Below, in pieces: positions 1 to 64,000 of a stretch of DNA of 64,000 nucleotides. The translations under genes were made by a program, and so were the position numbers. Origin of the DNA: Victivallis vadensis. GTDB taxonomy: Bacteria; Verrucomicrobiota; Lentisphaeria; Victivallales; Victivallaceae. The notes under the pieces are model-generated. The model searched no databases. It saw only the letters and a program-made list of their open reading frames with translations, and was not told the origin of the DNA. The stretch covers positions 62,001 to 126,000 of the forward strand of contig NZ_QEKH01000006.1 in NCBI RefSeq assembly GCF_003096415.1. Direction: 5' to 3'. Each line of letters starts with the position of its first letter. Positions within the stretch are counted from its first letter, which is position 1.

Positions 1-1707
1 GAAGCGCACGAGCAGGGATTGATCCACTTCCACGACATGGACTACTTCGCGCAGCACATGCACAACTGCGATCTGGTCAACCTGGAGGATATGCTGCAGA
101 ACGGCACCGTGATCTCCGGCACGCAGATCGAGAAGCCGCACAGCTTTTCGACCGCCTGCAACATCGCCACGCAGATCATCGCGCAGGTCGCCAGCAACCA
201 GTACGGCGGGCAGAGCATCACGCTGACCCATCTCGCGCCGTTCGTTCAGGTGTCGCGCAGCCGCATCCGCACCGAAGTGCTGGAGGAGTTTGAACTCGCC
301 GGGGCGGCGGTCAGCGAGGAGCGGCTCAACGCGATCGTGGAAAAGCGTGTGCGTGACGAGGTCGCCCGCGGCGTGCAGACCATCCAGTACCAGGTCGTCA
401 CGCTGATGACCACCAACGGGCAGGCTCCGTTCGTGACCGTTTTCATGTACCTGAACGAAGCGAAGAGCGAGCAGGAGAAAAAGGATCTCGCGATCATCAT
501 CGAGGAGGTGCTCAAGCAGCGCTATCAGGGGGTCAAGAACGAGGCGGGCATCTATATCACTCCAGCCTTCCCGAAACTGATCTACGTGCTCGAAGAGGAT
601 AACGTCGACGAAAGCGGCGAATACTACTACCTGACCCGGCAGGCGGCGAAATGCACCGCGAAACGGCTGGTGCCGGACTACATCAGCGAAAAGAAGATGA
701 AGGAGCTGAAAGAGGGCAACTGCTTCCCGGTGATGGGCTGCCGCTCCGCCCTGACGCCGTGGCGCGACGCCAACGGCAACTACAAGTTCTACGGGCGTTT
801 CAATCAGGGCGTGGTCACGCTGAATCTGGTGGATATCGCGCTGTCGAGCGAAAGGGATATGGACCGCTTCTGGAAGATCTTCGACGAACGGCTCGCCCTC
901 TGCTACAAGGCGCTGATGTGCCGCCACAACCGGCTCAAGGGGACGCTTTCGGATGCGGCTCCGATCCTGTGGCAGTACGGCGCGATCGCCCGGCTCAAGA
1001 AAGGCGAGCCGATCGATCCGTTGCTGTACAACGGATATTCGACGATTTCGCTGGGGTACGCGGGGCTTTGCGAATGCGTCCGCTACCTGACCGGCAGGAG
1101 CCACACCGATCCCGAAGCCACTCCGCTGGCGATCCGGATCATGGAGCATATGAACGCCGCCTGCAACCGCTGGAAGAAAGAGACCACCATCGGCTTCGGC
1201 ATCTACGGCACTCCGCTGGAGTCGACGACCTACAAATTCGCCCGCTGCCTGCAGAAGCGGTTCGGGATCATCCCCGGCGTCACCGACCGGAACTACATCA
1301 CCAACAGCTATCACGTCCACGTGTCGGAAAAGATCGACGCTTTCGACAAACTCGCATTCGAAGCGAAGTTCCAGTCGCTCTCCTCCGGCGGCGCGATCAG
1401 CTATGTAGAAGTGCCGAACATGCAGAACAACATCGAAGCGGTGCTTCAGGTGATCCGCTTCATCTACGACAACATCATGTACGCCGAGCTGAACACCAAG
1501 AGCGACTACTGTCAGGAGTGCGGCTTCGACGGCGAAATCGAGATTGTCAAAGATGAATCCGGCAAACTGATCTGGCGCTGCCCGAAGTGCGGCAACACCG
1601 ACCAGAGCAAGATGAACGTCGCCCGCCGCACCTGCGGCTACATCGGCACGCAGTTCTGGAACCAGGGGCGCACCCAGGAGATCCGCGACCGCGTGATGCA
1701 CCTGTAG
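1..1707 (+). CDS. nrdD: Anaerobic ribonucleoside-triphosphate reductase, large subunit, 5'-truncated by the window edge
   Basis: The frame is open from base 1, so the N-terminal part lies outside the window; 568 residues are visible. NrdD reduces NTPs to dNTPs without oxygen, using a glycyl radical. The C-terminus has the family layout: two CxxC pairs (CQEC near 1509-1520 and CPKC near 1579-1590) forming the structural zinc site, then RTCGYIG. The radical glycine is the codon at 1636-1638. The early HFHDMDYF block is also typical of NrdD. The activase gene nrdG follows 278 bp downstream on the same strand, so the two are probably one operon with a structured spacer. Use of this enzyme fits an obligate or facultative anaerobe. 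Identification is secure; only the start is missing. Confidence 0.96.
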   Translation, partial: EAHEQGLIHFHDMDYFAQHMHNCDLVNLEDMLQNGTVISGTQIEKPHSFSTACNIATQIIAQVASNQYGGQSITLTHLAPFVQVSRSRIRTEVLEEFELAGAAVSEERLNAIVEKRVRDEVARGVQTIQYQVVTLMTTNGQAPFVTVFMYLNEAKSEQEKKDLAIIIEEVLKQRYQGVKNEAGIYITPAFPKLIYVLEEDNVDESGEYYYLTRQAAKCTAKRLVPDYISEKKMKELKEGNCFPVMGCRSALTPWRDANGNYKFYGRFNQGVVTLNLVDIALSSERDMDRFWKIFDERLALCYKALMCRHNRLKGTLSDAAPILWQYGAIARLKKGEPIDPLLYNGYSTISLGYAGLCECVRYLTGRSHTDPEATPLAIRIMEHMNAACNRWKKETTIGFGIYGTPLESTTYKFARCLQKRFGIIPGVTDRNYITNSYHVHVSEKIDAFDKLAFEAKFQSLSSGGAISYVEVPNMQNNIEAVLQVIRFIYDNIMYAELNTKSDYCQECGFDGEIEIVKDESGKLIWRCPKCGNTDQSKMNVARRTCGYIGTQFWNQGRTQEIRDRVMHL

Positions 1708-1985
1708 GATACGCTGCCTCCGGCGGCCGGGGTATTATCTGTCAGTTAATTTGCTCTACCGGCGGTATGCGCCACCGGGTGCTACCCGGTCGGGTTGCAA
1801 GGCGAAGCGCCTTGCCCGTCGGAGACAGTTGTGCGCTATGCGCCCAGCTACCGGAGCCTGATTGAAAATCAGGCCGCGTAGCGCACAAGGTCTGAAGGCC
1901 GCAGGCCGTAAGACCCGCCTGCCGCGAATGCGGCATGGCTTCCCCCGGCAGATATGAGAGCTGATTGAACAGGAGAAATAACACG
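1708..1985. repeat. Hairpin-rich nrdD-nrdG spacer with a dispersed repeat module
   Basis: This 278 bp spacer has no convincing gene. It is packed with inverted repeats: TTGTGCGCTA at 1829-1838 pairs with TAGCGCACAA at 1879-1888 and encloses CCTGATT/AATCAGG (1857-1863 with 1867-1873); GGTCT/AGACC pairs 1889-1893 with 1911-1915. A module at 1786-1815 with core GGCGAAGCGCCTTG nearly matches 60337-60366 in the long inverted repeat. It may be a repeat insertion, an RNA stability element, or a regulator of nrdG expression. No known nrd riboswitch or NrdR-box pair was recognised. Confidence 0.6.
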
Positions 1986-2504
1986 ATGAATTACGGTACG
2001 GTCAAATCGGTGGACATCGCCAACGGCGACGGAGTGCGGGTTTCGCTGTTCGTGTCGGGCTGCACCCATCACTGCCCCGGCTGCTTCAACCCGGAAACGT
2101 GGGATTTCGGCTACGGCGTTCCGTTCGACCGCGGGGCGGAGGAGCGCATCATGCGGCTGCTGGACCGCTCCTATATCAACGGCCTGTCGCTGCTCGGCGG
2201 CGAACCTTTCGAACCGGAGAACCAGCGCGCGCTGCTGCCGCTGGTTCGCCGCGTCCGGGCTGAACTGCCGAAAAAAGATATCTGGGCTTATACCGGCTAT
2301 ATTTACGACCGCGACCTGCTGCCCGGCGGCCGCGCGTACTGTGAAGCGACCGATGAACTGCTCGATGCGCTGGCGATGCTGGTCGACGGTCCGTTCATCG
2401 AGAGCCGCAAGGATATTTCACTGAAGTTCCGCGGTTCCGACAACCAGCGGCTGATCGACATGGCGGCGACCCGCCGCGGCGGGGAAATCGTGCTGCTGGG
2501 CTGA
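1986..2504 (+). CDS. nrdG: Anaerobic ribonucleotide reductase activating protein (radical SAM)
   Basis: The 172-residue protein has the radical-SAM cysteine triad CTHHCPGC (C26, C30, C33; CxxxCxxC). This binds a 4Fe-4S cluster that cleaves SAM to install the glycyl radical on NrdD. The SLLGGEPF block is the SAM-binding GGE motif. The ATG at 1986 was chosen because AGGAG lies at 1971-1975; the in-frame TTG at 1965 lies upstream of that site. It follows nrdD on the same strand. Its last 87 bp overlap the 3' end of the convergent glycosidase gene. Confidence 0.95.
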   Translation: MNYGTVKSVDIANGDGVRVSLFVSGCTHHCPGCFNPETWDFGYGVPFDRGAEERIMRLLDRSYINGLSLLGGEPFEPENQRALLPLVRRVRAELPKKDIWAYTGYIYDRDLLPGGRAYCEATDELLDALAMLVDGPFIESRKDISLKFRGSDNQRLIDMAATRRGGEIVLLG

Positions 2505-3953
2505 GGTGTCGAACTCGCCGCCGCCGGCGGGACAGGCGATGTCGCGGCCGTTCCACTCCAGCGTGAAGGGGGAGCGGCTTCTGACGTGCAGCCGTCCGTT
2601 TTCATGGAGCAGTGTGACCGTTTCTCCGCCGAAACGCAGGTTGCGCACGCCGCAGCGTCCGGTTCCGGGGCAGTTCCAGCGGATTCGGCGTGCCGCCGCA
2701 TCGACCTGGTGGATGCCGATCACATTTTCGATCAACAGTGAAACCGGTCCCAGCGCCGACCAGCCGCAGAAATCGGGGCGGCAGAATTTGCCGTTCTTGC
2801 TGGTGGAGGGGCGGGGCGCGGTCGGGCTGTAGCACTCCCAGATGGTGTGCGGCGAAAATTCCTCGAAGGTGCGCTGCATGTGCCGGAGCAGCCTGACTGA
2901 AAGTTGCCGGGCGAGGTCGAAGCAGCCGTACTTTTCCAGCGCCTTGATTACAATGTAGGCGGTCGGCACCCAGACGCCGCCGCGCCAGTAGCCGCCCGCC
3001 GGATCGAAGGCGGGATCGGAGCGCGACACCGACGGACACGGCGCGACGCCGCCCAGCATCCGGTCATCAGTCAGGGTTCGCGCTGCCGTTTCCAGTTGCT
3101 CCGGCGTACCCATCTCCGCGAGGAACGGCCAGAAGGAGGCCGGTGTCAGCACCCGGCAGAACTCCCGCCCGTGCGAAATCAGCCGGTCGAAATAACAGCC
3201 GGAGGCTTCATCCCAATATTGTTGCATCAGCTCTTTCTTCTGCTCGTACCTCAGCAGGAAACGGGCCGCGCACTCCGGATTCCCGACCGCTTCGGCGAGG
3301 CGGGCGATCGACAGCGCCGCCAGCCCCTGCTGGGCGAGCAGGTCCAGCCACAGAATGCCGTCATAGTGGTTGCCCGCGCCGCGCGGCGTGTTGTCCATGC
3401 CGGAAGGGAGGCCGCTCCACATGTAGCCGAGCCGGAGCCGCTTGGCCAGGCGCGGCATCGCGGCCCAGTCGAACAGCTGCCCGGAGTCGCCGTTTTCAAA
3501 CCAGTCGTAGCAGCGTTCGAGACTGCGGGTGCGGTTGATGAGCCGGTCCGCCCGCTCCGCCGCGCCGGAAATGCGGTAGAGCAGCAGTTCGGTCCACGCG
3601 AACAGCGGCGGGTTGTCCGGGTGGTGCACCAGGATGTCGGATGAACACCGGTTTTCCATCACATCGTAGAAGTTGTCCAGCGTCTGTTCGACCGGAAACG
3701 CCGGGCTGTACCGGGCGAAGTGGGCCATCAGGCAGCTGTCCCAGATCCAGATCCGGTTGGTCCGGCACCCTTCGTTCAGATAGGGGGAGTGGGGCAGCCG
3801 GTCCGATTCGAATACGTGATCCCACGCCTGACGCCACGCGAATTCGCCGAGCCGGACGAAGCCGGGTTCGCCGTCGCAGACCGGCTGCGGGACGGTTTCC
3901 GCCGGGAAGGGGAGCGCGACGGGCCGGAAGAGGAGGGAGGAAGTGTCCGGCAT
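2418..3953 (-). CDS. Trehalase/GH63-like (alpha/alpha)6-barrel glycoside hydrolase
   Basis: A 511-residue protein with no obvious signal peptide. It has the layout of the GH37/GH63 clan: RIWIWDSCLMA near 67-77, SGMDNTPR near 184-191 (the Asp is the usual general acid), PGGYWRGGVWVPTAY, and TIWECYSP with the probable catalytic Glu. Such enzymes remove terminal alpha-linked glucose, mannosylglycerate or trehalose; the substrate here cannot be told. It is the last gene of leftward cassette A. ATG 3953 was chosen because GGGAG lies 8 nt upstream; a GTG at 3962 overlapping the previous stop is the alternative. The last 29 codons run antisense into nrdG, which looks like a read-through extension of the original C-terminus. 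Confidence 0.85.
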   Translation of the reverse strand: MPDTSSLLFRPVALPFPAETVPQPVCDGEPGFVRLGEFAWRQAWDHVFESDRLPHSPYLNEGCRTNRIWIWDSCLMAHFARYSPAFPVEQTLDNFYDVMENRCSSDILVHHPDNPPLFAWTELLLYRISGAAERADRLINRTRSLERCYDWFENGDSGQLFDWAAMPRLAKRLRLGYMWSGLPSGMDNTPRGAGNHYDGILWLDLLAQQGLAALSIARLAEAVGNPECAARFLLRYEQKKELMQQYWDEASGCYFDRLISHGREFCRVLTPASFWPFLAEMGTPEQLETAARTLTDDRMLGGVAPCPSVSRSDPAFDPAGGYWRGGVWVPTAYIVIKALEKYGCFDLARQLSVRLLRHMQRTFEEFSPHTIWECYSPTAPRPSTSKNGKFCRPDFCGWSALGPVSLLIENVIGIHQVDAAARRIRWNCPGTGRCGVRNLRFGGETVTLLHENGRLHVRSRSPFTLEWNGRDIACPAGGGEFDTSAQQHDFPAAAGRRHVDQPLVVGTAELQ

Positions 3954-3958
3954 GGTGT

Positions 3959-6667
3959 TCACTCCCGGATCAGTTCGTAGGCGAAGACCGCTTCGGGATG
4001 CCGGAAGTTGTCGATTTCGAGCCGGAGCGAACCGTCGGGCTGCGCCTGAGCCGGAATCCGGGCGATCCGCTTCCCGGCGGTGTCAAGCGCGTGAAATTCC
4101 CAGCCGCCGCCCGGAAGGCGCAGCGAAACGCGCGCCGTATTGCGCCGGGCAAGGAACGGCGTCCGGCCCCACGATTCGAGCCGGTCCAGTTTGTCGTTGC
4201 CGAACTTCATGCCGGAAGCCTGCGTGTTGGTCAGGTGCATCAGCACAAGCCGGTGCGCATCGTCGATCCGTTCCGCATCGACCGGCAGCAGCGCGAAAAC
4301 GGCAAAGGCGTCCCGGTTGTCGACGCTGAGACGGCGGCCGGAGAGCTGCTGTTTCGGGCCGAGGGTCAGCACTTCGGCGCCGGGGGCGGTGATGCGCAAT
4401 GTCCGGTCGCGGCGGTTCAGCTCCAATTGGCCGTCCGGGCTGGTGAAGCGGCCCGCCGCCGCGTCGTAACACTCCTGCGGGAGCTGTCCGGCTGCGATCA
4501 GGTCGGGGATCAGCTTTTCGGAGCTTCGGAAGACCGGAACCGCCCTGCCGGAGGGCGGCGTTCCGGCGCCGATATCGATCAGCGCGCCGACCCCTTCGTG
4601 AGCGTCCGGTGTGACCGCAACGCCGATCCGGGCGAGGAAACCGAGGTCGCAGAAGGACTCGGGGGCTTCAGCCTCCCCTCCTTTGCGGAACGGCTCGGTG
4701 ACGACGGCGGCGAACGCCCGTTCGGCAGGCCTGATGCCGCCGGCGAGGAACAGTTGCGCGCCGATGCGCTGCGAGAACGCCTTGACCGGGTCGGTGGCGA
4801 TGTCGAAGAAGCCCCGGGTATTGCCGGGATTGGTCACCGCGTTGAGGCTGTGGGCGTAGGCGAACGGGAACAGCCCGTCCCAGCCCTGAAACGCCGCATA
4901 GCCCGCCATCAGCGCCGGTCCGGCGGCCCGGTAGCGGTTCGGGTTGGCGTAGTCGAATTCGGAGACCGTGAAGCCTTTGCCGAAGAGCCGGGTCGGGAAC
5001 AGCCGTCCGGGGACGCCGGGGCGCGACTTCAGCGCGTTGATCTGGTTGGGCAGCACCGGCAGCTGCCACGGTTTTTCGGCGAAACGCGGGTGATCCCAGT
5101 AGGCGTGGTTGTCCACGAAATCATAGTGCGACCGGTCGGCGGCCAGGGCGATTCCGTTCTGGAAATTCTGATCGGTGAGCAGGACCCGGCAGCCGAGGCC
5201 GCGCAGGAATTTCTCCATCTGCCGGTAGCGGCCCACCGCAAGACCGGAAAGAAATTCAGCGAAACTCCCCTGCGGGTGATCGGCCTGCCACTTCTTGAAC
5301 GCGGCGTTGTACAGCTTTGCCGCCCGGGGCGTCCGGTTCCACCAGGAGGCGGGATTGCCCTCGTTGACCAGCGAAAGCGTGATCAGGGCCGGATCATCCT
5401 TCAGCGCGAGCCCGGTGTGGGGATTGACCCGGGTGAGGAACGCGGCGGCCCATCTCTCCCAGTCGGCGTAGACCGCGTCGTCCACGTAGAAGAGCGCCTT
5501 GTATTCGGCGGGGGTGGCGATCGCGCCCGCCGTACCGAGTTCGGCGGCGGGAATGTTCCGGCGCGAAACGTAAATATCGGTGGTGTAGTAGATGCCGCGC
5601 TTTTTCAGGCAGGCGAGAAAATAGTCCAGCCGGTCGGCGCGCTCCGGATCGATGCGCGACGGATTCCGGCCTCCGCGGTCGTAGATCTCGTTGTCGTGAT
5701 GGTGGATGCGCACTGCATTGAAGCCGAAGGCCGCGAGACGGTCGGCCAGCTCTTCCGCCTGTTTCCGGTTCGGCAGCTGGGAGTCGCCGACGAAGTTCGC
5801 GCCGTAAAAGCGGACCGGCGTTTCCGGCCGGTCGCGGAAGACGAACCTGCCGTCCGGACCGGCGATCACGGGGCCGTACTTGCCGGCCGGGGCGTCGAGC
5901 CGTGCCGAAAAATCCAGCGCACTGCCTTTTTCGACGTTCCGGTGGTAGGTGAAAGGCTTCCACTGCTCCCCCGGAGCCGCGACGTAGGCGGGACGCACGA
6001 TCGAGCCGAGCGGCGGCCCGAACGCCCCGGCTTTACCGCTGCGGAGCCGAAAGGTGATTTCCGCCTTGCCGATTTCCGTGCCGGAGTGCGGCACAAAGCC
6101 GAGACGCATTCCATAGGAGGCCCCGTCCCACTTGCGCCCGTCCTGAATGCGCAGGAAGAAATCCCCCTCGAACAGGATTTCGCCGTTGCGGGTCGGCAGC
6201 CGCAGCCGCTTCAGCTTTCTGGAGATGATCTCTTCGCCGTTGAACTCTTCGGGAAAGCGGATCAGCTTGCCGTCCGCCTCGAAAGCGGTTCCGCCGTATT
6301 GCGAAATCAGCAGGGCGCTCTGCAGGCAGAGGAAGCGGATTGCGGAAGGACGGTCGAATTTCGCCTTGCCGGAGAATTCGCCGCCGCCGTCCGCCGTCGG
6401 ATTCAGCGCGAGCGTCAGCGTTCCCGGCGCCGCGCCGGGAAGGTTGAGCCGGTAGCGCTGGAGCTGTCCGCTCTCTTTTTCCTGCAAATCGAATACCTGT
6501 TTCGCCGAGGCGGGCTGCAGGGTGTGCCACTGGGAGGTGAATGCGGAAAGCGTTCCGCGCCATCTGTCAAGTTCGAGGGTGCCGCCGTCGAGCAGCCGGG
6601 GGTTTTCTCCCCGCAGGAGTGCGGCGGTGCCGAGCAGCACGGTAAGGACGCGCGTGAATCCGGTCAT
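3959..6667 (-). CDS. Secreted clan GH-A (GH5-like) glycoside hydrolase
   Basis: 902 residues starting MTGFTRVLTVLLGTAALLRG, a probable signal peptide. An N-terminal beta-rich region (to about 265) precedes a TIM barrel whose features are VRFYGANF near 285-292, NAVRIHHHDNE near 317-327, the acid/base candidate Glu436 in SLVNEGNP and the nucleophile candidate Glu570 in FTVSEFDYAN. A beta-sandwich-like C-terminus follows. ATG 6667 has AAGGGA upstream; the longer open frame above it has no signal. It lies between the GH2 gene and the GH63-like gene of cassette A and is likely co-transcribed with both, the downstream start sitting 5 nt past this stop. Exact family and substrate are unresolved. Confidence 0.85.
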   Translation of the reverse strand: MTGFTRVLTVLLGTAALLRGENPRLLDGGTLELDRWRGTLSAFTSQWHTLQPASAKQVFDLQEKESGQLQRYRLNLPGAAPGTLTLALNPTADGGGEFSGKAKFDRPSAIRFLCLQSALLISQYGGTAFEADGKLIRFPEEFNGEEIISRKLKRLRLPTRNGEILFEGDFFLRIQDGRKWDGASYGMRLGFVPHSGTEIGKAEITFRLRSGKAGAFGPPLGSIVRPAYVAAPGEQWKPFTYHRNVEKGSALDFSARLDAPAGKYGPVIAGPDGRFVFRDRPETPVRFYGANFVGDSQLPNRKQAEELADRLAAFGFNAVRIHHHDNEIYDRGGRNPSRIDPERADRLDYFLACLKKRGIYYTTDIYVSRRNIPAAELGTAGAIATPAEYKALFYVDDAVYADWERWAAAFLTRVNPHTGLALKDDPALITLSLVNEGNPASWWNRTPRAAKLYNAAFKKWQADHPQGSFAEFLSGLAVGRYRQMEKFLRGLGCRVLLTDQNFQNGIALAADRSHYDFVDNHAYWDHPRFAEKPWQLPVLPNQINALKSRPGVPGRLFPTRLFGKGFTVSEFDYANPNRYRAAGPALMAGYAAFQGWDGLFPFAYAHSLNAVTNPGNTRGFFDIATDPVKAFSQRIGAQLFLAGGIRPAERAFAAVVTEPFRKGGEAEAPESFCDLGFLARIGVAVTPDAHEGVGALIDIGAGTPPSGRAVPVFRSSEKLIPDLIAAGQLPQECYDAAAGRFTSPDGQLELNRRDRTLRITAPGAEVLTLGPKQQLSGRRLSVDNRDAFAVFALLPVDAERIDDAHRLVLMHLTNTQASGMKFGNDKLDRLESWGRTPFLARRNTARVSLRLPGGGWEFHALDTAGKRIARIPAQAQPDGSLRLEIDNFRHPEAVFAYELIRE

Positions 6668-6717
6668 GTTTATTTCCCTTTCGTGGTGAAAATATCTGGA
6701 TCGATTTTCGCGGGTGA

Positions 6718-8412
6718 TCATTTCCCGGCGAAGAGCCTGCCGACGACTCCGGCGGCCAGCTTGGGATGCCGGAAACCGTCGTAAAGTCCGGCGAAATTGC
6801 AGGCGAGCGGTTTGCAACGGATATTCGCTCCCGAACGCAGGTAGCTGCGGGTGTCGTGGTATTGCCAGACGGTGAAGCCGCAAAGCTCCGGGCGGGCGAA
6901 AATTGCCCGGATTACGGTTTCGAGATACTCCGCCTGAAATTCCTCCGACCACTGGGCGGCGGCGGAATCGTGCGCGCCGTAGATGCCGCAGGTTCCCATC
7001 TCACCGACCATCAGCGGTTTATTCGGATGAAGCGAGCGGAAGCGGCGGATGATTTCATCGCAGGCCGGTTTGATTCTCTCCAGCGGATCGCCGTCGTTTT
7101 CCGCGTCGATCCAGCCGGGATAGGTGTTGAAGGCGATCACGTCCGCCAGTCCGGCGCAGATGTCGGCATCGACATGATTGCAGGCAAAGGTGATCGGGCG
7201 GCTGCCGTCTTCTTCGCGTATCGCTTCGGCCAGTCTTGTACAAAGCGCGTATCCCTGCGGCGATGCGGAGTCGAATTCGTTCAGGAAGCCCCACAGGATC
7301 ACCGCCGGGTGGTTGACGCTGCCGCGCACCATAAGGCGGGTCTGAAGTTCCTGCAATCGAATGAATTCCGGATCGGCCATCTGTTCGGCGGTATTGCCCC
7401 ATCCGAGGCTTTCCTCCCAGACCAGCAGGCCGGCTTCATCGCAGAGGTCGAGGAAGCGGCAGTCCTGCGGGTAGTGGCTGCCGCGCACGAAGTTGCAATT
7501 CATCCGGCGCAGGTTCTGCAGGTCTTCAAGCATCAGCTGCGGCGGGACGGCCGGGCCGAATTCCGGGTGAAATTCATGCCGGTTCACTCCTTTCAGGAAC
7601 AGCGGTTTCCCATTCAGCAGCAGACGGTTGCCGTCCGTTGAAATCTCACGGATGCCGAAACGTTCGACAATCCGCTCCGTTCCGGCGGAAACCGTGACGG
7701 TGTGCAGCGCCGGGCGTTCCGGCGACCACGTTTCAAAAGCGGGGACGGCCAGGCGCAGTCCGGCGCGATTGTGAACGATTGCCAGTTGCCGCTCAACCGG
7801 CGCCCGGGAGGTGTCGAAGGCGATCCGGCAGTCGAGGTGTTCCGGGACGTCGCCGGAGAACAGAAAGCGCAGTTCCACTTCACCGTTTCGGCAGTCGGCG
7901 GTACGCACCTGCACCCGGTCGAGCGCGTAATCGCCGTCGAGCAGGTGCAGTTCCGCTCCCCGGTAAAAGCCGCCGAATCCGTAGAAATCATAGTAAGGTA
8001 AAAACAGCTTCATCGCCTTGGAGTCGAAACAGTTGTCCACCGCCGCCGTCAGCTCGTGGCGTCCCGCCGCCAGCGGCCCGGCTTCAAACTCGACCGCGGA
8101 GTAGGGCAAAGAGGTAAAGCCGATCTCCCGGCCGTCGAGCCGGAAACGCCCGCGCAACCCGATTCCGTCGAGTTTCAACAGGGCGCGGCGACAGGGGGAG
8201 TCGAGGGTGAAAACGGTCCGGTACAGTCCCGTCCCGCGCTTGCCGAACCATTCCGGCATTGCGTCGAACGCTCCCGGGACCGTCATCAGGGAGTCGGCGC
8301 GGAATCCGGGATCGTCGGCTTTTTCAAGCGGAACGCCTTCGGTGAAGCGGAATTGCCAGTTGCCGTTCAGAGAGAGGATGCGGCGGCCGGGATAATGGGG
8401 ATAAGCGTTCAT
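6718..8412 (-). CDS. Glycoside hydrolase family 2 (beta-galactosidase/beta-glucuronidase type)
   Basis: The 564-residue protein has the GH2 order: jelly-roll sugar-binding domain (LNGNWQFRF near 15-23, GLYRTVF near 62-68), an immunoglobulin-like domain, then a TIM barrel. GVNRHEFHP is near 275-283, the acid/base Glu379 lies in WGFLNEFD and the nucleophile Glu471 in LMVGEMGT. The size is close to beta-glucuronidases (about 600) rather than full LacZ. There is no signal peptide, so it is probably cytoplasmic. AAGGAG sits 8 nt before the ATG. It follows the pseudopilin gene by 29 bp, so they should share a transcript. Whether it is a glucuronidase, galactosidase or mannosidase is undecided. Confidence 0.93.
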   Translation of the reverse strand: MNAYPHYPGRRILSLNGNWQFRFTEGVPLEKADDPGFRADSLMTVPGAFDAMPEWFGKRGTGLYRTVFTLDSPCRRALLKLDGIGLRGRFRLDGREIGFTSLPYSAVEFEAGPLAAGRHELTAAVDNCFDSKAMKLFLPYYDFYGFGGFYRGAELHLLDGDYALDRVQVRTADCRNGEVELRFLFSGDVPEHLDCRIAFDTSRAPVERQLAIVHNRAGLRLAVPAFETWSPERPALHTVTVSAGTERIVERFGIREISTDGNRLLLNGKPLFLKGVNRHEFHPEFGPAVPPQLMLEDLQNLRRMNCNFVRGSHYPQDCRFLDLCDEAGLLVWEESLGWGNTAEQMADPEFIRLQELQTRLMVRGSVNHPAVILWGFLNEFDSASPQGYALCTRLAEAIREEDGSRPITFACNHVDADICAGLADVIAFNTYPGWIDAENDGDPLERIKPACDEIIRRFRSLHPNKPLMVGEMGTCGIYGAHDSAAAQWSEEFQAEYLETVIRAIFARPELCGFTVWQYHDTRSYLRSGANIRCKPLACNFAGLYDGFRHPKLAAGVVGRLFAGK

Positions 8413-8441
8413 TTTCCGATCTCCTTATATGTAGAAAAATC

Positions 8442-9278
8442 TTACGGTTCGTCGCCGTAGTAGAACATCATATCGCCCGCGATCTGCTGCCGCAGGATGT
8501 CGCGTTCCGTCGAGGCGGCATGAAGGTCCGGGAACAGCACGTTAACCCGGTTGTTGTGAACCGCCCAGTAGCGGGAAGAGGTCGCTCCGCTGCTGTACAT
8601 GATCGCCTGGCCACCGTATTTCCCCGGTTGTATGGCCGACGCCGGAGTGACACTTTTGTTGCGCGAATCCGCCACCATGATGAAATCGCCGGGCGCTTTG
8701 CTCAGGCGCAGGATTTTGGTATTGTTGGACTTCATCCCGGCTTTCAGGCCGCGGAAATGCCAGCCCGGTTTGGCATCACCCCGTCCCATTTCACTGGCCA
8801 GCTGATAACCGCGGTAATAGCCGTCGGCGTTGACGCCGTAGGTGTATTCGTAGAGCGTCCAGTTGGCGTTCGCGTCGACTTTCTGCTCGGTGCACTGGAA
8901 CGTCTTCAGGGTTTTGGGGATATATCCGGCGCTGAGGAGCACCCGCCCCCATGTCGCGTCCGAGTAGTATTTTTCCGGCTTGTCCTCATGGTGGGGACGG
9001 AATTGCCAGCCTTCGGCCTTGTCGATGTACATCATGAAAAAGTCATTGTTGTCATTGGCGTACATGCCGATGAAGGTGCCGGCCTGTTTCTGGTTGGAAA
9101 CGCAGCCGATCGCCCGCGCGGAGGTTCGCGCCCGGTTCAGGGCGGGCAGCAGCATCGACGCGAGAATCGCGATGATCGCGATCACCACGAGCAGCTCAAT
9201 AAGGGTGAATCTGTAACGTGCGGCTGTCGAGCGGGTTTCCTGCGGTGCTTCGGTCCGGTTGATTTTCTGCATGGTCAT
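8442..9278 (-). CDS. Type II/IV pseudopilin-like protein with H-X9-D C-terminal motif (cassette A)
   Basis: A 278-residue protein. A short basic leader (about 23 residues) precedes [19 protein letters not shown], the hydrophobic N-methylation helix of prepilins, with the helper Glu at +5. The residue before Phe is Arg, not the usual Gly. The C-terminus carries a His followed nine residues later by Asp ([13 protein letters not shown]), a variant of the H-X9-DG motif of prepilin-associated proteins in this phylum. It is the first gene of the leftward GH2-GH5-GH63/37 operon and divergent from the AraC regulator. A second in-frame ATG at 9272 has better spacing from AGGGGG. Probable role: surface or secretion-associated component; function unproven. 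Confidence 0.9.
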
Positions 9279-9330
9279 ACGCCCCCTGGGTTGGATATTT
9301 CCTTGAAAGTGCTTTGTATTCTGTTATATT

Positions 9331-9358
9331 ATTATACCGGAAGAAATGTGCAAGGCAA
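9331..9358 (-). promoter_or_regulatory. Putative sigma-70 promoter for cassette A
   Basis: On the minus strand TTGCCT (9353-9358), a 16 bp spacer and TATAAT (9331-9336) lie about 50 bp upstream of the pseudopilin start, in the divergent region facing the AraC regulator. The regulator's operator was not resolved. Confidence 0.5.
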
Positions 9359-9395
9359 TACATAAAATTGATAGTTCCATATATATTTCACGAAC

Positions 9396-10535
9396 ATGCC
9401 GAAGAAAACCCCTTACATCCTGTGTGCGTTCAAGCAGCCGAACGACCAGTTGCTGCAGCCGATCTACGCTTTCGGTCAGCGGCAGGGCTGGCTGATCGAA
9501 TTGTGTACGGAGACATTGCCGCAGAGCTGGCAAGGGGACGGAGTGATTTCCGACTACCTGACGCTGGAGGAACTGGCGGCGCTCCGTGATATCGGGAAGA
9601 TTCCGGTGGTGTCGCGGATTCTGCCGCCGGGCGGCAATGTGCGTTCGGTGTTGAGCGACACCCGGGCGGTGGCGAGAGTGGCGGTGGATTTTTTCGCCGG
9701 ACAGGGGTTCCGGGTTTTCGCGTCGGTTTCCGCCCGGGATTTTCCGGGGGAGGTCTGCGGCATCCCGGTCTCTCCGGGCCGGGCGCTGCTGGAGCTGACC
9801 CGGGAGCGCGGGTTGGAGTATCACGCGCACTATTGCGCTCCGGTGGAGGGAAATCCGCCGGCCTACCCGGAAATGGTGGCCGGAATCCGGGAGTTCCTGC
9901 GGAATTTGCCGAAACCGGCGGCGTTGACTTTAACCTCGGTATGGGTGGTGGCGCCGGTCTGGCGGGCGGTGGAGGAGCTGGAACTGCGGGTGCCGGAGGA
10001 GATCGCGATTCTGTGCAATTCCCAGCGCCCGTTGTACACCTGCTATACTCCGGTGCCGCTCTCCGGCATCAGCGGCGAACACGGCACAGTCGGGCTGAAA
10101 CTCGCTGAAACCATGCAGAAAATGCTGGACGGCGATGACGTGCCGCTTGAGCCGGAGGTGGTTTCGCCGAGCGCGGTGATCCGCCGGGCCAGTACCGACA
10201 TCATCGCGGTCCCCCACCTGAAGCTGGCCACCGCGATCCGTTTCCTGATCCAGAACTGCGGCACTTCGGTCGGCATCGGCGAAGCCGCCCGGTACGCGGG
10301 GCTGTCGCAGTCGATGCTGAACCGGCTGTTCCGCCGGTACCTCGGCCGGACCGCCGCCGGATTTCTGCAGCAGCTCAGGATCGACCGGATGAAGAACCTG
10401 CTGGACAGCACCGGACTTTCGTTATCGGAGATCGCGGCGCAGACCGGTTACTCCTCGCCGGTTTCGTTGTCGCTGGCTTTCCGCCGGGCGACCGGGATGC
10501 AGCCGGGAGCCTATCGCGAGCTTCGCCGCGGCTGA
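9396..10535 (+). CDS. XylR-like AraC-family regulator with periplasmic-binding-protein-type sensor domain
   Basis: 379 residues. The N-terminal two thirds resemble LacI/XylR sugar-sensing domains (VISDYLTLEELAAL; alternating alpha/beta, EEIAILCNSQRP). The last ~100 residues form an AraC double helix-turn-helix: IGEAARYAGLSQSMLNRLFRR, then LSEIAAQTGYSSPVSLSLAFRRATG. This architecture binds a sugar and activates an adjacent catabolic operon. It diverges from cassette A, its likely target. The 3' end overlaps the convergent inositol monophosphatase gene by 25 bp. The family call is secure; the ligand is unknown. Confidence 0.92.
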   Translation: MPKKTPYILCAFKQPNDQLLQPIYAFGQRQGWLIELCTETLPQSWQGDGVISDYLTLEELAALRDIGKIPVVSRILPPGGNVRSVLSDTRAVARVAVDFFAGQGFRVFASVSARDFPGEVCGIPVSPGRALLELTRERGLEYHAHYCAPVEGNPPAYPEMVAGIREFLRNLPKPAALTLTSVWVVAPVWRAVEELELRVPEEIAILCNSQRPLYTCYTPVPLSGISGEHGTVGLKLAETMQKMLDGDDVPLEPEVVSPSAVIRRASTDIIAVPHLKLATAIRFLIQNCGTSVGIGEAARYAGLSQSMLNRLFRRYLGRTAAGFLQQLRIDRMKNLLDSTGLSLSEIAAQTGYSSPVSLSLAFRRATGMQPGAYRELRRG

Positions 10536-11308
10536 GATCGCTTTTCCGGGAAACAGCCGAGCAGCGCCGGGTGAAGCGTTCCATTGGTGGCGATGAATCC
10601 GTTGGCGGGCCAGTCGCCGCCGCCTCCGATGTCCGTGACCCTGCCTCCGGCCTCTTCGAGAATCAGCACCCCCGCGGCGATGTCGTAGGGTTGGAGCGCG
10701 AACTCCCAGTAGCCGTCGAAACGGCCCGCCGCGACGTTGCACAGATCGAGCGCGGCGGAGCCGCAGCGCCGGATGTCCTGCACCCGGCGGGTGATCTCCG
10801 GCAGGTAATCGAAGTTGTCGGGCCGCATCCGGGCGCGGACGCAGCCGAATCCGGTCGCCAGCAGCGCGCGTGAGAGTTCGCCGGTCGCCGAAACGCGGAG
10901 CCGCCCGCCGTTCAGGAACGCCCCCTTTCCGGCTTCCGCATGGAAAAGTTCGCCCAGCTCCGGCGCGCAGACCGCCCCGGCGACGGTTCGCCCGCGGTAC
11001 TGCAATGCGATCGACACCGAGTAGTACGGAAAGCCGTGCACGAAACTGGTCGTGCCGTCGATCGGGTCGATGATCCAGCAATACTCCGCCGGATCGCCGG
11101 AGCGGCCCGTCTCCTCGCCGAAAATGCCGTGGCCGGGGTGACGGCGGCGGATTTCCGCGCAGATGAACTCCTCGACCCGGCGGTCGACCGCCGTGACCAG
11201 ATCGGCGGAGCTGCGCTTGGTATGGATTTCCGCCTCCGATAGTGTCCGGCGTCCCTCCGCCGCCAGCTTTCCGGCGGCGGAGGCCAGTTCTCTGATGAAG
11301 TCGATCAT
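10511..11308 (-). CDS. suhB: Inositol-1-monophosphatase family phosphatase
   Basis: 265 residues with the full metal-binding set of the family: GEET (Glu65/66), DPIDGTTSF (Asp81, Asp84), and a distal DIAAG (Asp209; the usual preceding Trp is Tyr-Asp here). It hydrolyses myo-inositol phosphates or related sugar phosphates using Mg2+. The ATG is 2 nt after the stop of the upstream GH39/GH5-like gene, so the two are translationally coupled and it is the last gene of cassette B. That position suggests it may process a phosphorylated product of the cassette rather than serve only housekeeping. The symbol is by family; paralogues exist in many genomes. Confidence 0.93.
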   Translation of the reverse strand: MIDFIRELASAAGKLAAEGRRTLSEAEIHTKRSSADLVTAVDRRVEEFICAEIRRRHPGHGIFGEETGRSGDPAEYCWIIDPIDGTTSFVHGFPYYSVSIALQYRGRTVAGAVCAPELGELFHAEAGKGAFLNGGRLRVSATGELSRALLATGFGCVRARMRPDNFDYLPEITRRVQDIRRCGSAALDLCNVAAGRFDGYWEFALQPYDIAAGVLILEEAGGRVTDIGGGGDWPANGFIATNGTLHPALLGCFPEKRSQPRRSSR

Positions 11309-11310
11309 GG

Positions 11311-13740
11311 TCAGCGCCGGTAGAAAATCCGAACGTTGCGCACACTGACCGCAATCTCGTCCTCCAGCGCGTTCACGCCGAGCCGGAGTTTCACGATTTT
11401 GCCGGTGTCGAGATCGGATGGGAATGCGATGAAGTGTTCTTTGTACTCTCCGGCGGGCCGGTCGGTCTTGAGGTAGACGTCTTTTCCCGCCTGCGGCACC
11501 GCCATCAGCAGCATCTGCTGCACGGCGGCGGGCTTGGAGACCTTCGCCTCGAAGGCGACGCCGAGCGCCCCGGCCAGCGACTCCTGCGGCAGCTGCAGCG
11601 TGTATTCCGGGTAGCTCCAGCGGTTGGCTCCGGCGGGAAAGCGGGTGGTGAAGCGGATCGCCTGTTCGGAGGCGTCATGTTCGATCGTGACGGTTCCGGC
11701 GGAGTTCCTCCGCCAGTTGGCGGGGTCGAGCAGTTGCGGCATTTCGATCTTCCGGCCCGAACTGTTCATCTCGGTGACGCTGCGGCAGGGGATCGCCAGC
11801 GGGGTCGCCCTGCGTCCGTTGAAAACGCCGTCGATCCGCAGTTTGCCTTTGAATTCCCGGTCGAGTTCCGGGGTGAAGGCGAGTTCGAGTTCGGTTTTGC
11901 CGAAGGGAGGGAGTGTGACGCCTGCCGGGATTCCGGTGACGGAACCGCCGGAGGCGGCGAGCGTCCCGCGCTTTTCCCGGTCCGACAGGTTCCAGACCTG
12001 CAGCCGGAACCGGGCGGGCGTTTTCTTCACATCCGCGCAGTCCTTGCCGACTGCAATTTGGAAATCGCCGGAGAGTTCGGCGCGGAAGATCACGGTTTTG
12101 TCGAACGCACTCTCCCGGTCGGGGCGCAGCACGGCCTGCGGCGCATGGAACGGGAGGTCCGCCCTGAGCGCATCAACCCCCGTCAGAAAAGCCGGATAGC
12201 GCGTCGCCGGAATACGTCCGGCCTCCGCCGTGAACGGCGTGCCGACCAGATCGACGCCCCGGATATCGCCGGAGAGCGGCAGCGCGAAGGTGCGCGCTTT
12301 GAGATCGGCGTTGGAGAGGCCCGGGCGCGGCTTGTCGGTGTCCAGCTCGGAGATGCACCAGTAGGCCAGAACCTTGCCGCCCTCTTTCCGGCGGTACAGG
12401 AAACCTTTCAGGCCGTCTCCGAGCCTGACCTCCCCTTCGGGCGCGGCGTTGCCGAGCTGGTCGACCAGCGTCGCGAAGGCGGCATAGCCGGGTTTCACCG
12501 TGAAATCCCGCCGCATCAGTCCCCAGTCCTTGTTGCCGCCGGTTTCGTTGTAGGGGGGCAGCACGAAAAAGAAATCGCGCGCGACGCCGAGCGACTGCAT
12601 CGTGACCATCATCTTGGGCAGGTATTCGGCGATCAGCAGCTCCTGTTCGGGAGAGTGGGCTTTGAGGCCGGGAATATAGCTGCCGGTGCGTCCGGCCCCC
12701 TCCATGTTGGAGCCGTTCTCGGTGAACCAGACCGGACGGTCGGCGATATTATGGCGTTTCAGGTGGTCGCGCACGCTGCGGAGCGCCTCGGGAAATTCGC
12801 AGATGGGGCGGTAGGTATGGACATTGAAGATATCGAAGTATTCGCCCGCGCCGTTTTCCATGACCACATCGGCGTAGGGCAGCAGCGGCGTAAGCGCGTA
12901 GCCGCCGATTGCGACCGGCAGCTTCGGATCGGCGGACTTGAAACCGAGGGAGGCGGCTTTCAGCGCCGCCGCGTAATCCCAGGCGGCTTCGAGGGAAAAG
13001 CCGATGTCCTGCTCGTTCCAGAACTCCCAGACGGTCATCTTACCCCGGAAATGTTCCGCCGCCTTTTGGGCGAACCGATAGGTCGCGGCGAGGTCGACGG
13101 GGAGTTTGCCCTCCTTGCGCCTGACCCACTCCGGGGCGTGATGGTACATGCCGAGAACCTGGATGCCGCGCTCGGCGAGCAGGTCGGCGTTGGTCTGGTA
13201 CTGCAGCCAGTCGTACTTGCCGGGAACAGCTTCCACTTCGGCCCAGTTCAGCCGTTCGCGCACCATCCGGAGCCCGGCGCGGCGGGCGGTTTCTGAGACG
13301 ACTTCAAACGGCTTGTCCGGCTGCCGGGGATTCCCCGCATCGGGCCGGGCGAGCCAGCTTTGCGCGGAATCCATCGCGAAGAACTGCTCCGGGTTATTCT
13401 CCCGTCCGGCGGGATCGGGCACGACCGCGAAACCGCGGCTCCCGGCGCCGCCGGAAAGTTCCAGTTTGTAGTAGCCGTTCGGCAGCGGGGCCAGCAACAG
13501 CTTTTTGCGGCCGTCTTCCGGCCAGTCGCCCTGCCGGATGAGCCGGTTCCGCCAGTCGCGCAGTTGCCACTTGCCGGGAGAACGTTCCGGCTGCGTCCAC
13601 CGGAACGCGAGTTGTTCCCCCTGCAGGAACGCGGCCCCCGGCGCTGAGGCCGTCACGGCGGCGGCAGTGTCGAACTCCGGCGCCGCGGCCGCCGCAAGGC
13701 AGAGGAACCCGCCCAGTATGGTTGAGATGGCTGTTTTCAT
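11311..13740 (-). CDS. Secreted clan GH-A glycosidase (GH39/GH5-like) with C-terminal carbohydrate-binding-like domains
   Basis: 809 residues with a signal peptide (MKTAISTILGGFLCLAAAAA). A small N-terminal beta domain (to ~110) precedes a TIM barrel with the acid/base candidate Glu243 in EFWNEQD and the nucleophile candidate Glu341 in VWFTENG; LNWAEVEAVPGKYDW near 164-178 is the typical strand-2 region. The last ~350 residues look like beta-sandwich modules. The ATG at 13740 was chosen for its clear signal peptide; the open frame continues upstream antisense to nothing meaningful and overlaps the pseudopilin gene. It lies between that pseudopilin (5 bp gap) and suhB. GH39 beta-xylosidase-like activity is a guess. 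Confidence 0.86.
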   Translation of the reverse strand: MKTAISTILGGFLCLAAAAAPEFDTAAAVTASAPGAAFLQGEQLAFRWTQPERSPGKWQLRDWRNRLIRQGDWPEDGRKKLLLAPLPNGYYKLELSGGAGSRGFAVVPDPAGRENNPEQFFAMDSAQSWLARPDAGNPRQPDKPFEVVSETARRAGLRMVRERLNWAEVEAVPGKYDWLQYQTNADLLAERGIQVLGMYHHAPEWVRRKEGKLPVDLAATYRFAQKAAEHFRGKMTVWEFWNEQDIGFSLEAAWDYAAALKAASLGFKSADPKLPVAIGGYALTPLLPYADVVMENGAGEYFDIFNVHTYRPICEFPEALRSVRDHLKRHNIADRPVWFTENGSNMEGAGRTGSYIPGLKAHSPEQELLIAEYLPKMMVTMQSLGVARDFFFVLPPYNETGGNKDWGLMRRDFTVKPGYAAFATLVDQLGNAAPEGEVRLGDGLKGFLYRRKEGGKVLAYWCISELDTDKPRPGLSNADLKARTFALPLSGDIRGVDLVGTPFTAEAGRIPATRYPAFLTGVDALRADLPFHAPQAVLRPDRESAFDKTVIFRAELSGDFQIAVGKDCADVKKTPARFRLQVWNLSDREKRGTLAASGGSVTGIPAGVTLPPFGKTELELAFTPELDREFKGKLRIDGVFNGRRATPLAIPCRSVTEMNSSGRKIEMPQLLDPANWRRNSAGTVTIEHDASEQAIRFTTRFPAGANRWSYPEYTLQLPQESLAGALGVAFEAKVSKPAAVQQMLLMAVPQAGKDVYLKTDRPAGEYKEHFIAFPSDLDTGKIVKLRLGVNALEDEIAVSVRNVRIFYRR

Positions 13741-13745
13741 ATTCG

Positions 13746-14450
13746 TCACAGGTTCTGCAGGATTCCGTTGTGGAAGATCGCCTTGGAAAAGCCCATCTCC
13801 TTGAGTTCGCTTCTGCCCTGCGAGGCGACGTGCCCGTCGAAGAAGCTCATGTTGAGCCGCCCGTTGTGAACCGGGGCGATATTGCCGGGAGCGGTGTTCC
13901 ACTCCGGCGCGTACTGGCTGATCGCGGTGCCGCCGTAGGTGGGATCGGTGAAGATTCCCATCGTGTCGGCGTGCATGAACACCTCCGAGGGGCGCTTCAT
14001 GCGCGGAACCGCGTACAGAATGTAGTTCGTGCCGGTGACGCCGAAGCCGAAATCCCCCCACGTTTCCTTCTTCTTGTCGTAGAAGGTCGCGGTGTCGGGC
14101 GCGTTGTAGCGGTACAGCCCGTAGGTGGTGAAGCCGTTGAAACCCGCGGTCTTGCGGGGAACGCTCGGACAGTTGAAGATCACGCTTTTGGTCGCGTAGC
14201 CGCCCTCGATCAGCACCGACGACCACGGGGTTTCGCCGCCGGTGGCGGGAGCGCGGAACGCGACGGTCTGCCGGTTGTCGTCGGCGTAGAACAGCGAGGA
14301 TTTATAGACCTGATTGAGACGGGCGACGCAGCTTGCGGAACGCGCCTTTTCCCGCGCCTGATTCAGTGCGGGCAGCAGCATCGAGGCGAGGATCGCAATA
14401 ATGGCAATCACGACCAGCAGTTCGATAAGGGTAAATTCAGCTCTCTTCAT
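13746..14450 (-). CDS. Pseudopilin-like protein with H-X9-DG motif (cassette B)
   Basis: 234 residues. The leader is only five residues (MKRAE), so prepilin cleavage would have to occur after Glu, not Gly. It is followed by [19 protein letters not shown] and [13 protein letters not shown]. The C-terminus has a canonical H-X9-DG element ([12 protein letters not shown]). It starts 7 nt after the stop of the GntR gene and ends 5 nt before the GH39/GH5-like gene, so it is embedded in the operon. Probable export is through a type II-like or type IV pilus-like machine that is not encoded in this window. Confidence 0.91.
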
Positions 14451-14457
14451 GACTCGG

Positions 14458-15567
14458 TTACCTTTCCTGTTTGGGATTCGCCGGAGCGAATGAGTTTCCT
14501 TCGTGAAATTGCACGGCGGTCTGCACCGCGACGGGTAGAGCGTGCGGATTCAGGAGCCGCCAGTTGACCAGTTCGAGCGTCTTATACGCCTGATCGCGCA
14601 GCAGGACTGAAAACGCGGTGGGGCGGGGATAGTAGTAGTCCGCCTCCAGCCGGTCGCCGAACGCCAGCACCGAAACATCCTCCGGCACCCGCAGCCCGAT
14701 CTGCCGGAGTCCCGTCGTGACCGCCAGATAGAAGCTCATCGGGCAGATGATCGCGGTGTAACCGGCCAGCTCCGCACGCCGTTCTTCAAACGCGCGGCAG
14801 ATCAGGGGATGGGGCTGCCGGTAGAGCGGCACCTCGAACGCCATCAGGGCGGTGTTGTATTCGACCTGCGGGTATTTGCGGCGGAAAATCTCCTGGAAGC
14901 CTGTCATGTTGGAGTGGATCGTGACCGGCTCCCCGCCGTGCCGGGTCACCTGGTCCACCAGCAGAATCCGGCGGTGTCCCAGTTCGTACAACCGGTCGCA
15001 GGGAAGTTCCATCTGCCGGTCCTGCACGTAATAAACCGAATCGCGGCCGATCTCCCGGGCGCTGCCCTTGTTCACGACGACCGGCTTGGTCGAGGCGCGG
15101 AACTTCTCCCGCAGGAAAGCGGGCATCGCGGCCAGCTCCTGAATCACGGTCAGCACCAGCGCGTCGCAGTTCATCCAGAGGTCGTACACGGAACCGTCCT
15201 CCCAGCTGCGCACGTAGATCACCTTGAGCAGCCAGCTGTTCTCCTCGCAGGCCTGCGAATAGTGCATTACCGTGTCGAGGTTTTCGGGAGCGCCCCAGGC
15301 GGGCAGCACCAGTCCGAGAATCTTCTGCACTTTCTGTTCCGGAATCTCGTTGCGCACGAACGTGCCGCTGCCCTTGACCCGTTCGAGCAGCCCTTCGTCC
15401 ACCAGCGCGCCGACCGCCTTGCGCATGGTCATATAGCTGACGCCGAGCCGGCCGGCCAGTTCCTGTTCGGGAGGCAGGGTGGCGCCCCTGGCGAAGTTGC
15501 CGATCCGGATCTCCTTCGCGAGCCACTCGCGGGCATGGTCCGCTTTGGTCAACCGCAGTTTGTCCAT
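14458..15567 (-). CDS. GntR-family repressor with LacI-type ligand-binding domain (cassette B)
   Basis: 369 residues. Residues 1-70 are a GntR winged helix ([20 protein letters not shown], then the wing GSGTFVRNE). The remainder is a periplasmic-binding-protein-like sensor ([10 protein letters not shown]..., [12 protein letters not shown]), as in AraR-type regulators. It is the first gene of cassette B, transcribed from a consensus promoter overlapped by an inverted repeat at 15596-15614, which points to autoregulation and control of the whole operon. The ligand is probably the sugar released by the downstream glycosidase. Confidence 0.93.
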
Positions 15568-15595
15568 CGGAAAAACTCTTTCTGTTGGAAATGCT

Positions 15596-15642
15596 TTATA
15601 GAACTTGTCTATAATTATAGTGCATTTCTATAAAAATGTCAA
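15596..15642 (-). promoter_or_regulatory. Consensus promoter and inverted-repeat operator for cassette B
   Basis: Minus strand TTGACA (15637-15642), a 17 bp spacer and TATAAT (15614-15619) match the sigma-70 consensus exactly. Immediately downstream TTATAGA-ACTTG-TCTATAA (15596-15614) is a perfect 7 bp inverted repeat spanning the transcription start, and CTATAATTATAG overlaps the -10. Such placement fits repression by the GntR protein encoded next. Confidence 0.8.
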
Positions 15643-15780
15643 TAGGCAATTGCAACAAATCGTGAATTTTTAACGAAAGCGAAACATAGACCGCTTCGCC
15701 GGAGGGAGCGAAAAAGAGTGGAACGAATGGCCGGGAAACTGTTTTTCCGCAAATTTCTCTTGTTTTTTTCGGGACAAGTG

Positions 15781-15809
15781 TTGACTTCCCGGCCGAAATG
15801 TTATATAAT
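15781..15809 (+). promoter_or_regulatory. Sigma-70 promoter for cassette C
   Basis: TTGACT (15781-15786), a 17 bp spacer and TATAAT (15804-15809) lie about 40 bp before the GntR start of cassette C. The divergent cassette B promoter is about 140 bp away. The intervening sequence (15643-15780) shows no gene. Confidence 0.75.
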
Positions 15810-15847
15810 ATAAATGAAATACACGAATACACAATGCGGGAATGGCG

Positions 15848-16942
15848 ATGAATCAGAAACTTCCGGAACAAGTCGACTCCGAAACGGTATATCAATATGT
15901 GGCCCGGCAGTTGCGGGATATGCTGGGCAGCGGGGAGATTCCGGTCGGCCAGCAGCTGCCCACCTATCGGGAGCTGGCGAAGCGGTTTCAGGTAAGTTTG
16001 AGCGTGATCCAGCGGGCGATGCGCCAGCTGAAGGCGGAGGCAGTCGTCTCCATCGCCCACGGGCAGGGGGTGAAGGCGGTCAGAATCGACGAGGAGTCGC
16101 GCATCCTGCCGAAGTTCGCGCTGATCCATCCGTACCGGATGCACGGTTTCGGAATCACGCTGGCGACACTGTTCAATCAGGTTTTTGAATCCCGCCAGCA
16201 GAAGTGCATGGCGATCTTGCGCTCCTCGCAGGGGGATTGCGCGCTGGAGCGCAAGCTGGCGACGAGCCTGTACCGCAACGGCGTGAACGGCCTGATCGTG
16301 TCTCCGGTGAATCCCGCTGAAAACCGGGAATTCTTCGAATCGCTCGCCAGAGAGATTCCGGTGGTGCTGATCGATCAGGTGTTCGAGGGGACGGCATTGC
16401 CGGCGGTGCTGCTGGATTACGCCTCCGCCGGCGGCGAAATCGGCGGCTACCTGCAGCGGCGGAAGTGCCGCAACGTGCTCGCCGTATGCAATGTTTCGGA
16501 CAACGCCAGCTTGCGGGAATTGAACCGGGAATTGAGCGCGAGTATTGCGGCCCATACCTTCCGGCTGCCGCTTTTCGAGGCGGAAAAGCAGATGGAGAAA
16601 GGGGATTACACCCTGTTCGACCGGATTCAGGTGCAACTGATCGAACACATGGCGGCGAACGAATATGATGCGGTGTTCTGCCCGTTCGACTTTCCGCTGG
16701 AGTGGCTGCTGTTCGACGGCTTTCCGGCGGAACTGCGCCGCAAGGTCCGGCTGGTCACATTGCACGGGGTGTTTCCGGGGGTGCACAGCCGGGAATACTG
16801 CCGTGCCGGAATCGTCTCATGGGTGGCCCCCCATGATCAGCTGATCAGGACGGCGGTGACCCGCCTTGAAAAATGGCACTCCAAGAAGCACGCCCCCGTC
16901 GGGGTCAAAAAGATCAGACTGGTGTTTGAAGATCAACCATGA
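15848..16942 (+). CDS. GntR-family regulator with sugar-binding-like C-terminal domain (cassette C)
   Basis: 364 residues from ATG 15848 (GGGA lies 6-7 nt upstream; ATG 15842 is also possible). Residues ~10-75 form a GntR winged helix ([25 protein letters not shown]). The rest resembles a LacI-type periplasmic-binding fold ([20 protein letters not shown]). It is the first gene of rightward cassette C and is followed within 14 nt by the pseudopilin. It is probably an autoregulated repressor for the acetylxylan-esterase/GH5/deacetylase operon. Divergent from the similar regulator of cassette B, but the two differ in sequence. Confidence 0.91.
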
Positions 16943-16956
16943 GCAAGGAGAATAAA

Positions 16957-17772
16957 ATGAGATTGAATGACAACGGTTTCAAAATCAAAGCGATGATTTC
17001 CGGATTGAACAGGCGCTCCATGCCGTATCGTCATATGTTCCCGGTGAATATAAAATTCACGCTGATTGAGCTTTTGGTAGTGATTGCTATCATTGCCATT
17101 CTTGCTGCCATGCTGCTGCCCGCGCTGAACAAGGCGCGCGACAAGGCCAGGACTGCCGTCTGCATCAACAATCTCAAACAGCTGGGGGTGGGATTCACGC
17201 AATATTTCGGCGACAACGACGATCTCCTGCCGCCGTTGGATACCGCCAGCGCCAACAATCCGCCGAGCTGGACCTGTTACCTGATGGGGCCTAATCCGAG
17301 TTCTCCTGCCGCGCCGTGGACCAGCGGTTATCAATTTACGGGCGGAAGATATGTCACGAACAGTCTGCTGCGTTGCCCGGCACAGACCGGGACGTTCGAC
17401 ATGATCGGCGTCGCCGCTCAATGCTGGTGGATGAATGCGCCGCATTATGCGGTGCTGTCAACTGTTTTCCAGCGCGACACCGGCAGCCGGATGAAGCTTT
17501 CCCGGATCAAACAACTCGGGGAAAAATTTCTGCTGGTTGACATTCAGGCGGTCAACAGCGATCTTTCGTTCGCAGAAAGAGGCGGATTGCGCTGGCGTCC
17601 CGACATGGGACCGGGACCGGACTGGCCGACGGTTTCTCCACGGCATGGCGGTGCAGTCAACGTGCTGTATTTCGGCGGTAATGTGACGGCGCATCCGACC
17701 GGAAGTGCCGCTCCGTGGAAGTGTGATCCGTTTCAGACGACATCCGATGACGGCATTCATTGGAAAAATTGA
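16957..17772 (+). CDS. Pseudopilin-like protein, degenerate H-X9-G motif (cassette C)
   Basis: 271 residues from ATG 16957, which has AAGGAG at 16945-16950; an ATG at 16939 overlapping the previous stop would add six residues. A leader of about 33 residues ends in Lys, then [19 protein letters not shown] and [13 protein letters not shown]. At the C-terminus the His-X9 element ends in GG instead of DG ([12 protein letters not shown]). It lies between the GntR regulator and the esterase gene, with 20 bp to the esterase start. The long basic leader is unlike the short one of the cassette B protein. Confidence 0.9.
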
Positions 17773-17792
17773 ACAGGAAAAGGAGTGAAAAA

Positions 17793-19520
17793 GTGAAAGC
17801 AGTCTTTAGGTTGGTATGCGCTGCTTGCTGCTGGACGGCGATTATGGTCGCCGCAGAACCGGTCGCTGTCAGACTTGACGCGCCGGAAGTACGGCGGCAG
17901 TTGAACAATACAACACGGAAATTGACGGAAACGGGGGAACTGGTGTTTCAACATGCCGCACCCGCGAAGAGCTGGATCGGCATTCCGATTGATCCGGCCC
18001 TGATTGCGGGCCGGGAACTGTTCTTTTCCGTGAAAGTCGGTGCGGAGGGACTTCCGACACCCGTGGCGAATGGGAACGGCATTATGGTTCAGCTTCATTA
18101 TACCAAGACGGACGGCGGGGAGCAGTTTCTGCGTCTGAATGTGCCGAATGCGAATTCTCCCCTGACGCGCCATTCGCTCAAGGTGTGTTTTCCGGAGGGA
18201 GTGAAAAAGGCGGGACTCGATCTGGCGCTGCTCAATGTTTCCGGAACCGTCCGTTTCTGCGAGCCGATGTTTCGGGATGCCCTGCCGGTGAAGGATTTCA
18301 GCAGGTTCACCGTTGCCGGAGCCACCGATCGTGAAGAGGCGCTTTACCGGGAGAATGAACCCATGAAGTTCCGTTTTCAGGCGCTCAACGACGGCAAACC
18401 GGTTGAAGCTCGCCTCCGTCTTGTGCGGGCAGGGGATGACGGCAAAGAGGAGAGTCGGATCATCGAAGTCGCACCCGACCGGCCCCTGGAATATGTCACA
18501 TCGCTGGATCGTCCCGGATATGTCATGGTGCGCGCCATGCTGTTGGATGAGAACGGCGAACCGGTCAGGCGGGTGCCGCGTCCCGGTGCCGGAGCCCGGC
18601 CGGTCCAGTATGGGCTGGCGGCCGGAGTCGCTCCGGAGAAACTTCGGCAGGGAGTGCCGGAACCGGAGGATTTCGATGCTTTCTGGCAGGAGGAAATACG
18701 GAAACTGGCGGCTGTGCCGTTGAAGGTGCTTGAGAAAAAAGCGGTGGAATCCGATGACGCGGTCGATGTTTTCGACGTAAAGCTCTCCTGTGCGGGCGAC
18801 CGGCCGGTCTCCGGTTATCTCACGGTGCCGAAGGCGGCGAAGGAAGGGAAAAAATTTCCGTTGCGGCTGCGGTTCGACGGATATTCGGTACAGAGCGCCC
18901 CGCTTTATCGCGACAGTGGATATATCACTTTTTCCGTCAACCCGCACGGAATCGAAAACGGACGCGAGGCGGCTTATTATCGGGAGCTTCAACACAGCGT
19001 TCTGGCCGGATACGGTTTCCGCAACGAGGAAAATCAGTCGCCGTTGACCACCTATTTTCACGGAATGATCCTGCGTGGGCTGCGGGCGGCGGAATTTATT
19101 AAAACCCTGCCGGAGTGGGACGGGAAGAAACTGGAAATCATCGGCGGCAGTCAGGGAGCGTTTCAATCGGTAGCCGTTGCCGGATTGACCGGCGGCGTCA
19201 CCGGCTGTTCGATCCAGATTCCGTGGTTCTGCGATCTCGGCGGAATCAAGGTCGGGCGGGTACGTGGCTGGCGTCCCGATCCCGCTCCGGGACTTCTCTA
19301 CTACGACACGGTGAATTTTGCCGGGCGCGTCAGGTGTCCGGTACGAATTGACGCCGGACTTTCCGACTGGGTCTGTCCGCCTTCCGGAGTCCGGGTGCTT
19401 TACAACAACCTCAGATGCGACAAAGAACTGATTTTCCGGCAGGGGCTTGATCACGCGGTTTATTTCGGCTATGACCGGAATGCGACGCCGCGCGTCATCG
19501 CGAAGGAGGCCGGAAAATGA
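17793..19520 (+). CDS. Secreted acetylxylan esterase (AXE1/cephalosporin-C deacetylase-like alpha/beta hydrolase)
   Basis: 575 residues starting at GTG 17793, chosen because AGGAG is 7 nt upstream and a signal peptide follows (VKAVFRLVCAACCW...). An N-terminal beta domain (~25-270) precedes an alpha/beta-hydrolase. The nucleophile is Ser453 in IIGGSQGA, the likely acid is the Asp in DAGLSDWVCPP, and the His is His554 in LDHAVYF. AXE1 enzymes remove acetyl groups from xylan or xylo-oligosaccharides. The GH5 gene starts inside its stop codon (ATGA overlap), so the two are translationally coupled, which fits joint degradation of an acetylated polysaccharide. Confidence 0.88.
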   Translation: MKAVFRLVCAACCWTAIMVAAEPVAVRLDAPEVRRQLNNTTRKLTETGELVFQHAAPAKSWIGIPIDPALIAGRELFFSVKVGAEGLPTPVANGNGIMVQLHYTKTDGGEQFLRLNVPNANSPLTRHSLKVCFPEGVKKAGLDLALLNVSGTVRFCEPMFRDALPVKDFSRFTVAGATDREEALYRENEPMKFRFQALNDGKPVEARLRLVRAGDDGKEESRIIEVAPDRPLEYVTSLDRPGYVMVRAMLLDENGEPVRRVPRPGAGARPVQYGLAAGVAPEKLRQGVPEPEDFDAFWQEEIRKLAAVPLKVLEKKAVESDDAVDVFDVKLSCAGDRPVSGYLTVPKAAKEGKKFPLRLRFDGYSVQSAPLYRDSGYITFSVNPHGIENGREAAYYRELQHSVLAGYGFRNEENQSPLTTYFHGMILRGLRAAEFIKTLPEWDGKKLEIIGGSQGAFQSVAVAGLTGGVTGCSIQIPWFCDLGGIKVGRVRGWRPDPAPGLLYYDTVNFAGRVRCPVRIDAGLSDWVCPPSGVRVLYNNLRCDKELIFRQGLDHAVYFGYDRNATPRVIAKEAGK

Positions 19521-20986
19521 TGAAAACAACAGCCGTATTGCTGCTTGCCGTCCTGCTTGCCGTTCTCGCTGCGGCCGCCGAGTCGCCGCGCATTATCTGG
19601 GAGTGGAACGCGAAAGACGGCGCACCTGCCGGGGCCGAGTTGGTCCGGCAGCCGGGAGAACCGGCCTTTTTGCGGGTGCGTGGTCCGGCGGCTCCCGCTT
19701 TTGCAATCGACGGGGCGTTGCTCAAGGGAAAAATGGTGACGGTCGAGGGGGTGGTGCGCGGGGAAAAACTGGGCCGGAAATTCGGTGATTGCCTCAAACT
19801 GATTCCTGACTACCGGCCATTTGATAAATACCGCGAAAACTGGGGATACCGTCCGGCGCCTCCGGTAGCGCGTGAGAAAAGTGATTGGGAACGCAGTTTC
19901 GGATCGTGGCGGATTCCACCCTATGCCGGAAACTTCAAACTGGTGTTGGGGGATGCCGGACAGGAGGGAGTGGCCGATTACCGCGAAATCCGCATTCTTG
20001 AAGTTCCCGCTCCGGAAGCGCCGGCCTCCGGGGTGAATCGCGCGCCTTTGCAGAAAACGCCGAAGTACCGCGGGGCAATGGCGGGAAATCTGAAAAATGA
20101 GGAAGATTTCCGGATTTTCGCCGAAGAATGGGGCGGAAACCTGATCCGGTGGCAGTTCCTCCAAGGCGGCCCGGCGGTTTTTCCCGATGCCGAAAGTTAC
20201 CTGAAGTGGGGCCGCGACCGGATCGGGGAACTTCGCCGGGTGCTTCCTTTCTTTCGCAAATACGGAATCAAGGTCGTGATCGATCTTCATCGCTCTCCCG
20301 GAGAAATGAATGATATCAACAATAATCTCGGACTCTGGACGAAGGAACGGCAGGACGCGGTTCTGCGGCTCTGGCGGGAGATTGCCGCCGCCTTCAACGG
20401 CGATCCGGTTCTGTACGGCTATGATCTGGTCAACGAGCCGATCGACAAAGTCTATGACGTGCGTTCCGATGCGTTGGATTGGGATCGTTTCGCTGAAAAA
20501 CTGGCGCGGGAAATCCGTTCCATCGATCCGGTTACGCCGATCATCGTGGAGACTTCCTACAATCCGCGTCCCCTGAATTTGCCCAACATCATCTATTCAC
20601 CGCATTTTTATGAACCCGGCGAATATACGCATCAGGGAATCCGCGCCCGGTCGATGGTGGGGCCGTATCCCGATCCGGCGAAGGGGTGGAACCGCGAATG
20701 GATCAGATTGATGGCCGAACCCATGCGGCAGTTCCAATTGAAATACAACGTGCCGATTTATGTCGGAGAGTTCGGCGTGATCCGCTGGGCGCCCGGCGGT
20801 GCGCAATGGCTCGATGACTGGATCTCGGTTTTCGAGGAGTACGGCTGGGACTGGAGTTTTCACGCTTACCGGGAATGGTCGGGCTGGAGCGTGGAACATT
20901 CCGATGACAAGAATTTGGAACAGCCGGTTTCCGATACTGCGCGCAAACAGGTTCTTCTCAAATATTTCAAACGCAATACGCGGTAA
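19517..20986 (+). CDS. Secreted GH5-family glycoside hydrolase (cellulase-like)
   Basis: 489 residues with a signal peptide (MMKTTAVLLLAVLLAVLAAA). A small N-terminal beta domain is followed by a TIM barrel. GGNLIRWQF and VVIDLHRSPGE are barrel strands; the acid/base is Glu307 in DLVNEPID and the nucleophile Glu418 in YVGEFGV. This is a well-preserved GH5 pattern (endoglucanase, mannanase or xylanase). AAGGAGG precedes the start, which overlaps the esterase stop. The neighbours, esterase and deacetylase, suggest an acetylated beta-linked plant polysaccharide, but the specificity is inferred. Confidence 0.92.
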   Translation: MMKTTAVLLLAVLLAVLAAAAESPRIIWEWNAKDGAPAGAELVRQPGEPAFLRVRGPAAPAFAIDGALLKGKMVTVEGVVRGEKLGRKFGDCLKLIPDYRPFDKYRENWGYRPAPPVAREKSDWERSFGSWRIPPYAGNFKLVLGDAGQEGVADYREIRILEVPAPEAPASGVNRAPLQKTPKYRGAMAGNLKNEEDFRIFAEEWGGNLIRWQFLQGGPAVFPDAESYLKWGRDRIGELRRVLPFFRKYGIKVVIDLHRSPGEMNDINNNLGLWTKERQDAVLRLWREIAAAFNGDPVLYGYDLVNEPIDKVYDVRSDALDWDRFAEKLAREIRSIDPVTPIIVETSYNPRPLNLPNIIYSPHFYEPGEYTHQGIRARSMVGPYPDPAKGWNREWIRLMAEPMRQFQLKYNVPIYVGEFGVIRWAPGGAQWLDDWISVFEEYGWDWSFHAYREWSGWSVEHSDDKNLEQPVSDTARKQVLLKYFKRNTR

Positions 20987-21021
20987 TTTTCCGCGAAAAC
21001 AATCCGGAAAAGGCGAATAGA

Positions 21022-22377
21022 ATGGATCGGATGATAAAACTGTTTGTTCTGGTGATGTGGTGCGCGGCGGGAACATTTCCGGTCCTGGCAGGCAATCCGC
21101 TGCTGTTGCCGGAGTATGTTCGGGAATACCGGGTGGAGTTTTCTTCGCAGGAGGAAGCCGCCGCTGCAACCATGACGCTCAGCGCACTTCCTCCCGGCAA
21201 AAACGTGCTGTTCTCCTGCCGCTGGGATGACAGCAACGACCGCCATTTGAAAACGGCGGAGGTCATGCGTGAAACCGGCTGTCCCGGTACATTTTACCTC
21301 TGTCAGGCCGGGCCCAACTATTACGCGGGAACGATGAAAACACTGGTGGATGGCGGCAATACCGTCGGCAACCACACTCTTTCCCATCCCCGGCTGACCG
21401 AAGTGGGAGCCGCCAGGCTCTGGAATGAAATTTTTGAAAATCGCTATTTGTATGAAGTGCGTTCCCAATTGCCGGTGACGGCATTCGCGTTGCCGTTTTG
21501 TGCGTGGCGCCGGAAAGATGATCCCACGGCCGCCGCGAGAATCGGGAAGGCGCTGCGCCATGCCGGAATGCTGGGTGCGCCGGAATACTTTCGGGATCAG
21601 GCTGTTCCTTATGGTTATCCCGTAGGCAGTTTCGTCAATTCATTTCTGATCACTCCCGGAGATCGTGAACCGGATGAGGAACGTTTCTTCGTTGAAGTGG
21701 AACAATTTCTGCGCCAGGGTGCGACTCATATCACGCTGGGAATGCACAGCAACCACACTCCGGCCGGACTGGAAAAATTGCGGCGCATTCTGGCATCGTG
21801 CGCCCGGCGTTCCGATTGGCATTGTTGCACGGAAAATGAAGCGATTGCCAGAATTTCAGGTGCGGCTTTTACGCGCGTGGAAAAATTGCATGCAGACGGT
21901 GCCGTCGCCGTATTCCGTCTCACCGGGCCGACCCCCGCGTCACTGGGCTGGAATGCCCCGCTGACCGGCTGCGTCGGCGACCGCCGGATCGAACTGCCGC
22001 ATACTATGCCGATGCCGAAAGCAATCGGTCTGTTTCTGAACAGGAACAATCTTTCAGGTCGGCTTTTTAAGTGCGCGGAAAGAGTGCCGTTCCGGGCCGG
22101 TCTTTTTCTTGACCCGGCCGGTTCGACCGTGCTGCGGCTGGAAAACACGGGAGGCGTCTTTTGTTCTGCAACTTCGGGGATATTGAGATTGCCCGGCGAA
22201 AACATCCGGTTCACGATTCCGGAATTGGAACCCGGCCGGCAGGCTGTCATTGAAATTCCGTTCCATGCGGATGCTCTGGTCGACGGTGAAATCGCGGTGG
22301 CAGCGGAGCTGGATGTTGAAGCCGGGGAAGAAATCTACCGGTTGTGGATTGCAACCCGCGGAAACTTCAGAGAATAA
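21022..22377 (+). CDS. Secreted polysaccharide deacetylase-like protein (NodB fold)
   Basis: 451 residues with a signal peptide. A conserved mature start (GNPLLLPEY) is shared with the 40693 gene. NodB motifs are RWDD (Asp69/Asp70, replacing the usual TFDD) and GNHTLSH (His118, His122) for the metal site, with TFYL after the first motif. The last ~150 residues form an extra domain. It probably removes N- or O-acetyl groups from a glycan. It is the last gene of cassette C, 35 bp after the GH5 gene. The replacement of Phe by Trp in motif 1 and the shared N-terminal block mark a distinct subfamily. Confidence 0.83.
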   Translation: MDRMIKLFVLVMWCAAGTFPVLAGNPLLLPEYVREYRVEFSSQEEAAAATMTLSALPPGKNVLFSCRWDDSNDRHLKTAEVMRETGCPGTFYLCQAGPNYYAGTMKTLVDGGNTVGNHTLSHPRLTEVGAARLWNEIFENRYLYEVRSQLPVTAFALPFCAWRRKDDPTAAARIGKALRHAGMLGAPEYFRDQAVPYGYPVGSFVNSFLITPGDREPDEERFFVEVEQFLRQGATHITLGMHSNHTPAGLEKLRRILASCARRSDWHCCTENEAIARISGAAFTRVEKLHADGAVAVFRLTGPTPASLGWNAPLTGCVGDRRIELPHTMPMPKAIGLFLNRNNLSGRLFKCAERVPFRAGLFLDPAGSTVLRLENTGGVFCSATSGILRLPGENIRFTIPELEPGRQAVIEIPFHADALVDGEIAVAAELDVEAGEEIYRLWIATRGNFRE

Positions 22378-22405
22378 AAGAGTATATGAAAAACGCGCGG
22401 TGAAC

Positions 22406-23191
22406 TCAGCGCAGCTCCATGCCGTCGAAGGCGAGTTCGAAGCCGGTCCCGGCGATCTTGCGCCGCCGCTCCTCCTCAGTCGCGGGCCACAGCGTGCGGG
22501 CGAGGTGGTCGAGGATGATGCGCGTGCGGGGAGTGACGATGTTCAAATTGCGGAGCGTTTCGATCATGTGAACCGCCATCGCGAGGTCGGTGTGCTCGAA
22601 AATGCGGAAGTCGCCGGAGTCGGCCATCGTGCAGTCCATCACGATCCAGTCGAACCTGAGGTGTTCGATCAGCCGGACCGCCTGCTTGAGCATCCACGCC
22701 CCGTCGAGCGCGTAGAGCAGATTGCCCGCCGGGGTTTCAAAGCAGAAGTGAAACGCCTGTTCTCCCGGAATGTTGGTCAGGTGATTGGCGGGCAGCGCGG
22801 TCACGGCGGTTTCGCCGAGCCGGAACTTCATGCCGGAATGGAGCGGGAATGCCGCGATGCCCGGAATGCCGCCAAGTTCGGCGACCGCTTCGGCGGAGGC
22901 GTAGACCGCCAGCGGCGTCGGCCGTCCCGCGGCGAGCACCGCGATCTGTTCCGGCAGGAAATGGTCGTCGTGGGAGTGGGTGATCAGCAGCGTGTCGATC
23001 GCAGCACAGGAGATGCCGAACCGCTCCAGATTCCGCAGCCCGGTGATGCCGCAGTCGATCAGGATATGGCCGTCGAGCAGCGAGCTGGTGCTGCCACGCA
23101 CGCCCTCCTCGCCGAAGCGGTTCCAATCGTAGTCGGCGGCGCCGGTTCCGAGCAGTTTCAGGTTCAATGCGGGCGGAGTCTGTTCGTTCAT
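22406..23191 (-). CDS. Metallo-beta-lactamase-fold hydrolase (PhnP/RNase Z-like)
   Basis: 261 residues. The metal motif THSHDDH is at 71-77 and a later DCTM Asp and an LDHLA His complete a dinuclear site. LLGTGAA at the N-terminus is typical of PhnP and related phosphodiesterases. ATG 23191 follows AAGGAAA; a TTG two codons upstream is less likely. It follows the ABC permease gene by 62 bp on the same strand. Substrate unknown: PhnP-type cyclic phosphate esterase or another small phosphodiester is most likely. Confidence 0.87.
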   Translation of the reverse strand: MNEQTPPALNLKLLGTGAADYDWNRFGEEGVRGSTSSLLDGHILIDCGITGLRNLERFGISCAAIDTLLITHSHDDHFLPEQIAVLAAGRPTPLAVYASAEAVAELGGIPGIAAFPLHSGMKFRLGETAVTALPANHLTNIPGEQAFHFCFETPAGNLLYALDGAWMLKQAVRLIEHLRFDWIVMDCTMADSGDFRIFEHTDLAMAVHMIETLRNLNIVTPRTRIILDHLARTLWPATEEERRRKIAGTGFELAFDGMELR

Positions 23192-23253
23192 TTCCAAATT
23201 TCCTTGCTGGCTGAAAGTATTACAATACAGCCGGATCAGGGAAATTGCAAGCG

Positions 23254-24420
23254 TCAGCGCGGCGCGAGCGCCTTGCGCAGCCCTTCGCCGGTGAAGTTGA
23301 AGGCGAGTACCGCGATGAAGAGGGCGAGGCCCGGAAACAGGGTCAGATGCCAGTAGGCGAGCGGATCATCGAACGCCTGCCGCAGCAGTCCGCCCCAGCT
23401 GGCAGTGGGCGGCTGGACGCCGAAGCCGAGGAAGGAGAGCCCGCTTTCAGCGAGGATCGCCCCGGCGACGCCGAAGGTGAAGCTGATCAGGATCGGTCCG
23501 GCGATGTTGGGCAGCAGATGCACCAGCATCGTGCGCCACACCGGGATGCCGACCACTTCGCAGCTCTGGATGTAGGGGAGCGCCCGCTGTTTGAGCACTT
23601 CTCCGCGCACCAGGAACGCGAGGCCGATCCAGCCGGTCAGCCCGATCACCGCGATCACGATCAGGATCGACTGCTCGAACTTGCGGTCCTTCAGGATCGA
23701 CATCAGGATCAGCAGCAGGAGGAAAGTCGGGAAGCAGAGCAGGATTTCGACCAGCCGCATCACCAGCAGGTCGAACCAGCCCCGGTAGTAGCCTGCCGCC
23801 ATGCCGACGAGAGTGCCGATCGCCAGCGCGATCGCGGTCGCGAAGAGTCCGACGGCCAGCGACGCGCGCGCGCCGTAGATCATCCGGGAGGCGACGTCGC
23901 GGCCGATGTCGTCCGCACCGAGCCAGTGGGTGCGCCCCGGCGCTTCAAACGGGGCCGCGACGATTTCAAAGGGGCCGTAGGGAATCGGCGCAAAGACCGC
24001 ATGGGCGCCGGACTGCTCGACCTGCCGGCGGTAGTCGGTCTTGTCCAGCCGGGGTTGGGTCAGGCAGAAAGGAAGCACCAGCAGAGCCGCCGTGACGGCC
24101 AGCAGAAGCCGCCGCAGCCGCCGGGGACGGACCGGACGCAGCACGCCCCACGCGATCAGGAACAGCAGCAGGTAATTGAACACCTGTTCAACCAGATATT
24201 CGGAGCTGTCAGGGGCGAAAAAGGTGCGCCAGAACGGCAGGGAAATCCCGTCCCCGCCCCAGACGAGCAGCGGTCTCCCGTTGGCCAGGAGCGGCGCGAA
24301 AACCGCCGGGAGCAGCAACAGCAGGATGCCGACGGTGCCGATGCGCGCCGGCCAGTCGCTCCAGAAACGTTTCAGCGCCTCGCGGAACGGGGAGTGCAGT
24401 TGCGCCTGCCCCTCGCTCAC
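23254..24420 (-). CDS. ABC transporter permease, OppC/DppC/YejE type, without adjacent partners
   Basis: 388 residues. Six or more membrane segments are seen, including an N-terminal pair (IGTVGILLLLLPAVFAPLL; YLLLFLIAWGVL) and the family motif HWLGADDIGRDVASRMIYGAR, then the EAA-like loop near VVGIPVWRTMLVHLLPNIAGP and SGLSFLGFGVQPP at the C-terminus. It translocates oligopeptides or similar solutes with an OppB-type partner, two ATPases and a binding protein. None of these is in the window. The GTG start overlaps the Nudix stop (GTGA), implying coupling with a hydrolase instead. Confidence 0.9.
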   Translation of the reverse strand: MSEGQAQLHSPFREALKRFWSDWPARIGTVGILLLLLPAVFAPLLANGRPLLVWGGDGISLPFWRTFFAPDSSEYLVEQVFNYLLLFLIAWGVLRPVRPRRLRRLLLAVTAALLVLPFCLTQPRLDKTDYRRQVEQSGAHAVFAPIPYGPFEIVAAPFEAPGRTHWLGADDIGRDVASRMIYGARASLAVGLFATAIALAIGTLVGMAAGYYRGWFDLLVMRLVEILLCFPTFLLLLILMSILKDRKFEQSILIVIAVIGLTGWIGLAFLVRGEVLKQRALPYIQSCEVVGIPVWRTMLVHLLPNIAGPILISFTFGVAGAILAESGLSFLGFGVQPPTASWGGLLRQAFDDPLAYWHLTLFPGLALFIAVLAFNFTGEGLRKALAPR

Positions 24421-24926
24421 AGAAAGCCTCCGTCGAAGAGCCGCTGCAGCTCAGTGACCAGATTCGGCGTGAATAAGGAGTGACTGGCGGGATCTTTCAG
24501 CTCGTCGGCGCTCCAGAAACGGACTTCGTCGATCTCCGCGCGCTGAAATTCAAAGGGACCGGCCAACGTGACGCCGAACACCCGGGTATCCTCCGATTCG
24601 ATTTCATTGCGGATCTGCGCATCGAACAAATAACGCAACGTTACCGGGGCTTTCCAGCCCAGTTCCTCGGCAAGTTCGCGCCTGGCTCCGGCTTCATAAT
24701 CTTCGCCCGGCGCAAGGTGGCCGCCGACGGCGGTATCCCATTTGCCCGGCTGGATGTCCTTGGACATGGAACGTTTCTGCAGCAGGATGCGCTTCCCGTC
24801 CGGATGGAACACCACCACGTGGCTGGTGTGGTGGAGCAGCGAGGGATTGCCGTGGCACTCCCGGCGCGGCGCGACGCCGATCCGGTTTCCGGCGGAATCG
24901 TAGATATCGAACAACTCTTCCATCAT
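24417..24926 (-). CDS. Nudix hydrolase
   Basis: 169 residues. The Nudix box GX5EX7REUXEEXGU is intact (Gly69, Glu75, Arg83, Glu84, Glu87, Glu88, Gly90). The surrounding VVVFHPDGKRILLQKRS and KWDTAVGGH resemble the YfcD/IPP-isomerase-like branch. It hydrolyses nucleoside diphosphate-linked compounds; substrate unknown. It is coupled to the permease gene downstream and lies 20 bp after the lipoprotein gene upstream, so the order pmm-lipoprotein-Nudix-permease-MBL may be one long leftward transcription unit. Confidence 0.93.
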   Translation of the reverse strand: MMEELFDIYDSAGNRIGVAPRRECHGNPSLLHHTSHVVVFHPDGKRILLQKRSMSKDIQPGKWDTAVGGHLAPGEDYEAGARRELAEELGWKAPVTLRYLFDAQIRNEIESEDTRVFGVTLAGPFEFQRAEIDEVRFWSADELKDPASHSLFTPNLVTELQRLFDGGFL

Positions 24927-24946
24927 CCCTCGGTGTTCGCGAGAAC

Positions 24947-25300
24947 TTACTTGTTTTTGGCCTTCAGTCCATCGACATAAGCGGCCATGTTGTCCTTCAG
25001 CTTACCGAGGGACTTGCCGATTTCATCGGCCTGGGCGCGCAGGTCCTTGGCCTTTTCGCCAAGCTGCTCCTGCAGCGGGATTTCCTTGATCTGGTCCATG
25101 ACTTTGGCCAGCTCTTTGCTCTTTTCTTCGATCGCCTTCTTGTAGACTTCGATCTGCTTTTCGATCCTGGCGGCATCCCAGCTGGCGACTTCCGACTTGA
25201 TCTGTTCGGGGGTCTTGTTCTCATCGGCCTTTTCGCCGCAGCCGGTGAGCATTCCGACCGCCAGCATGGCTCCGAACAGTGACAACGTGACTTTTTTCAT
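24947..25300 (-). CDS. Small coiled-coil lipoprotein
   Basis: 117 residues. Signal peptide with lipobox LTGC (Cys21), then a highly charged helical domain of about 90 residues rich in Lys/Glu/Gln that should form a coiled coil. It has some likeness to short Lpp-type or DUF-class envelope lipoproteins, but no family is recognised. AAGGAG precedes the ATG. It lies 38 bp downstream of the phosphomannomutase gene. Confidence 0.85.
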   Translation of the reverse strand: MKKVTLSLFGAMLAVGMLTGCGEKADENKTPEQIKSEVASWDAARIEKQIEVYKKAIEEKSKELAKVMDQIKEIPLQEQLGEKAKDLRAQADEIGKSLGKLKDNMAAYVDGLKAKNK

Positions 25301-25338
25301 GATTCGACTCCTTGGTTGTTTGTTATCGCGGCATACGC

Positions 25339-26655
25339 TCAGCCGCGGATCAGTTTCAGAAGCTCGTCACGTTTTTCCTCCATCAGCTGCCGCGTGTCGG
25401 CTTCGACGATCAGCCGGAGCAGCGGCTCGGTGTTGGAGGAACGGACGTTGAACCACCAGTTCGGGTATTCCGACGAGATGCCGTCCAGCTCATACATGTT
25501 GCCGTCCGCGTATTTTTTGCGGATCGCATCCAGAATCGGCTTCACGTCCGCGACGGTCGAGTTGATTTCGCCCGACGAGAAGTATTTGCGCAGCGGCTGG
25601 ACCAGCTCGTGCAGCGGCTTGTTCTTCTTGCAGATCAGGTTGGAGAGCATGATCATCGCCAGCCCCTGCGATTCGGCGGTGAAGTTCTGCTTGAAGTAGT
25701 AGTGGCCGGAAAGCTCGCCCGCGAAGACCGCGTCGTTTTCGCGCATCTGCGCCTTGATGAAGGCGTGGCCGACCCGCGACTGGATCGCCTTGCCGCCGTT
25801 TTCGCGGATGCACTCCGGCACCGCCCGGCTGCTGCGCAGGTCGTACAGGATCGTCGCCGGGCCGTTGGAAAGGATGTCCTGCGCGATCAGCGCGGTGAAG
25901 AGGTCCATCGGGATGATTTCGCCGCGGTCGTCGATGAAGCCGCAGCGGTCGGCGTCGCCGTCGAACGCCGCGCCGAAGTCCGCGCCGACCTCTTTGACCT
26001 TCGCGCGGATCGCGTCGAGCGTGGCGAGGTGGAGCGGGTTGGCCTCGTGGTTCGGGAAGGTGCCGTCGAGCGTGTCGTACAGCGGAACGATGTCGAAGAG
26101 ATCGGTGATGCCGGCGATCTCATAGAGTCCCATCGCATTCGCGTAGTCGACCACGACCTTGAGTTTGCGGTCCATCTTCGCGAAGGAGCGCAGGAATTTG
26201 CCGTATTCGGGAGCGATGTCGTAGCTGGAGAGTTTGCCGGGCCGGTCGCACTTCTTCCAGGACTTTGCCTCGGCGATCTTCTGGATGTCCATGATGCCGG
26301 TCGCGCCGGAGATCGGAACCGCGTTGGCGCGGCAGAGCTTGAAGCCGTTCCATTCGCCCGGATTGTGGCTGGCGGTGATCATCACGCTGCCGTCGGCTTT
26401 CAGGGTGCCGTTGGCGAAGTAGCTCATCGGGGTCGAGCAGAGTCCGAGGTCGATCACGTCTGCGCCCTGCGCGAGCATGCCGCGGCTCAATCCTTCGAAG
26501 AGCGGCTGCGAGTGCGGGCGCATGTCGCGGCCGACGACCACCTTCTTCGCGCCGGTGAATTCGATGTAGGCGCGCCCGATCGCTTCGGCGATGTCGGCGT
26601 TGATGTCGGCCGGATAGACTCCGCGGATATCGTAGGCTTTGAAAATTCCGGACAT
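25339..26655 (-). CDS. manB: Phosphomannomutase/phosphoglucomutase
   Basis: 438 residues of the alpha-D-phosphohexomutase family. The phosphoserine loop is TASHNPGEWNG (Ser96), the metal loop is DGDADR near 237, the sugar loop is around GELSGHYYF, and the C-terminal phosphate-binding loop is RSSNTEPLLR. It interconverts hexose 6-phosphate and 1-phosphate and feeds nucleotide-sugar synthesis. ATG 26655 was chosen with GGGAGGA upstream; the longer open frame lacks a signal. The symbol is by family only: mannose versus glucose preference cannot be told. Confidence 0.93.
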   Translation of the reverse strand: MSGIFKAYDIRGVYPADINADIAEAIGRAYIEFTGAKKVVVGRDMRPHSQPLFEGLSRGMLAQGADVIDLGLCSTPMSYFANGTLKADGSVMITASHNPGEWNGFKLCRANAVPISGATGIMDIQKIAEAKSWKKCDRPGKLSSYDIAPEYGKFLRSFAKMDRKLKVVVDYANAMGLYEIAGITDLFDIVPLYDTLDGTFPNHEANPLHLATLDAIRAKVKEVGADFGAAFDGDADRCGFIDDRGEIIPMDLFTALIAQDILSNGPATILYDLRSSRAVPECIRENGGKAIQSRVGHAFIKAQMRENDAVFAGELSGHYYFKQNFTAESQGLAMIMLSNLICKKNKPLHELVQPLRKYFSSGEINSTVADVKPILDAIRKKYADGNMYELDGISSEYPNWWFNVRSSNTEPLLRLIVEADTRQLMEEKRDELLKLIRG

Positions 26656-26712
26656 GGCAATGGTCCTCCCATATTGTAATGACTGCAAAATGATTTCAAA
26701 TTCTATCTTATT

Positions 26713-26741
26713 AAAATAATACGGAAAGCACTTTTTTGCAA
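26713..26741 (-). promoter_or_regulatory. Possible promoter for the phosphomannomutase unit
   Basis: Minus strand TTGCAA (26736-26741), 17 bp, TATTTT (26713-26718) in an AT-rich stretch upstream of the gene. The -10 is a weak match. Confidence 0.35.
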
Positions 26742-26821
26742 TTCGCAAGGGCGTTTTTTCCGGGAACATGCCCAAATCCTGTCATCAGGATTCAGGCAAA
26801 GCACCATTCCCATGCTTGATA

Positions 26822-26890
26822 AAAACGCCGTGTGCAAGTTTTTCGAGTGGGGATTTCGCTCCTGATCGGAGCGACCAAGGCGAAATCCCC
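26822..26890. repeat. Dispersed hairpin element downstream of mfd
   Basis: An 11 bp perfect stem GGGGATTTCGC (26849-26859) with GCGAAATCCCC (26880-26890) contains an inner GCTCC/GGAGC hairpin. It is preceded by AACGCCGTGTGCAAGTTT (26824-26841), which is found again, inverted, at 60395-60412 beside the long inverted repeat. It lies 3 bp past the mfd stop and could serve as its terminator, though there is no strong U-tract. The remaining spacer to the phosphomannomutase start holds only the AT-rich promoter region. Confidence 0.7.
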
Positions 26891-26893
26891 TTG

Positions 26894-30190
<3,297 letters not shown>

Positions 30191-30420
30191 TTCAGTATAT
30201 GTTGTTAAATTTATGGGTATCAGTGAATCGGAAACTGAATCATCACAATTCTTTCACTGAATGGAACCTGTATTATTATAAGCCTTCGCGGGCGATTTTG
30301 GAAGCCCCGAAGCCGATGTTTTTGCGATTTTTTTTTATAATTATAGTAAAAAATGCCGTTTCCCGGAGCCGACGCGCCTTTTTTCTGCTGCGGCCCCCCT
30401 TGACGGCTAAGGAGTCTTTC

Positions 30421-31719
30421 ATGGCAGAAAAGAAATCCGCCGCCAAAGCCGGAACCGCCAGGACGGCGGCCGGCTCCGCGGCAGCCGATGTCGCGAAAAA
30501 AGCCGCTTCGCCCGATCAGGAAAAAAAATCCGCCGCATTTGCCGCCGTGCCGCTTCCGGAATCCCCCCGTTTCGATGCCGATTCCGATGATGAGTATGAC
30601 GGCCCGTCGCCGGAACCGCTGGCCGGATTGAAAACCGGGCGCAAGCTGGTGATCAAGAAAGTGGAAGCTCCTCCGACCAAATTCGCGCCGAAGCCCAAAG
30701 CGGCTCCGGTTTCGCTCGACGACATCGACGACTCCGCCGCTTATGCGGAGGCCGAGCGCGAAGAGTCCGCATCGCGTCCCCGCCGCCGCAAGGCCGGCGA
30801 GCCCGCCGCCGCCCGTCCCCGGACGAAGCACGAAAAGGATTCCGCCCGCAAGATTGCGCTGGATTCCAAAGTCGTCGCCGGCAGCAAAAACGACACGATG
30901 AAGGTCTACATGGGCGAAATCGCCCGGATTCCGCTGGTGAACAAGAAAGAGGAGGCCGAACTGGCCGATGCGATTCACGGCGACAACGAGGACCGCCACG
31001 AGGACGCCCGTTCAACCCTGATCAAGGCGAACCTCCGTCTCGTGGTCAAGATCGCGCACGATTTCAAGGGACTCGGATTGCCGCTGCTCGACCTGATCAG
31101 CGAAGGCAACATCGGCCTGATGCGCGCGGTGGAGAAGTTCGATCCGGCCAAGGGTGCGAAGTTTTCCAGCTACGCCGCATGGTGGATCAAGCAGTCGATG
31201 CGCCGGGCGCTGGCAAACCAGAGCCGCACCATCCGTATTCCGGTGCAGTCCGCGGGTAAGATCAACAAGATCAAATCGGTCCGCATGAAACTGGCCGAAG
31301 AGCTGGGGCGCGAACCCTCCGACGCGGAGATCGCGGAACACCTCGACTTCTCGGAGCGCACGGTCGCCGGCCTCAGGCTGGCCGATCTGCGCACCTTCTC
31401 GCTGCACGATCCGATCCAGCAGGGGGAAGAGGGTGAGTTTCAGGATATCATCCCGGACCGTCACGCCATGACGCCCGACCAGATTCTCGGCGATGTCGAA
31501 TCGGTGTTCCGGCTGATGGACCTGCTCGAAAAGCTCGAAGAACGCGAGCGCCGCATCCTCGAAATGCGGTTCGGTTTGCGCGGCAACCGCCCGCTGACCC
31601 TCGAAGAGGTCAGTCAGGAGATCGGCCGCACCCGCGAGCGCGTCCGCCAGATCCAGAACCAGGCGCTTGCCAAACTCAAGCAGCTGCTGGTCGATGAAGC
31701 CGGCTTCGCCGCCGACTGA
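30421..31719 (+). CDS. rpoD: Principal-type RNA polymerase sigma-70 factor with unusual N-terminus
   Basis: 432 residues. Region 1.2 begins near 157 ([16 protein letters not shown]). Region 2 has [27 protein letters not shown] and the -10 recognition helix through [13 protein letters not shown]. Region 3 follows, then region 4 with [19 protein letters not shown] for the -35. The first ~155 residues are Ala/Lys/Pro/Glu-rich low complexity rather than region 1.1. ATG 30421 has AAGGAG upstream; the open frame extends above it without signals. The upstream 230 bp contain AT-rich TATAATTATAG (30336-30346) but no clear -35. The gene is divergent from mfd. Confidence 0.95.
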
Positions 31720-31740
31720 TCGCTCCACCCCAGAATGAAA

Positions 31741-31782
31741 CAAGGGCTTTCCGGAATCGATACGGGAAGCCCTTGTTATTTT
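31741..31782 (+). terminator. Rho-independent terminator after rpoD
   Basis: CAAGGGCTT (31741-31749) pairs with AAGCCCTTG (31767-31775), with a T-rich TTATTTT tail. It lies 22 bp past the rpoD stop. Confidence 0.75.
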
Positions 31783-31830
31783 GAAGTCGCAGATAAATCC
31801 TGCGGCCTGGCGTACAAGTGTTTCGGATGA

Positions 31831-31949
31831 GGTGCTCTCTATCTCAAAAGCGAAGCACCGGGAAAGCCGTGCCGCATTCGCGACAGCCTCCGGCGGGCAA
31901 GACGCCCTGCCCGCGACAAAGGAACGGAATCCCGGGGAATCCGGGATTC
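31831..31949. repeat. Cluster of hairpins between rpoD and ppdK
   Basis: Successive inverted repeats: GGTGCT/AGCACC (31831-31836, 31854-31859), GGGCA/TGCCC (near 31895-31912) and a perfect GAATCCCGG/CCGGGATTC (31927-31935, 31941-31949). The GCCGCATTCGCG block resembles one at 1921-1934. No gene is visible in 31720-31961. The last hairpin may terminate leftward ppdK transcripts although it lacks a U-tract. Confidence 0.5.
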
Positions 31950-31961
31950 TGCTGAAAGGCT

Positions 31962-34682
31962 TTATTTTTCGTTGGCAATCGCGGCCTGTGCCGCGGCCAG
32001 ACGCGCGATCGGCACCCGGAACGGACTGCATGAAACGTAGTTCAGTCCCTCACGATGGCAGAATTCCACCGATTTCGCCTCGCCGCCCTGCTCGCCGCAG
32101 ATGCCGATCTTCAGCTTCGGCTTCACCGACCGGCCGCCCTTTACCGCGATGTCGATCAGCTTGCCGACGCCTTTCTGGTCGATCGTCTGGAACGGGTCCG
32201 CCGCCAGCAGTTTCTTGTCGAGGTAGTCCCCGAGGAAGCCGCCGATGTCGTCCCGGCTGAAGCCGAACGTCATCTGTGTCAAGTCGTTCGTGCCGAAGCT
32301 GAAGAAATCCGCTTCCGCCGCCATTTCGTCCGCCAGCAATGCCGCGCGCGGGATTTCGATCATCGTGCCGACCAGATAGTCGAGCTTTTCCAGCTTGAAC
32401 TTCTTCGCGACCTCCGCCGCGACCTTCGCCAGCAATCCTTTCTGGAATTTGATCTCCGCCACGTCGCAGGTCACCGGGATCATGATCTCCGGCTTGCACT
32501 TCACACCGTCGCGTTCCAGTTCCGCCGCCGCTTCGAGAATTGCGCGCATCTGCATTTCGGAGACCTCCGGATAGGTGATCCCGAGGCGCACGCCGCGATG
32601 GCCCATCATCGGGTTGGTCTCATGCAGCCCCTCCGCCCGCTTCGCGATGTCGGCGAGCCTGATGCCCAGCGCCCTGGCCAGCTCCTGCCGCGCCTCCTTC
32701 GCGCTCGGCACGAATTCGTGCAACGGCGGGTCGAGCAGCCGGAAAGTGACCGGCAGCCCCTCCATCGCGGTCAGCGTATTTTTGATATCCTTCTTCACGA
32801 AAGTGAAAAGCTCCTTCACCGCCTTGACCCGCTCCTCGACCGTAGTGCTCAGGATCATCTTGCGCAGCGCGAACAGCGGCTTTTCACTGTTTTTGCCGTA
32901 GAACATGTGCTCGGTGCGGAACAGGCCGATCCCCTCGGCCCCGAACCTGCGGGCGGTTTCGGCATCGGCGGGGTTGTCCGCATTCGCGCGCACCCCGAGC
33001 TTGCGGAACTTGTCCGCCAGCTTCATAAAGTGCTGCAACTTCGGATTCTCGCTCGAATCCATCATCGCGACCGCACCCGCGTACACATAGCCGCGCGTGC
33101 CGTTGATGCTGATCACATCACCCGCCTTGTAGACCTTGCCGCCGACCTTCATGGTGTGGGCGGCCTCGCTGATTTCCAACGCTCCCGCGCCGACGATGCA
33201 GCACTTGCCCCAGCCGCGGCAGACCAGCGCCGCATGGCTGGTCATGCCGCCGCGCGCGGTCAGAATGCCGGTCGCGGCGCGCATGCCCTCGACGTCCTCG
33301 GGATTGGTCTCCTCGCGGACCATGATCACGGATTCGCCCTTCTTCGCGGCGGCGACCGCCTCTTCGCTGTTGAAGACGATCCGCCCGACCGCGCCGCCCG
33401 GCCCCGCCGGAAGCCCCTTGGCGATCACTTCAAACTTCTTTTCGGCTTTCGGATCGAGGATCGGGTGGAGCAGTTCGTCGAGCTGCGCCGGAGAGACCCG
33501 CATCACCGCGGTCTTTTCGTCGATCATCTTCTCGCCGAGCATATCCATCGCCATATTCAGCGCTGCGGTGCCGGTGCGCTTGCCGACGCGGCACTGCAGC
33601 ATGAAGAGCTTGCCCTCCTGAATGGTGAATTCGATGTCGAGCATATCGTGGTAATGGGCTTCAAGCTTGCAGCGGATGTCGAAAAGCTGCCTGTACAGTT
33701 CCGGATACAGCTCCTCCATCGACTTGAGCGCCTTATTCTGCTCATTGCGGGTGTCGTTGTTCAGCGGATTCGGGGTGCGGGTTCCGGCGACCACGTCCTC
33801 GCCCTGCGCATTGACCAGCCATTCGCCGTAGAACTTGTTGTCGCCGGTCGCCGGGTCGCGGGTGAACGCCACGCCGGTCGCGGAAGTGTCGCCCATATTG
33901 CCGAAAACCATGCTCTGCACGTTCACCGCGGTGCCCCACTCATCCGGAATGCCTTCGATCCGGCGGTAGGAGACCGCCTTTTTGCCGTTCCAGCTTTTCA
34001 GCACCGCGCCGACGCCGCCCCAGAGCTGGGCCATCGCATCGTCCGGGAACTCCTTTTTCAGCGTCTTTCTGATCTGGATTTTGAATTGATCGCACAGCAG
34101 CTTCAGGTCATCCACGGTCAGGTCGGTGTCGGAGGCGTAGCCGCGCTTTTCCTTCAGCTCCTCCATCATGCCGTCAAGCTGGCGGCGGATCGCCTTGCCT
34201 TCAGCCGGTTCGATCCCCTCGGCCTTCTCCATCACCACGTCGGAATACATCATGATCAGCCGCCGGTAGGCGTCGTACACGAACCGCTCGTTGCCGGTTT
34301 TCGCGATCAGCCCCGGAATCGTTTTCGTCGAAAGGCCGACGTTCAGCACCGTCTCCATCATGCCCGGCATCGAACTGCGCGCACCGGAGCGGCAGGAGAC
34401 CAGCAGCGGGTTCTTCGCATCGCCGAACTTCATTCCCATCGCCTTTTCCACTTTGGCGAGCGCAGTTTTCACCTGCTTTTCCACTCCGGCGGGCAGTTCG
34501 CTGCCGTTCCTGAAATAATCGACGCAGCACTCGGTGGTGATCGTGAAGCCGGGCGGCACCGGCAGCCCCAGCGAAGCCATTTCCGCCAGATTCGCGCCTT
34601 TGCCGCCGAGCAGTTCCTTCATCGAGCCGTCGCCCTCCGACTTTCCCGCGCCGAAGGAATACACATACTTCTTTTCCGCCAT
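31962..34682 (-). CDS. ppdK: Pyruvate, phosphate dikinase
   Basis: 906 residues, typical length. It interconverts pyruvate, ATP and phosphate with PEP, AMP and pyrophosphate, supporting PPi-linked glycolysis or gluconeogenesis in anaerobes. The N-terminal ATP-grasp domain starts with GGKGANLAEMASLGLPVPPGF. The swivelling phosphohistidine domain has GGMTSHAALVCRG (catalytic His about residue 482). The C-terminal PEP-binding barrel ends with GICGEQGG (catalytic Cys about 863). No deletion is seen. A regulatory PDRP gene is not present nearby. Monocistronic: a lipoprotein gene ends 55 bp upstream. Confidence 0.97.
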   Translation of the reverse strand: MAEKKYVYSFGAGKSEGDGSMKELLGGKGANLAEMASLGLPVPPGFTITTECCVDYFRNGSELPAGVEKQVKTALAKVEKAMGMKFGDAKNPLLVSCRSGARSSMPGMMETVLNVGLSTKTIPGLIAKTGNERFVYDAYRRLIMMYSDVVMEKAEGIEPAEGKAIRRQLDGMMEELKEKRGYASDTDLTVDDLKLLCDQFKIQIRKTLKKEFPDDAMAQLWGGVGAVLKSWNGKKAVSYRRIEGIPDEWGTAVNVQSMVFGNMGDTSATGVAFTRDPATGDNKFYGEWLVNAQGEDVVAGTRTPNPLNNDTRNEQNKALKSMEELYPELYRQLFDIRCKLEAHYHDMLDIEFTIQEGKLFMLQCRVGKRTGTAALNMAMDMLGEKMIDEKTAVMRVSPAQLDELLHPILDPKAEKKFEVIAKGLPAGPGGAVGRIVFNSEEAVAAAKKGESVIMVREETNPEDVEGMRAATGILTARGGMTSHAALVCRGWGKCCIVGAGALEISEAAHTMKVGGKVYKAGDVISINGTRGYVYAGAVAMMDSSENPKLQHFMKLADKFRKLGVRANADNPADAETARRFGAEGIGLFRTEHMFYGKNSEKPLFALRKMILSTTVEERVKAVKELFTFVKKDIKNTLTAMEGLPVTFRLLDPPLHEFVPSAKEARQELARALGIRLADIAKRAEGLHETNPMMGHRGVRLGITYPEVSEMQMRAILEAAAELERDGVKCKPEIMIPVTCDVAEIKFQKGLLAKVAAEVAKKFKLEKLDYLVGTMIEIPRAALLADEMAAEADFFSFGTNDLTQMTFGFSRDDIGGFLGDYLDKKLLAADPFQTIDQKGVGKLIDIAVKGGRSVKPKLKIGICGEQGGEAKSVEFCHREGLNYVSCSPFRVPIARLAAAQAAIANEK

Positions 34683-34737
34683 GACGTCCTCTCCCTGTAA
34701 ATTAGTGATTTTTAAGGTTCTTCCAGCAATCCGAACT

Positions 34738-35151
34738 CTATTTGAATTTTTTCAGCACGCGCAGAATCTCCCGTTTCTGCGGATTCTTGTCCAGCCCGAA
34801 CACCATGAACGACCCCTGCACCGCCACCGGATACGGGATTCCATTGATATAGGTGCGCGTATCGCGGGCGATCCGGTTCAGCCGCTTGCGCTGCACCGCC
34901 GAGGTCTGGTCATACTTATACACACCGATCTCCGAACCGGCGACCTTGATCGCGCAGCCGCTGGTCGCCCGGAACGGTTCCGGCGGCATATCGCGCACGC
35001 TCTCAACCTTGATCCCCTCGCGCTGCAGGTAGTCGGCGAAATCCGTCGGCTTGAACGCATTGTTGGCCGCGCCGCCCCAGCCGGCGCATCCGGCGGCCAG
35101 CAGCAGGACCGCAACCAGCGGCAAAAACATTCGGAACATGATTTTTCGCAT
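34738..35151 (-). CDS. Small predicted lipoprotein, unknown function
   Basis: 137 residues from ATG 35151 (GGGAGA upstream). Signal peptide with lipobox LAAGC (Cys22). The mature part contains CAIKVAGSEIGVYKYD and a C-terminal RVLKKFK. No family is recognised. A promoter (35199-35227) and a large inverted repeat (35229-35284) lie directly upstream, so it is probably transcribed on its own and possibly runs on into ppdK. Confidence 0.82.
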   Translation of the reverse strand: MRKIMFRMFLPLVAVLLLAAGCAGWGGAANNAFKPTDFADYLQREGIKVESVRDMPPEPFRATSGCAIKVAGSEIGVYKYDQTSAVQRKRLNRIARDTRTYINGIPYPVAVQGSFMVFGLDKNPQKREILRVLKKFK

Positions 35152-35198
35152 CGGTTCATTCTCCCGTACTTGATGGATGGATAATTTCCTCAACCCAT

Positions 35199-35227
35199 AA
35201 TCTAGTATGCCGCAGGAGTAATTACAA
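35199..35227 (-). promoter_or_regulatory. Sigma-70 promoter for the lipoprotein
   Basis: Minus strand TTGTAA (35222-35227), 17 bp spacer, TAGATT (35199-35204), about 48 bp before the start codon. The inverted repeat at 35229-35284 abuts the -35 element. Confidence 0.55.
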
Positions 35228-35228
35228 G

Positions 35229-35284
35229 TTTTTACGGCAGGATTTTGCCGCATCATTCCGAAGCGGCTCATCCTGCCGTAAAAA
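35229..35284. repeat. Perfect 15 bp inverted repeat with T-first polarity
   Basis: TTTTTACGGCAGGAT (35229-35243) and ATCCTGCCGTAAAAA (35270-35284) are perfect complements separated by 26 bp that contain a second stem GCCGC/GCGGC. The arms begin with T5 and end with A5 on both strands, the opposite of an intrinsic terminator. It may be an operator, an upstream promoter element or a small mobile repeat. Confidence 0.8.
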
Positions 35285-35308
35285 CAGCGAAAGAGCAAAG
35301 CACATCAC

Positions 35309-36886
35309 TCAAGGAAGCGGACGATCCGGAGCAGGCGGAGCGCTCCGCCCATCCGGCCGCAACGTCCGCAGGGTAAGGCCGTCAAGATTTTTCCGGTTCG
35401 GCCAGAACCGCGAAAGCAACGGAGGCAATGCCAACCCCAACAGCACCCCGGGAACTCCGAGATACCAGAATCCCCAGCGCATCTCCTCCGGAACGGCATA
35501 GTACATCAGGTACGGCACCACCAGATTAACGATTCCGCCGATGACCATGGTCCAGAGAATTGCCCGCGCGGAAACCCGTTGCGACAGCACCCCGTATAAA
35601 AAGGCCACGAAAAGAATCGGCCACAGGTTGCTCCACACCCCGATCACCTCCAGCAGCGTCGTGCGGACTCCCTGACCGACCACGATCATCATCAGCGCCG
35701 TCAGGATTGCACCCCCCCCGCCGAAAACCGTCAGCACCCGGCAGTAAAGCATCTCGCACGGCGTGCCGGCCAATTCCGGCTTCGCGGTCAGCACCAGGTC
35801 CTTGAAGCAGACCGTCACCAGGCTGTTGACCGCCCCGGCCACCGTACTCATCAGCGCCGCCAGCAGTGCGACGATGATGACGCCCGGCAGCGGCGCCGGC
35901 AGTTCGTCCGTGATGAAAAAGCCGAGCACCTTATCCCCCGGCAATCCCGCCGGCAGCTCGCCGCCGCCTCCATTGTAGTAGAAGAACAGAAACAATCCTA
36001 TGCCATAGAGCATCACCACCACCGGAATACTCAGCAGATAGTTGGCATAGGTCGAGCGCACCGCCTGATGATAGCTCCTGCTGGTCAGCAGCCGCTGGAT
36101 CACCAGCTGGTCGCAGCACATCGTCTGCAGGGGAATCTGCACCACCACCAGAATCAGCAGCCAGAAATTCCAGCGGTCGTGCAGATTGAGCCGGTAGAAA
36201 TCCGATTGGGCGAATGTGCCGAACAAACGGTTGTGTTCTCCGGCAAACGACAACACCCCGCCGACGTCGAACCCGGTCACCTGAAACAGACGGAACAGGA
36301 TCGCCGCGATTCCAAGGAAAATGATCGCCGACTGGACCACATCCGCCAGGATCACCGCCCGAATTCCGCCCCAGAACGTATAAGCCAGCGTGATCAGCCC
36401 GATGACCACGATCGTCGCTTCGGGACGCCAGCCGGCCAGCGATTCGAAGATTACCGCCGCCGCATAGAATACGCCGCCGGTATAGAACAACCGGATCATG
36501 ATAAAGATCACCGCAGCAATCCGGCGGCAGTTACGATCATATCGTTTTTCCAGATACTCGTATGCCGAAAAGGTAGGTGCGGCAAAGAAAAAACGCAGAA
36601 ACAGCCAGATCCCCAGCGGCACGAAAAGAATCTGTCCCAACGCCACCGCCATCATCGTCAATCCGAAATTGTAGGCCTCTCCCGGAATCGATACGAAACT
36701 GATCGTGCTGAAAAGCGTCGCGAACACCGCCAATGCCACGACAAACCAGTTCATTGAACGTTTTGCCATCAGATATTCATCGGCATCCTGCCGGTGCCGG
36801 AGCCGACTGACGACTCCCAACCCCGTCACACCCAACAAATACAGCAGAATGACGGCCCAGTCGCCGCCGGACAATACACTGGACAT
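35309..36886 (-). CDS. Sodium:solute symporter (SSS family)
   Basis: 525 residues with about 13 membrane segments. Family signs: early DEYLMAKRSMNWFVVALAVF, GIPGEAY-like SIPGEAYNFG, and LAYTFWGGIRAVILADVVQ in the middle with the sodium-site region. It imports a sugar, carboxylate or similar solute with Na+. It is the last gene of cassette D, 3 bp after the TIM-barrel glycosidase-like gene, so it probably takes up the product of that enzyme. The C-terminal ~30 residues are polar and proline-rich. The transported solute is unknown. Confidence 0.94.
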   Translation of the reverse strand: MSSVLSGGDWAVILLYLLGVTGLGVVSRLRHRQDADEYLMAKRSMNWFVVALAVFATLFSTISFVSIPGEAYNFGLTMMAVALGQILFVPLGIWLFLRFFFAAPTFSAYEYLEKRYDRNCRRIAAVIFIMIRLFYTGGVFYAAAVIFESLAGWRPEATIVVIGLITLAYTFWGGIRAVILADVVQSAIIFLGIAAILFRLFQVTGFDVGGVLSFAGEHNRLFGTFAQSDFYRLNLHDRWNFWLLILVVVQIPLQTMCCDQLVIQRLLTSRSYHQAVRSTYANYLLSIPVVVMLYGIGLFLFFYYNGGGGELPAGLPGDKVLGFFITDELPAPLPGVIIVALLAALMSTVAGAVNSLVTVCFKDLVLTAKPELAGTPCEMLYCRVLTVFGGGGAILTALMMIVVGQGVRTTLLEVIGVWSNLWPILFVAFLYGVLSQRVSARAILWTMVIGGIVNLVVPYLMYYAVPEEMRWGFWYLGVPGVLLGLALPPLLSRFWPNRKNLDGLTLRTLRPDGRSAPPAPDRPLP

Positions 36887-36889
36887 GAT

Positions 36890-38449
36890 TCACTCCCCCC
36901 CCGTCCGGAAAAATTCGGAAACCGGCCGGAAAAGCCCGGCCTCGTCCTCCTCGAAATTCATCGCTTCATGATAGAGTACGCCGCCGCCGGGATTCAGGAA
37001 GGCAAACGTCCCGGCCTGGCGCAACAGTTCCCGCGCCGTAAATGACCGGCACATTCCGTAATGGTACACCTGCGCCCAGAAGAACAGCTTCTGTCCCGGC
37101 TTTGCGACCAGACTGAACCGATTGTATTCGCGCGACGCGAAATAGTCACTGACCATGTACTGACCACTCACAATGCCGTCCAGCCGCCCGGCCCGCAAAT
37201 TTTCTTCCCACGGGAACGGTGTTTTCCCGTAATTGCCGAGGATGGTGCCGTTGCTGAGCGTGGCCGCGGCGACGCCGAGGACCAGCTTCTGTCCGGCACC
37301 GTGAATCAGCGCCGAAGCCTCCCGCAGCAGCCGGTCATATCCTTGAGTTTTGATCTGCCGCCACTTGCCGACATCGAATTCTTCCGTTCGGATATCTTTT
37401 CCGTAAAGACGGCGGTACTCGGCAACCACGGCGGGATTAAAACCGTAATCATCCCCCGAATCACTTCCAAACTGATGGCTGTGGCTGCGCGTGCATAGAT
37501 AAAACCCGTCCGCCCCGTACCCGATCAGTTCGCGGATCATCGCCAGCCGGTACTGCAGCGCCTCCGGCTCATTGTAGCACATCGTACCGGGCAGAACCCG
37601 GCCGCGGCGGTCCATCAACATGGTGTGCCGGTTGGCGCGCTGGAATTCGGACATGCAGAAATCCGGAATTGACGGGTGCAGAATCGCCTCATCCGACAGC
37701 GTCATCCAGATCATGATCCGGATGCCGTTTCTCCGCGCTTCGCGCACGGCGACGGCGAGCGGATCGATCTCGCCGAGCACGGCCGCGACCTTCCGCCTGC
37801 CCTCATCCAGCTGCTCCACCGGGACCGGTCCCGGAAAAACCGTCGCCGCTCCCCGGCTATGGTAAGCCACCTGGCCGTGCACGGAGATCCGCCAGAACAC
37901 CCCCGTCACGCCCCGCTCCCGGCAGAGCCGGAAAAAGTGTGCGATCTCCTTTTCGGCATACGACGGGCTTCCCAGCTTCTCCGAATAATAGACCTCGTCG
38001 AAGTAATCCATATTCAGCCAGAACTCCATCGAAGCACCGTTCCTGATCTCCCCGCGTTCCACCTTTTCCAGCCGCACCCCGGAAAACTCCGCCTGCCCCG
38101 TGGAGGACTCCAGGCGGATTTCGAGCTTCCGTCCGCCGGCGGGAGTACAGATCTTCGCGACCAGCCGCCGCGGCGCTTCCGATTCCGGAATGCCGAAATA
38201 CTGAAACAGCCACCGGCCTTCGGCGGAACGCAGGATTCCGCTCATTTCACTCCCGCCGGCCGCAGTGTTCTGCTCCGCTTCGAGCCGGTAGAACGCCTCC
38301 GGTTCAACTTCCACCACGCATGAGAACGGCTTTCCCGGCTCCGCACTTACCGTTCCGGCGGCGCTTTCCGGCAGCTTCAACTCCGCCGCCCCGCACCAGA
38401 ACGCCGCCGCCGCCGCGGTGCCGAATATGAAACGCCTCAATTGTTCCAT
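36890..38449 (-). CDS. Secreted TIM-barrel glycosidase-like protein (GHL10-like)
   Basis: 519 residues, N-terminal signal ([18 protein letters not shown]). A beta domain (~25-130) is followed by a barrel-like region with [28 protein letters not shown] and [18 protein letters not shown], resembling uncharacterised GHL10/glycosidase-like proteins. No strict catalytic pair can be assigned; Glu in the TLSDE segment and the acidic GDDYGF region are candidates. Its ATG lies inside the 3' end of the pseudopilin gene (13 bp overlap) and it is coupled to the symporter. Role: likely breakdown or recognition of the cassette D glycan. Confidence 0.78.
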
Positions 38450-39228
38450 TGCACCACCTCGCCGAAACCGACTTCATTATAGATCGTGTAACCGGCCGGA
38501 TAAATCTGGTACAGTTCACTCTCGACCGTTTTGCCGACCCACTGCTCCTTTTGAAGCGCTGCGGCATGACCGTCAGTGAAAACCGAATTGATGCGCCCCT
38601 GATGGCGGGCGTGCGCATGTTGCGTACCGCTGTTCCCCAGCCCGAACATGCTGCTCTGACGCAGAGTTGCGGCGTTATAGCTGTCTGCTAGGTAAAAAGT
38701 GGAGGAGGACTTCTTCAGCCGCCGCAGATTCAGACAGCGGGAGTTTCCGGAAATTCCGATACCCTTTTCCGACACGAAGGCGCTGTTGGTCTGCAAATAG
38801 CAGTTCACATCACCGATCGCGCCGTAACAATCGCTGATTGCGGTGTCCGTTTTCGGATTTGAGCCTGCGGCAGCCGGACAGACCGTCCCCCCGCTGCCCT
38901 CCGGCAGATATCCGGTATAAATCATATGATCCGCCCATGAATAGTGGCTCCATGAAGGAGGTGTACGCAGAATCATCAACGGCAGATACTCCTTTTGCTC
39001 GTCGGCATACAACATGGCCGCTTCCCCGCAGCTTTTCAGATTGGAAAGGCATCTGGCGGCCTGCCCCTTTGCCCTCGCCTTATTCAATGCCGGCAGCAGC
39101 AAAGAAGCAAGAATCGCGATGATCGCTATCACAACTAACAATTCGATCAATGTGAAATTAAGATGCCGAAAGCCCGATATGCCGGGCGTATTCCGCCTCA
39201 TTTGCCTGTTCCTTGTTTTGTCGCGCAT
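38437..39228 (-). CDS. Pseudopilin-like protein with H-X9-DG motif (cassette D)
   Basis: 263 residues from ATG 39228 (GGAGG upstream). A 24-residue basic leader ends in Asn, then [19 protein letters not shown] and [13 protein letters not shown]. Near the C-terminus [14 protein letters not shown] is a full H-X9-DG motif. The middle contains [19 protein letters not shown], shared in style with the other four pseudopilins. It overlaps the next gene by 13 bp and follows the regulator by 90 bp; that gap holds a CCGGC/GCCGG hairpin which may tune read-through. Confidence 0.91.
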
Positions 39229-39318
39229 TTTTTCCTCCACAGTAAACCGGTTATGTCTCTTTTGCAAGCCATCGCATCTGCTTATCCGGCTCCGTGCCGG
39301 TGCAAAACTACCTCGCCG

Positions 39319-40383
39319 TCACGATTCAGAAACCACGGATTCCGGCAGCAGGGAACCGCGTTCAATAATCGGACCATACGGCGAAACAATGCACGGGACT
39401 TCCGCCCGCGGGTCACTGATCAGTCGCTGAAGCAGTTTGACGCAGTTTTCCGCCGCCAGCCCGATATCCAAATCAATGATCGAATATCCCGGCGAACCGG
39501 GAATCAACAGCGCATTCGATCCATTCACCAGAATCGAAATGTCCCGCCCCATCTGCACTCCCTTCTCGTGCAACACTCCAGAAATCGTATCCAGCGACCA
39601 GCAATTCATGGCGAAAACGGCTTCCGGACGGTACGAGCTGTCAATCAGGTCTGCGAACTGATCACGCACCGAGCCGACCGGAGGGACCGCGATTGTCAAC
39701 TCCATGCCGTGTGCCTTTGCTGCAAGCGCCATCTCTTTTTCAAAAAGGTTCCGGACAGCCAATGCGTCTTCGCCTTCCCCGACCATTGCAATCCGGCGAA
39801 CGCCGCTCCGGGCGAACCTTCCGACGATTCTCCCGGCAGCCTCCGCGAAATCGAACGAAAGCCGCGGAAGCCCCGAACAGGCCGGATACATCCCGACCGC
39901 CGGAATTCCGGTGCAGATCAACTGACGCACCCGCTGTTCGCCGATCCGGTCGAGCACGATCACGCCGGAGGCATCCGCCTCCGCCAGCACCTTGAAATCC
40001 CTGCCGACCAGCAGCGAAAGGTATCCGGCCTTTTCAATGGTCCGATGCAGCGCCGTAATCATCCGCCCCAGTTTTAGGTCATTGTCGAAATCGCCGTCGT
40101 CCACCACAATGCCGATGATACAGCGTCTGATCATCTTCAGCCGCTGCGGCTGCTCCGGCAATGCTTTGACAAATGTACCGCGCCCGCGCTGGCGCACGAT
40201 ATATCCCTGCCGCTCAAGCCGGGCAAAGGCTTTCCGCGCCGTCAGGATCGTCACCTCGAACTGCCGGGCGATATCATGTTCGGAAAAGAAACGCCCGTTC
40301 AACGCAAAACGCCCGCACGACAACTCCTGAAGCATGTAGCTTTCGATCGCCTGGTATTTGAGGACCCGTTCCATGGTTTCCAT
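39319..40383 (-). CDS. GntR-family regulator with LacI-type sensor domain (cassette D)
   Basis: 354 residues. The N-terminal winged helix is SEHDIARQFEVTILTARKAF with the wing GRGTFVK. The rest is a periplasmic-binding-protein-like domain (CIIGIVVDDGDFDN, ASGVIVLDRIGE). Transcribed leftward from a near-consensus promoter at 40413-40441. It heads cassette D and is divergent from the polysaccharide deacetylase at 40693, so it may control both sides. The Shine-Dalgarno is poor; ATG 40374 is an alternative. Confidence 0.91.
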   Translation of the reverse strand: METMERVLKYQAIESYMLQELSCGRFALNGRFFSEHDIARQFEVTILTARKAFARLERQGYIVRQRGRGTFVKALPEQPQRLKMIRRCIIGIVVDDGDFDNDLKLGRMITALHRTIEKAGYLSLLVGRDFKVLAEADASGVIVLDRIGEQRVRQLICTGIPAVGMYPACSGLPRLSFDFAEAAGRIVGRFARSGVRRIAMVGEGEDALAVRNLFEKEMALAAKAHGMELTIAVPPVGSVRDQFADLIDSSYRPEAVFAMNCWSLDTISGVLHEKGVQMGRDISILVNGSNALLIPGSPGYSIIDLDIGLAAENCVKLLQRLISDPRAEVPCIVSPYGPIIERGSLLPESVVSES

Positions 40384-40412
40384 TTTACTTAAAGTTCTAT
40401 ATCTTTATATAT

Positions 40413-40441
40413 ATTATGACATATTTTTCTGTATTTGTCAA
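40413..40441 (-). promoter_or_regulatory. Near-consensus promoter for cassette D; gene-free gap 40384-40692
   Basis: Minus strand TTGACA (40436-40441), 17 bp, CATAAT (40413-40418). The 309 bp gap has an AT-rich left half with this promoter. The right half holds GGATAAAACTATAGTAAAC (about 40512-40530), perhaps a rightward -10, and no second gene. Confidence 0.72.
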
Positions 40442-40692
40442 GAATGAACCGTCTTTTTTTCTGAATATATTTCCACATTTCCCGCCGGAGTCCTCATTTC
40501 GGATTCCGACAGGATAAAACTATAGTAAACTATCTGTTTATGACTCCTGATACCTACAGGCCGCACCCCTGCACCCTTCCGGCCATTCCCGAATTCCGCA
40601 GAATTCATCCGATTTCCGTCTTTTCATACTTGAAAAAAAGCCGAATGCCGTACATTGTTGATCACGCAGAAAAAAACAGAGAAAGGATTGGG

Positions 40693-42663
40693 ATGATGAA
40701 CAGAATCTGTCTGTCCGCGCTGCTCGGTCTGCTCACGTTGGGCCTTTTCGCCGGGAATCCGCTGGGGATGCCGGAGTACAGTCAGACTCTCCGGGTAACG
40801 TTCAAAACGCCGGAGGAGGCCCGCAAAGCCGAATTGAAAAAGCTGGAACTTCCCGGCGGGAAGAAACTCGCTTTCTCAACCCGATGGGACGACACCAACA
40901 ACCGCCATTTGAAAATGGCGCAGACTCTCGCCGCACAGGGATACAAAGGAACCTTCTATCTGTACGATTTCCTGAATGAGCAAAGCGACCGGACCGTTCC
41001 GGCGGAAATCCTGAAGCTCGGTTCGTCGCTCGGTTCACACACGGTGGACCATCAGGACCTGCCCGGCCTGCTCCCTGCCGGGATCTTTTACCAGATTCTC
41101 GAACAGCGCATCCGCGAGGAGGCCGCCTACGACACCTGCGTGACCGCTTTCGTGCTGCCGTACACCTCCTGTTCGACCCGTTTCCGGGACCATGTGCCCC
41201 ATCTGATCGGCGATATCCTGAAACGCAGCGGCCACTTCGGCGGCCCGGAACCGTGGGGAGACGCCGCCGGCCGTTACGGCTTGGGGCAAAACGAGTGGTT
41301 CGGCAGTTTCATGTTCGGAATCAACGACCGCAATCCCTCCCCGGAGCTGTTTGAAAAGGGCGTCGCGCGCGGTTTGAAAAACCTGAAAACTCCAGACTGG
41401 AAAGGCGGGCCGCACCTGACGCTCGGCCTCCACACCTGGCAGAGCGACGACGGCTTCCGGGTGCTGGACGGCATCCTCAAGCAGCATGGAAACAACCCGG
41501 ACTGGTGGTATTGCAATGAAAACGAGTATCTGGCGTACCGCTATCAGTTCTTCCATACAAATATCCGGAAGAAATCCGTGGACGGCAGCACCGCCGTCTT
41601 TGAGATCACCCGGATCGCCGCGCCCGAACTCGGCCACGACATTCCGCTTACCGTCCAAACCGGCGGCGACGCCGTCTCCGCCATGCTCAACTCCAGGCCG
41701 CTCCCTGTCTCGACGAACGGCATATTCGCGTTACCCCATGACGACAACCGCAAAATCCCCGTCGCGGTCGAACTGGTCCGCTTCACCGGGGCAACTCCGG
41801 CGCCGGCCAGACTGACCGAACTTTCGGGAACCGTTCAGATGGCGTTCCGCGAACAGGAAAACAGGATCGATTTCTCCCTTATCCCGGCTGATCCAGCGGG
41901 AAAGTTTGAGAATGTTTCGCTGATCCTGCGGCTGCCTCCGGCGTGGAAGGAGGGAGTCCGGCGCATGATCCCGCCGTCCGCGGCTGGAAAAATTTCCACG
42001 TCGTTCCCGCTCGGTGTCCGTGACCCGCGCCCCGGCTTCCGGGACGGCGATTACCACTTTTACCTTCAGGCCGACCTGCTGTGCAACGGAGTTCCGAAGC
42101 GGCTGCATGCGGTGATGACAATCCGGCGCGAAACCGGCAGAACCGCCTCTCCACGGGATAACGCCCTCGCCGTCGGGCCGCTTCCCGCCGGGACATTCAC
42201 GCCGGAACTGCTGGCCCGGCTTTCCATGCCGTCCGCTCCGCTGAACGGATTCGGTGCGAAATCCATCGAAAAGTGGCATCCGGTACTCAGCGGCGACCGG
42301 GCGGCCCCCTCCCTCTCCCCGGTTTCGGCCGATGAAAGCTGGAAGCCGGAGGCGGAGGAGTTCCGCAAAAAGCAGAAAGGCGAATTTGCGTTCGCTCTGG
42401 AGTTCGATTCCCCCGCCGCCGAACCGTACAATTTGCTGCTGAACCTGTGGAATGCGGACCAGATTTCCGCAATTTACATCAACGGGAAGCCATACAAATT
42501 CAAACGCCCCTGCCCGTTCGTTTCGGTTGCCGGCCGGAACCGGGTCGTGCTGGTATATCCGGTGGCGAAGAACAGGACGCCTGCCACCCAGATGGTTTCC
42601 GTCGCCAGAGGAGACAACATGTTCGACCATGTGAAATTCCTCCCTGTCGACAACGCCAGATAA
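40693..42663 (+). CDS. Secreted polysaccharide deacetylase-like protein with long C-terminal domains
   Basis: 656 residues from ATG 40693 (AAGGA upstream; ATG 40696 also possible). A signal peptide is followed by GNPLGMPEY, also at the mature start of the 21022 protein. NodB motif 1 is RWDD (Asp66/67) and motif 2 is GSHTVDH (His116, His120). After about residue 300, some 350 residues form extra domains, the last possibly a carbohydrate-binding module (LNLWNADQISAIYINGKP). It is divergent from the cassette D regulator. Probably a carbohydrate deacetylase; substrate unknown. Confidence 0.83.
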   Translation: MMNRICLSALLGLLTLGLFAGNPLGMPEYSQTLRVTFKTPEEARKAELKKLELPGGKKLAFSTRWDDTNNRHLKMAQTLAAQGYKGTFYLYDFLNEQSDRTVPAEILKLGSSLGSHTVDHQDLPGLLPAGIFYQILEQRIREEAAYDTCVTAFVLPYTSCSTRFRDHVPHLIGDILKRSGHFGGPEPWGDAAGRYGLGQNEWFGSFMFGINDRNPSPELFEKGVARGLKNLKTPDWKGGPHLTLGLHTWQSDDGFRVLDGILKQHGNNPDWWYCNENEYLAYRYQFFHTNIRKKSVDGSTAVFEITRIAAPELGHDIPLTVQTGGDAVSAMLNSRPLPVSTNGIFALPHDDNRKIPVAVELVRFTGATPAPARLTELSGTVQMAFREQENRIDFSLIPADPAGKFENVSLILRLPPAWKEGVRRMIPPSAAGKISTSFPLGVRDPRPGFRDGDYHFYLQADLLCNGVPKRLHAVMTIRRETGRTASPRDNALAVGPLPAGTFTPELLARLSMPSAPLNGFGAKSIEKWHPVLSGDRAAPSLSPVSADESWKPEAEEFRKKQKGEFAFALEFDSPAAEPYNLLLNLWNADQISAIYINGKPYKFKRPCPFVSVAGRNRVVLVYPVAKNRTPATQMVSVARGDNMFDHVKFLPVDNAR

Positions 42664-42714
42664 ATTTCCTGAAACGGCATGGATATGTGAAAACGCGCCA
42701 ACCGGGATGAACGT

Positions 42715-44106
42715 TCATTCCGGCAGCGGCGGCCGGTAACTCCGGTCGCCGCCGAGCTTCTGATAGTAACGGTATACCACGGCCAGCATTGCGAATCCGG
42801 CAAGGCCGATCAGTCCGCCGAGGAAAAAGAGCAGAAAATACTGCCCTCCCGAACCGTCCGGATAAAAGGATTTCTCCACGAAAGTCAGAATGCCGCCGAT
42901 CAGCGGAGCCGCCAGCACCGTGACAACCGCCAGCACCATCTGCAGCGCCGAATTGAACTGCGCATACAGGGCTTTCGGAAACAGTCTCTGCCCGTAAGAG
43001 GCCGTCAGCGTGTTGTAGCTCATGATGAACACTCCCTGCGCCGCGTAGACGATCGTAAAGGAGAGCGTTCCGCCGATGAAAAATCCGCCGGCCAGCATGA
43101 TCAGCACCAGAAGCCCCATCGAAATCATTCCGACCCGGAGCGGGTGGTAACGGTCCGCCAAAGCTCCCAATGGATAACTGGCAATCATCGCGAAGCCGAA
43201 GATCGCCGCCTGCGTATAGCCGAACGTCTCCAGACTGATTCCCAGCGCCTTCACATAGAAAATCACGAAAATATTGATCGGCAGCGGCGACAGGGCGCAG
43301 ACCACGAAAGCGCCGATCACCCAGCGGTAATAGGGCATCGCGAAACACTCTTTGAAATAGGTTCTGACCGCTTTCCCCACTCCCCGACGCGCTTTTTCCG
43401 CCGCCGGGAGGGGCGGATATTCCCCTTCCCTGACTTTGGCGCACATCAGGAGCAGCCCGAATCCGTACAGGAAAGCCAGGGAAAGGAAAATCAGCGTCAC
43501 TTCGGTTTCCGCATACTTCAGCAGAAAACTGTTGAAGATGATCGCGCAGCCGAGGCTGACCGCGCGGAACATGGCCACGAAACGCCCGATCAGTTCACAG
43601 GGCACGACATCGTTGGAGAGCGCCATGAACAGGGCGTTGGTCATGGTGGTCCCGAGATCGAGCAGAAGCCAGAATACGGAAAACACGATCAGGTTCGCCA
43701 TATTCTGCGAGATGACTTCCGGCCCGATGCCCTGCTGCAGCGCGGCCCCCATCTGGCGGGTGAAGGCCAGCCCGGCCAGCCCGGCCAGCACCGGCGGCGT
43801 ATACATCAGAAGATAAGGGATGCGGCGGCCGAACCTTCCCCGGTGCCGGTCGGAGCGGTAGCTGACGATCGGCATCAGGAAGATATTCGTGAAATTCGGG
43901 ATCGAGATGATCAGGATGCTGTAAAGACCGTCTGAAATGCCGAACGACTTCACCAGCAGCCCTGCGACCATGCCGACCGCCCGCTCTTTCATCGACCACG
44001 CGAAATCGCCCCACAGCAGCCAGATGAACAGCAGACACACGCCGGTTGTCGTGTAAGTCAGAGTCCCGGCATGCCAGACTTTTCTGCGATGTTCAAGCCT
44101 TTCCAT
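42715..44106 (-). CDS. GPH/MFS-type sugar transporter
   Basis: 463 residues, about 12 membrane segments. SDRHRGRFGRRIPYLLM is the hallmark cytoplasmic loop of glycoside-pentoside-hexuronide:cation symporters and relatives, repeated in the second half as ALADRYHPLRVGM. ATG 44106 lies 10 nt past the Gfo/Idh stop; the open frame extends upstream with only a TTG. It is the last gene of cassette E and likely imports the monosaccharide or uronide that the dehydrogenase acts on. Confidence 0.9.
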   Translation of the reverse strand: MERLEHRRKVWHAGTLTYTTTGVCLLFIWLLWGDFAWSMKERAVGMVAGLLVKSFGISDGLYSILIISIPNFTNIFLMPIVSYRSDRHRGRFGRRIPYLLMYTPPVLAGLAGLAFTRQMGAALQQGIGPEVISQNMANLIVFSVFWLLLDLGTTMTNALFMALSNDVVPCELIGRFVAMFRAVSLGCAIIFNSFLLKYAETEVTLIFLSLAFLYGFGLLLMCAKVREGEYPPLPAAEKARRGVGKAVRTYFKECFAMPYYRWVIGAFVVCALSPLPINIFVIFYVKALGISLETFGYTQAAIFGFAMIASYPLGALADRYHPLRVGMISMGLLVLIMLAGGFFIGGTLSFTIVYAAQGVFIMSYNTLTASYGQRLFPKALYAQFNSALQMVLAVVTVLAAPLIGGILTFVEKSFYPDGSGGQYFLLFFLGGLIGLAGFAMLAVVYRYYQKLGGDRSYRPPLPE

Positions 44107-44116
44107 ACCCCTTCCA

Positions 44117-45181
44117 TCAGCAGTGGAGTACCGGTTCGGCTTCAAGCTCCCCGGCGCTGCGGCGGCACTCGTCGAGCGTCCGCATCAGCTCCAGAAGTTC
44201 GTCGCCGGTCACAAACGGCGGCCGGCCCAGCGCGTAATGCTCATAGCAGCAGCGGTAATACGCATCCGGATCGGCCGGACTCTCCGGCAGCGTTTCCTGC
44301 CGCCACGCGATCGGTTCGCTCGGATAGCGGCGCCCGGCGGCGGCCAGTCCGGTATCCGCCTTCCTCTCCGGCAGTGCGCCGGCGGCGAAATAGCGCAACC
44401 TCCATTCGCCGTCCTGATAGAGGGCGGAACCGCGTTCCCCGCAGATACGCCACTCCGGCAGCGGCAGCGCAACCGCCTGATTGATATCGAGGTCGAGGAG
44501 TACGCCCGCGGTCGTGGTAATCAGCGCATGTACCACATCGTCCGCGTCGCCGAGCGAAGCGATCCGGCGCAGTTCGCAGCGCGTCCGCCGCACCTTGCCG
44601 CCGGTCAGGTACAGAAACTGGTCGATGTAATGCGCGCCGTAGTTCAGCAGCATGCCCCCGCCGTTCCGGTAAAACGCCTGCCAGTCGTTACGGCGGCAGT
44701 AGTTGCTCACGTGGCGCTCGATCAGATAGAGCTTGCCGAGCTTGCCGGAGTCGAGAATTGCGCGGACCGTCCGGGCTTCGCCGTTCAGGCGGTGCGGCTG
44801 GTAGGTCATCAGCCTGCGCCCGGTCCGGCGGGCGGCCTGAAGCATCGCCTCGGCTTCGGTCAGGGTCACGGACAGCGGTTTGTCGCAGAAAACGTCGCAA
44901 TCCGCCTGCATCGCCGCGATGGCCTGCTCCGCATGAAAGAGAGTCGGCGAAGCGATCACCACCAGATCGGGACGCTGTTCGTCCAGCATGGTTTTGAAAT
45001 CGGTATATAACCCCCCGACGCCGAACCGGGAAGCGGCTTCCGCAAGGCGTTCCCGGCACGGATCGACCACCGCGACCGGTTCAAAACCGGCGTGTCTGCA
45101 AAGCTGCGGCAGGTGAAAATCCCAGGCGATACGTCCGAGGCCGGAAACCGCGGTACGCAGAATTTTTTTCATAATCATCAT
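44117..45181 (-). CDS. Gfo/Idh/MocA-family oxidoreductase
   Basis: 354 residues. The N-terminal Rossmann fold has VSGLGRIAWDFHLPQL and VIASPTLFHAEQAIAAM. The CDKPLSVTLTEAEAML block contains the conserved EKP-like lysine (as DKP). The C-terminal beta domain includes GGGMLLNYGAHYIDQ with the usual His. It oxidises or epimerises a sugar or inositol with NAD(P). Several in-frame ATGs (45181, 45178, 45172) follow AGGAAA; the exact start is uncertain. It lies between the beta-propeller and transporter genes of cassette E. Confidence 0.92.
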   Translation of the reverse strand: MMIMKKILRTAVSGLGRIAWDFHLPQLCRHAGFEPVAVVDPCRERLAEAASRFGVGGLYTDFKTMLDEQRPDLVVIASPTLFHAEQAIAAMQADCDVFCDKPLSVTLTEAEAMLQAARRTGRRLMTYQPHRLNGEARTVRAILDSGKLGKLYLIERHVSNYCRRNDWQAFYRNGGGMLLNYGAHYIDQFLYLTGGKVRRTRCELRRIASLGDADDVVHALITTTAGVLLDLDINQAVALPLPEWRICGERGSALYQDGEWRLRYFAAGALPERKADTGLAAAGRRYPSEPIAWRQETLPESPADPDAYYRCCYEHYALGRPPFVTGDELLELMRTLDECRRSAGELEAEPVLHC

Positions 45182-45254
45182 TTCCTGTTGTACAAGTGAG
45201 CCACTCCCCGATCGCCAGCCGACGGGCCGGGAACTGCTCAGGGAGAAGCGGTTG

Positions 45255-47234
45255 TCAGTTCGACTGCGCCGCCCCGCCGTCCGGCAGCCGGCAACTGTAG
45301 AGGCGGGAACCGGAGGCGAAGTAGACGCGGCCGTCGAGGCAGTCCCCGCCGGTGTGGATTTCGATCGGAGAGGCCACCGCCGCCCCGAAGCCGCCCCGTT
45401 CGGGATCGACCTTCACGATGTGGCGTTTGAACAGCACGTAGATGTCATCACCGTCGCGGACGAACATGCGCGGCCCCTGCTGCCAGGCGGCAAGGCCGTA
45501 TTCGCCGGAATTCCAGCGCCTGACCACCTGCTTCGACGCCGGATCGAAGACGAAGAACTCCTTCTTGTCGGCGATGCCCAGGATTTTCCCGTCCGGCAGC
45601 ACGGTCAGGTCGTGGATCGTTCCGGCCCCCGGCACCGCAACCGTGCTCCAGACGATCCGGCGGGAGGCAAGATCGAACTGGAAGAACCGCGCCTCCTTGC
45701 TTTTGACTTTGCCGCCGGTGCCGGCTTCGACCGTCGTGCCTCCGAAAATCCGGCCGTCCGGCAGCATCGCCAGCGCGTAGACGCTCTGGTTTTCGATCAG
45801 GTCGCGATTGGGGACGACGGAAAAGTCGCCGCTCCCGCGGTCCCACACCGCCAGCCCGCCGCCGGTATGGCCGTATTCCGGCGTGCCTCCCATCAGCAGA
45901 TGCCTGCCGTCCGGCGTGATCTTCAGCACATGGGGACGGATCAGCGCCTTCCCGGCATGGGCGATATAGCGCGGATTTCCTCTGGCCTGCACGGCGAAAC
46001 GCGGAATGCCGTCGAACTTTTCGTCGAGCCGCCAGTCGAACAGATAGCCGCCGTTGTAACCGCCGACGAACACGTGGTTCTTCCACGGCAGGACGGTGTT
46101 CCACTGGACGCAGCCGTTGCGGTTGATCATCGTGCCGTCGGCCGGGTTGTACACGTAGTTGCGCATCGGGAACGAGGTGCCGCCGGTGATCAGGCCGTCG
46201 GAAGTCGCCGCGACCGTCGAAATGTGGGCGCCTTCGCTCGGATATTCCATGTTGAAAGTGACGCTTTTCCCCTGCGGGTCGATGAAGCGGGCGCGCCGTT
46301 CCACCGGGTTGAAGAGGTCGACCTTCCAGCCGTCCCGCATCCGGTAATTGTAGAAGCCCTGCGAGCCGGTGACGACGGGACGGAGGGTGATCTGCGGCGG
46401 CCCGTCGATTTTCCGGGATTCGCCGCGGTGGAACTCGTACCACTGCGGCGCCGGTTTGATCGCCTTGGCTCTGGCGAAAGCATCGGCCGTGTCGCGCTGG
46501 TTGTAGTAGGGGCCGACCGTGCCGTAAACCTTGCCGTTCTCCGCCCGGAACACCACGCCGCAGGCGCCTTCGGGGCGCTCGTTTTCAGGAAACACTTCCA
46601 CCTTTTTCCCGTTTTCCGGGTGATAGGCGACCAATTGCGCCCTGGTGTTGCCGACTCCGAAGTAGAGCCATCCGGCGTCGTCCGCCGCGATGGTCCGGTG
46701 ATATTGCGCCCAGCTCTCCTTGCGCAGCGGGCCGAAGTCCCGGAACCGGCCGGTTTCCGGGTGGAATCCGACCAGCCCGCTGTCCGGGTAGGTGACCGTC
46801 CAGATCGTGCCGTCGTCGGCCTCCGTCATCGCCATGCCCATTCCCCGGTGCGTCGGAAACACCCGGAACTTCTTTGCGGCCGGATCGAATTCCGTCAGGC
46901 GGCTGCTGTGAAGGCTGTAGTAGCGGTTGCCGCTGCTGTAAAGCGACGAAAACACCGCATAGGAAGCATCCGGCGCGAACGGCAGCGCGAAGAACTCCTG
47001 TTTCCCCGTCGCCGGTGTAACCGTATAAATGCCGTTGGCGCCGCGGTAATCGGCGAGGATGCACACCAGCATATCGTTGCCGTCGGCGTCCGTAGCGACC
47101 GTGGCCCCCTTGTTGCTGCTGACCGGAGAGCAGACGCCGTGATCAATGAAGCCGTTCCCGAGATCGGCGGCGGCCGCCGCGCCGGAGACCATCAGCAAAC
47201 CGGCCATATACTTGATGAGAGACAATTTTTTCAT
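45255..47234 (-). CDS. Secreted beta-propeller protein
   Basis: 659 residues with a signal peptide (MKKLSLIKYMAGLLMVSGAAAAA). Repeated blade-like segments with Gly/Trp/Asp patterns run through the chain (for example DGTIWTVTYPDSGLVGF, AGWLYFGVGNTRAQL, NHVFVGGYNGGYLFD, DGRHLLMGGTPEYG, DGRIFGGTTVE), roughly seven to ten blades. It resembles secreted propellers of oligosaccharide lyases or binding proteins but has no recognised catalytic motif. It is second in line after the pseudopilin in cassette E, so it may bind or cleave the same glycan. Confidence 0.82.
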   Translation of the reverse strand: MKKLSLIKYMAGLLMVSGAAAAADLGNGFIDHGVCSPVSSNKGATVATDADGNDMLVCILADYRGANGIYTVTPATGKQEFFALPFAPDASYAVFSSLYSSGNRYYSLHSSRLTEFDPAAKKFRVFPTHRGMGMAMTEADDGTIWTVTYPDSGLVGFHPETGRFRDFGPLRKESWAQYHRTIAADDAGWLYFGVGNTRAQLVAYHPENGKKVEVFPENERPEGACGVVFRAENGKVYGTVGPYYNQRDTADAFARAKAIKPAPQWYEFHRGESRKIDGPPQITLRPVVTGSQGFYNYRMRDGWKVDLFNPVERRARFIDPQGKSVTFNMEYPSEGAHISTVAATSDGLITGGTSFPMRNYVYNPADGTMINRNGCVQWNTVLPWKNHVFVGGYNGGYLFDWRLDEKFDGIPRFAVQARGNPRYIAHAGKALIRPHVLKITPDGRHLLMGGTPEYGHTGGGLAVWDRGSGDFSVVPNRDLIENQSVYALAMLPDGRIFGGTTVEAGTGGKVKSKEARFFQFDLASRRIVWSTVAVPGAGTIHDLTVLPDGKILGIADKKEFFVFDPASKQVVRRWNSGEYGLAAWQQGPRMFVRDGDDIYVLFKRHIVKVDPERGGFGAAVASPIEIHTGGDCLDGRVYFASGSRLYSCRLPDGGAAQSN

Positions 47235-47298
47235 AAAACTCCTTTTCGTCCTCCGAAAGAGACAGGGGTTGTTTTTCAGGCATGGTCAATGAATCACC

Positions 47299-48150
47299 TC
47301 AATCTCCGCTGTCGACGGCATCGCCCTCACTGAGCCACCTTCTCTGCCCGGCGACGTCACACTGTGACTTCTTGACCGACATGCGGTGCTGGGAGGCCGC
47401 ATGATTGTCGAAATAAAGGAAATTCGTCGTCGCATTGTCTCCGGCGTGACCGGTGAAGGGACGGGTCGGCGTTCCGCTGCCGGTGTCGTCCAGCGCCCGC
47501 AGGTGGTACTGCCGGTTGATCGCCGCCGAATAGTCGCCGTTGGCATTACAGAAACCGGAAGAGTAAATCGAACCGGTACTGTTGTTAGGCGCGCCGTCGG
47601 CAATCAAAATGCCGCTGGATGGCATCAGTATCTTGCTCGATTTCAGGTAATTATTCCCATTCTGGACCGTCGTGCCGAGCCTTCCCGGGTTGTTCTGGGC
47701 AAACATGCGCAGATAAGTCCAGTTGACCTTGCTTTTATACCCCTTGGAGTTTTGCAGCGCCTCCGCTTTGCCCAATGCACTCGGACAGTTGAACGGATGT
47801 GTGCCGTTTTTGAATGTGATTGCGTTACTCAGCAGATCATTACCGGTATAGGCTTTGAACAGGATGATCGGCCAGCATCCGGCGCTGCTCAGCTCCGGCA
47901 CCTTGGAAATCGGGTAAAACCCGTCGTAAGTGTCCACGTAGAACGTGTGCATCAGGCCGATCGTCTTGAGGTTGTTGGTGCAACTGATCGACCGCGCCTT
48001 CTCACGCGCCTTATTCAGCGCCGGAAGCAGCATCGATGCCAGAATCGCAATAATAGCAATCACCACCAGCAATTCGATTAACGTAAATTGGCGGAGTGCC
48101 GCCGGGCTGCCGCTGAATTTCATGGCGGCGGACGAGTTTCGCTGTTTCAT
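47299..48150 (-). CDS. Pseudopilin-like protein (cassette E)
   Basis: 283 residues from ATG 48150 (AGGAGG 6 nt upstream). A ~21-residue leader ends in Gln, then [19 protein letters not shown] and [13 protein letters not shown]. The terminal element is degenerate: His, 12 residues, then DNHAAS instead of H-X9-DG. Its ATG is 1 nt past the stop of the GntR gene, the tightest coupling among the cassettes. It precedes the beta-propeller gene by 64 bp. Confidence 0.91.
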
Positions 48151-48151
48151 T

Positions 48152-49165
48152 TCAATCCTCCTGGTTTTCCGGTTCAATTAATTTGCCGGCCAGATGGATG
48201 CGTCGGGCCGGGCGAAGCGGATTCTTCAATCGCGCGACGGCTTCTTCAAAGGCGATGCGCCCGATGTTATGCCAGTCGGCGGCGACGGTCGGGAAATGTT
48301 CGAATTCCGGCACCATCAGATTCTTGCCGTCGATGCCGAGCAGGCAGAAACGCTGCGCCAGCGAACCGCCGTATGCATCCCGCCAGGCTTCGGCATAGTG
48401 CTGCAGATGATGATCCGAGGTGAATAAATACCCCTCCTCCCGCCGGAATGCACAGTCGGCGAGATCGTCAAACGGCGAAACCAGAATCCCGCCGCTCTCC
48501 CCGCCGCTTTCGCGCCACAGGTACTCGAAAATCCGGGCGCGGTGACGGTAGACCTCCCCGGGATCGGTCAGGACCGTGACTCTTTTCCGGCGACGCCGCC
48601 GGAAGAAATCGACCGCCTGCTTCGCCGTGGTGTATGGATCGATGTCGACGATCGACATCTGTCCCCCGAAGTCGTCCGCCTGAAAAATGCCGACCGCCGG
48701 AGCCGAAAACGGCAACCTTTCACACCGGGCGTCCAATTCGACCATCACGATCACCGCCCGGCAGTGCTCCAGCACCGGCGAGAGGGTGTCGAATACGCCG
48801 GAAGCGGCGATCAGCGAAATATCCTGCTCCAGAGCGTTCCGCTGAATTTCCGACAGCGCATGGTAGACCAGCCCCGGATTGTTGTCAAGAGTCCCGTTGC
48901 TGGTGATCACCCCGATGCAGCAGCCTCCCGCAGGCTGCTGCGCATGGGGATCGCTGCTGACGGTCACACCGCTCTTGGGATGCTTTTCCAGCAGGCCCCG
49001 CTCGCACAGATAGGAGATGCCGTTCAGCGCCGAGCCGTAGCTCAGGTTGAACCTGCGCATCAGCGCCCGCACCGACGGAATCCGGCTGCCGGGCCGGTAG
49101 TTGCCGGCAAAGACCCGGGCGCTGATGTAGTCGATCATCTCCGACGCAACTGGCGGTCTGTTCAT
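48152..49165 (-). CDS. GntR-family regulator with LacI-type sensor domain (cassette E)
   Basis: 337 residues. N-terminal winged helix: [26 protein letters not shown]. The remaining ~250 residues look like a sugar-binding sensor ([42 protein letters not shown]). AGAAGGAG precedes the start. It is the first gene of cassette E, next to three copies of TTCTGATCA around its promoter, which suggests autoregulation. Confidence 0.9.
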
Positions 49166-49185
49166 GGCACTCTCCTTCTATGTGC

Positions 49186-49269
49186 TTCTGATCATTATTA
49201 TACCAAAAACAGGCCGCATTTGCAATAGTGCAAGCTCAAAAACCGCGCTTATTCTGATCATTCTGATCA
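49186..49269 (-). promoter_or_regulatory. Promoter of cassette E with three TTCTGATCA repeats
   Basis: Minus strand TTGCAA (49220-49225), 17 bp, TATAAT (49197-49202). TTCTGATCA occurs at 49186-49194, just past the -10, and as two abutting copies at 49252-49269, upstream of the -35. This is a likely regulator binding array, with sites on both sides of the promoter. The rest of 49166-49289 shows nothing else. Confidence 0.7.
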
Positions 49270-49289
49270 GATTGCGCCTCCGGCCGACG

Positions 49290-49829
49290 TCAGCACTTGC
49301 AGCAGTGCCCCGCTGCTGCTGAGCGGTTTCCGCGGGTCCGGCGGCGGGGCGTTGTGAACTCCCGGCGGCTCTTGCGCAGCTTCAGCACCGTCAGCTGGAG
49401 CAGTCCCGCCAGTTCCGGCGACTCCTTCGCAATCGCCAGCATCTTGCGGTGCATCCCCTGACGGCTGATGCCGTGAATCCGGGCCAGTTCCGCCACCGTC
49501 GCCGCCCGCGCCGTCGTCGCGGAAGGAGCAATCAGCTCCGCCAGGACCCCAAGCGTATAATCGTCGAGATGCAACAGGTAACGCAACAGCTCCGCCAGCT
49601 CCGGCAAGACCGGTTCCCGGACCGGAACCGGTTCCACGCCGGGAATATGGTCACAGTCGGCCAGTTCCTCCGCCCAGTTGGCCACGCTGTCGAACTCCTG
49701 CCCGCCCAGCGGACGCCGCATCCGCGCCTCGGTCGCCGCACAGAGGCGGCACGCCTCGGCATAGGTGCAGTTCCGGCATTCGCCGGAGATTTCACGATAG
49801 TTTTTCCAGCAGTGCGGAGCTTCATTCAT
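49290..49829 (-). CDS. Cys-rich small protein with C-terminal helix-turn-helix, unknown function
   Basis: 179 residues from ATG 49829 (AGGAGAAGG upstream). The N-terminus has clustered cysteines, C-X2-C-X5-C-X2-C (ECRNCTYAEACRLC), which look like a zinc or Fe-S site. The C-terminal part has a likely helix-turn-helix (TVAELARIHGISRQGMHRKM) and a basic tail ending CCKC. It could be a DNA-binding activator or a phage-like regulator. It is the third gene of a leftward mini-operon and its start overlaps the 56-aa gene by 8 bp. Confidence 0.72.
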   Translation of the reverse strand: MNEAPHCWKNYREISGECRNCTYAEACRLCAATEARMRRPLGGQEFDSVANWAEELADCDHIPGVEPVPVREPVLPELAELLRYLLHLDDYTLGVLAELIAPSATTARAATVAELARIHGISRQGMHRKMLAIAKESPELAGLLQLTVLKLRKSRREFTTPRRRTRGNRSAAAGHCCKC

Positions 49830-49992
49830 GGCAGACCTTCTCCTGTTGTTTTGAACTCTTTTTCCCGCAATCCGGCGCTTTTCCGGCCGGCATGCTCTCC
49901 AATACATTCAGCAATGCGCGCAAGCCGCACAACCGGTAACGGCGGCTGCCGCCCTCCACCCAGCCGGATTTCATGATGAATTTATCTTTCAT
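49822..49992 (-). CDS. Small ORF of 56 residues
   Basis: A 57-codon frame starting ATG 49992 with a strong GGGAGG site 5-6 nt upstream, 13 nt after the stop of the 91-aa gene, and ending inside the start of the 179-aa gene (8 bp overlap). It encodes MKDKFIMKSGWVEGG... with a RRYRLCGLRALLNVLE helix and a Lys-rich C-terminus. The RBS and tight overlaps on both sides argue that it is real. No family recognised; it could be a small regulator or an adaptor to its neighbours. Confidence 0.62.
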   Translation of the reverse strand: MKDKFIMKSGWVEGGSRRYRLCGLRALLNVLESMPAGKAPDCGKKSSKQQEKVCHE

Positions 49993-50005
49993 CGCCGCCT
50001 CCCGG

Positions 50006-50281
50006 TCACAGCCATTGCGGAATCCGGTCCGCCGCGTCGAGCCGCCCGTAATGTGTCATCCCGGCGCGCCCCGGGCGACGGCAGCTCAGGATGTCGAAAC
50101 TGACCCACCCCTGTTCGTTGAGGCTCTCCGCCAGCTTGACCAGATCCTCCCGGTTGAAGCTCAGCCGCATCACCGGCCCATACGGAGTCTCACGCACTTT
50201 CCCGGAACCCACATACGGATTTCTCACCCCCATGCGGCTGTTGCGGTTCCGGCGGTTCTGCTGGATTTTCTGCTGCATCAT
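50006..50281 (-). CDS. Small protein of 91 residues, unknown function
   Basis: ATG 50281 follows GGGAGGA with ideal spacing. The N-terminus is basic and Gln/Asn/Arg-rich (QQKIQQNRRNRNSRMG), then a folded-looking domain (YGPVMRLSFNREDLVKLAES, GWVSFDILSCRRPGR). No match recognised; the size and basic N-terminus would fit a nucleic-acid-binding or phage-encoded accessory protein. First gene of the leftward mini-operon facing the S24 repressor. Confidence 0.7.
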   Translation of the reverse strand: MMQQKIQQNRRNRNSRMGVRNPYVGSGKVRETPYGPVMRLSFNREDLVKLAESLNEQGWVSFDILSCRRPGRAGMTHYGRLDAADRIPQWL

Positions 50282-50299
50282 AATTCGTCCTCCCATTGT

Positions 50300-50328
50300 T
50301 TTGTACATCAATGCACAATTCAAGACAA
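50300..50328 (-). promoter_or_regulatory. Promoter-proximal operator 1 for the small-gene operon
   Basis: Minus strand TTGTCT (50323-50328), 17 bp, TACAAA (50300-50305). The near-palindrome TTGTACATCAATGCACAA (50301-50318) covers the spacer and -10, so a bound repressor would block initiation. It lies 20 bp before the 91-aa gene start. Confidence 0.65.
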
Positions 50329-50424
50329 AAAAATATCACGTCGGCATTTTCAGCCTGACTATACCATCTCTTTACGATATTGCTCCAACTCAGCACAGCG
50401 GAGCACTGCTTTCGCCACATCCTT

Positions 50425-50452
50425 ATTATACATCAATGCACAAATATTTCAA
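50425..50452 (-). promoter_or_regulatory. Distal promoter and operator 2 for the small-gene operon
   Basis: Minus strand TTGAAA (50447-50452), 16 bp, TATAAT (50425-50430) with TTATACATCAATGCACAA (50426-50443) sitting in the spacer and -10, in the same phase as operator 1. The region between the two promoters has no gene. Confidence 0.7.
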
Positions 50453-50482
50453 ATGAAAAATCAAAAAATTATCCATTTTTAT

Positions 50483-50526
50483 TTGATTTTGTACATTTGA
50501 GCATTATATTGTACATCAAAGAGAAA
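50483..50526 (+). promoter_or_regulatory. Repressor promoter with half-sites 3 and 4
   Basis: TTGATT (50483-50488), 16 bp, TATATT (50505-50510). TTGTACAT occurs at 50489-50496 and 50509-50516 with partial second halves, covering the spacer and start. This indicates autoregulation of the S24 gene at 50558. Confidence 0.6.
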
Positions 50527-50557
50527 AACAGACTGGGCAAACGAAGGAATCCGTATC

Positions 50558-51496
50558 ATGAAAATCGACTCCGAAATCAGGGCGGCGCTGGAGCGCGCGA
50601 TCGAAGCGAACAGCAACCGCTACCAGTTCTCACTGAAAGTCGGCATCCCGCAGCAGACCATCGGCCGGTGGCTCAGCGGCCGGACCACCTCCATCACCGA
50701 CGACGCGTGGAGCCGGGTGCATCCCTACCTGAAACCCTATATGGGCACCGTTGCGGCGCCGCAGGTTCCGCCCGCCGCGCCGCCGACCACGCCGGATACC
50801 ATCCGCAATACCCCGGAGCTGCGCGAGTGCATCAAGGACGCGATGCTCCGCGAAGGCGTCGCCTCCGCCGCCGACCTCAACCGGCTGATCGGCTACGACA
50901 GCGTCCACACGCTCGAACGGCTGCTCTCCGGGAAGCTGAACTGGTTCCCCGACATCCTCTCCGCGGTCGCGGAAGCCCTCGGCATCGACCACGATTCATT
51001 GCCGATCTCTCCGGCGGAACGCATGCAGCTGCTTCCCGCCGGCTATTTCGGCGACGGCGCGATGCTGGTCCGCCCGATTCCGGTGGTCTCATGGGCCAAT
51101 GCGGCGGGGCATCTCGACCTGCTGGCCAATCCCGATACGCGCCTCTTTTCGCGCTGGGACCCTGAAAATACCGAAACCGTCCCGGCGCCCGTCGGCACCC
51201 GGAAAGGGACTCAGGCTTTCCGCGTCACCGGCATCTCCATGGAGCCGACCATCATGGACGACGATATCATCCTGGTGGAACAGCGCATGTCGCTCGATGA
51301 AGTTCCGAACAACAAGATCGTGGTCGCCCGCCTGACCGAAGGCAAGTTCGAAGACTGCGTCGTGTGCAAACGGCTCCGCCGGCAGGGAGGTCATTGCTGG
51401 CTGACCAGCGACAATCCCGCCGGCATGGTGATCCCCGTGGAGCCCTCCGACCTCCAATGGCTCGGCATCGTCGTGCGCAAGCAGAGCGAACTGTGA
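50558..51496 (+). CDS. S24 (LexA/CI-like) repressor with two N-terminal HTH-like segments
   Basis: 312 residues. Two HTH-like segments precede the peptidase domain: QQTIGRWLSGRTTSITDDAW (~30-50), and NRLIGYDSVHTLERLLSG followed by ILSAVAEALGI (~108-145). The S24 domain has the Ser227 nucleophile in VTGISMEPT and Lys253 in NNKIVVARL, with Ala183-Gly184 in SWANAAGH where phage repressors are cleaved. Such proteins self-cleave on RecA activation and release a target operon. SD GAAGGA precedes the ATG. It faces the three small genes across four operator-like sites and is convergent with dsbD (8 bp). Confidence 0.9.
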   Translation: MKIDSEIRAALERAIEANSNRYQFSLKVGIPQQTIGRWLSGRTTSITDDAWSRVHPYLKPYMGTVAAPQVPPAAPPTTPDTIRNTPELRECIKDAMLREGVASAADLNRLIGYDSVHTLERLLSGKLNWFPDILSAVAEALGIDHDSLPISPAERMQLLPAGYFGDGAMLVRPIPVVSWANAAGHLDLLANPDTRLFSRWDPENTETVPAPVGTRKGTQAFRVTGISMEPTIMDDDIILVEQRMSLDEVPNNKIVVARLTEGKFEDCVVCKRLRRQGGHCWLTSDNPAGMVIPVEPSDLQWLGIVVRKQSEL

Positions 51497-51504
51497 TCCC
51501 CGAT

Positions 51505-53013
51505 TTATTGCGGAGAAAGGATCACGAAAGCGGGCAAGCCGGGGATGTCCCACTTTTTCATGATGCCGTCGATTCCGGAGGCGCCCGGATCTTCCGCCTG
51601 GAATTTCACGACCACGAACTTCTCCATTTCCCGTTTGATTTCGGGATCGCTGAGTACATTCTTTTCCATGCTCTTGCAGTTTTTGCACCAACTGGCCCAG
51701 AGGTCCACCAGCACCGGCTTGTTCTGTTCGCGGGCGGTGGCCAGGCCGGCTTTGAGCCGGGCGATTTCCGCTTCCGGCGAATACTCGCCCGGGAGCAGCG
51801 TATAACCGGTATAGCCGTAATAGAGCGCCGCCAGCAGGATAATTCCGCCGAACACGTACTTGACCGTGACCATGAACTGTCCCGGTTTCGGCAGGACGCC
51901 GAGTCCGGCTCCGGCCAGCGGCCACGGCAGCGCCATGCCGACGCCCAGCAAAAAGGGCAATCCCAGCGCCAGCACATTGCCGCCCTGAAACCGTTCCGCC
52001 GCCAATACCAATACCGCGATCACCACCGGGGCGACGCAGGCTCCGGCCAGCAATGCGGCCACCGCCCCCATCACCAGCGCGACCACGGTTTTGCCGCCTT
52101 TGATCCGGGAAGGCTTCACATTGACTTTACCGGATAAATCCAGATTGAACAAACCGAACATCGCCAGCGCCAGCACGACGAAGACCGCCGCGATCGCGAA
52201 ATTGAACCAGCTCGAGGCGTTCAATTCCCCGAAACGCGCTCCGGTCAGGATCACCGCCACGCCGAGTATTCCGTAGGCGGCCGCCATTCCGATGCCGTAC
52301 GCGAGGCCGCGCCGGAAGCCGGTCATTTTGTCCGCTCCGTCTGCGCCGATGATCGCCAGGTTCACCGGAATCATCGGCAGCACGCAGGGCGTCAGGTTCA
52401 ATCCCAGACCGCCGAGCACGGTCAGCAATACGATCCAGAGCCAGCCGGCATCGGCGCCGAATCCGGAGTTTTCCGCTTCGCCGACGTCCGTCCCGGTCAG
52501 GAACGCCTTGAACTGCGGAACATTCTGCAAACCGATCACCTTGCGGTCCAGTTTGAACTCCTCTTTTCCCACTTCGGCCGCCGCCGCTTTTTCCTCAAGC
52601 TCAGCCAGAGGTGACGCAGCCGGAGTCAAATCCAGCTTCTTCGGCAGGAAACACATGGCAGGGCTTTCCGCCGTTTTTTCACGGCATCCCTGATAATTCA
52701 CCGTTGCCTTGAACGGCGGCATACCGGTGAACTTCCAGACATGGGTTCCGGCCGGATAGATCCCGACATCTCCCAGAAATTCATCGTGATGGGGCACCGC
52801 TTCCGGGCTTGACGTCATCGCGGCGGCACTGCCGTCGGCTCCGGTTACGACGAGAATCAGCGAATTCGCATAAAAATAATTCCCCGGCGCGACCCGTGCA
52901 GTCACTGTCAGGCTGTTACCGGCGCTTTTCGCCTCCCACTCGAAAGGCGGAGCGCAAAAAGCGGCAACCGTCATCAGGAAAAAAGCGATGACGGCAATCA
53001 TTTTGTTCGGCAT
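51505..53013 (-). CDS. dsbD: Thiol:disulfide interchange protein DsbD
   Basis: 502 residues: signal peptide, N-terminal DsbD-alpha-like domain (~20-150), about eight membrane segments with LNLTPCVLPM and GACVAPV cysteines that carry electrons across the membrane, and a C-terminal thioredoxin domain with WCKNC (~439-445). It feeds electrons to periplasmic reductants. AAAGGAGGA precedes the ATG. It follows the secreted thioredoxin gene by 21 bp, so the two form a functional unit. The C-terminal end is short (ends ILSPQ). Confidence 0.94.
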   Translation of the reverse strand: MPNKMIAVIAFFLMTVAAFCAPPFEWEAKSAGNSLTVTARVAPGNYFYANSLILVVTGADGSAAAMTSSPEAVPHHDEFLGDVGIYPAGTHVWKFTGMPPFKATVNYQGCREKTAESPAMCFLPKKLDLTPAASPLAELEEKAAAAEVGKEEFKLDRKVIGLQNVPQFKAFLTGTDVGEAENSGFGADAGWLWIVLLTVLGGLGLNLTPCVLPMIPVNLAIIGADGADKMTGFRRGLAYGIGMAAAYGILGVAVILTGARFGELNASSWFNFAIAAVFVVLALAMFGLFNLDLSGKVNVKPSRIKGGKTVVALVMGAVAALLAGACVAPVVIAVLVLAAERFQGGNVLALGLPFLLGVGMALPWPLAGAGLGVLPKPGQFMVTVKYVFGGIILLAALYYGYTGYTLLPGEYSPEAEIARLKAGLATAREQNKPVLVDLWASWCKNCKSMEKNVLSDPEIKREMEKFVVVKFQAEDPGASGIDGIMKKWDIPGLPAFVILSPQ

Positions 53014-53034
53014 GGCGTCCTCCTTTCGGCGGTG

Positions 53035-53532
53035 TTATTCCAAAGCGGCAAGAATCCGGCTCAGATTGTTCGGCCAGTAACCGCCCGGCATGTAGCCGTC
53101 GATCAGGCCGACCGTCCTGCCGTCGGCATTCAGGATCAGCGTAGTCGGAAACCCTTCCACCTTATAATGTTCTTTCAGTTTTTCATTCTGTTCCAACAAC
53201 TCTTTCGGCCAGCTCGACTTTTTGTCTGGAAAGTTCAGAAAAAGCAGCACGGCTTTGCCGTCCACGCTCTTTTTCCACTCGGGTTTGCTCAATACTTCCG
53301 CCTCCAACTGCAGGCAGGCCGGACACCAGTCCGCGCCGGTAAAAAGCGCCACGACCGGCAGTTTTTCGGCTTTCGCCCGGGCGAGCGCCTGCCGATAGTC
53401 GGTGAACCAGTTCTTATCCGGCACGCCCGGCAGCAAAACAGGTTCCGCCTTTGAAGTTTCCGCCGCATATCCGGCGGCGCTCCCGGCAATCATTGCGACT
53501 GCCGCCAACAGGCTCATCCACATTTTTTTCAT
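53035..53532 (-). CDS. Periplasmic thioredoxin-like protein
   Basis: 165 residues from ATG 53532 (AGGAGGAG upstream). Signal peptide, then a thioredoxin fold with WCPAC (Cys70, Cys73), and the cis-Pro as GFPTTLIL. Probably receives electrons from DsbD and reduces envelope substrates. A few residues upstream of the start in the open frame lack an RBS. Co-transcribed with dsbD. Confidence 0.92.
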   Translation of the reverse strand: MKKMWMSLLAAVAMIAGSAAGYAAETSKAEPVLLPGVPDKNWFTDYRQALARAKAEKLPVVALFTGADWCPACLQLEAEVLSKPEWKKSVDGKAVLLFLNFPDKKSSWPKELLEQNEKLKEHYKVEGFPTTLILNADGRTVGLIDGYMPGGYWPNNLSRILAALE

Positions 53533-53622
53533 AATCTCTCCTCCTGATGAAATAACCACGGCTCTTCATATTCCGTATAGAAATTACCATACCCTTCTTC
53601 CCGGAAAAATCAAGAGCCTGAT

Positions 53623-53650
53623 TTGCTATTTCCGACCGAACCGGTATATT
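53623..53650 (+). promoter_or_regulatory. Putative promoter for pepD
   Basis: TTGCTA (53623-53628), 16 bp, TATATT (53645-53650), 41 bp before the pepD start. Confidence 0.55.
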
Positions 53651-53691
53651 TGTAGTAAGAAACAGTTAATACAGGAAAGCAAACACATAAG

Positions 53692-55155
53692 ATGAATTCC
53701 CAACTTGCCAAATTGGAACCGGCCCCCGTCTGGCGGCTTTTCGACGCGATCTGCGCGATTCCGCATCCGTCCGGGCATGAAACCAGACTTGCCGCGGCGC
53801 TGGCGGCGCTGGCGGAAAAAAACGGACTTGCCGTCCGGATCGACGTGACCGGCAATCTCCGGATCGACCGGCCCGCTTCTCCCGGCTTTGAAGATTCCCC
53901 GATGATCCTGCTTCAGGGACATCTCGATATGGTGCCCCAGGCGCTCGCGACCGTCGATTTCGACTTCACCCGTGAACCGATTCCGCTGACTGTGGAAGAC
54001 GGCTGGGTCAGATCCGCAGCCGGAACCACACTCGGCAGCGACGACGGCATCGGCGTGGCCGCCGCGATGGCGCTGCTGCTGGATCCCGAATTGAAATGCG
54101 GTCCGCTGGCCGGCGTATTCACGGTCTCAGAGGAAGTCGGGCTCAACGGAGCGCTCGCCCTTTCCGCGGAGTTCCTGAAGGGAGACTTCCTGCTGAACCT
54201 CGATTCGGAGGAGGAGGGACAGCTCTACATCGGCTGTGCGGGCGGCGCCCGGCTGGAAATCGACGTCGAGCTGCCGCAGGCGGCGGTTCCGCCGGGCTAT
54301 ACCGGGCTGTGCTGCGAGATCAAGAACCTCGCGGGCGGGCACTCCGGCGTGGACATCCATCTGCGGCGCGGCAATGCGGTCGCCTTTCTGGCGCGGCTGC
54401 TGGAAAAGATGCCGGAATTTGAAGTCGCCGCGCTCTCCGGCGGCACGCTTGACAATGTGATTCCGCGCGAAGCGGTCGCATTCGGCGCGGTCGATCCGGC
54501 CCGGCTGGCCACGCTGCGATTGCGCGCCGCCAACCTGGCGCTCGAATTCGCCCGTGAATTCGACGCCCCGCCGGATTTCGCGGTGGAATTGCGGCCCGCC
54601 GTCCTGCCCGAACGGGTCTGGGAGCGGAGCTTCCGCGAAAAGCTGGTCGCACTGCTGGCAACCTGTCCGAACGGCGTGCGCTCGATGGATCGCGCCCTCG
54701 ACGTGGTCCGCACCAGCACCAACCTCGCGGCGGTGAAAACCGACGGGGCGCAGTTGAAGATCCGTACCAGCCAGCGCAGTCTGGTCGATGCGGAACGTCA
54801 GAAGCTGACCGACGAAATCGCCGCCCACTTCGCCCCGGCCGGCGGCAGGCCGACGGTGGACAACTCCTATCCCGGCTGGGAGCCGGACCCGGAGTCGGAG
54901 CTGCTGCGCACCGCGGAATCACTCTACCGGGAACTTTTCGGCACTCCGCCTCAGGTCAAGGTGATTCACGCCGGGCTGGAGTGCGGCATTCTGGCGGGGA
55001 TCAATCCGGCTCTCCAGATGATTTCGTTCGGCCCGACCCTGATCCATCCGCACAGCCCCTCGGAAAAGCTCAATATCGCCTCGGTCGGCCGTTTTTACGA
55101 ATTTCTGAGAAAACTGGTGTCGCAGTTGCAGATTCCGCCGGAACCGGATAAATAA
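53692..55155 (+). CDS. pepD: Aminoacyl-histidine dipeptidase (M20 family)
   Basis: 487 residues, typical length. It cleaves Xaa-His and other dipeptides using two zinc ions. GHLDMVP (His77, Asp79), GSDDGIGVA with the bridging Asp, and SEEVGLNGA with the catalytic Glu pair are all present. The N-terminal IPHPSGHE is a PepD signature, and HAGLECGIL with a C-terminal GPTLIHPHSPSEK completes the site. Monocistronic with its own promoter. The SD (AGGAAA) is distant, so translation may be modest. Confidence 0.95.
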   Translation: MNSQLAKLEPAPVWRLFDAICAIPHPSGHETRLAAALAALAEKNGLAVRIDVTGNLRIDRPASPGFEDSPMILLQGHLDMVPQALATVDFDFTREPIPLTVEDGWVRSAAGTTLGSDDGIGVAAAMALLLDPELKCGPLAGVFTVSEEVGLNGALALSAEFLKGDFLLNLDSEEEGQLYIGCAGGARLEIDVELPQAAVPPGYTGLCCEIKNLAGGHSGVDIHLRRGNAVAFLARLLEKMPEFEVAALSGGTLDNVIPREAVAFGAVDPARLATLRLRAANLALEFAREFDAPPDFAVELRPAVLPERVWERSFREKLVALLATCPNGVRSMDRALDVVRTSTNLAAVKTDGAQLKIRTSQRSLVDAERQKLTDEIAAHFAPAGGRPTVDNSYPGWEPDPESELLRTAESLYRELFGTPPQVKVIHAGLECGILAGINPALQMISFGPTLIHPHSPSEKLNIASVGRFYEFLRKLVSQLQIPPEPDK

Positions 55156-55178
55156 TACGGTGATTTTCCGCAGGCGAT

Positions 55179-55207
55179 TTGAAAAAATACGGATCGCGGT
55201 GTATATA
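55179..55207 (+). promoter_or_regulatory. Putative promoter for the foldase gene
   Basis: TTGAAA (55179-55184), 17 bp, TATATA (55202-55207), about 100 bp before the start codon. Confidence 0.6.
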
Positions 55208-55309
55208 TAGTGAAATCAACAGGTTTCCGGAATTCCGGGAGCCGTAAACAGCAACGCAAGAGGATGGGCGGCCCGGCGGGGTCGCCCGTTATAAAAAGGA
55301 GAAAAGAAG

Positions 55310-56395
55310 ATGAGAAATGCAAAAACTGTGATGTCCCTGCTGGCGGCCGGCACCGTGATGTGCTCGTTCGCGGCGGAGGAAGCCAAACCGGCCGCGAAGC
55401 CGGCGGAAGCCCCCAAACCGGCCGCGAAGCCGGCGGAGCCGGAAATCTGGGCCAAGCTCCCGGATGTGGTCGCCCAGATCGGCGACAAGAAGATCACCAA
55501 GCAGGAGGTCCTGAAGCCCCTGCTCGCCCAGATGCCGGATGGCAAGGTTCCGTCGATGATGGCCGACCAGCTCGACAACGCTGCCCCCGGCGTCATCAAG
55601 TGGTTCGTTGACCAGCAGATTCTGGAAGCCGCGGCGGCAAAAGCCGGATTCAAGCCCTCGAAGGAACATGCGCAAAAAGCGGTGAAGGCTCAGTGGGAGA
55701 AAGTCGGCAAGGAGGATCGCGAACGATTTGCTCAGATGCTCCAGATCCAGAATAAAACGGTTGAACAGTATCAGGAGGAGATGGTTTCCAATCCGGAGAT
55801 CCAAAAGCAGATTGCGCTGGATGAATTTCTCAAGACCAAGATCGCCGAACCGACGGTCACCGAGGCTGAAATGCGCAAATATTACGACGAGAACAAGCAA
55901 AAAGAGTTCTCCACTCCGGCGGATCGGCCCGGAACTTTCCGTGCGTCCCATATCCTGATCATGGTCGACGACAAGGCCGACGACGCCGCCAAGAAAGCCG
56001 CGCTCGACCAGATCAACGCGATTTCCGCGGAGCTGAAAAAGGATCCGGCCAGGTTCGAAGCGCTGGCCCGCGAGAAGAGCGGTTGTCCGAGCAAGGCAAA
56101 GGGCGGTTCCCTCGACTCGTTCAGCGACAAGGAGATGGTCCCCGAGTTCCAGAAGGCGCTGGAAGGGCTGAAAGAGGGCGAGATTTCCGCTCCGGTCAAG
56201 ACCCAGTTCGGTTATCACATCATCCGCCGCGACAAACTTCAGAGTGAAAAGGTCGAATCTTTCGACAACGTCAAGGAAACCGTCGGCAATATTCTGAAGC
56301 GGCAGAAGCAGATGCAGGCTTTCACGGACTACATGGCGCAGCTCGAAAAGGACAGCGGCGTCAAGTTCTTCGTGGCGATGCCGGAACTCAAGTAG
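55310..56395 (+). CDS. Peptidyl-prolyl cis-trans isomerase, parvulin/SurA type, periplasmic
   Basis: 361 residues with a signal peptide. A low-complexity KPAAKPAEA linker (~25-45) is followed by a helical SurA/PrsA-like chaperone region (DKKITKQEVLKPLLAQM) and a parvulin domain near 205-310 (FRASHILIM, GGSLDSFS, VKTQFGYHIIR). It assists folding of exported proteins, which matters in an organism that secretes many hydrolases. A strong terminator at 56415-56450 closes the unit. SD AAAAGGAG is present before the ATG. Confidence 0.93.
   Translation: MRNAKTVMSLLAAGTVMCSFAAEEAKPAAKPAEAPKPAAKPAEPEIWAKLPDVVAQIGDKKITKQEVLKPLLAQMPDGKVPSMMADQLDNAAPGVIKWFVDQQILEAAAAKAGFKPSKEHAQKAVKAQWEKVGKEDRERFAQMLQIQNKTVEQYQEEMVSNPEIQKQIALDEFLKTKIAEPTVTEAEMRKYYDENKQKEFSTPADRPGTFRASHILIMVDDKADDAAKKAALDQINAISAELKKDPARFEALAREKSGCPSKAKGGSLDSFSDKEMVPEFQKALEGLKEGEISAPVKTQFGYHIIRRDKLQSEKVESFDNVKETVGNILKRQKQMQAFTDYMAQLEKDSGVKFFVAMPELK
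55383..55437 (+). repeat. Tandem 30 bp duplication in the linker of the foldase gene
   Basis: A 25 bp segment starting CCAAACCGGCCGCGAAGC occurs at 55383 and again at 55413, 30 bp apart, encoding the duplicated KPAAKPAE peptide. It is a slippage-prone coding repeat. Confidence 0.85.
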
Positions 56396-56414
56396 TTTAC
56401 GCACGAATCCCCAG

Positions 56415-56450
56415 CGGCCGCCGGACGATCGATCCGGCGGCCGTTTTTTT
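56415..56450 (+). terminator. Strong intrinsic terminator after the foldase gene
   Basis: CGGCCGCCGGA (56415-56425) and TCCGGCGGCCG (56433-56443) form a perfect 11 bp stem with a 7 nt loop followed by seven T. Confidence 0.95.
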
Positions 56451-56471
56451 GAATATTTTTACCGGAATTCT

Positions 56472-56517
56472 TTGAGTTTTCCGAAAAACGGTGTAGATTA
56501 GATGCAACCGATTGCAT
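56472..56517 (+). promoter_or_regulatory. Alpha-mannosidase promoter with LacI-family operator
   Basis: TTGAGT (56472-56477), 16 bp, TAGATT (56494-56499) is followed at once by the palindrome ATGCAACCGATTGCAT (56502-56517). It matches the TGNAANCGNTTNCA pattern of LacI/CcpA-type regulators and covers the likely transcription start. Confidence 0.72.
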
Positions 56518-56554
56518 TTTAATTGTCAACCAACATATCTGATACGGGGGTTTT

Positions 56555-59500
56555 ATGCGCCAGGAAGAGATGAAGCTGTACCTTGACCGCTGCCGGAGAT
56601 TCTGGAGACGGTGTGAACCGGATCTGTTTATCGAGTCGATTCCGGTCCGGGCCGAATTCGCGCGCACCGCGGAGCCGGTGCCGTTCGACGAGCGGCTGAA
56701 ACTCGAATACAAGCCGATCGAAATCGGTGAAGATTGGGGCGAAGCGTGGGACAGCGCCTGGTTCCATCTGCAGGCCGACCTGCCCGAAGCCTGGGCGGGG
56801 CGCGAAATCGCGATGCAGCTGAACCTTTCCGGCGAAAGCCTGATCTTCAACAACGACGGCACCCCGATGTTCGCGCTGACCGGCAACAGCGTGATCAACG
56901 CGAACTACACCAAGGATATCTGCCAGTTCCCGAAGAGCTTCCAGCTCGGCGGCAGGCTCGACCTCTACGTCGAGGCCGCCGCGAACTCGCTGTTCGGCGT
57001 CTTCATGGACGAGGAGCCGCACCGCCTGATCGAAAAGCCGGAGGGCTACTTCCCCGGCAAGGTCAAGGCGATGAAGATCGGCCTGTTCAACCGCGAGCTG
57101 TGGCAGATGCGCCTCGACTTCGAGATGCTGCTGCTCTACTTCGACACCCTTCCCGAAAACGACTACCGCCGCCGCAAGCTGCTGCACGCGATGAACGAGG
57201 CGATCAACCTCTACGCCGACAATCCGGCCAACGCCGCGAAGGCGCGCGGTCCGCTGCAGGAGATGCTCCGGCTGCCCGCGCTCGCCTCCGCGCTGACTGT
57301 GACCGCGGTCGGCCATGCGCATATCGACACCGGCTGGCTGTGGCCGGTCCGCGAAACCATCCGCAAGTGCGCCCGCACTTTCTCGAACCAGCTCGATATG
57401 ATCGAAAAGTATCCGGGCTACGTGTTCGGCGCGTCGCAGGCGCAGCACTATGCGTTTGTGAAGGAGCATTATCCCTCCCTCTATGAGAAGATCAAAGCGC
57501 GCGTCGCCGACGGCAGCTGGGAGATTCAGGGCGGCATGTGGGTCGAAGCGGACTGCAACCTGACCAGCGGCGAATCGCTGGTCCGCCAGTTCCTGCACGG
57601 CAAGAACTTCTTCATGGACGAATTCGGTTTCGACGTGAAGAACCTGTGGCTGCCGGACGTGTTCGGCTACTCCGCCGCACTGCCGCAGATCATCCGCAAA
57701 TCGGGCTGCAACTACTTCCTGACCCAGAAGATCTCGTGGAACCAGTTCAACGAGTTCCCGCACAACACCTTCATCTGGGAGGGGATCGACGGCACCGAGG
57801 TGCTGACCCACTTCCCGCCGGAGAACACCTACAACGCTTTCGTCTCCCCGACCGAACTCGTCCCGGCCCAGAACCGCTTCAAGGAGGCCGACGTGCTCGA
57901 CGAATTCCTGAGCCTTTTCGGCATCGGCGACGGCGGCGGCGGCCCGAAAGAGGAGTTCATCGAACACGCGCTGCGCCTCGGCAACATGGAAGGCATGCCG
58001 AAGGTCAGGCTCGGCCGCGCCGACGCATTCTTCGAGCGGCTCGCCAAGCACAGCGACAAGCTCTACCACTGGGTCGGCGAACTTTACCTTGAAATGCACC
58101 GCGGCACCCTGACCACGCAGGCCCGCACCAAACGCAACAACCGCAAGCTCGAACAGCTGCTGGCGGCCACCGAATTCATCTGCTCACTGGCCCCGCGGGA
58201 ATCCTATCCGGCCGAAGCTCTGGACAAGGCGTGGAAGAAGCTGCTGATCAACCAGTTCCACGACATCATCCCCGGTTCCTCGATCACCAAGGTCTACGAA
58301 GTGACCGAAAAGGAGCACGCTGAACTCTTCAAGGTCTGCGAAAAGCTGATCGCCGACGCGCTCGAGACCATCGGCTCCGCCGACGAAAACGCGGTCAGTT
58401 TGATCAACACCCTCCCCTACGCCTACAACGCCCCGGTCGAACTGCCCGCGTCGTGGGCCGGATGCGCCGTCACCGACGGCTGCGGCAACGAATTCAAGGT
58501 GCAGGTCGAGGACGGCAAGGTCTATGCGCAGGGCGAAATCCCGGCCGACTCGGTCGTCGTGCTCCGTCGCGGCGCGCCGCAGGAGCAGCCCGTGCTTGAA
58601 ACCCGCCGCGAGACCGTGCTCGAAAACGAGCTGGTCCGCTACGAATTCAACGCCGCCGGCGAGCTGGTCCGCGGCTTCGACAAGGAGGCCGGCCGCGAAA
58701 TCCTGCGCGACGGCGAGAAGGGCAATGTATTCTCACTCTATGTCGACCGCCCGAATACCTTCGAGGCGTGGGACGTGGATATCTTCTACGATCAGGAAGA
58801 GCGCACCGGCGCCGAGATCAAATCGATCTCCGATGTGGTCTCCGGCCCGGTCCGGTCCAGCGTGAAGCTGGTCTTCGCGATCGGCAACTCTGAAATCCGT
58901 CAGGAGGTGTCGCTGCGCGCCGGTTCCAAGCGGCTCGATTTCGCAACCGAAGTCGAATGGCATGAGGTGCGCCGGATGCTCCGCGTGCTCTTCCCGGTCG
59001 ACGTAATGACCTCCGAAGCTGCGTTCGATATCCAGTACGGCTACGTGAAGCGCCCGACCCACGGCAACACCAGCTGGGATTCGGCCAAGTTCGAGGTCGT
59101 CGGCCACCGTTACGTGGACTTCTCCGAACGCGGCTACGGTGTCGCGATCCTGAATGACTGCAAATACGGCCACCGCACCAATCAGGGCAACCTCGACCTC
59201 TGCCTGCTGCGCTCGCCCAAGTATCCCGACTGGAATGCCGACCAGGGCCGTCAGGTCTTCACCTACGCGCTGCTGCCGCACACCGGCGAACTCGCGGTCT
59301 CCAATGTGATGCACGAGGCCGCCGTCCTGAACCGCGCTCCGATCGCGGCTCCGGGCGTGGCGGTCCAGGTCCAGGCTCCGTTCCAGGTCCTCTCCGGCAC
59401 CTCGACGCTCGAAGTGCTCAAAAAGGCCGAAAAGAGCGATGATCTGGTGATCCGTTTCGTCGAAACCCGCGGCGGCGCCGATCGCATCGTGTTGAAGACC

Positions 59501-59641
59501 AACCTCGAAAATGTAAAGCTCGTCGAAACCAATCTCGTCGAGTGGACCAGTGAGGCTGAATACGAATTCGACGGCGGCAACTGCCTCGAACTCGCTTTCA
59601 AGCCTTTCGAGCTGCGCACTTTCAAGGTGGTGAAGAAATAA
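56555..59641 (+). CDS. Alpha-mannosidase, GH38
   Basis: 1028 residues, full family length, without a signal peptide. Catalytic domain: zinc motif HAHIDTGWLWP (His256, Asp258) and the nucleophile Asp368 in LWLPDVFGYS. SQAQHYAFVKEHYP and GMWVEADCNLTSGES are strongly conserved GH38 segments. The C-terminal beta domains (~620-1028) contain EVSLRAGSKRLDFATEVEW and NDCKYGH. It cleaves alpha-linked mannose from N-glycan or mannan oligosaccharides in the cytoplasm. Codon bias is noticeably strong (mostly GC-ending), suggesting high expression. It is monocistronic, apparently under LacI-type control by a regulator located elsewhere. Confidence 0.96.
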   Translation: MRQEEMKLYLDRCRRFWRRCEPDLFIESIPVRAEFARTAEPVPFDERLKLEYKPIEIGEDWGEAWDSAWFHLQADLPEAWAGREIAMQLNLSGESLIFNNDGTPMFALTGNSVINANYTKDICQFPKSFQLGGRLDLYVEAAANSLFGVFMDEEPHRLIEKPEGYFPGKVKAMKIGLFNRELWQMRLDFEMLLLYFDTLPENDYRRRKLLHAMNEAINLYADNPANAAKARGPLQEMLRLPALASALTVTAVGHAHIDTGWLWPVRETIRKCARTFSNQLDMIEKYPGYVFGASQAQHYAFVKEHYPSLYEKIKARVADGSWEIQGGMWVEADCNLTSGESLVRQFLHGKNFFMDEFGFDVKNLWLPDVFGYSAALPQIIRKSGCNYFLTQKISWNQFNEFPHNTFIWEGIDGTEVLTHFPPENTYNAFVSPTELVPAQNRFKEADVLDEFLSLFGIGDGGGGPKEEFIEHALRLGNMEGMPKVRLGRADAFFERLAKHSDKLYHWVGELYLEMHRGTLTTQARTKRNNRKLEQLLAATEFICSLAPRESYPAEALDKAWKKLLINQFHDIIPGSSITKVYEVTEKEHAELFKVCEKLIADALETIGSADENAVSLINTLPYAYNAPVELPASWAGCAVTDGCGNEFKVQVEDGKVYAQGEIPADSVVVLRRGAPQEQPVLETRRETVLENELVRYEFNAAGELVRGFDKEAGREILRDGEKGNVFSLYVDRPNTFEAWDVDIFYDQEERTGAEIKSISDVVSGPVRSSVKLVFAIGNSEIRQEVSLRAGSKRLDFATEVEWHEVRRMLRVLFPVDVMTSEAAFDIQYGYVKRPTHGNTSWDSAKFEVVGHRYVDFSERGYGVAILNDCKYGHRTNQGNLDLCLLRSPKYPDWNADQGRQVFTYALLPHTGELAVSNVMHEAAVLNRAPIAAPGVAVQVQAPFQVLSGTSTLEVLKKAEKSDDLVIRFVETRGGADRIVLKTNLENVKLVETNLVEWTSEAEYEFDGGNCLELAFKPFELRTFKVVKK

Positions 59642-59675
59642 CTTCTTCGCGGGCATAGCTCCCACGGAGAGATTC

Positions 59676-60386
59676 GGGGATTTCGCTCCTCTGGAGCGAG
59701 CAGGGCGCTTCGCCCCTGCACCCCGACCGGCAAGGTGCCGGCGCCGAATACTTGAGAGCCGGGAAAACCGGAACGGTTTTCCCTCCGGGGGGGGGGAAGG
59801 CTCCGGTAGAGACAGGCATGGTTGTACAGGAGCGGCACACCGCTCCGGTCGGCGCAAAGCCTGCTTTTTTGCAGGCTTTAGGCACTCCCTGCGCCTGCTG
59901 CCGCCGGAGGTCACGCGCGGAACTTCCAGATGCTGACCATCTGATGTGAAGTTACTCTCATGGAGGCTGAACTCTACTTGTCTCTATAATACAGGCAAGA
60001 TTCAGTAAGGCTCGTACTCAAAGATATGCTTACCTGTGATATGGCAATTGTATTGTTGCCTGACCTCGCTTTACGTATATCGGCAGATACACTCTTATCA
60101 GCCTCCATCAGGGTATCTGTCTATTATTTGGTCAGCATCTGGAGGTTCCGCGCGTGACCTCCGGCGGCAGCTCACCGCAGGGAGTGCCTAAAGCCTGCAA
60201 AAAAGCAGGCTTTGCGCCGACCGGAGCGGTGTGTCGCTCAGGTACCTGCTTGCCTGTCCACAGTAGAGTCTCCCCCACCCGGAGGGAAAACCGGAACGGT
60301 TTTCCCGGTTCTTAAGTACCCGGCGCCGGCACCTTGCCGGTCGGGTTCCAAGGGCGAAGCGCCTTGGTCGCCGAAGGCGAAATCCC
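59676..60386. repeat. Long imperfect inverted repeat (about 260 bp arms, 191 bp centre), non-coding
   Basis: Left arm 59676-59938 and right arm 60130-60386 are largely reverse complements: for example CCGCCGGAGGTCACGCGCGG on the left faces its complement near 60147-60167, and GCAAAGCCTGC.. on the left faces its mate near 60190-60215. Each arm carries its own hairpins (AAAGCCTGC/GCAGGCTTT, GGGAAAACC/GGTTTTCCC, CCGGCA/TGCCGG). The AT-rich centre has TGGAGGCTGA (59961-59970) facing TCAGCCTCCA (60098-60107), CAGGCAA facing TTGCCTG, and CAGATAC facing GTATCTG. The 849 bp between the GH38 stop and 60491 hold no gene otherwise. Likely a foldback element or structured RNA. Confidence 0.85.
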
Positions 60387-60421
60387 GGTTTAAGAAACTT
60401 GCACACGGCGTTATTTCGTTT

Positions 60422-60459
60422 AAAAAATAAAAAAACAGGGCGCCTGCAACAGCGTCCTG
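60422..60459 (-). terminator. Intrinsic terminator for the tandem-paralog operon
   Basis: Minus strand CAGGACGC...GCGCCCTG hairpin (60436-60459, one bulge per arm) followed by a 14-base T-rich tract (60422-60435), 32 bp past the 60491 stop. Confidence 0.85.
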
Positions 60460-60490
60460 CTCCGGAAAATCTTTGAATAACGAAATAGTA

Positions 60491-60967
60491 TTACTCAAAA
60501 ACGGCGGAACCGAAGTTCACGAAGATCATGAAAGGAAGCCAGCCGTTTTTGTTGATGTTGATCAACCCGCACTGGAACTGGGCGTTGTCGTCGCAGTTGT
60601 TGATCAGGCCGAACTGAACGCCGCCTTTGGCGCTCTGATTGACCAAACCGACTTGGGCGCCGTTCAACTGCTGCGTCAGGTTCACCAGAGCAAGCGCGCC
60701 GCCGCTGAGCTTTTCGGCATTGTTGACGCCGAGCAGGGTGAATTTGATTCCCTCCATGTATCTGGTGCCGCTGTAGAAGATTGAGAATTCGCCGCCGTTG
60801 ACGCTGCCGTTGCTGATCGAACAGGGAAGGCCGAAACGGGCTCCGGTGATGCTCTTGTTTTCAATGCCGGCGGGGACGTCGGTCCAGACACCGATATCGG
60901 CTTCGGCGACGGCGGCGGCGGAACACAGCGCGGCAACGGAAAGAAGCATGGATTTCAACAGTTTCAT
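60491..60967 (-). CDS. Secreted repeat protein, LA_2272-like, paralog 2
   Basis: 158 residues: signal peptide (MKLLKSMLLSVAALCSAAAVA), then DIGVWTDVPAGIENKSITG and three or more short repeats of the GxQxGLxN type (GAQVGLVNQ, GVQFGLINN, FQCGLININ). These repeats resemble the LA_2272 surface-protein family and suggest a beta-strand stack. The C-terminus GWLPFMIFVNFG is shared with its neighbour. About 60% identical to the protein at 60999; a recent tandem duplication. The function is unknown, probably envelope-associated. Confidence 0.82.
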   Translation of the reverse strand: MKLLKSMLLSVAALCSAAAVAEADIGVWTDVPAGIENKSITGARFGLPCSISNGSVNGGEFSIFYSGTRYMEGIKFTLLGVNNAEKLSGGALALVNLTQQLNGAQVGLVNQSAKGGVQFGLINNCDDNAQFQCGLININKNGWLPFMIFVNFGSAVFE

Positions 60968-60998
60968 ACGATTTTTCTCCTTGAAAGTTGAGGACAGG

Positions 60999-61487
60999 TC
61001 ATTTGAAGGTGTCGGAACCGAAATTCACGAAGACCATGAATGGCAGCCAGCCGTTTTTATTGATGTTGATCAGTCCGAGCTGGAACTTCGCGTCGTCATC
61101 GCAGTTGTTGAAAAAGCCGAGCTGGAATCCGCCTTTCCCGGAGAGGTTCACCGCTCCGACCTGAATTCCGGCCAGCCGTTCTTCGGCGATATTCACGCAG
61201 GCGAGTGCGCCGCCTTTGAGCGTTTCGGCCCAGGTCGCCCCGATCCACGCGAACTTGAAAGCTTCGGCATTGCGGGTGCCGCTGAAGAAGATCGACAGTT
61301 CCGCGCCTTTCACGGTCCCGTTGCTGATCGAACAGGGCAGCCCGAAACGGACGCCGGTGATGCTCTTGTTTTCGATTCCGGCGGGCACATTGGTCCAGAC
61401 GCCGATATCGGCCTTCGCTTCATCCGCCGCGACGGCGCCGCCGACGGCCAGAAACGCCGCCAGCAACATGGATTTTCCGAATTTCAT
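60999..61487 (-). CDS. Secreted repeat protein, LA_2272-like, paralog 1
   Basis: 162 residues with a signal peptide. Opens with ADIGVWTNVPAGIENKSITG and has the repeats GIQVGAVNL, GFQLGFFNN and FQLGLININK, ending NGWLPFMVFVNFG as in paralog 2. The conserved single Cys in FGLPCSISNG and NNCDDD may form disulfides. It is 31 bp upstream of paralog 2 and 28 bp downstream of the ABC-F gene, in the same transcript orientation. Confidence 0.82.
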   Translation of the reverse strand: MKFGKSMLLAAFLAVGGAVAADEAKADIGVWTNVPAGIENKSITGVRFGLPCSISNGTVKGAELSIFFSGTRNAEAFKFAWIGATWAETLKGGALACVNIAEERLAGIQVGAVNLSGKGGFQLGFFNNCDDDAKFQLGLININKNGWLPFMVFVNFGSDTFK

Positions 61488-61515
61488 ACTTGCATTCCCT
61501 TTTTGTTGAAGTTGG

Positions 61516-63489
61516 TTATTTGATTTCCTGATGGATGCGTTCGTTTTCCAACCGGATCTCTTCGAGCTTCTGCGCGGCCTCTTCCCACTCGCTTTCCGTG
61601 GAGGTGATATCGGACTGGATCTTTGCCAGCTCCCGGTTCAGGCTGGCGAAATCCAGAGCGCCCGGATCGGCCAGCTGTTCAAGCAGCCCGGCCTGCCGTT
61701 TCTCCAACTGTTCCAAACGGCTTTCCAGCTCGGCGACCCGTTTCTCGGCTTTTTTCCTGTCGGCGGCCAGCGCTTCACGCGCCTGCGCCCTCGCACGGCG
61801 GCGGTTGCGGGCGAGGTCCGGTGAACCGGCATTTTCCCGCGCTTCAAGATCCGGGGCCGTACCCGCGGCGCGGAACTCGGCGGATTTCTCCAGATAGTAG
61901 TCGTAGTTGCCGAAATATTTGCGGATGCCGGGCGGCTCCATCGCGATAATGCCGGTCGCGACGTTGCGCACGAATTCGATGTCGTGACTGACCACGCAGA
62001 CGGTGCCCGGATAACTGCGCAGCGCCTCCTGCAGCAGCTCGCGCGCCGCGATGTCGAGGTGGGTGGTCGGTTCGTCGAGCACCAGCAGATTGGGCGGATT
62101 CACGAAGATGCGCGCGAATAACAGCCGGATCTTTTCACCGCCGGAGAGCACCTTGCACGGCTTTTCCGCCGCCTCGCCCGAGAAGCCGAAGCTGCCGAGC
62201 ACGTTCATCAAACCGGCGGTCGAAGCTCCCGCCGGCAGGTTGCCGCGCACCACGTCGAACGCGGTCTGCTCCGGCACCAGCAGGTCCGCGAACTCCTGCG
62301 CCTGATAGCCGACCACGCTGTGATGTCCGAGCACCACCCGGCCCGAGGTCGGCTTGAGCCTGCCGACCAGCAGCTTCAGCAAGGTGGTCTTGCCCATGCC
62401 GTTATAACCGATGAAAGCGAGCTTGTCCCCGGCGTCGATGGTCAGGTTGATATCCTTTAAAATCAGTTTGTCCGGCGTGTAGCCGAAGCTGAGATTCTCG
62501 AAACGGGCCGCTTCGACGCCGCCGGGCGGCGGAGCCGGGAAACGGATCGCGCCGTTGTAATTGAGGTCGTCCGGCAGTTCGATCTCCTCCATCTTGTCCA
62601 GCGCCTTCTGCCAGCTCTTGGCCTGGGCGGCTTTAGAGCTCTTGGCCCGGAACCGGTCGATCACCCGTTCGAGGTGCTCTTTCTTGCGGTCGGAATTGCG
62701 CTTGGCGGCTTCGAGGTTGCGACGCCGGTTCTCGCGTTCGGCGCGGTAGTAGTCGTAATCGCCCGGATAGCGGGCCACCTGCCCGGAGTTGACTTCCAGT
62801 GTGATCCGGGTCAGCTTGCGCAGCAGAAAGCGGTCGTGCGAAATCAGCAGCAGCGTTCCCGGAAAGGATTTCAGGAATCTGCACAGCCACTCCACCGCCG
62901 GAATGTCCAGATAGTTGGAAGGTTCGTCGAGCATCAGGATATCCGGCTGCGAAATCAGCACCCGCGCCAGCGCGGCGCGCATCCGCCAGCCCCCGGAAAA
63001 GGAACTCAACGGCCGGTTGAAATCCGCTTCGTGAAAACCGAGGTTGCTGAGCGCCTGTTCCGCTTCGGTCCGGAGCCGGTAAGCGCCGAGGTGCTCGATC
63101 TGCGACTGGAGCCGTCCGTGGCGGGCCAGCATCGACTGAAGTTTGTCGTCGTCGTCCACACCGTCGTGAAGCTGCTGCTCCAGCCGGTGCAACTCCTCGC
63201 TCATGGTGCGCAGCTCGGGAATCGCGTCGCTGGTGAAATCCAGCAGCGTCCGGGCCGCCTCGCCTTCGGGCAGATGCTGCCGAAGCATCCCGAGCCGGTG
63301 GTCCTTCGGCAACGAAACCGTTCCCCGGTCGGGTTGGACATCTCCGGTGATGATGCCGAAAAGCGTACTTTTGCCGGCTCCGTTCGGACCGACCACGCCG
63401 ACCCGGTCGCCGGGATTGATCCGGAATGTGACTCCGTTCAGAATCGCATCTCCGGCATAATTCTTGACTACATCTTTAAAATCGATCAT
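61516..63489 (-). CDS. ABC-F family ATPase
   Basis: 657 residues with two ABC domains and no membrane segments. First Walker A GPNGAGKST (~35-43), signature LSSFSGGWRMR, LDEPSNYLDI. Linker helices follow (QAKSWQKALDKMEEIELP). Second Walker A GYNGMGKTT, signature LSGGEKIRLL, LDEPTTHLDI. A ~90-residue charged C-terminal coiled coil closes the protein. Members act on ribosomes (translation or antibiotic protection) or, like Uup, in other roles. The start overlaps the upstream FGE-domain gene by 14 bp. Confidence 0.95.
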   Translation of the reverse strand: MIDFKDVVKNYAGDAILNGVTFRINPGDRVGVVGPNGAGKSTLFGIITGDVQPDRGTVSLPKDHRLGMLRQHLPEGEAARTLLDFTSDAIPELRTMSEELHRLEQQLHDGVDDDDKLQSMLARHGRLQSQIEHLGAYRLRTEAEQALSNLGFHEADFNRPLSSFSGGWRMRAALARVLISQPDILMLDEPSNYLDIPAVEWLCRFLKSFPGTLLLISHDRFLLRKLTRITLEVNSGQVARYPGDYDYYRAERENRRRNLEAAKRNSDRKKEHLERVIDRFRAKSSKAAQAKSWQKALDKMEEIELPDDLNYNGAIRFPAPPPGGVEAARFENLSFGYTPDKLILKDINLTIDAGDKLAFIGYNGMGKTTLLKLLVGRLKPTSGRVVLGHHSVVGYQAQEFADLLVPEQTAFDVVRGNLPAGASTAGLMNVLGSFGFSGEAAEKPCKVLSGGEKIRLLFARIFVNPPNLLVLDEPTTHLDIAARELLQEALRSYPGTVCVVSHDIEFVRNVATGIIAMEPPGIRKYFGNYDYYLEKSAEFRAAGTAPDLEARENAGSPDLARNRRRARAQAREALAADRKKAEKRVAELESRLEQLEKRQAGLLEQLADPGALDFASLNRELAKIQSDITSTESEWEEAAQKLEEIRLENERIHQEIK

Positions 63490-64000
63490 TTTTTTCCATC
63501 GCCGTTTTCGGCAGTTCCATCACATAGCGGAACCCCACATCGCCCGCACTGCCGTTCAAATAGTAAAATTCCGTGCACTTCGCCTGTTCCGGCCCGGTGA
63601 CCCGCGAACCGCCTCCGACCTGGAACATCGGCCCCGCGTCATCCGCATTGCGGATGAATTCACGCACATTGCCGGTCAGGTCGGAAATCCCGAATACGGA
63701 AACGTCACGCGGGAAACTGCCGGGCGGCGCCCCGACCGGATACCGGTCCGCCTGCGGATGATCGCTCAGCAGCGCCAGCCCGGGCAGGTAATCATCACCC
63801 CAGACATAGATGCGCCCATCCACACCCCGCGCCGCTTTCTCCCATTCATACCGCGTCGGCAGCCGGACCGTGCGATCCAGCTTTCGCCCGAGCCAGCGGC
63901 AATACTCCATCGCCGCCTCCCCGGTGATGCCGATGACCGGCAGTTCCGGGGCAAAGGGCGGATTCAACACTCCATCCTCGTTCCAGATGGGACGGCTGCC
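63476..64000 (-). CDS. SUMF1/FGE-domain protein, 5'-truncated by the window edge
   Basis: 174 residues visible; the frame is open to base 64000, so the N-terminus is outside. It has FGE-sulfatase fold motifs: VIGITGEAAMEYCRWLG, LPTRYEWEKAARG, YVWGDD, DLTGNVREF, GGGSRVTG and a final GDVGFRYVMELP. In copper-dependent FGE two Cys follow the GGS motif; here the first position is Thr and only one Cys (EQAKC) is present nearby, so it is probably a non-canonical SUMF1 protein. It overlaps the ABC-F start by 14 bp, implying coupled translation. Confidence 0.88.
   Translation of the reverse strand, partial: GSRPIWNEDGVLNPPFAPELPVIGITGEAAMEYCRWLGRKLDRTVRLPTRYEWEKAARGVDGRIYVWGDDYLPGLALLSDHPQADRYPVGAPPGSFPRDVSVFGISDLTGNVREFIRNADDAGPMFQVGGGSRVTGPEQAKCTEFYYLNGSAGDVGFRYVMELPKTAMEKNDRF

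Follow-up and report, generated by a model that had tools for sequence, protein, structure and literature searches.

What does a compact repressor switch do on a bacterial chromosome when no phage is attached to it? This question is raised by a locus of Victivallis vadensis within a stretch of 64,000 nucleotides, referred to here as the window. A gene for an S24-type repressor of 312 residues (50558..51496, forward strand) faces three small genes on the reverse strand, which encode proteins of 91 (50006..50281), 56 (49822..49992) and 179 residues (49290..49829). This layout had been described in a sequence-only reading, and all four open reading frames were found at these coordinates. Each of the three leftward genes has a Shine-Dalgarno-like sequence, and the last two overlap, the 179-residue gene beginning before the 56-residue gene has ended. 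In the open reading frames and Pfam matches of the window, the vicinity of the locus shows neither an integrase nor a structural gene, the neighbors being a GntR regulator (identified by Pfam) and DsbD-like and thioredoxin-like genes (named by eye), which rules out an intact prophage at this position. Because the gene 3' of the DsbD-like gene is different in each of nine Victivallis genomes, a comparison among these yielded no clean empty site.

Repressors of the S24 (LexA/CI-type) class bind operators and undergo RecA-stimulated self-cleavage. The window's repressor contains a Peptidase_S24 domain (residues 208–306, Pfam E 1e-16), as well as two helix-turn-helix regions, HTH1 (residues 16–47) and HTH2 (residues 97–146), with matches to HTH_3 (E 1.6e-4) and HTH_31 (E 0.0034) that both fall below the Pfam curated cut-off. 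The catalytic dyad had been proposed to be Ser227/Lys253. The serine is upheld by an alignment to LexA, in which Ser227 and Lys271 pair with the GMSM and VTVKRL motifs, but the catalytic lysine is Lys271, located in the context VVCKRLRR, whereas Lys253 lies opposite a LexA glutamine. Of 29 full-length relatives, 25 retain the dyad, and the catalytic serine has been lost more than once among the relatives of the protein. The proposed Ala-Gly cleavage candidate is indeed present as Ala183-Gly184, and alanine is found at P1 in 25/29 relatives; glycine at P1', however, is not a family feature, occurring in 3/29, compared with serine in 18/29. Since the Ser/Lys dyad is intact, induction of the window's switch through RecA is possible.

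The predicted operators are confined to this locus. The palindrome TTGTACATCAATGCACAA occurs exactly at 50301..50318 (operator 1, TTGTACAT-CA-ATGCACAA), in the leader of the 91-residue gene, and, as had been noted, with one change at 50426..50443 (operator 2, TTATACAT-CA-ATGCACAA). Allowing up to three mismatches, these are two matches in 64 kb versus a mean of 0.01 in shuffled sequence. The element TTGTACAT has three forward-strand copies in the 64 kb, all within 50301–50516, and its reverse complement has none. Each operator had been thought to overlie a −10 element. This is correct for operator 2, which covers the −10 of a predicted leftward promoter (TTGAAA-16-TATAAT, 50425..50452, reverse strand, 11/12 by consensus match only), but not for operator 1, where a promoter scan found none. 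Similarly, the two related sites over the repressor's own promoter exist, at 50489..50496 and 50509..50516 on the forward strand, but they are TTGTACAT half-sites only, situated in the spacer and at the −10 of a weaker predicted promoter (TTGATT-16-TATATT, 50483..50510, forward strand, 9/12, again by consensus match only). Across the genome, the window's operator has two sites at up to two mismatches, both at its own locus; at three mismatches there are three more, equal to the control count. A genome-wide S24 regulon was rejected, as the operator is not above control outside the locus.

The three leftward genes had been regarded as an unknown payload, a description that now fits only one of them. 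The 179-residue protein, which we call HTH179, has an N-terminal cysteine cluster (C7, C18, C21 and C27) and a C-terminal helix-turn-helix, and it is a conserved regulator: relatives occur in 50/78 genomes of the family (E≤0.001), while homologues of the S24 protein occur in 35/78 (E≤1e-8). Among 50,697 phages, HTH179 has no match. The 56-residue protein has a weak homologue (phmmer E 0.0075) at the same position, directly upstream of HTH179, in genome G073. Only the 91-residue protein, encoded by the first gene of the operon, is an orphan, with no relative beyond the window's own copy in the 78 family genomes and none in an IMG/VR pattern scan, the 50,697 phages, the PDB or viral folds; the fold searches mean little because its structure model has a pLDDT of 63.

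Among the relatives that have the compact block, G073 stands closest. It has the same order of S24 gene, other gene, small gene and 179-residue gene, so that the block is common to two species at 53–60% identity, with a Rad52-type gene where the window has the 91-residue gene. Upstream of the G073 S24 gene, no operator core was found. The recurrence of the four-gene block, suggested earlier as a check, was thus borne out as to order in this one other genome, and as an S24…179-residue bracket around capsid genes in 22 genomes, but not as to the 91-residue gene, which is not kept. In siphophage-type prophages, the gene immediately preceding TerL is also an HTH179 homologue, and in one further prophage a homologue precedes the TerS-TerL pair; in related phages, as in the capsid modules, its place is between connector and TerL. 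In a quick FastTree tree, the window's HTH179 clusters with the G073 and prophage copies, outside a clade of dispersed-type copies described below; these phylogenies have low support at some nodes. The earlier suspicion of a domesticated phage switch therefore gains substance: in the same family, a capsid and packaging module of phage origin has two conserved regulators, the S24 protein and HTH179, and the latter stands beside terminase in siphophage-type prophages.

On balance, the locus is probably a repressor/activator pair of phage origin that stands alone. Computation directly shows how the genes are arranged, the operators and their restriction to this locus, the dyad, and the homology of both regulators to those of capsid modules, of prophages and of another such pair elsewhere in the genome; DNA binding, cleavage, and the activator function and targets of HTH179 are inferred. 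The S24 protein would bind both TRCAT-NN-ATGCA palindromes and the half-sites, thereby covering the leftward −10 and its own promoter. Damaged DNA would lead RecA to induce cleavage between Ala183 and Gly184, which would release the leftward operon. HTH179, the product of its last gene, would bind DNA and act in the manner of phage late-gene regulators. Acting in trans, it would relieve the S24 protein of any need for operators outside its own locus, as is the case for RogA, discussed below. The putative activator role rests on gene position, because the family matches are weak (best Pfam E 0.05) and the structure model is of low confidence (pLDDT 67, pTM 0.32).

A less probable explanation is a decaying prophage remnant, in which the switch was left behind by a phage resembling the L162/G008:C10 siphophages and now represses only itself. 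The window's HTH179 and S24 protein are nearest to prophage-type copies, the surroundings lack integrase and structural genes, and G073 holds further phage pieces, namely two partial matches to capsid genes and, on another contig, an HTH179 gene that lacks an S24 partner. However, all open reading frames are intact, with ribosome-binding sites and the overlap, the operators are spaced in an orderly way, and random decay would not be expected to preserve the gene order in two species at this level of identity. Still less likely is a DNA-damage-inducible stress or defense unit with the 91- and 56-residue proteins as effectors. The intact Ser227/Lys271 dyad and plausible cleavage bond would suit such a unit, as would the orphan gene at the head of the operon. 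Against this, the defense unit proposed earlier finds a single weak family match in PADLOC (E 0.049), the 91-residue gene is missing in 77/78 family genomes and replaced by the Rad52-type gene in G073, and it is the regulator that forms the conserved part of the operon.

The reading as a phage-derived regulatory pair draws on a compact capsid module in a related genus that we denote g15. Here, an S24 homologue faces the genes for TerS, portal, scaffold, capsid, connector, a 179-residue homologue and TerL in 22 of the 30 g15 genomes from which stretches were compared. This count omits modules split over contigs (G041, G047 and G034) or cut at a contig end (G042), as well as G061, whose S24 gene is on another contig, and G059, G060 and G029, which are without S24; the scaffold profile was built without one mistranslated open reading frame of locus L074. 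An operator, AATTGCAY-NN-RTGCAATT, is present in all 24 intergenic regions tested (38 sites versus 0.14 in shuffles) and has the 8-2-8 build and ATGCA core of the window's operator. Within the eight genes of the module there is no integrase. The flanking genes are chromosomal and common to several species, and they differ between subclades, as judged by eye and from the clusters they share. A search of the module ends for inverted repeats that might explain its in-situ inversion turned up chance-like pairs only. Phage-type tape measures have matches in 8/78 family genomes, one of them in g15 in a genome without the module, and none was found in the genomes carrying it. Capsid-forming phage satellites (cfPICIs) are defined by integrase and replication genes beside capsid genes; the g15 module, with its eight genes and chromosomal flanks, was rejected as one.

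Outside g15, the head genes of the family are mostly single-copy but scattered over several loci of one to three genes. Portal genes occur in 65/78 family genomes; in a sample of 288 genomes of the phylum, genes for the major capsid protein (MCP) and for TerL each occur in 38 genomes of the family. The chromosomal MCP gene of strain zth2 (genome G076) is located at CP071032, 1,774,406. Among Victivallis genomes, 8/9 have portal; the window's genome has an intact portal gene (contig C10) and an intact TerL gene (C15). The dispersed copies form separate clades in FastTree trees, the genes flanking Victivallis TerL are common to several species, and dN/dS values, taken from pairs with pS under 0.62 only, indicate purifying selection on the head genes of the relatives. 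TerS lacks its N-terminal helix-turn-helix at 11 of the 34 g15, prophage and dispersed-type loci listed, all 11 in g15; the remaining g15 loci retain this domain, as do the dispersed TerS genes seen in G076, G013 and G023. Unlinked Victivallis cassettes (portal, TerL and scaffold-capsid) share a promoter motif, GAGCGGAAAAGTTGACA, of which 10 of 16 sites at up to two mismatches in five Victivallis genomes lie upstream of cassettes. Measured against 118 background triples, G074 and G075 exceed the background and G068 does not; in G073, as at the G000 TerL gene, the motif is weak or missing. Two candidate identities were rejected by hhalign: tail terminator for a new motif-linked gene (L296 and L297; probability 0.2%) and tube-like protein for a gene of about 500 codons upstream of Victivallis TerL (0.1%).

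At 10 of 16 dispersed-type loci, including one on contig C24 of the window's genome, a divergent S24-like gene accompanies an HTH179 relative, and Pfam confirmed the S24 domain in three of six such S24-like proteins scanned. The promoter motif of the dispersed head genes is absent from the window locus, and the comparison yielded no target for the window's HTH179. That the window's pair acts in trans on the portal and TerL genes of this genome, adding a second input to that of the C24 pair, is very improbable: the two genes are intact and the logic has a precedent in the Caulobacter repressor of activators, as set out in the available part of PMC11150451, but the genome already has the C24 pair, the window's HTH179 falls in the phage-type rather than the dispersed-type clade, and HTH179 of the window's type stands beside S24 in 2/9 Victivallis genomes versus portal in 8/9.

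In gut bacteria related to Victivallis vadensis, close copies of both regulators adjoin genes for virus capsids, which points to what may be an undescribed family of domesticated virus particles. Tentatively, and with somewhat less conviction than for the pair itself, we suggest that the Victivallaceae (Lentisphaerota) could have a conserved gene-transfer-agent-like particle system, with head genes in cassettes of one to four genes under one promoter motif and an S24-type repressor facing a Cys-cluster/HTH activator. The window would then hold a second, phage-type pair that kept its DNA-damage trigger, whereas in lineages where the system is settled the catalytic serine disappeared at least twice and the operators stayed; such repeated loss would show stepwise removal of a phage trigger by the host. 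The window's pair is one copy of a regulatory pair maintained throughout a bacterial family, either next to phage head genes or together with them in a genome. Should these genes produce particles, a domesticated particle system would exist in a phylum without such a report in the literature searched, and it would have an unusual layout, with dispersed cassettes in most genera and one compact operon in a single genus.

Comparison with known systems places the window's repressor close to CI/LexA-type S24 phage repressors (PHROG phrog_4), with which it has in common a helix-turn-helix and S24 domain, the Ser/Lys dyad, a divergent operator region and palindromic operators. It differs in that a pair of HTH regions precedes the S24 domain, its partner is HTH179 rather than Cro, and no phage is attached. 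As far as the available part of PMC11150451 goes, the gene transfer agent of Caulobacter crescentus has its activators, gafYZ, repressed by RogA, and the window's pair would be similar in that a repressor at a small locus silences activators of unlinked particle genes; the likeness is one of logic rather than of compared proteins, the repressor here being S24-type and the activator role of HTH179 putative. Gene transfer agents, as described in the accessible portions of PMC11841831 and PMC6854486, resemble the relatives' head genes in that no integrase accompanies these, in their being mostly single-copy in several loci of one to three genes under purifying selection, and, at 11/34 loci, in TerS without the N-terminal HTH. 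In contrast, the system here is known from genes alone, no tape-measure gene accompanies the module, and the window has no structural gene. FpGTA of Faecalibacterium, according to the part of PMC12946183 available, consists of near-ubiquitous domesticated particle genes in a gut bacterium; judged by description, the Victivallaceae genes are alike in their near-ubiquity and in their gut host outside the Alphaproteobacteria but belong to another phylum. Finally, hexagonal and icosahedral particles are released by cultures of Lentisphaerae strain zth2 with laminarin, and the study, in its available part, assembled phage genomes outside the host chromosome and does not discuss chromosomal head genes (PMC11361711); it names public RNA-seq data for the strain (PRJNA946146/PRJNA756144). 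This strain corresponds to genome G076 of our set, which carries dispersed head genes.

The genome that contains the window is 5.2 Mb long and 99.5% complete; the window spans positions 62001-126000 of its contig C6. Here the gene for a 312-aa S24-type repressor (S24; 50558-51496, forward strand) faces three leftward ORFs of 91, 56 and 179 aa across two palindromes, all as the sequence-only reading had described them. The ORFs are preceded by ribosome-binding-site-like sequences, and the stop codon of the 56-aa ORF is overlapped by the start of the 179-aa regulator gene (HTH179; 49290-49829, reverse strand). The S24 protein retains both the serine and the lysine of the proposed dyad, but the lysine is Lys271, which matches the LexA lysine in the alignment, and not Lys253. 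Both palindromes had been placed over -10 elements; the one at 50426 does overlie a predicted -10, but only that one, and the related sites at 50489 and 50509 are present, though each is a half-site. In a genome-wide scan, the operator, TTGTACAT-CA-ATGCACAA, is restricted to its own locus, which no structural gene adjoins.

Family-wide searches of 78 genomes found relatives of S24 in 35 and of HTH179 in 50. The description of the leftward genes as three unknowns is not supported. A role in defence, also proposed, found no support. The suggestion of a domesticated phage switch is supported: in g15, a related genus of the Victivallaceae, relatives of both regulators stand on either side of a capsid operon. 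In 22 g15 genomes, S24 faces TerS-portal-scaffold-MCP-connector-HTH179-TerL on one contig, with about 4-5 kb between S24 and HTH179. Module genes were detected with profiles made from clustered ORFs; the capsid protein (MCP) is of the SU10 type (PF17236, E 7e-46), the portal, present in 30 of 34 g15 genomes, matches phrog_145 (E 8e-44), and the small terminase subunit (TerS) matches phrog_309 (E 2e-31), while "scaffold" and "connector" are labels by position and look that no library match names. The large subunit (TerL) has both terminase domains and retains GGSRSGKT and the acidic motifs in 18 of 18 aligned rows; compared with the first MCP row, the others show 66-89% identity. Among the closest six pairs shown, dN/dS is 0.07-0.09 for MCP, 0.04-0.13 for portal, 0.04-0.09 for TerL, 0.09-0.19 for S24, 0.16-0.24 for HTH179 and 0.18-0.38 for the connector, values that a live phage could also give. 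Module addresses are common to several species, with neighbors resembling infB/nusA or purA and rodA (named by eye). Between the same flanking genes, the module is flipped in situ in some species (loci L073 and L086 versus L099 and L069); matching inverted repeats were sought for this inversion and not found.

A related operator is conserved in these modules. AATTGCAY-NN-RTGCAATT, which resembles the window operator in its 8-2-8 layout and contains the same ATGCA half core, occurs with at most two mismatches in 24/24 S24-TerS intergenic regions of g15 (38 sites in total; shuffled controls gave a mean of 0.14 and a maximum of 2), and 14 of the 24 regions hold two sites, mostly spaced by 69-72 bp. 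The presumed self-cleavage trigger has been lost in places: four g15 S24 sequences (L069, L081, L086, L096) lack both Ser and Lys, and five of a short form (188-211 aa) have Gln for Ser and retain Lys; the operator is retained at all nine loci. Upstream of S24 in genomes G073, G067, G004, G074, G064 and G077, no ATGCA-type core was found, and most of these S24 genes have a different N-terminal HTH.

In a sample of 288 genomes of the phylum, the family accounts for 38 of the 39 genomes with MCP and for 38 of the 47 with TerL, whose matches outside the family reach 261 bits at most. Portal genes occur in 65 of the 78 family genomes, and in 35 of the 44 outside g15, where head genes lie apart among chromosomal neighbors. 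On the single 3.9-Mb contig of G067, MCP is at 0.57 Mb, portal at 1.86, TerL at 2.24 and the HTH179 relative at 2.78; in Lentisphaerae strain zth2 (G076), TerL is at 1.60, MCP at 1.77, portal at 1.79 and the HTH179 relative at 1.97 Mb. The genes form cassettes: portal with a head-closure-like gene of about 100 aa (hhalign 99.4% to the phage gene); scaffold-MCP-connector, in some with tube-like genes (hhalign 96.8%); and TerL, accompanied by either TerS or a gene of about 500 aa. In Victivallis, a protein of this size with internal repeats (by eye) is encoded directly 5' of the orphan TerL (L197:10078-11685, L205:7354-8850 and relatives) and gave no family match. In quick trees, the dispersed copies of each gene (17 portal, 22 MCP, 14 TerL) group in a single clade, separate from g15 and from prophages L162 and L066, with L137 outside the clade; g15 TerL is not monophyletic. 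In the window's genome (G000), portal (C10) and TerL (C15) are intact. The MCP gene on C31 (L199:9915-10178) is interrupted: just 87 C-terminal residues are left, preceded by AT-rich, unrelated sequence close to the end of the contig, possibly an assembly break; a more distant MCP lies on C3.

A divergent HTH or HTH-S24-like gene accompanies 10 of 16 dispersed-type HTH179 relatives (G000 on C24, G076, G077, G028, G014, G012, G010, G007, G008, G067). None was seen at the other six, and the pairing is therefore common, not universal. The divergent genes of G076, G077 and G014 have a Pfam S24 match and those of G000, G028 and G010 none; in G007 and G008 the HTH part alone remains, the G008 copy being interrupted by stops. 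Read by eye, another residue stands at the Ser position in G000, G076 and G077, and G014 appears to retain Ser. Because HTH179 of the window clusters in a quick tree with G073 and prophage copies, and not with the dispersed-type clade, the window pair is phage-type. The sole other compact block, that of G073, a genome of the same genus, repeats this gene order with a small ORF of weak similarity (E 0.0075) and, where the window has the 91-aa gene, a Rad52/22-type gene (PF04098, E 9e-17; L064:8794-9507). Elsewhere, the same S24 family adjoins a Pfam tyrosine integrase (L080:1-3698 in G077, L079:11887-15492 in G004), with a serine-recombinase-like gene nearby (by eye), and therefore serves mobile elements too. 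At L067 (G064), RCC1-repeat and very long ORFs, perhaps tail-fiber genes of another prophage, lie between S24 and HTH179.

The unlinked cassettes may share a promoter motif. A motif derived from 17 Victivallis upstream regions, GAGCGGAAAAGTTGACA, scored 327, whereas shuffled sequences did not exceed 233 (width 16). In G074 and G075, the portal, TerL and scaffold-MCP cassettes have it 58-117 nt upstream; some cassettes of G068, G071 and G000 have it upstream too. Matches are weak or missing for portal and TerL in G073, for TerL in G000 and for MCP in G068. In genome-wide scans of five genomes, 10 of 16 sites with at most two mismatches fall at head-gene cassettes; with at most three mismatches, there are 77 sites versus 22 for the reversed pattern. 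A 17-mer is common to three unlinked cassettes with 6 summed mismatches in G074 and 12 in G075, against a minimum of 14 among 118 background triples; the 17 of G068 are ordinary by this measure. This evidence for a shared promoter motif is suggestive and no proof, since related species contribute orthologous regions that do not count as independent and -35 elements often read TTGACA. A 270/326-aa gene of unassigned kind (L296:8868-9680 in G074, L297:3211-4191 in G075; 77-81% mutual identity) lies 140-162 nt 3' of the motif and is a candidate further regulon member.

By itself the window locus is a modest find; its worth is as a pointer to the family-wide pattern, which may be a dispersed gene-transfer-agent-like system. 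Our search for literature on gene transfer agents in Lentisphaerae, Victivall* and Lentisphaerota found no relevant report. For zth2, one study reports hexagonal and icosahedral particles, induced phage-type genes, and phage genomes located outside the host chromosome (PMC11361711). TerS has lost its N-terminal HTH region in 11 g15 loci; such a loss is reported for gene transfer agents (PMC6854486, PMC11841831). In the simplest mechanism, the repressor would keep a single regulator down, and that regulator would act elsewhere. Caulobacter RogA-gafYZ is reported to operate likewise and also to act on unlinked accessory promoters (PMC11150451).

Follow-up and report, generated by a model that had tools for sequence, protein, structure and literature searches.

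What kind of element is the long inverted repeat that lies between two convergent genes at 59677-60386 of the window (the whole 64 kb stretch of Victivallis vadensis DNA analysed here), and what keeps its hairpins intact? The repeat is real and far beyond chance: as an earlier note on this sequence had described, two arms face each other in inverted orientation, and they resolve into three collinear blocks, 83-85% complementary (59696-59810/60257-60371, 59789-59893/60176-60280 and 59897-59970/60098-60171). The local hairpins described there are likewise present in both arms, and a search of the window revealed no second long inverted repeat. Folded as a single strand, the region reaches -554 kcal/mol, compared with -284 +/- 8 for shuffled sequences (z = -32), and the opposite strand is of similar stability. 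The note overlooked that the repeat belongs to a family, that it occupies a convergent-gene setting, and that its arms are mosaics of exchangeable modules.

An alignment of 34 genomic copies delimits the whole two-headed element at 59677..60386 (710 bp), with the ends GGGATTTCGC. From the outside in, each arm carries hairpins 1, 2 and 3, which form the head, followed by a linker, hairpin 4, a variable stretch, hairpin 5 and hairpin 6. In the left arm (+ strand), the head with its linker (59677..59751, conserved in 60 aligned arms) begins 35 nt past the stop codon of the left gene and comprises hairpin 1 (59683..59699) and hairpin 2 (59700..59719, a GCAGGG..CCCTGC word), whose covarying stems occupy columns 7-25 and 26-45 of the arm alignment A1, as well as hairpin 3 (59727..59741, CCGGCAAGGTGCCGG), a word common to the type U elements described below and to the congener G005. 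Further in lie hairpin 4 (59761..59783), hairpin 5 (59829..59847) and hairpin 6 (59856..59879), the last with a T6 loop that is constant among copies. In three other copies hairpin 6 gives way to a ~133 bp sub-element that brings hairpins of its own, in both arms of one copy (L097) and on one side in two (L087, L091). The right arm (- strand) mirrors this plan with hairpin 6 (60190..60213, its A6 loop on the + strand), hairpin 4 (60284..60306) and a head of hairpins 3-1 (60312..60386). Between the arms is a non-coding centre of constant length that includes the inner arm parts (59897..60170, +) and surrounds an AT-rich core (59971..60097, +), in which CAGGCA-like motifs in opposite orientations permit mutually exclusive pairing. 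Some element ends carry an outer module (ACGCCGTGTGCAAGTTTC) that occurs at 26 places in the genome; here it is found on the right side only, at about 60387-60412 (-), where the genome pattern match C6:122388-122410 corresponds to window 60388-60410.

The left flanking gene encodes a GH38 alpha-mannosidase (56555..59641, +), whose 3' end faces the element, and the right one (60491..60967, -) is convergent with it and encodes a protein of 158 aa without a Pfam match. The latter gene and its neighbor (60999-61487) are tandem paralogs encoding small proteins of unknown family, 79% identical over 151 nt of DNA.

We searched the V. vadensis assembly (5.2 Mb, 87 contigs, 99.5% complete) and other genomes; the element is dispersed in its own genome, and its centre was found neither in 99 relatives nor in 386 other genomes of the phylum. 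The 103 matches in the assembly resolve into 34 two-ended copies, a further copy whose arm is truncated, two interrupted by contig ends, plus a few remnants, so that about 35 full copies are present, with full-length matches 81-89% identical to the window copy. Because the closest pair of copies is only 96.1% identical, there has been no very recent burst. What congeners share is limited to short outer parts, above all in G005, which has 22 occurrences of the hairpin-3 word GACCGGCANGGTGCCG, compared with 135 here and none in seven other congeners; one further exact arm match is found in the Lentisphaeria metagenome assembly UBA5247. No copy was found in the phages and plasmids searched or in viral contigs scanned with an exact pattern from the centre, and a literature search combining Victivallis with "palindromic" returned nothing relevant. 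Among the genomes searched, the family is shown to be species-restricted.

The copies are strongly associated with gene ends. Among the 33 with both flanking genes readable, 24 sit between convergent genes, compared with 8 of 44 adjacent gene pairs in a baseline drawn from this window alone, the element's own pair included (p about 1e-11). Gene 3' ends account for 56 of the 67 readable flanks, where the median distance from stop codon to arm is 15 nt, and the remaining 11 flanks face gene starts 48-650 nt away. These flank counts, like the positions given below for type U and G005, rely on gene calls from a simple codon-usage script rather than an annotation pipeline. Ordinary convergent genes of this genome often overlap and have no such element. 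The element follows serS here, while in congeners GC-rich stem-loops or other sequence occupy this place, and rsmG in congeners is likewise without it; none of the eight congeners preserves the gene order around these two copies, and no empty site could be demonstrated.

A sister family shares the head. We read twenty other loci bearing the hairpin-3 word, and 17 of them contain a one-directional element of ~330 bp, here called type U (L174-L177 and L181-L193). It opens, directly behind a stop codon, with three hairpins arranged as in the head described above, is oriented in the sense direction in 17 of 17 cases, and has covarying hairpins of its own (20 of 84 pairs doubly changed); several are in tandem. 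The heads at the other three loci lie beside the start of pseudopilin-like genes. A hairpin head, or head-like sequence, adjoins the start of type IV pseudopilin-like genes at L102, L178, L179 and L180, apparently within or at the leader. In G005, tandem hairpin-rich units of ~270-550 bp built from related hairpins are found at gene ends (L104-L116). Most of these related hairpins run opposite to the gene whose end is nearest, so orientation is a trait of the family and not a rule.

Within the arms, hairpins 1, 2, 4 and 6 each come in a small number of alternative words, and from word to word the two sides of the stem change in concert. The local stems form standard pairs in 99.2% of 2633 cells, 13 pairs show double changes, and the stem covariation score was matched by none of 500 shuffles. 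The arms are also mosaics: left-left, right-right and left-right arm identities between copies are all about 89%, indicating a single pool, and four-gamete conflicts affect 95% of distant site pairs versus 48% of near ones. Two arms within one copy exceed arms from different copies only slightly in identity (90.9% versus 89.2%; permutation p = 0.0004). This excess is concentrated in the heads (the outer ~75 bp); deeper inside the arm it is weak or not seen. We infer that the two heads of each copy matched at its founding and that copies later traded inner modules. The long fold of the whole element was considered as a conserved structure and rejected: more than ~110 bp in from the ends, left and right arms vary almost independently, so what is preserved in that part is something other than exact long-range pairing. 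Several nested minipalindromes, about 34-111 bp long (L131, L132, L134, L135, L139, L144), have their outer terminus in common with the element and look like the same palindrome minus its middle.

The centre is conserved in a different manner. With a single exception among 24 standard copies, it is 261-266 bp long (~264), and its mean column identity is 92% among 23 copies; part of it is duplicated in several, and just 1 of its 78 predicted pairs contains a double change, leaving almost no covariation. A coding centre was rejected, as reading frames differ between copies, and no coding frame is kept across copies in the element as a whole.

Are the stems maintained at the level of RNA or of DNA? 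Upkeep at the RNA level would make G-U mispairs outnumber A-C mispairs; this is not so in the 2633 stem cells (12 G-U versus 17 A-C, with 8 of the A-C cells belonging to a single pair of hairpin 4). In addition, the loop of hairpin 4 occurs together with its reverse complements (TTC 19/GAA 9, TTT 9/AAA 5, TAC 8/GTA 1, TGC 3/GCA 5), while the loops of hairpins 2, 3, 5 and 6 are never inverted. Template switching by a polymerase has been described to homogenise arms and to invert the loop, or spacer, between them (PMC8604942), and such switching at the DNA level fits the parity of mispairs and the inversion of the hairpin-4 loop better than selection on an RNA does. Judged from these sequence patterns, the near-perfect stems may be kept by the way they mutate rather than by selection. 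Two DNA-level signatures, the almost purely Watson-Crick stems and the one loop found in both orientations, suggest a part for the hairpins when DNA is synthesised or repaired. Two observations speak against pure neutrality: hairpin 6 keeps its T6 loop constant, and the remaining loops are fixed in orientation. Given whole-word changes, the inverted loops of one hairpin and the parity of G-U and A-C, stem covariation by itself is no proof of a functional RNA. With about 60 aligned arms in one genome, selection on hairpins and stem-to-stem copying mutation, two explanations that are usually confounded, can be separated.

Of the earlier suggestion of a foldback mobile element, the dispersed and species-restricted family stands, whereas neither a mobilising enzyme nor a target-site duplication was found. 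The direct repeat common to the two flanks of a copy is no more extensive than that between flanks taken from separate copies (3.44 versus 3.22 nt). Genome-wide enzyme searches covered Y1, TnpB and reverse transcriptase families; the 99.5% complete assembly has no match to the RAYT (Y1) transposase PF01797 and no TnpB domain, and mobilisation of the RAYT/IS200 type was accordingly rejected. The sole RVT_1 match in the genome is a retron-like reverse transcriptase (L197:1366-2331; C20:94502-95083), classified by PADLOC as RT_III-A and RT_Ec107-like; it was set aside, as it was not linked to the element. At those of the 26 outer-terminus places that were read, no second inverted terminus was seen around a gene.

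We consider it reasonably probable that the element is a non-autonomous, formerly mobile mosaic repeat, similar to BIMEs and BOX elements and tolerated at gene ends, and we favour this reading over a bidirectional gene-end element under selection. The absence of a target-site duplication, of a recent burst, of RAYT or TnpB, and of any demonstrable empty site counts against past mobility, and the invariably sense orientation of type U could mean a function at the transcript level. The main rival, although in our judgment unlikely, is that each convergent transcript enters its own sense arm, where the hairpins end the mRNA or stabilise its 3' end and block read-through into the gene opposite. 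Such a role would account for arms that start so close behind stop codons, for the near-perfect pairing of their stems, for type U lying in sense right behind the stop codon in every case, and for the serS stop codon being followed by the element here and by GC-rich stem-loops or other sequence in congeners. However, the hairpins are followed by no U-tract, terminator scans inside the element gave nothing above chance, G-U is not preferred over A-C, many convergent genes of this genome overlap without the element, and the related hairpins of G005 mostly point the other way. More doubtful still is a new class of bacterial interspersed element, consisting of one- or two-headed strings of interchangeable hairpin modules that a 3'-end-directed mechanism sets directly behind stop codons, with template switching replacing their stems one entire word at a time; if true, structure would persist while sequence is reshuffled.

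The almost purely Watson-Crick stems and the convergent position could also point to a cruciform or protein-binding DNA site, serving gyrase, a nucleoid protein or recombination at supercoiled convergent gene ends. REPs, which occur in the gaps of convergent gene pairs, have gyrase, IHF and Pol I as binding partners (PMC1525189), and a role at the supercoiled ends of such genes has been proposed for the BIMEs of E. coli; the CAGGCA motifs repeated in arms and centre would suit a bound protein, but most convergent genes here do without the element, and we regard this explanation as improbable. A large structured RNA was a suggestion of the earlier note, and we find it highly improbable that the locus is the gene of such an RNA whose working part is the centre. 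The conservation of the centre in length and sequence over 23 copies and the very stable fold speak for it, yet Rfam searches at gathering and relaxed thresholds gave no family at threshold and chance-level matches only, the predicted pairs of the centre hardly covary, G-U is not favoured over A-C, a promoter scan inside the element found nothing above chance, and some 35 copies stand at unrelated gene ends. To an assembly artefact of a palindromic join we give practically no credence; the palindromic form alone speaks for it, and the number of copies, in differing gene contexts and with a conserved centre, already refutes it.

A history can be proposed for the formerly mobile repeat. A non-coding, non-autonomous element, built as two six-hairpin 3'-end arms facing each other around a constant centre, would have spread through one species in the past, mainly into convergent-gene gaps; the first ~75 bp of its arm are the head common to the second, one-directional family. 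Each copy would have been founded with matching heads, after which ectopic recombination or gene conversion may have redistributed the inner modules among copies. Through template switching, hairpin-templated DNA synthesis could have kept the stems near perfect and flipped the hairpin-4 loop, and symmetric deletions could have produced the nested minipalindromes. The element would be kept or tolerated at gene ends because the damage it causes at such places is small, and the transcripts of both genes may be terminated or shielded by it.

The element can be compared with several known systems. REPINs are paired inverted REPs around a spacer, mobilised by RAYT transposases, dispersed and species-specific. 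The element resembles them in its two inverted palindromic ends around a spacer and in its dispersed, species-specific occurrence; it differs in having six hairpins in a row at each end and a spacer that is long and conserved. REPs and REPINs are defined by a GTAG or CGTC tetranucleotide at the foot of the palindrome (PMC3733652); such a tag lies within 7 nt of any hairpin foot in 0-1 of 60 arms, and the genome has no cognate RAYT, so the element does not qualify as a REP or REPIN. Foldback transposons and MITEs share with the element long imperfect inverted arms, a short centre, nested deletion derivatives and the lack of coding capacity, and the heads, as inverted copies at both ends, correspond to the terminal inverted repeats of MITEs; unlike these, the element shows no target-site duplication, no cognate transposase was found in the searches for Y1 and TnpB families, and its preference for gene 3' ends is strong. 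The BOX elements of pneumococci are modular, 67-637 bp long, highly base-paired and over-represented between convergent genes, and have been judged parasitic (PMC3049150). Compared by plan, they are boxA-boxB(n)-boxC chains, whereas here mirror-symmetric arms enclose a central core. BIMEs and REPs of enterobacteria and Pseudomonas are extragenic mosaics of palindromic modules, often between convergent genes (PMC1525189). Like a BIME, the element combines palindromic units in mosaic fashion, as evidenced by its word alleles and four-gamete conflicts, and is extragenic, mostly at gene ends (56 of 67 flanks); unlike BIMEs and REPs, it is 710 bp long, with two mirror arms and a constant centre. 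By analogy with BIMEs and BOX elements, it may work in a similar way, being mosaic, structured and convergently placed, and it extends small palindromic repeats of the REP/BIME/BOX type to a symmetric form of 700-960 bp.
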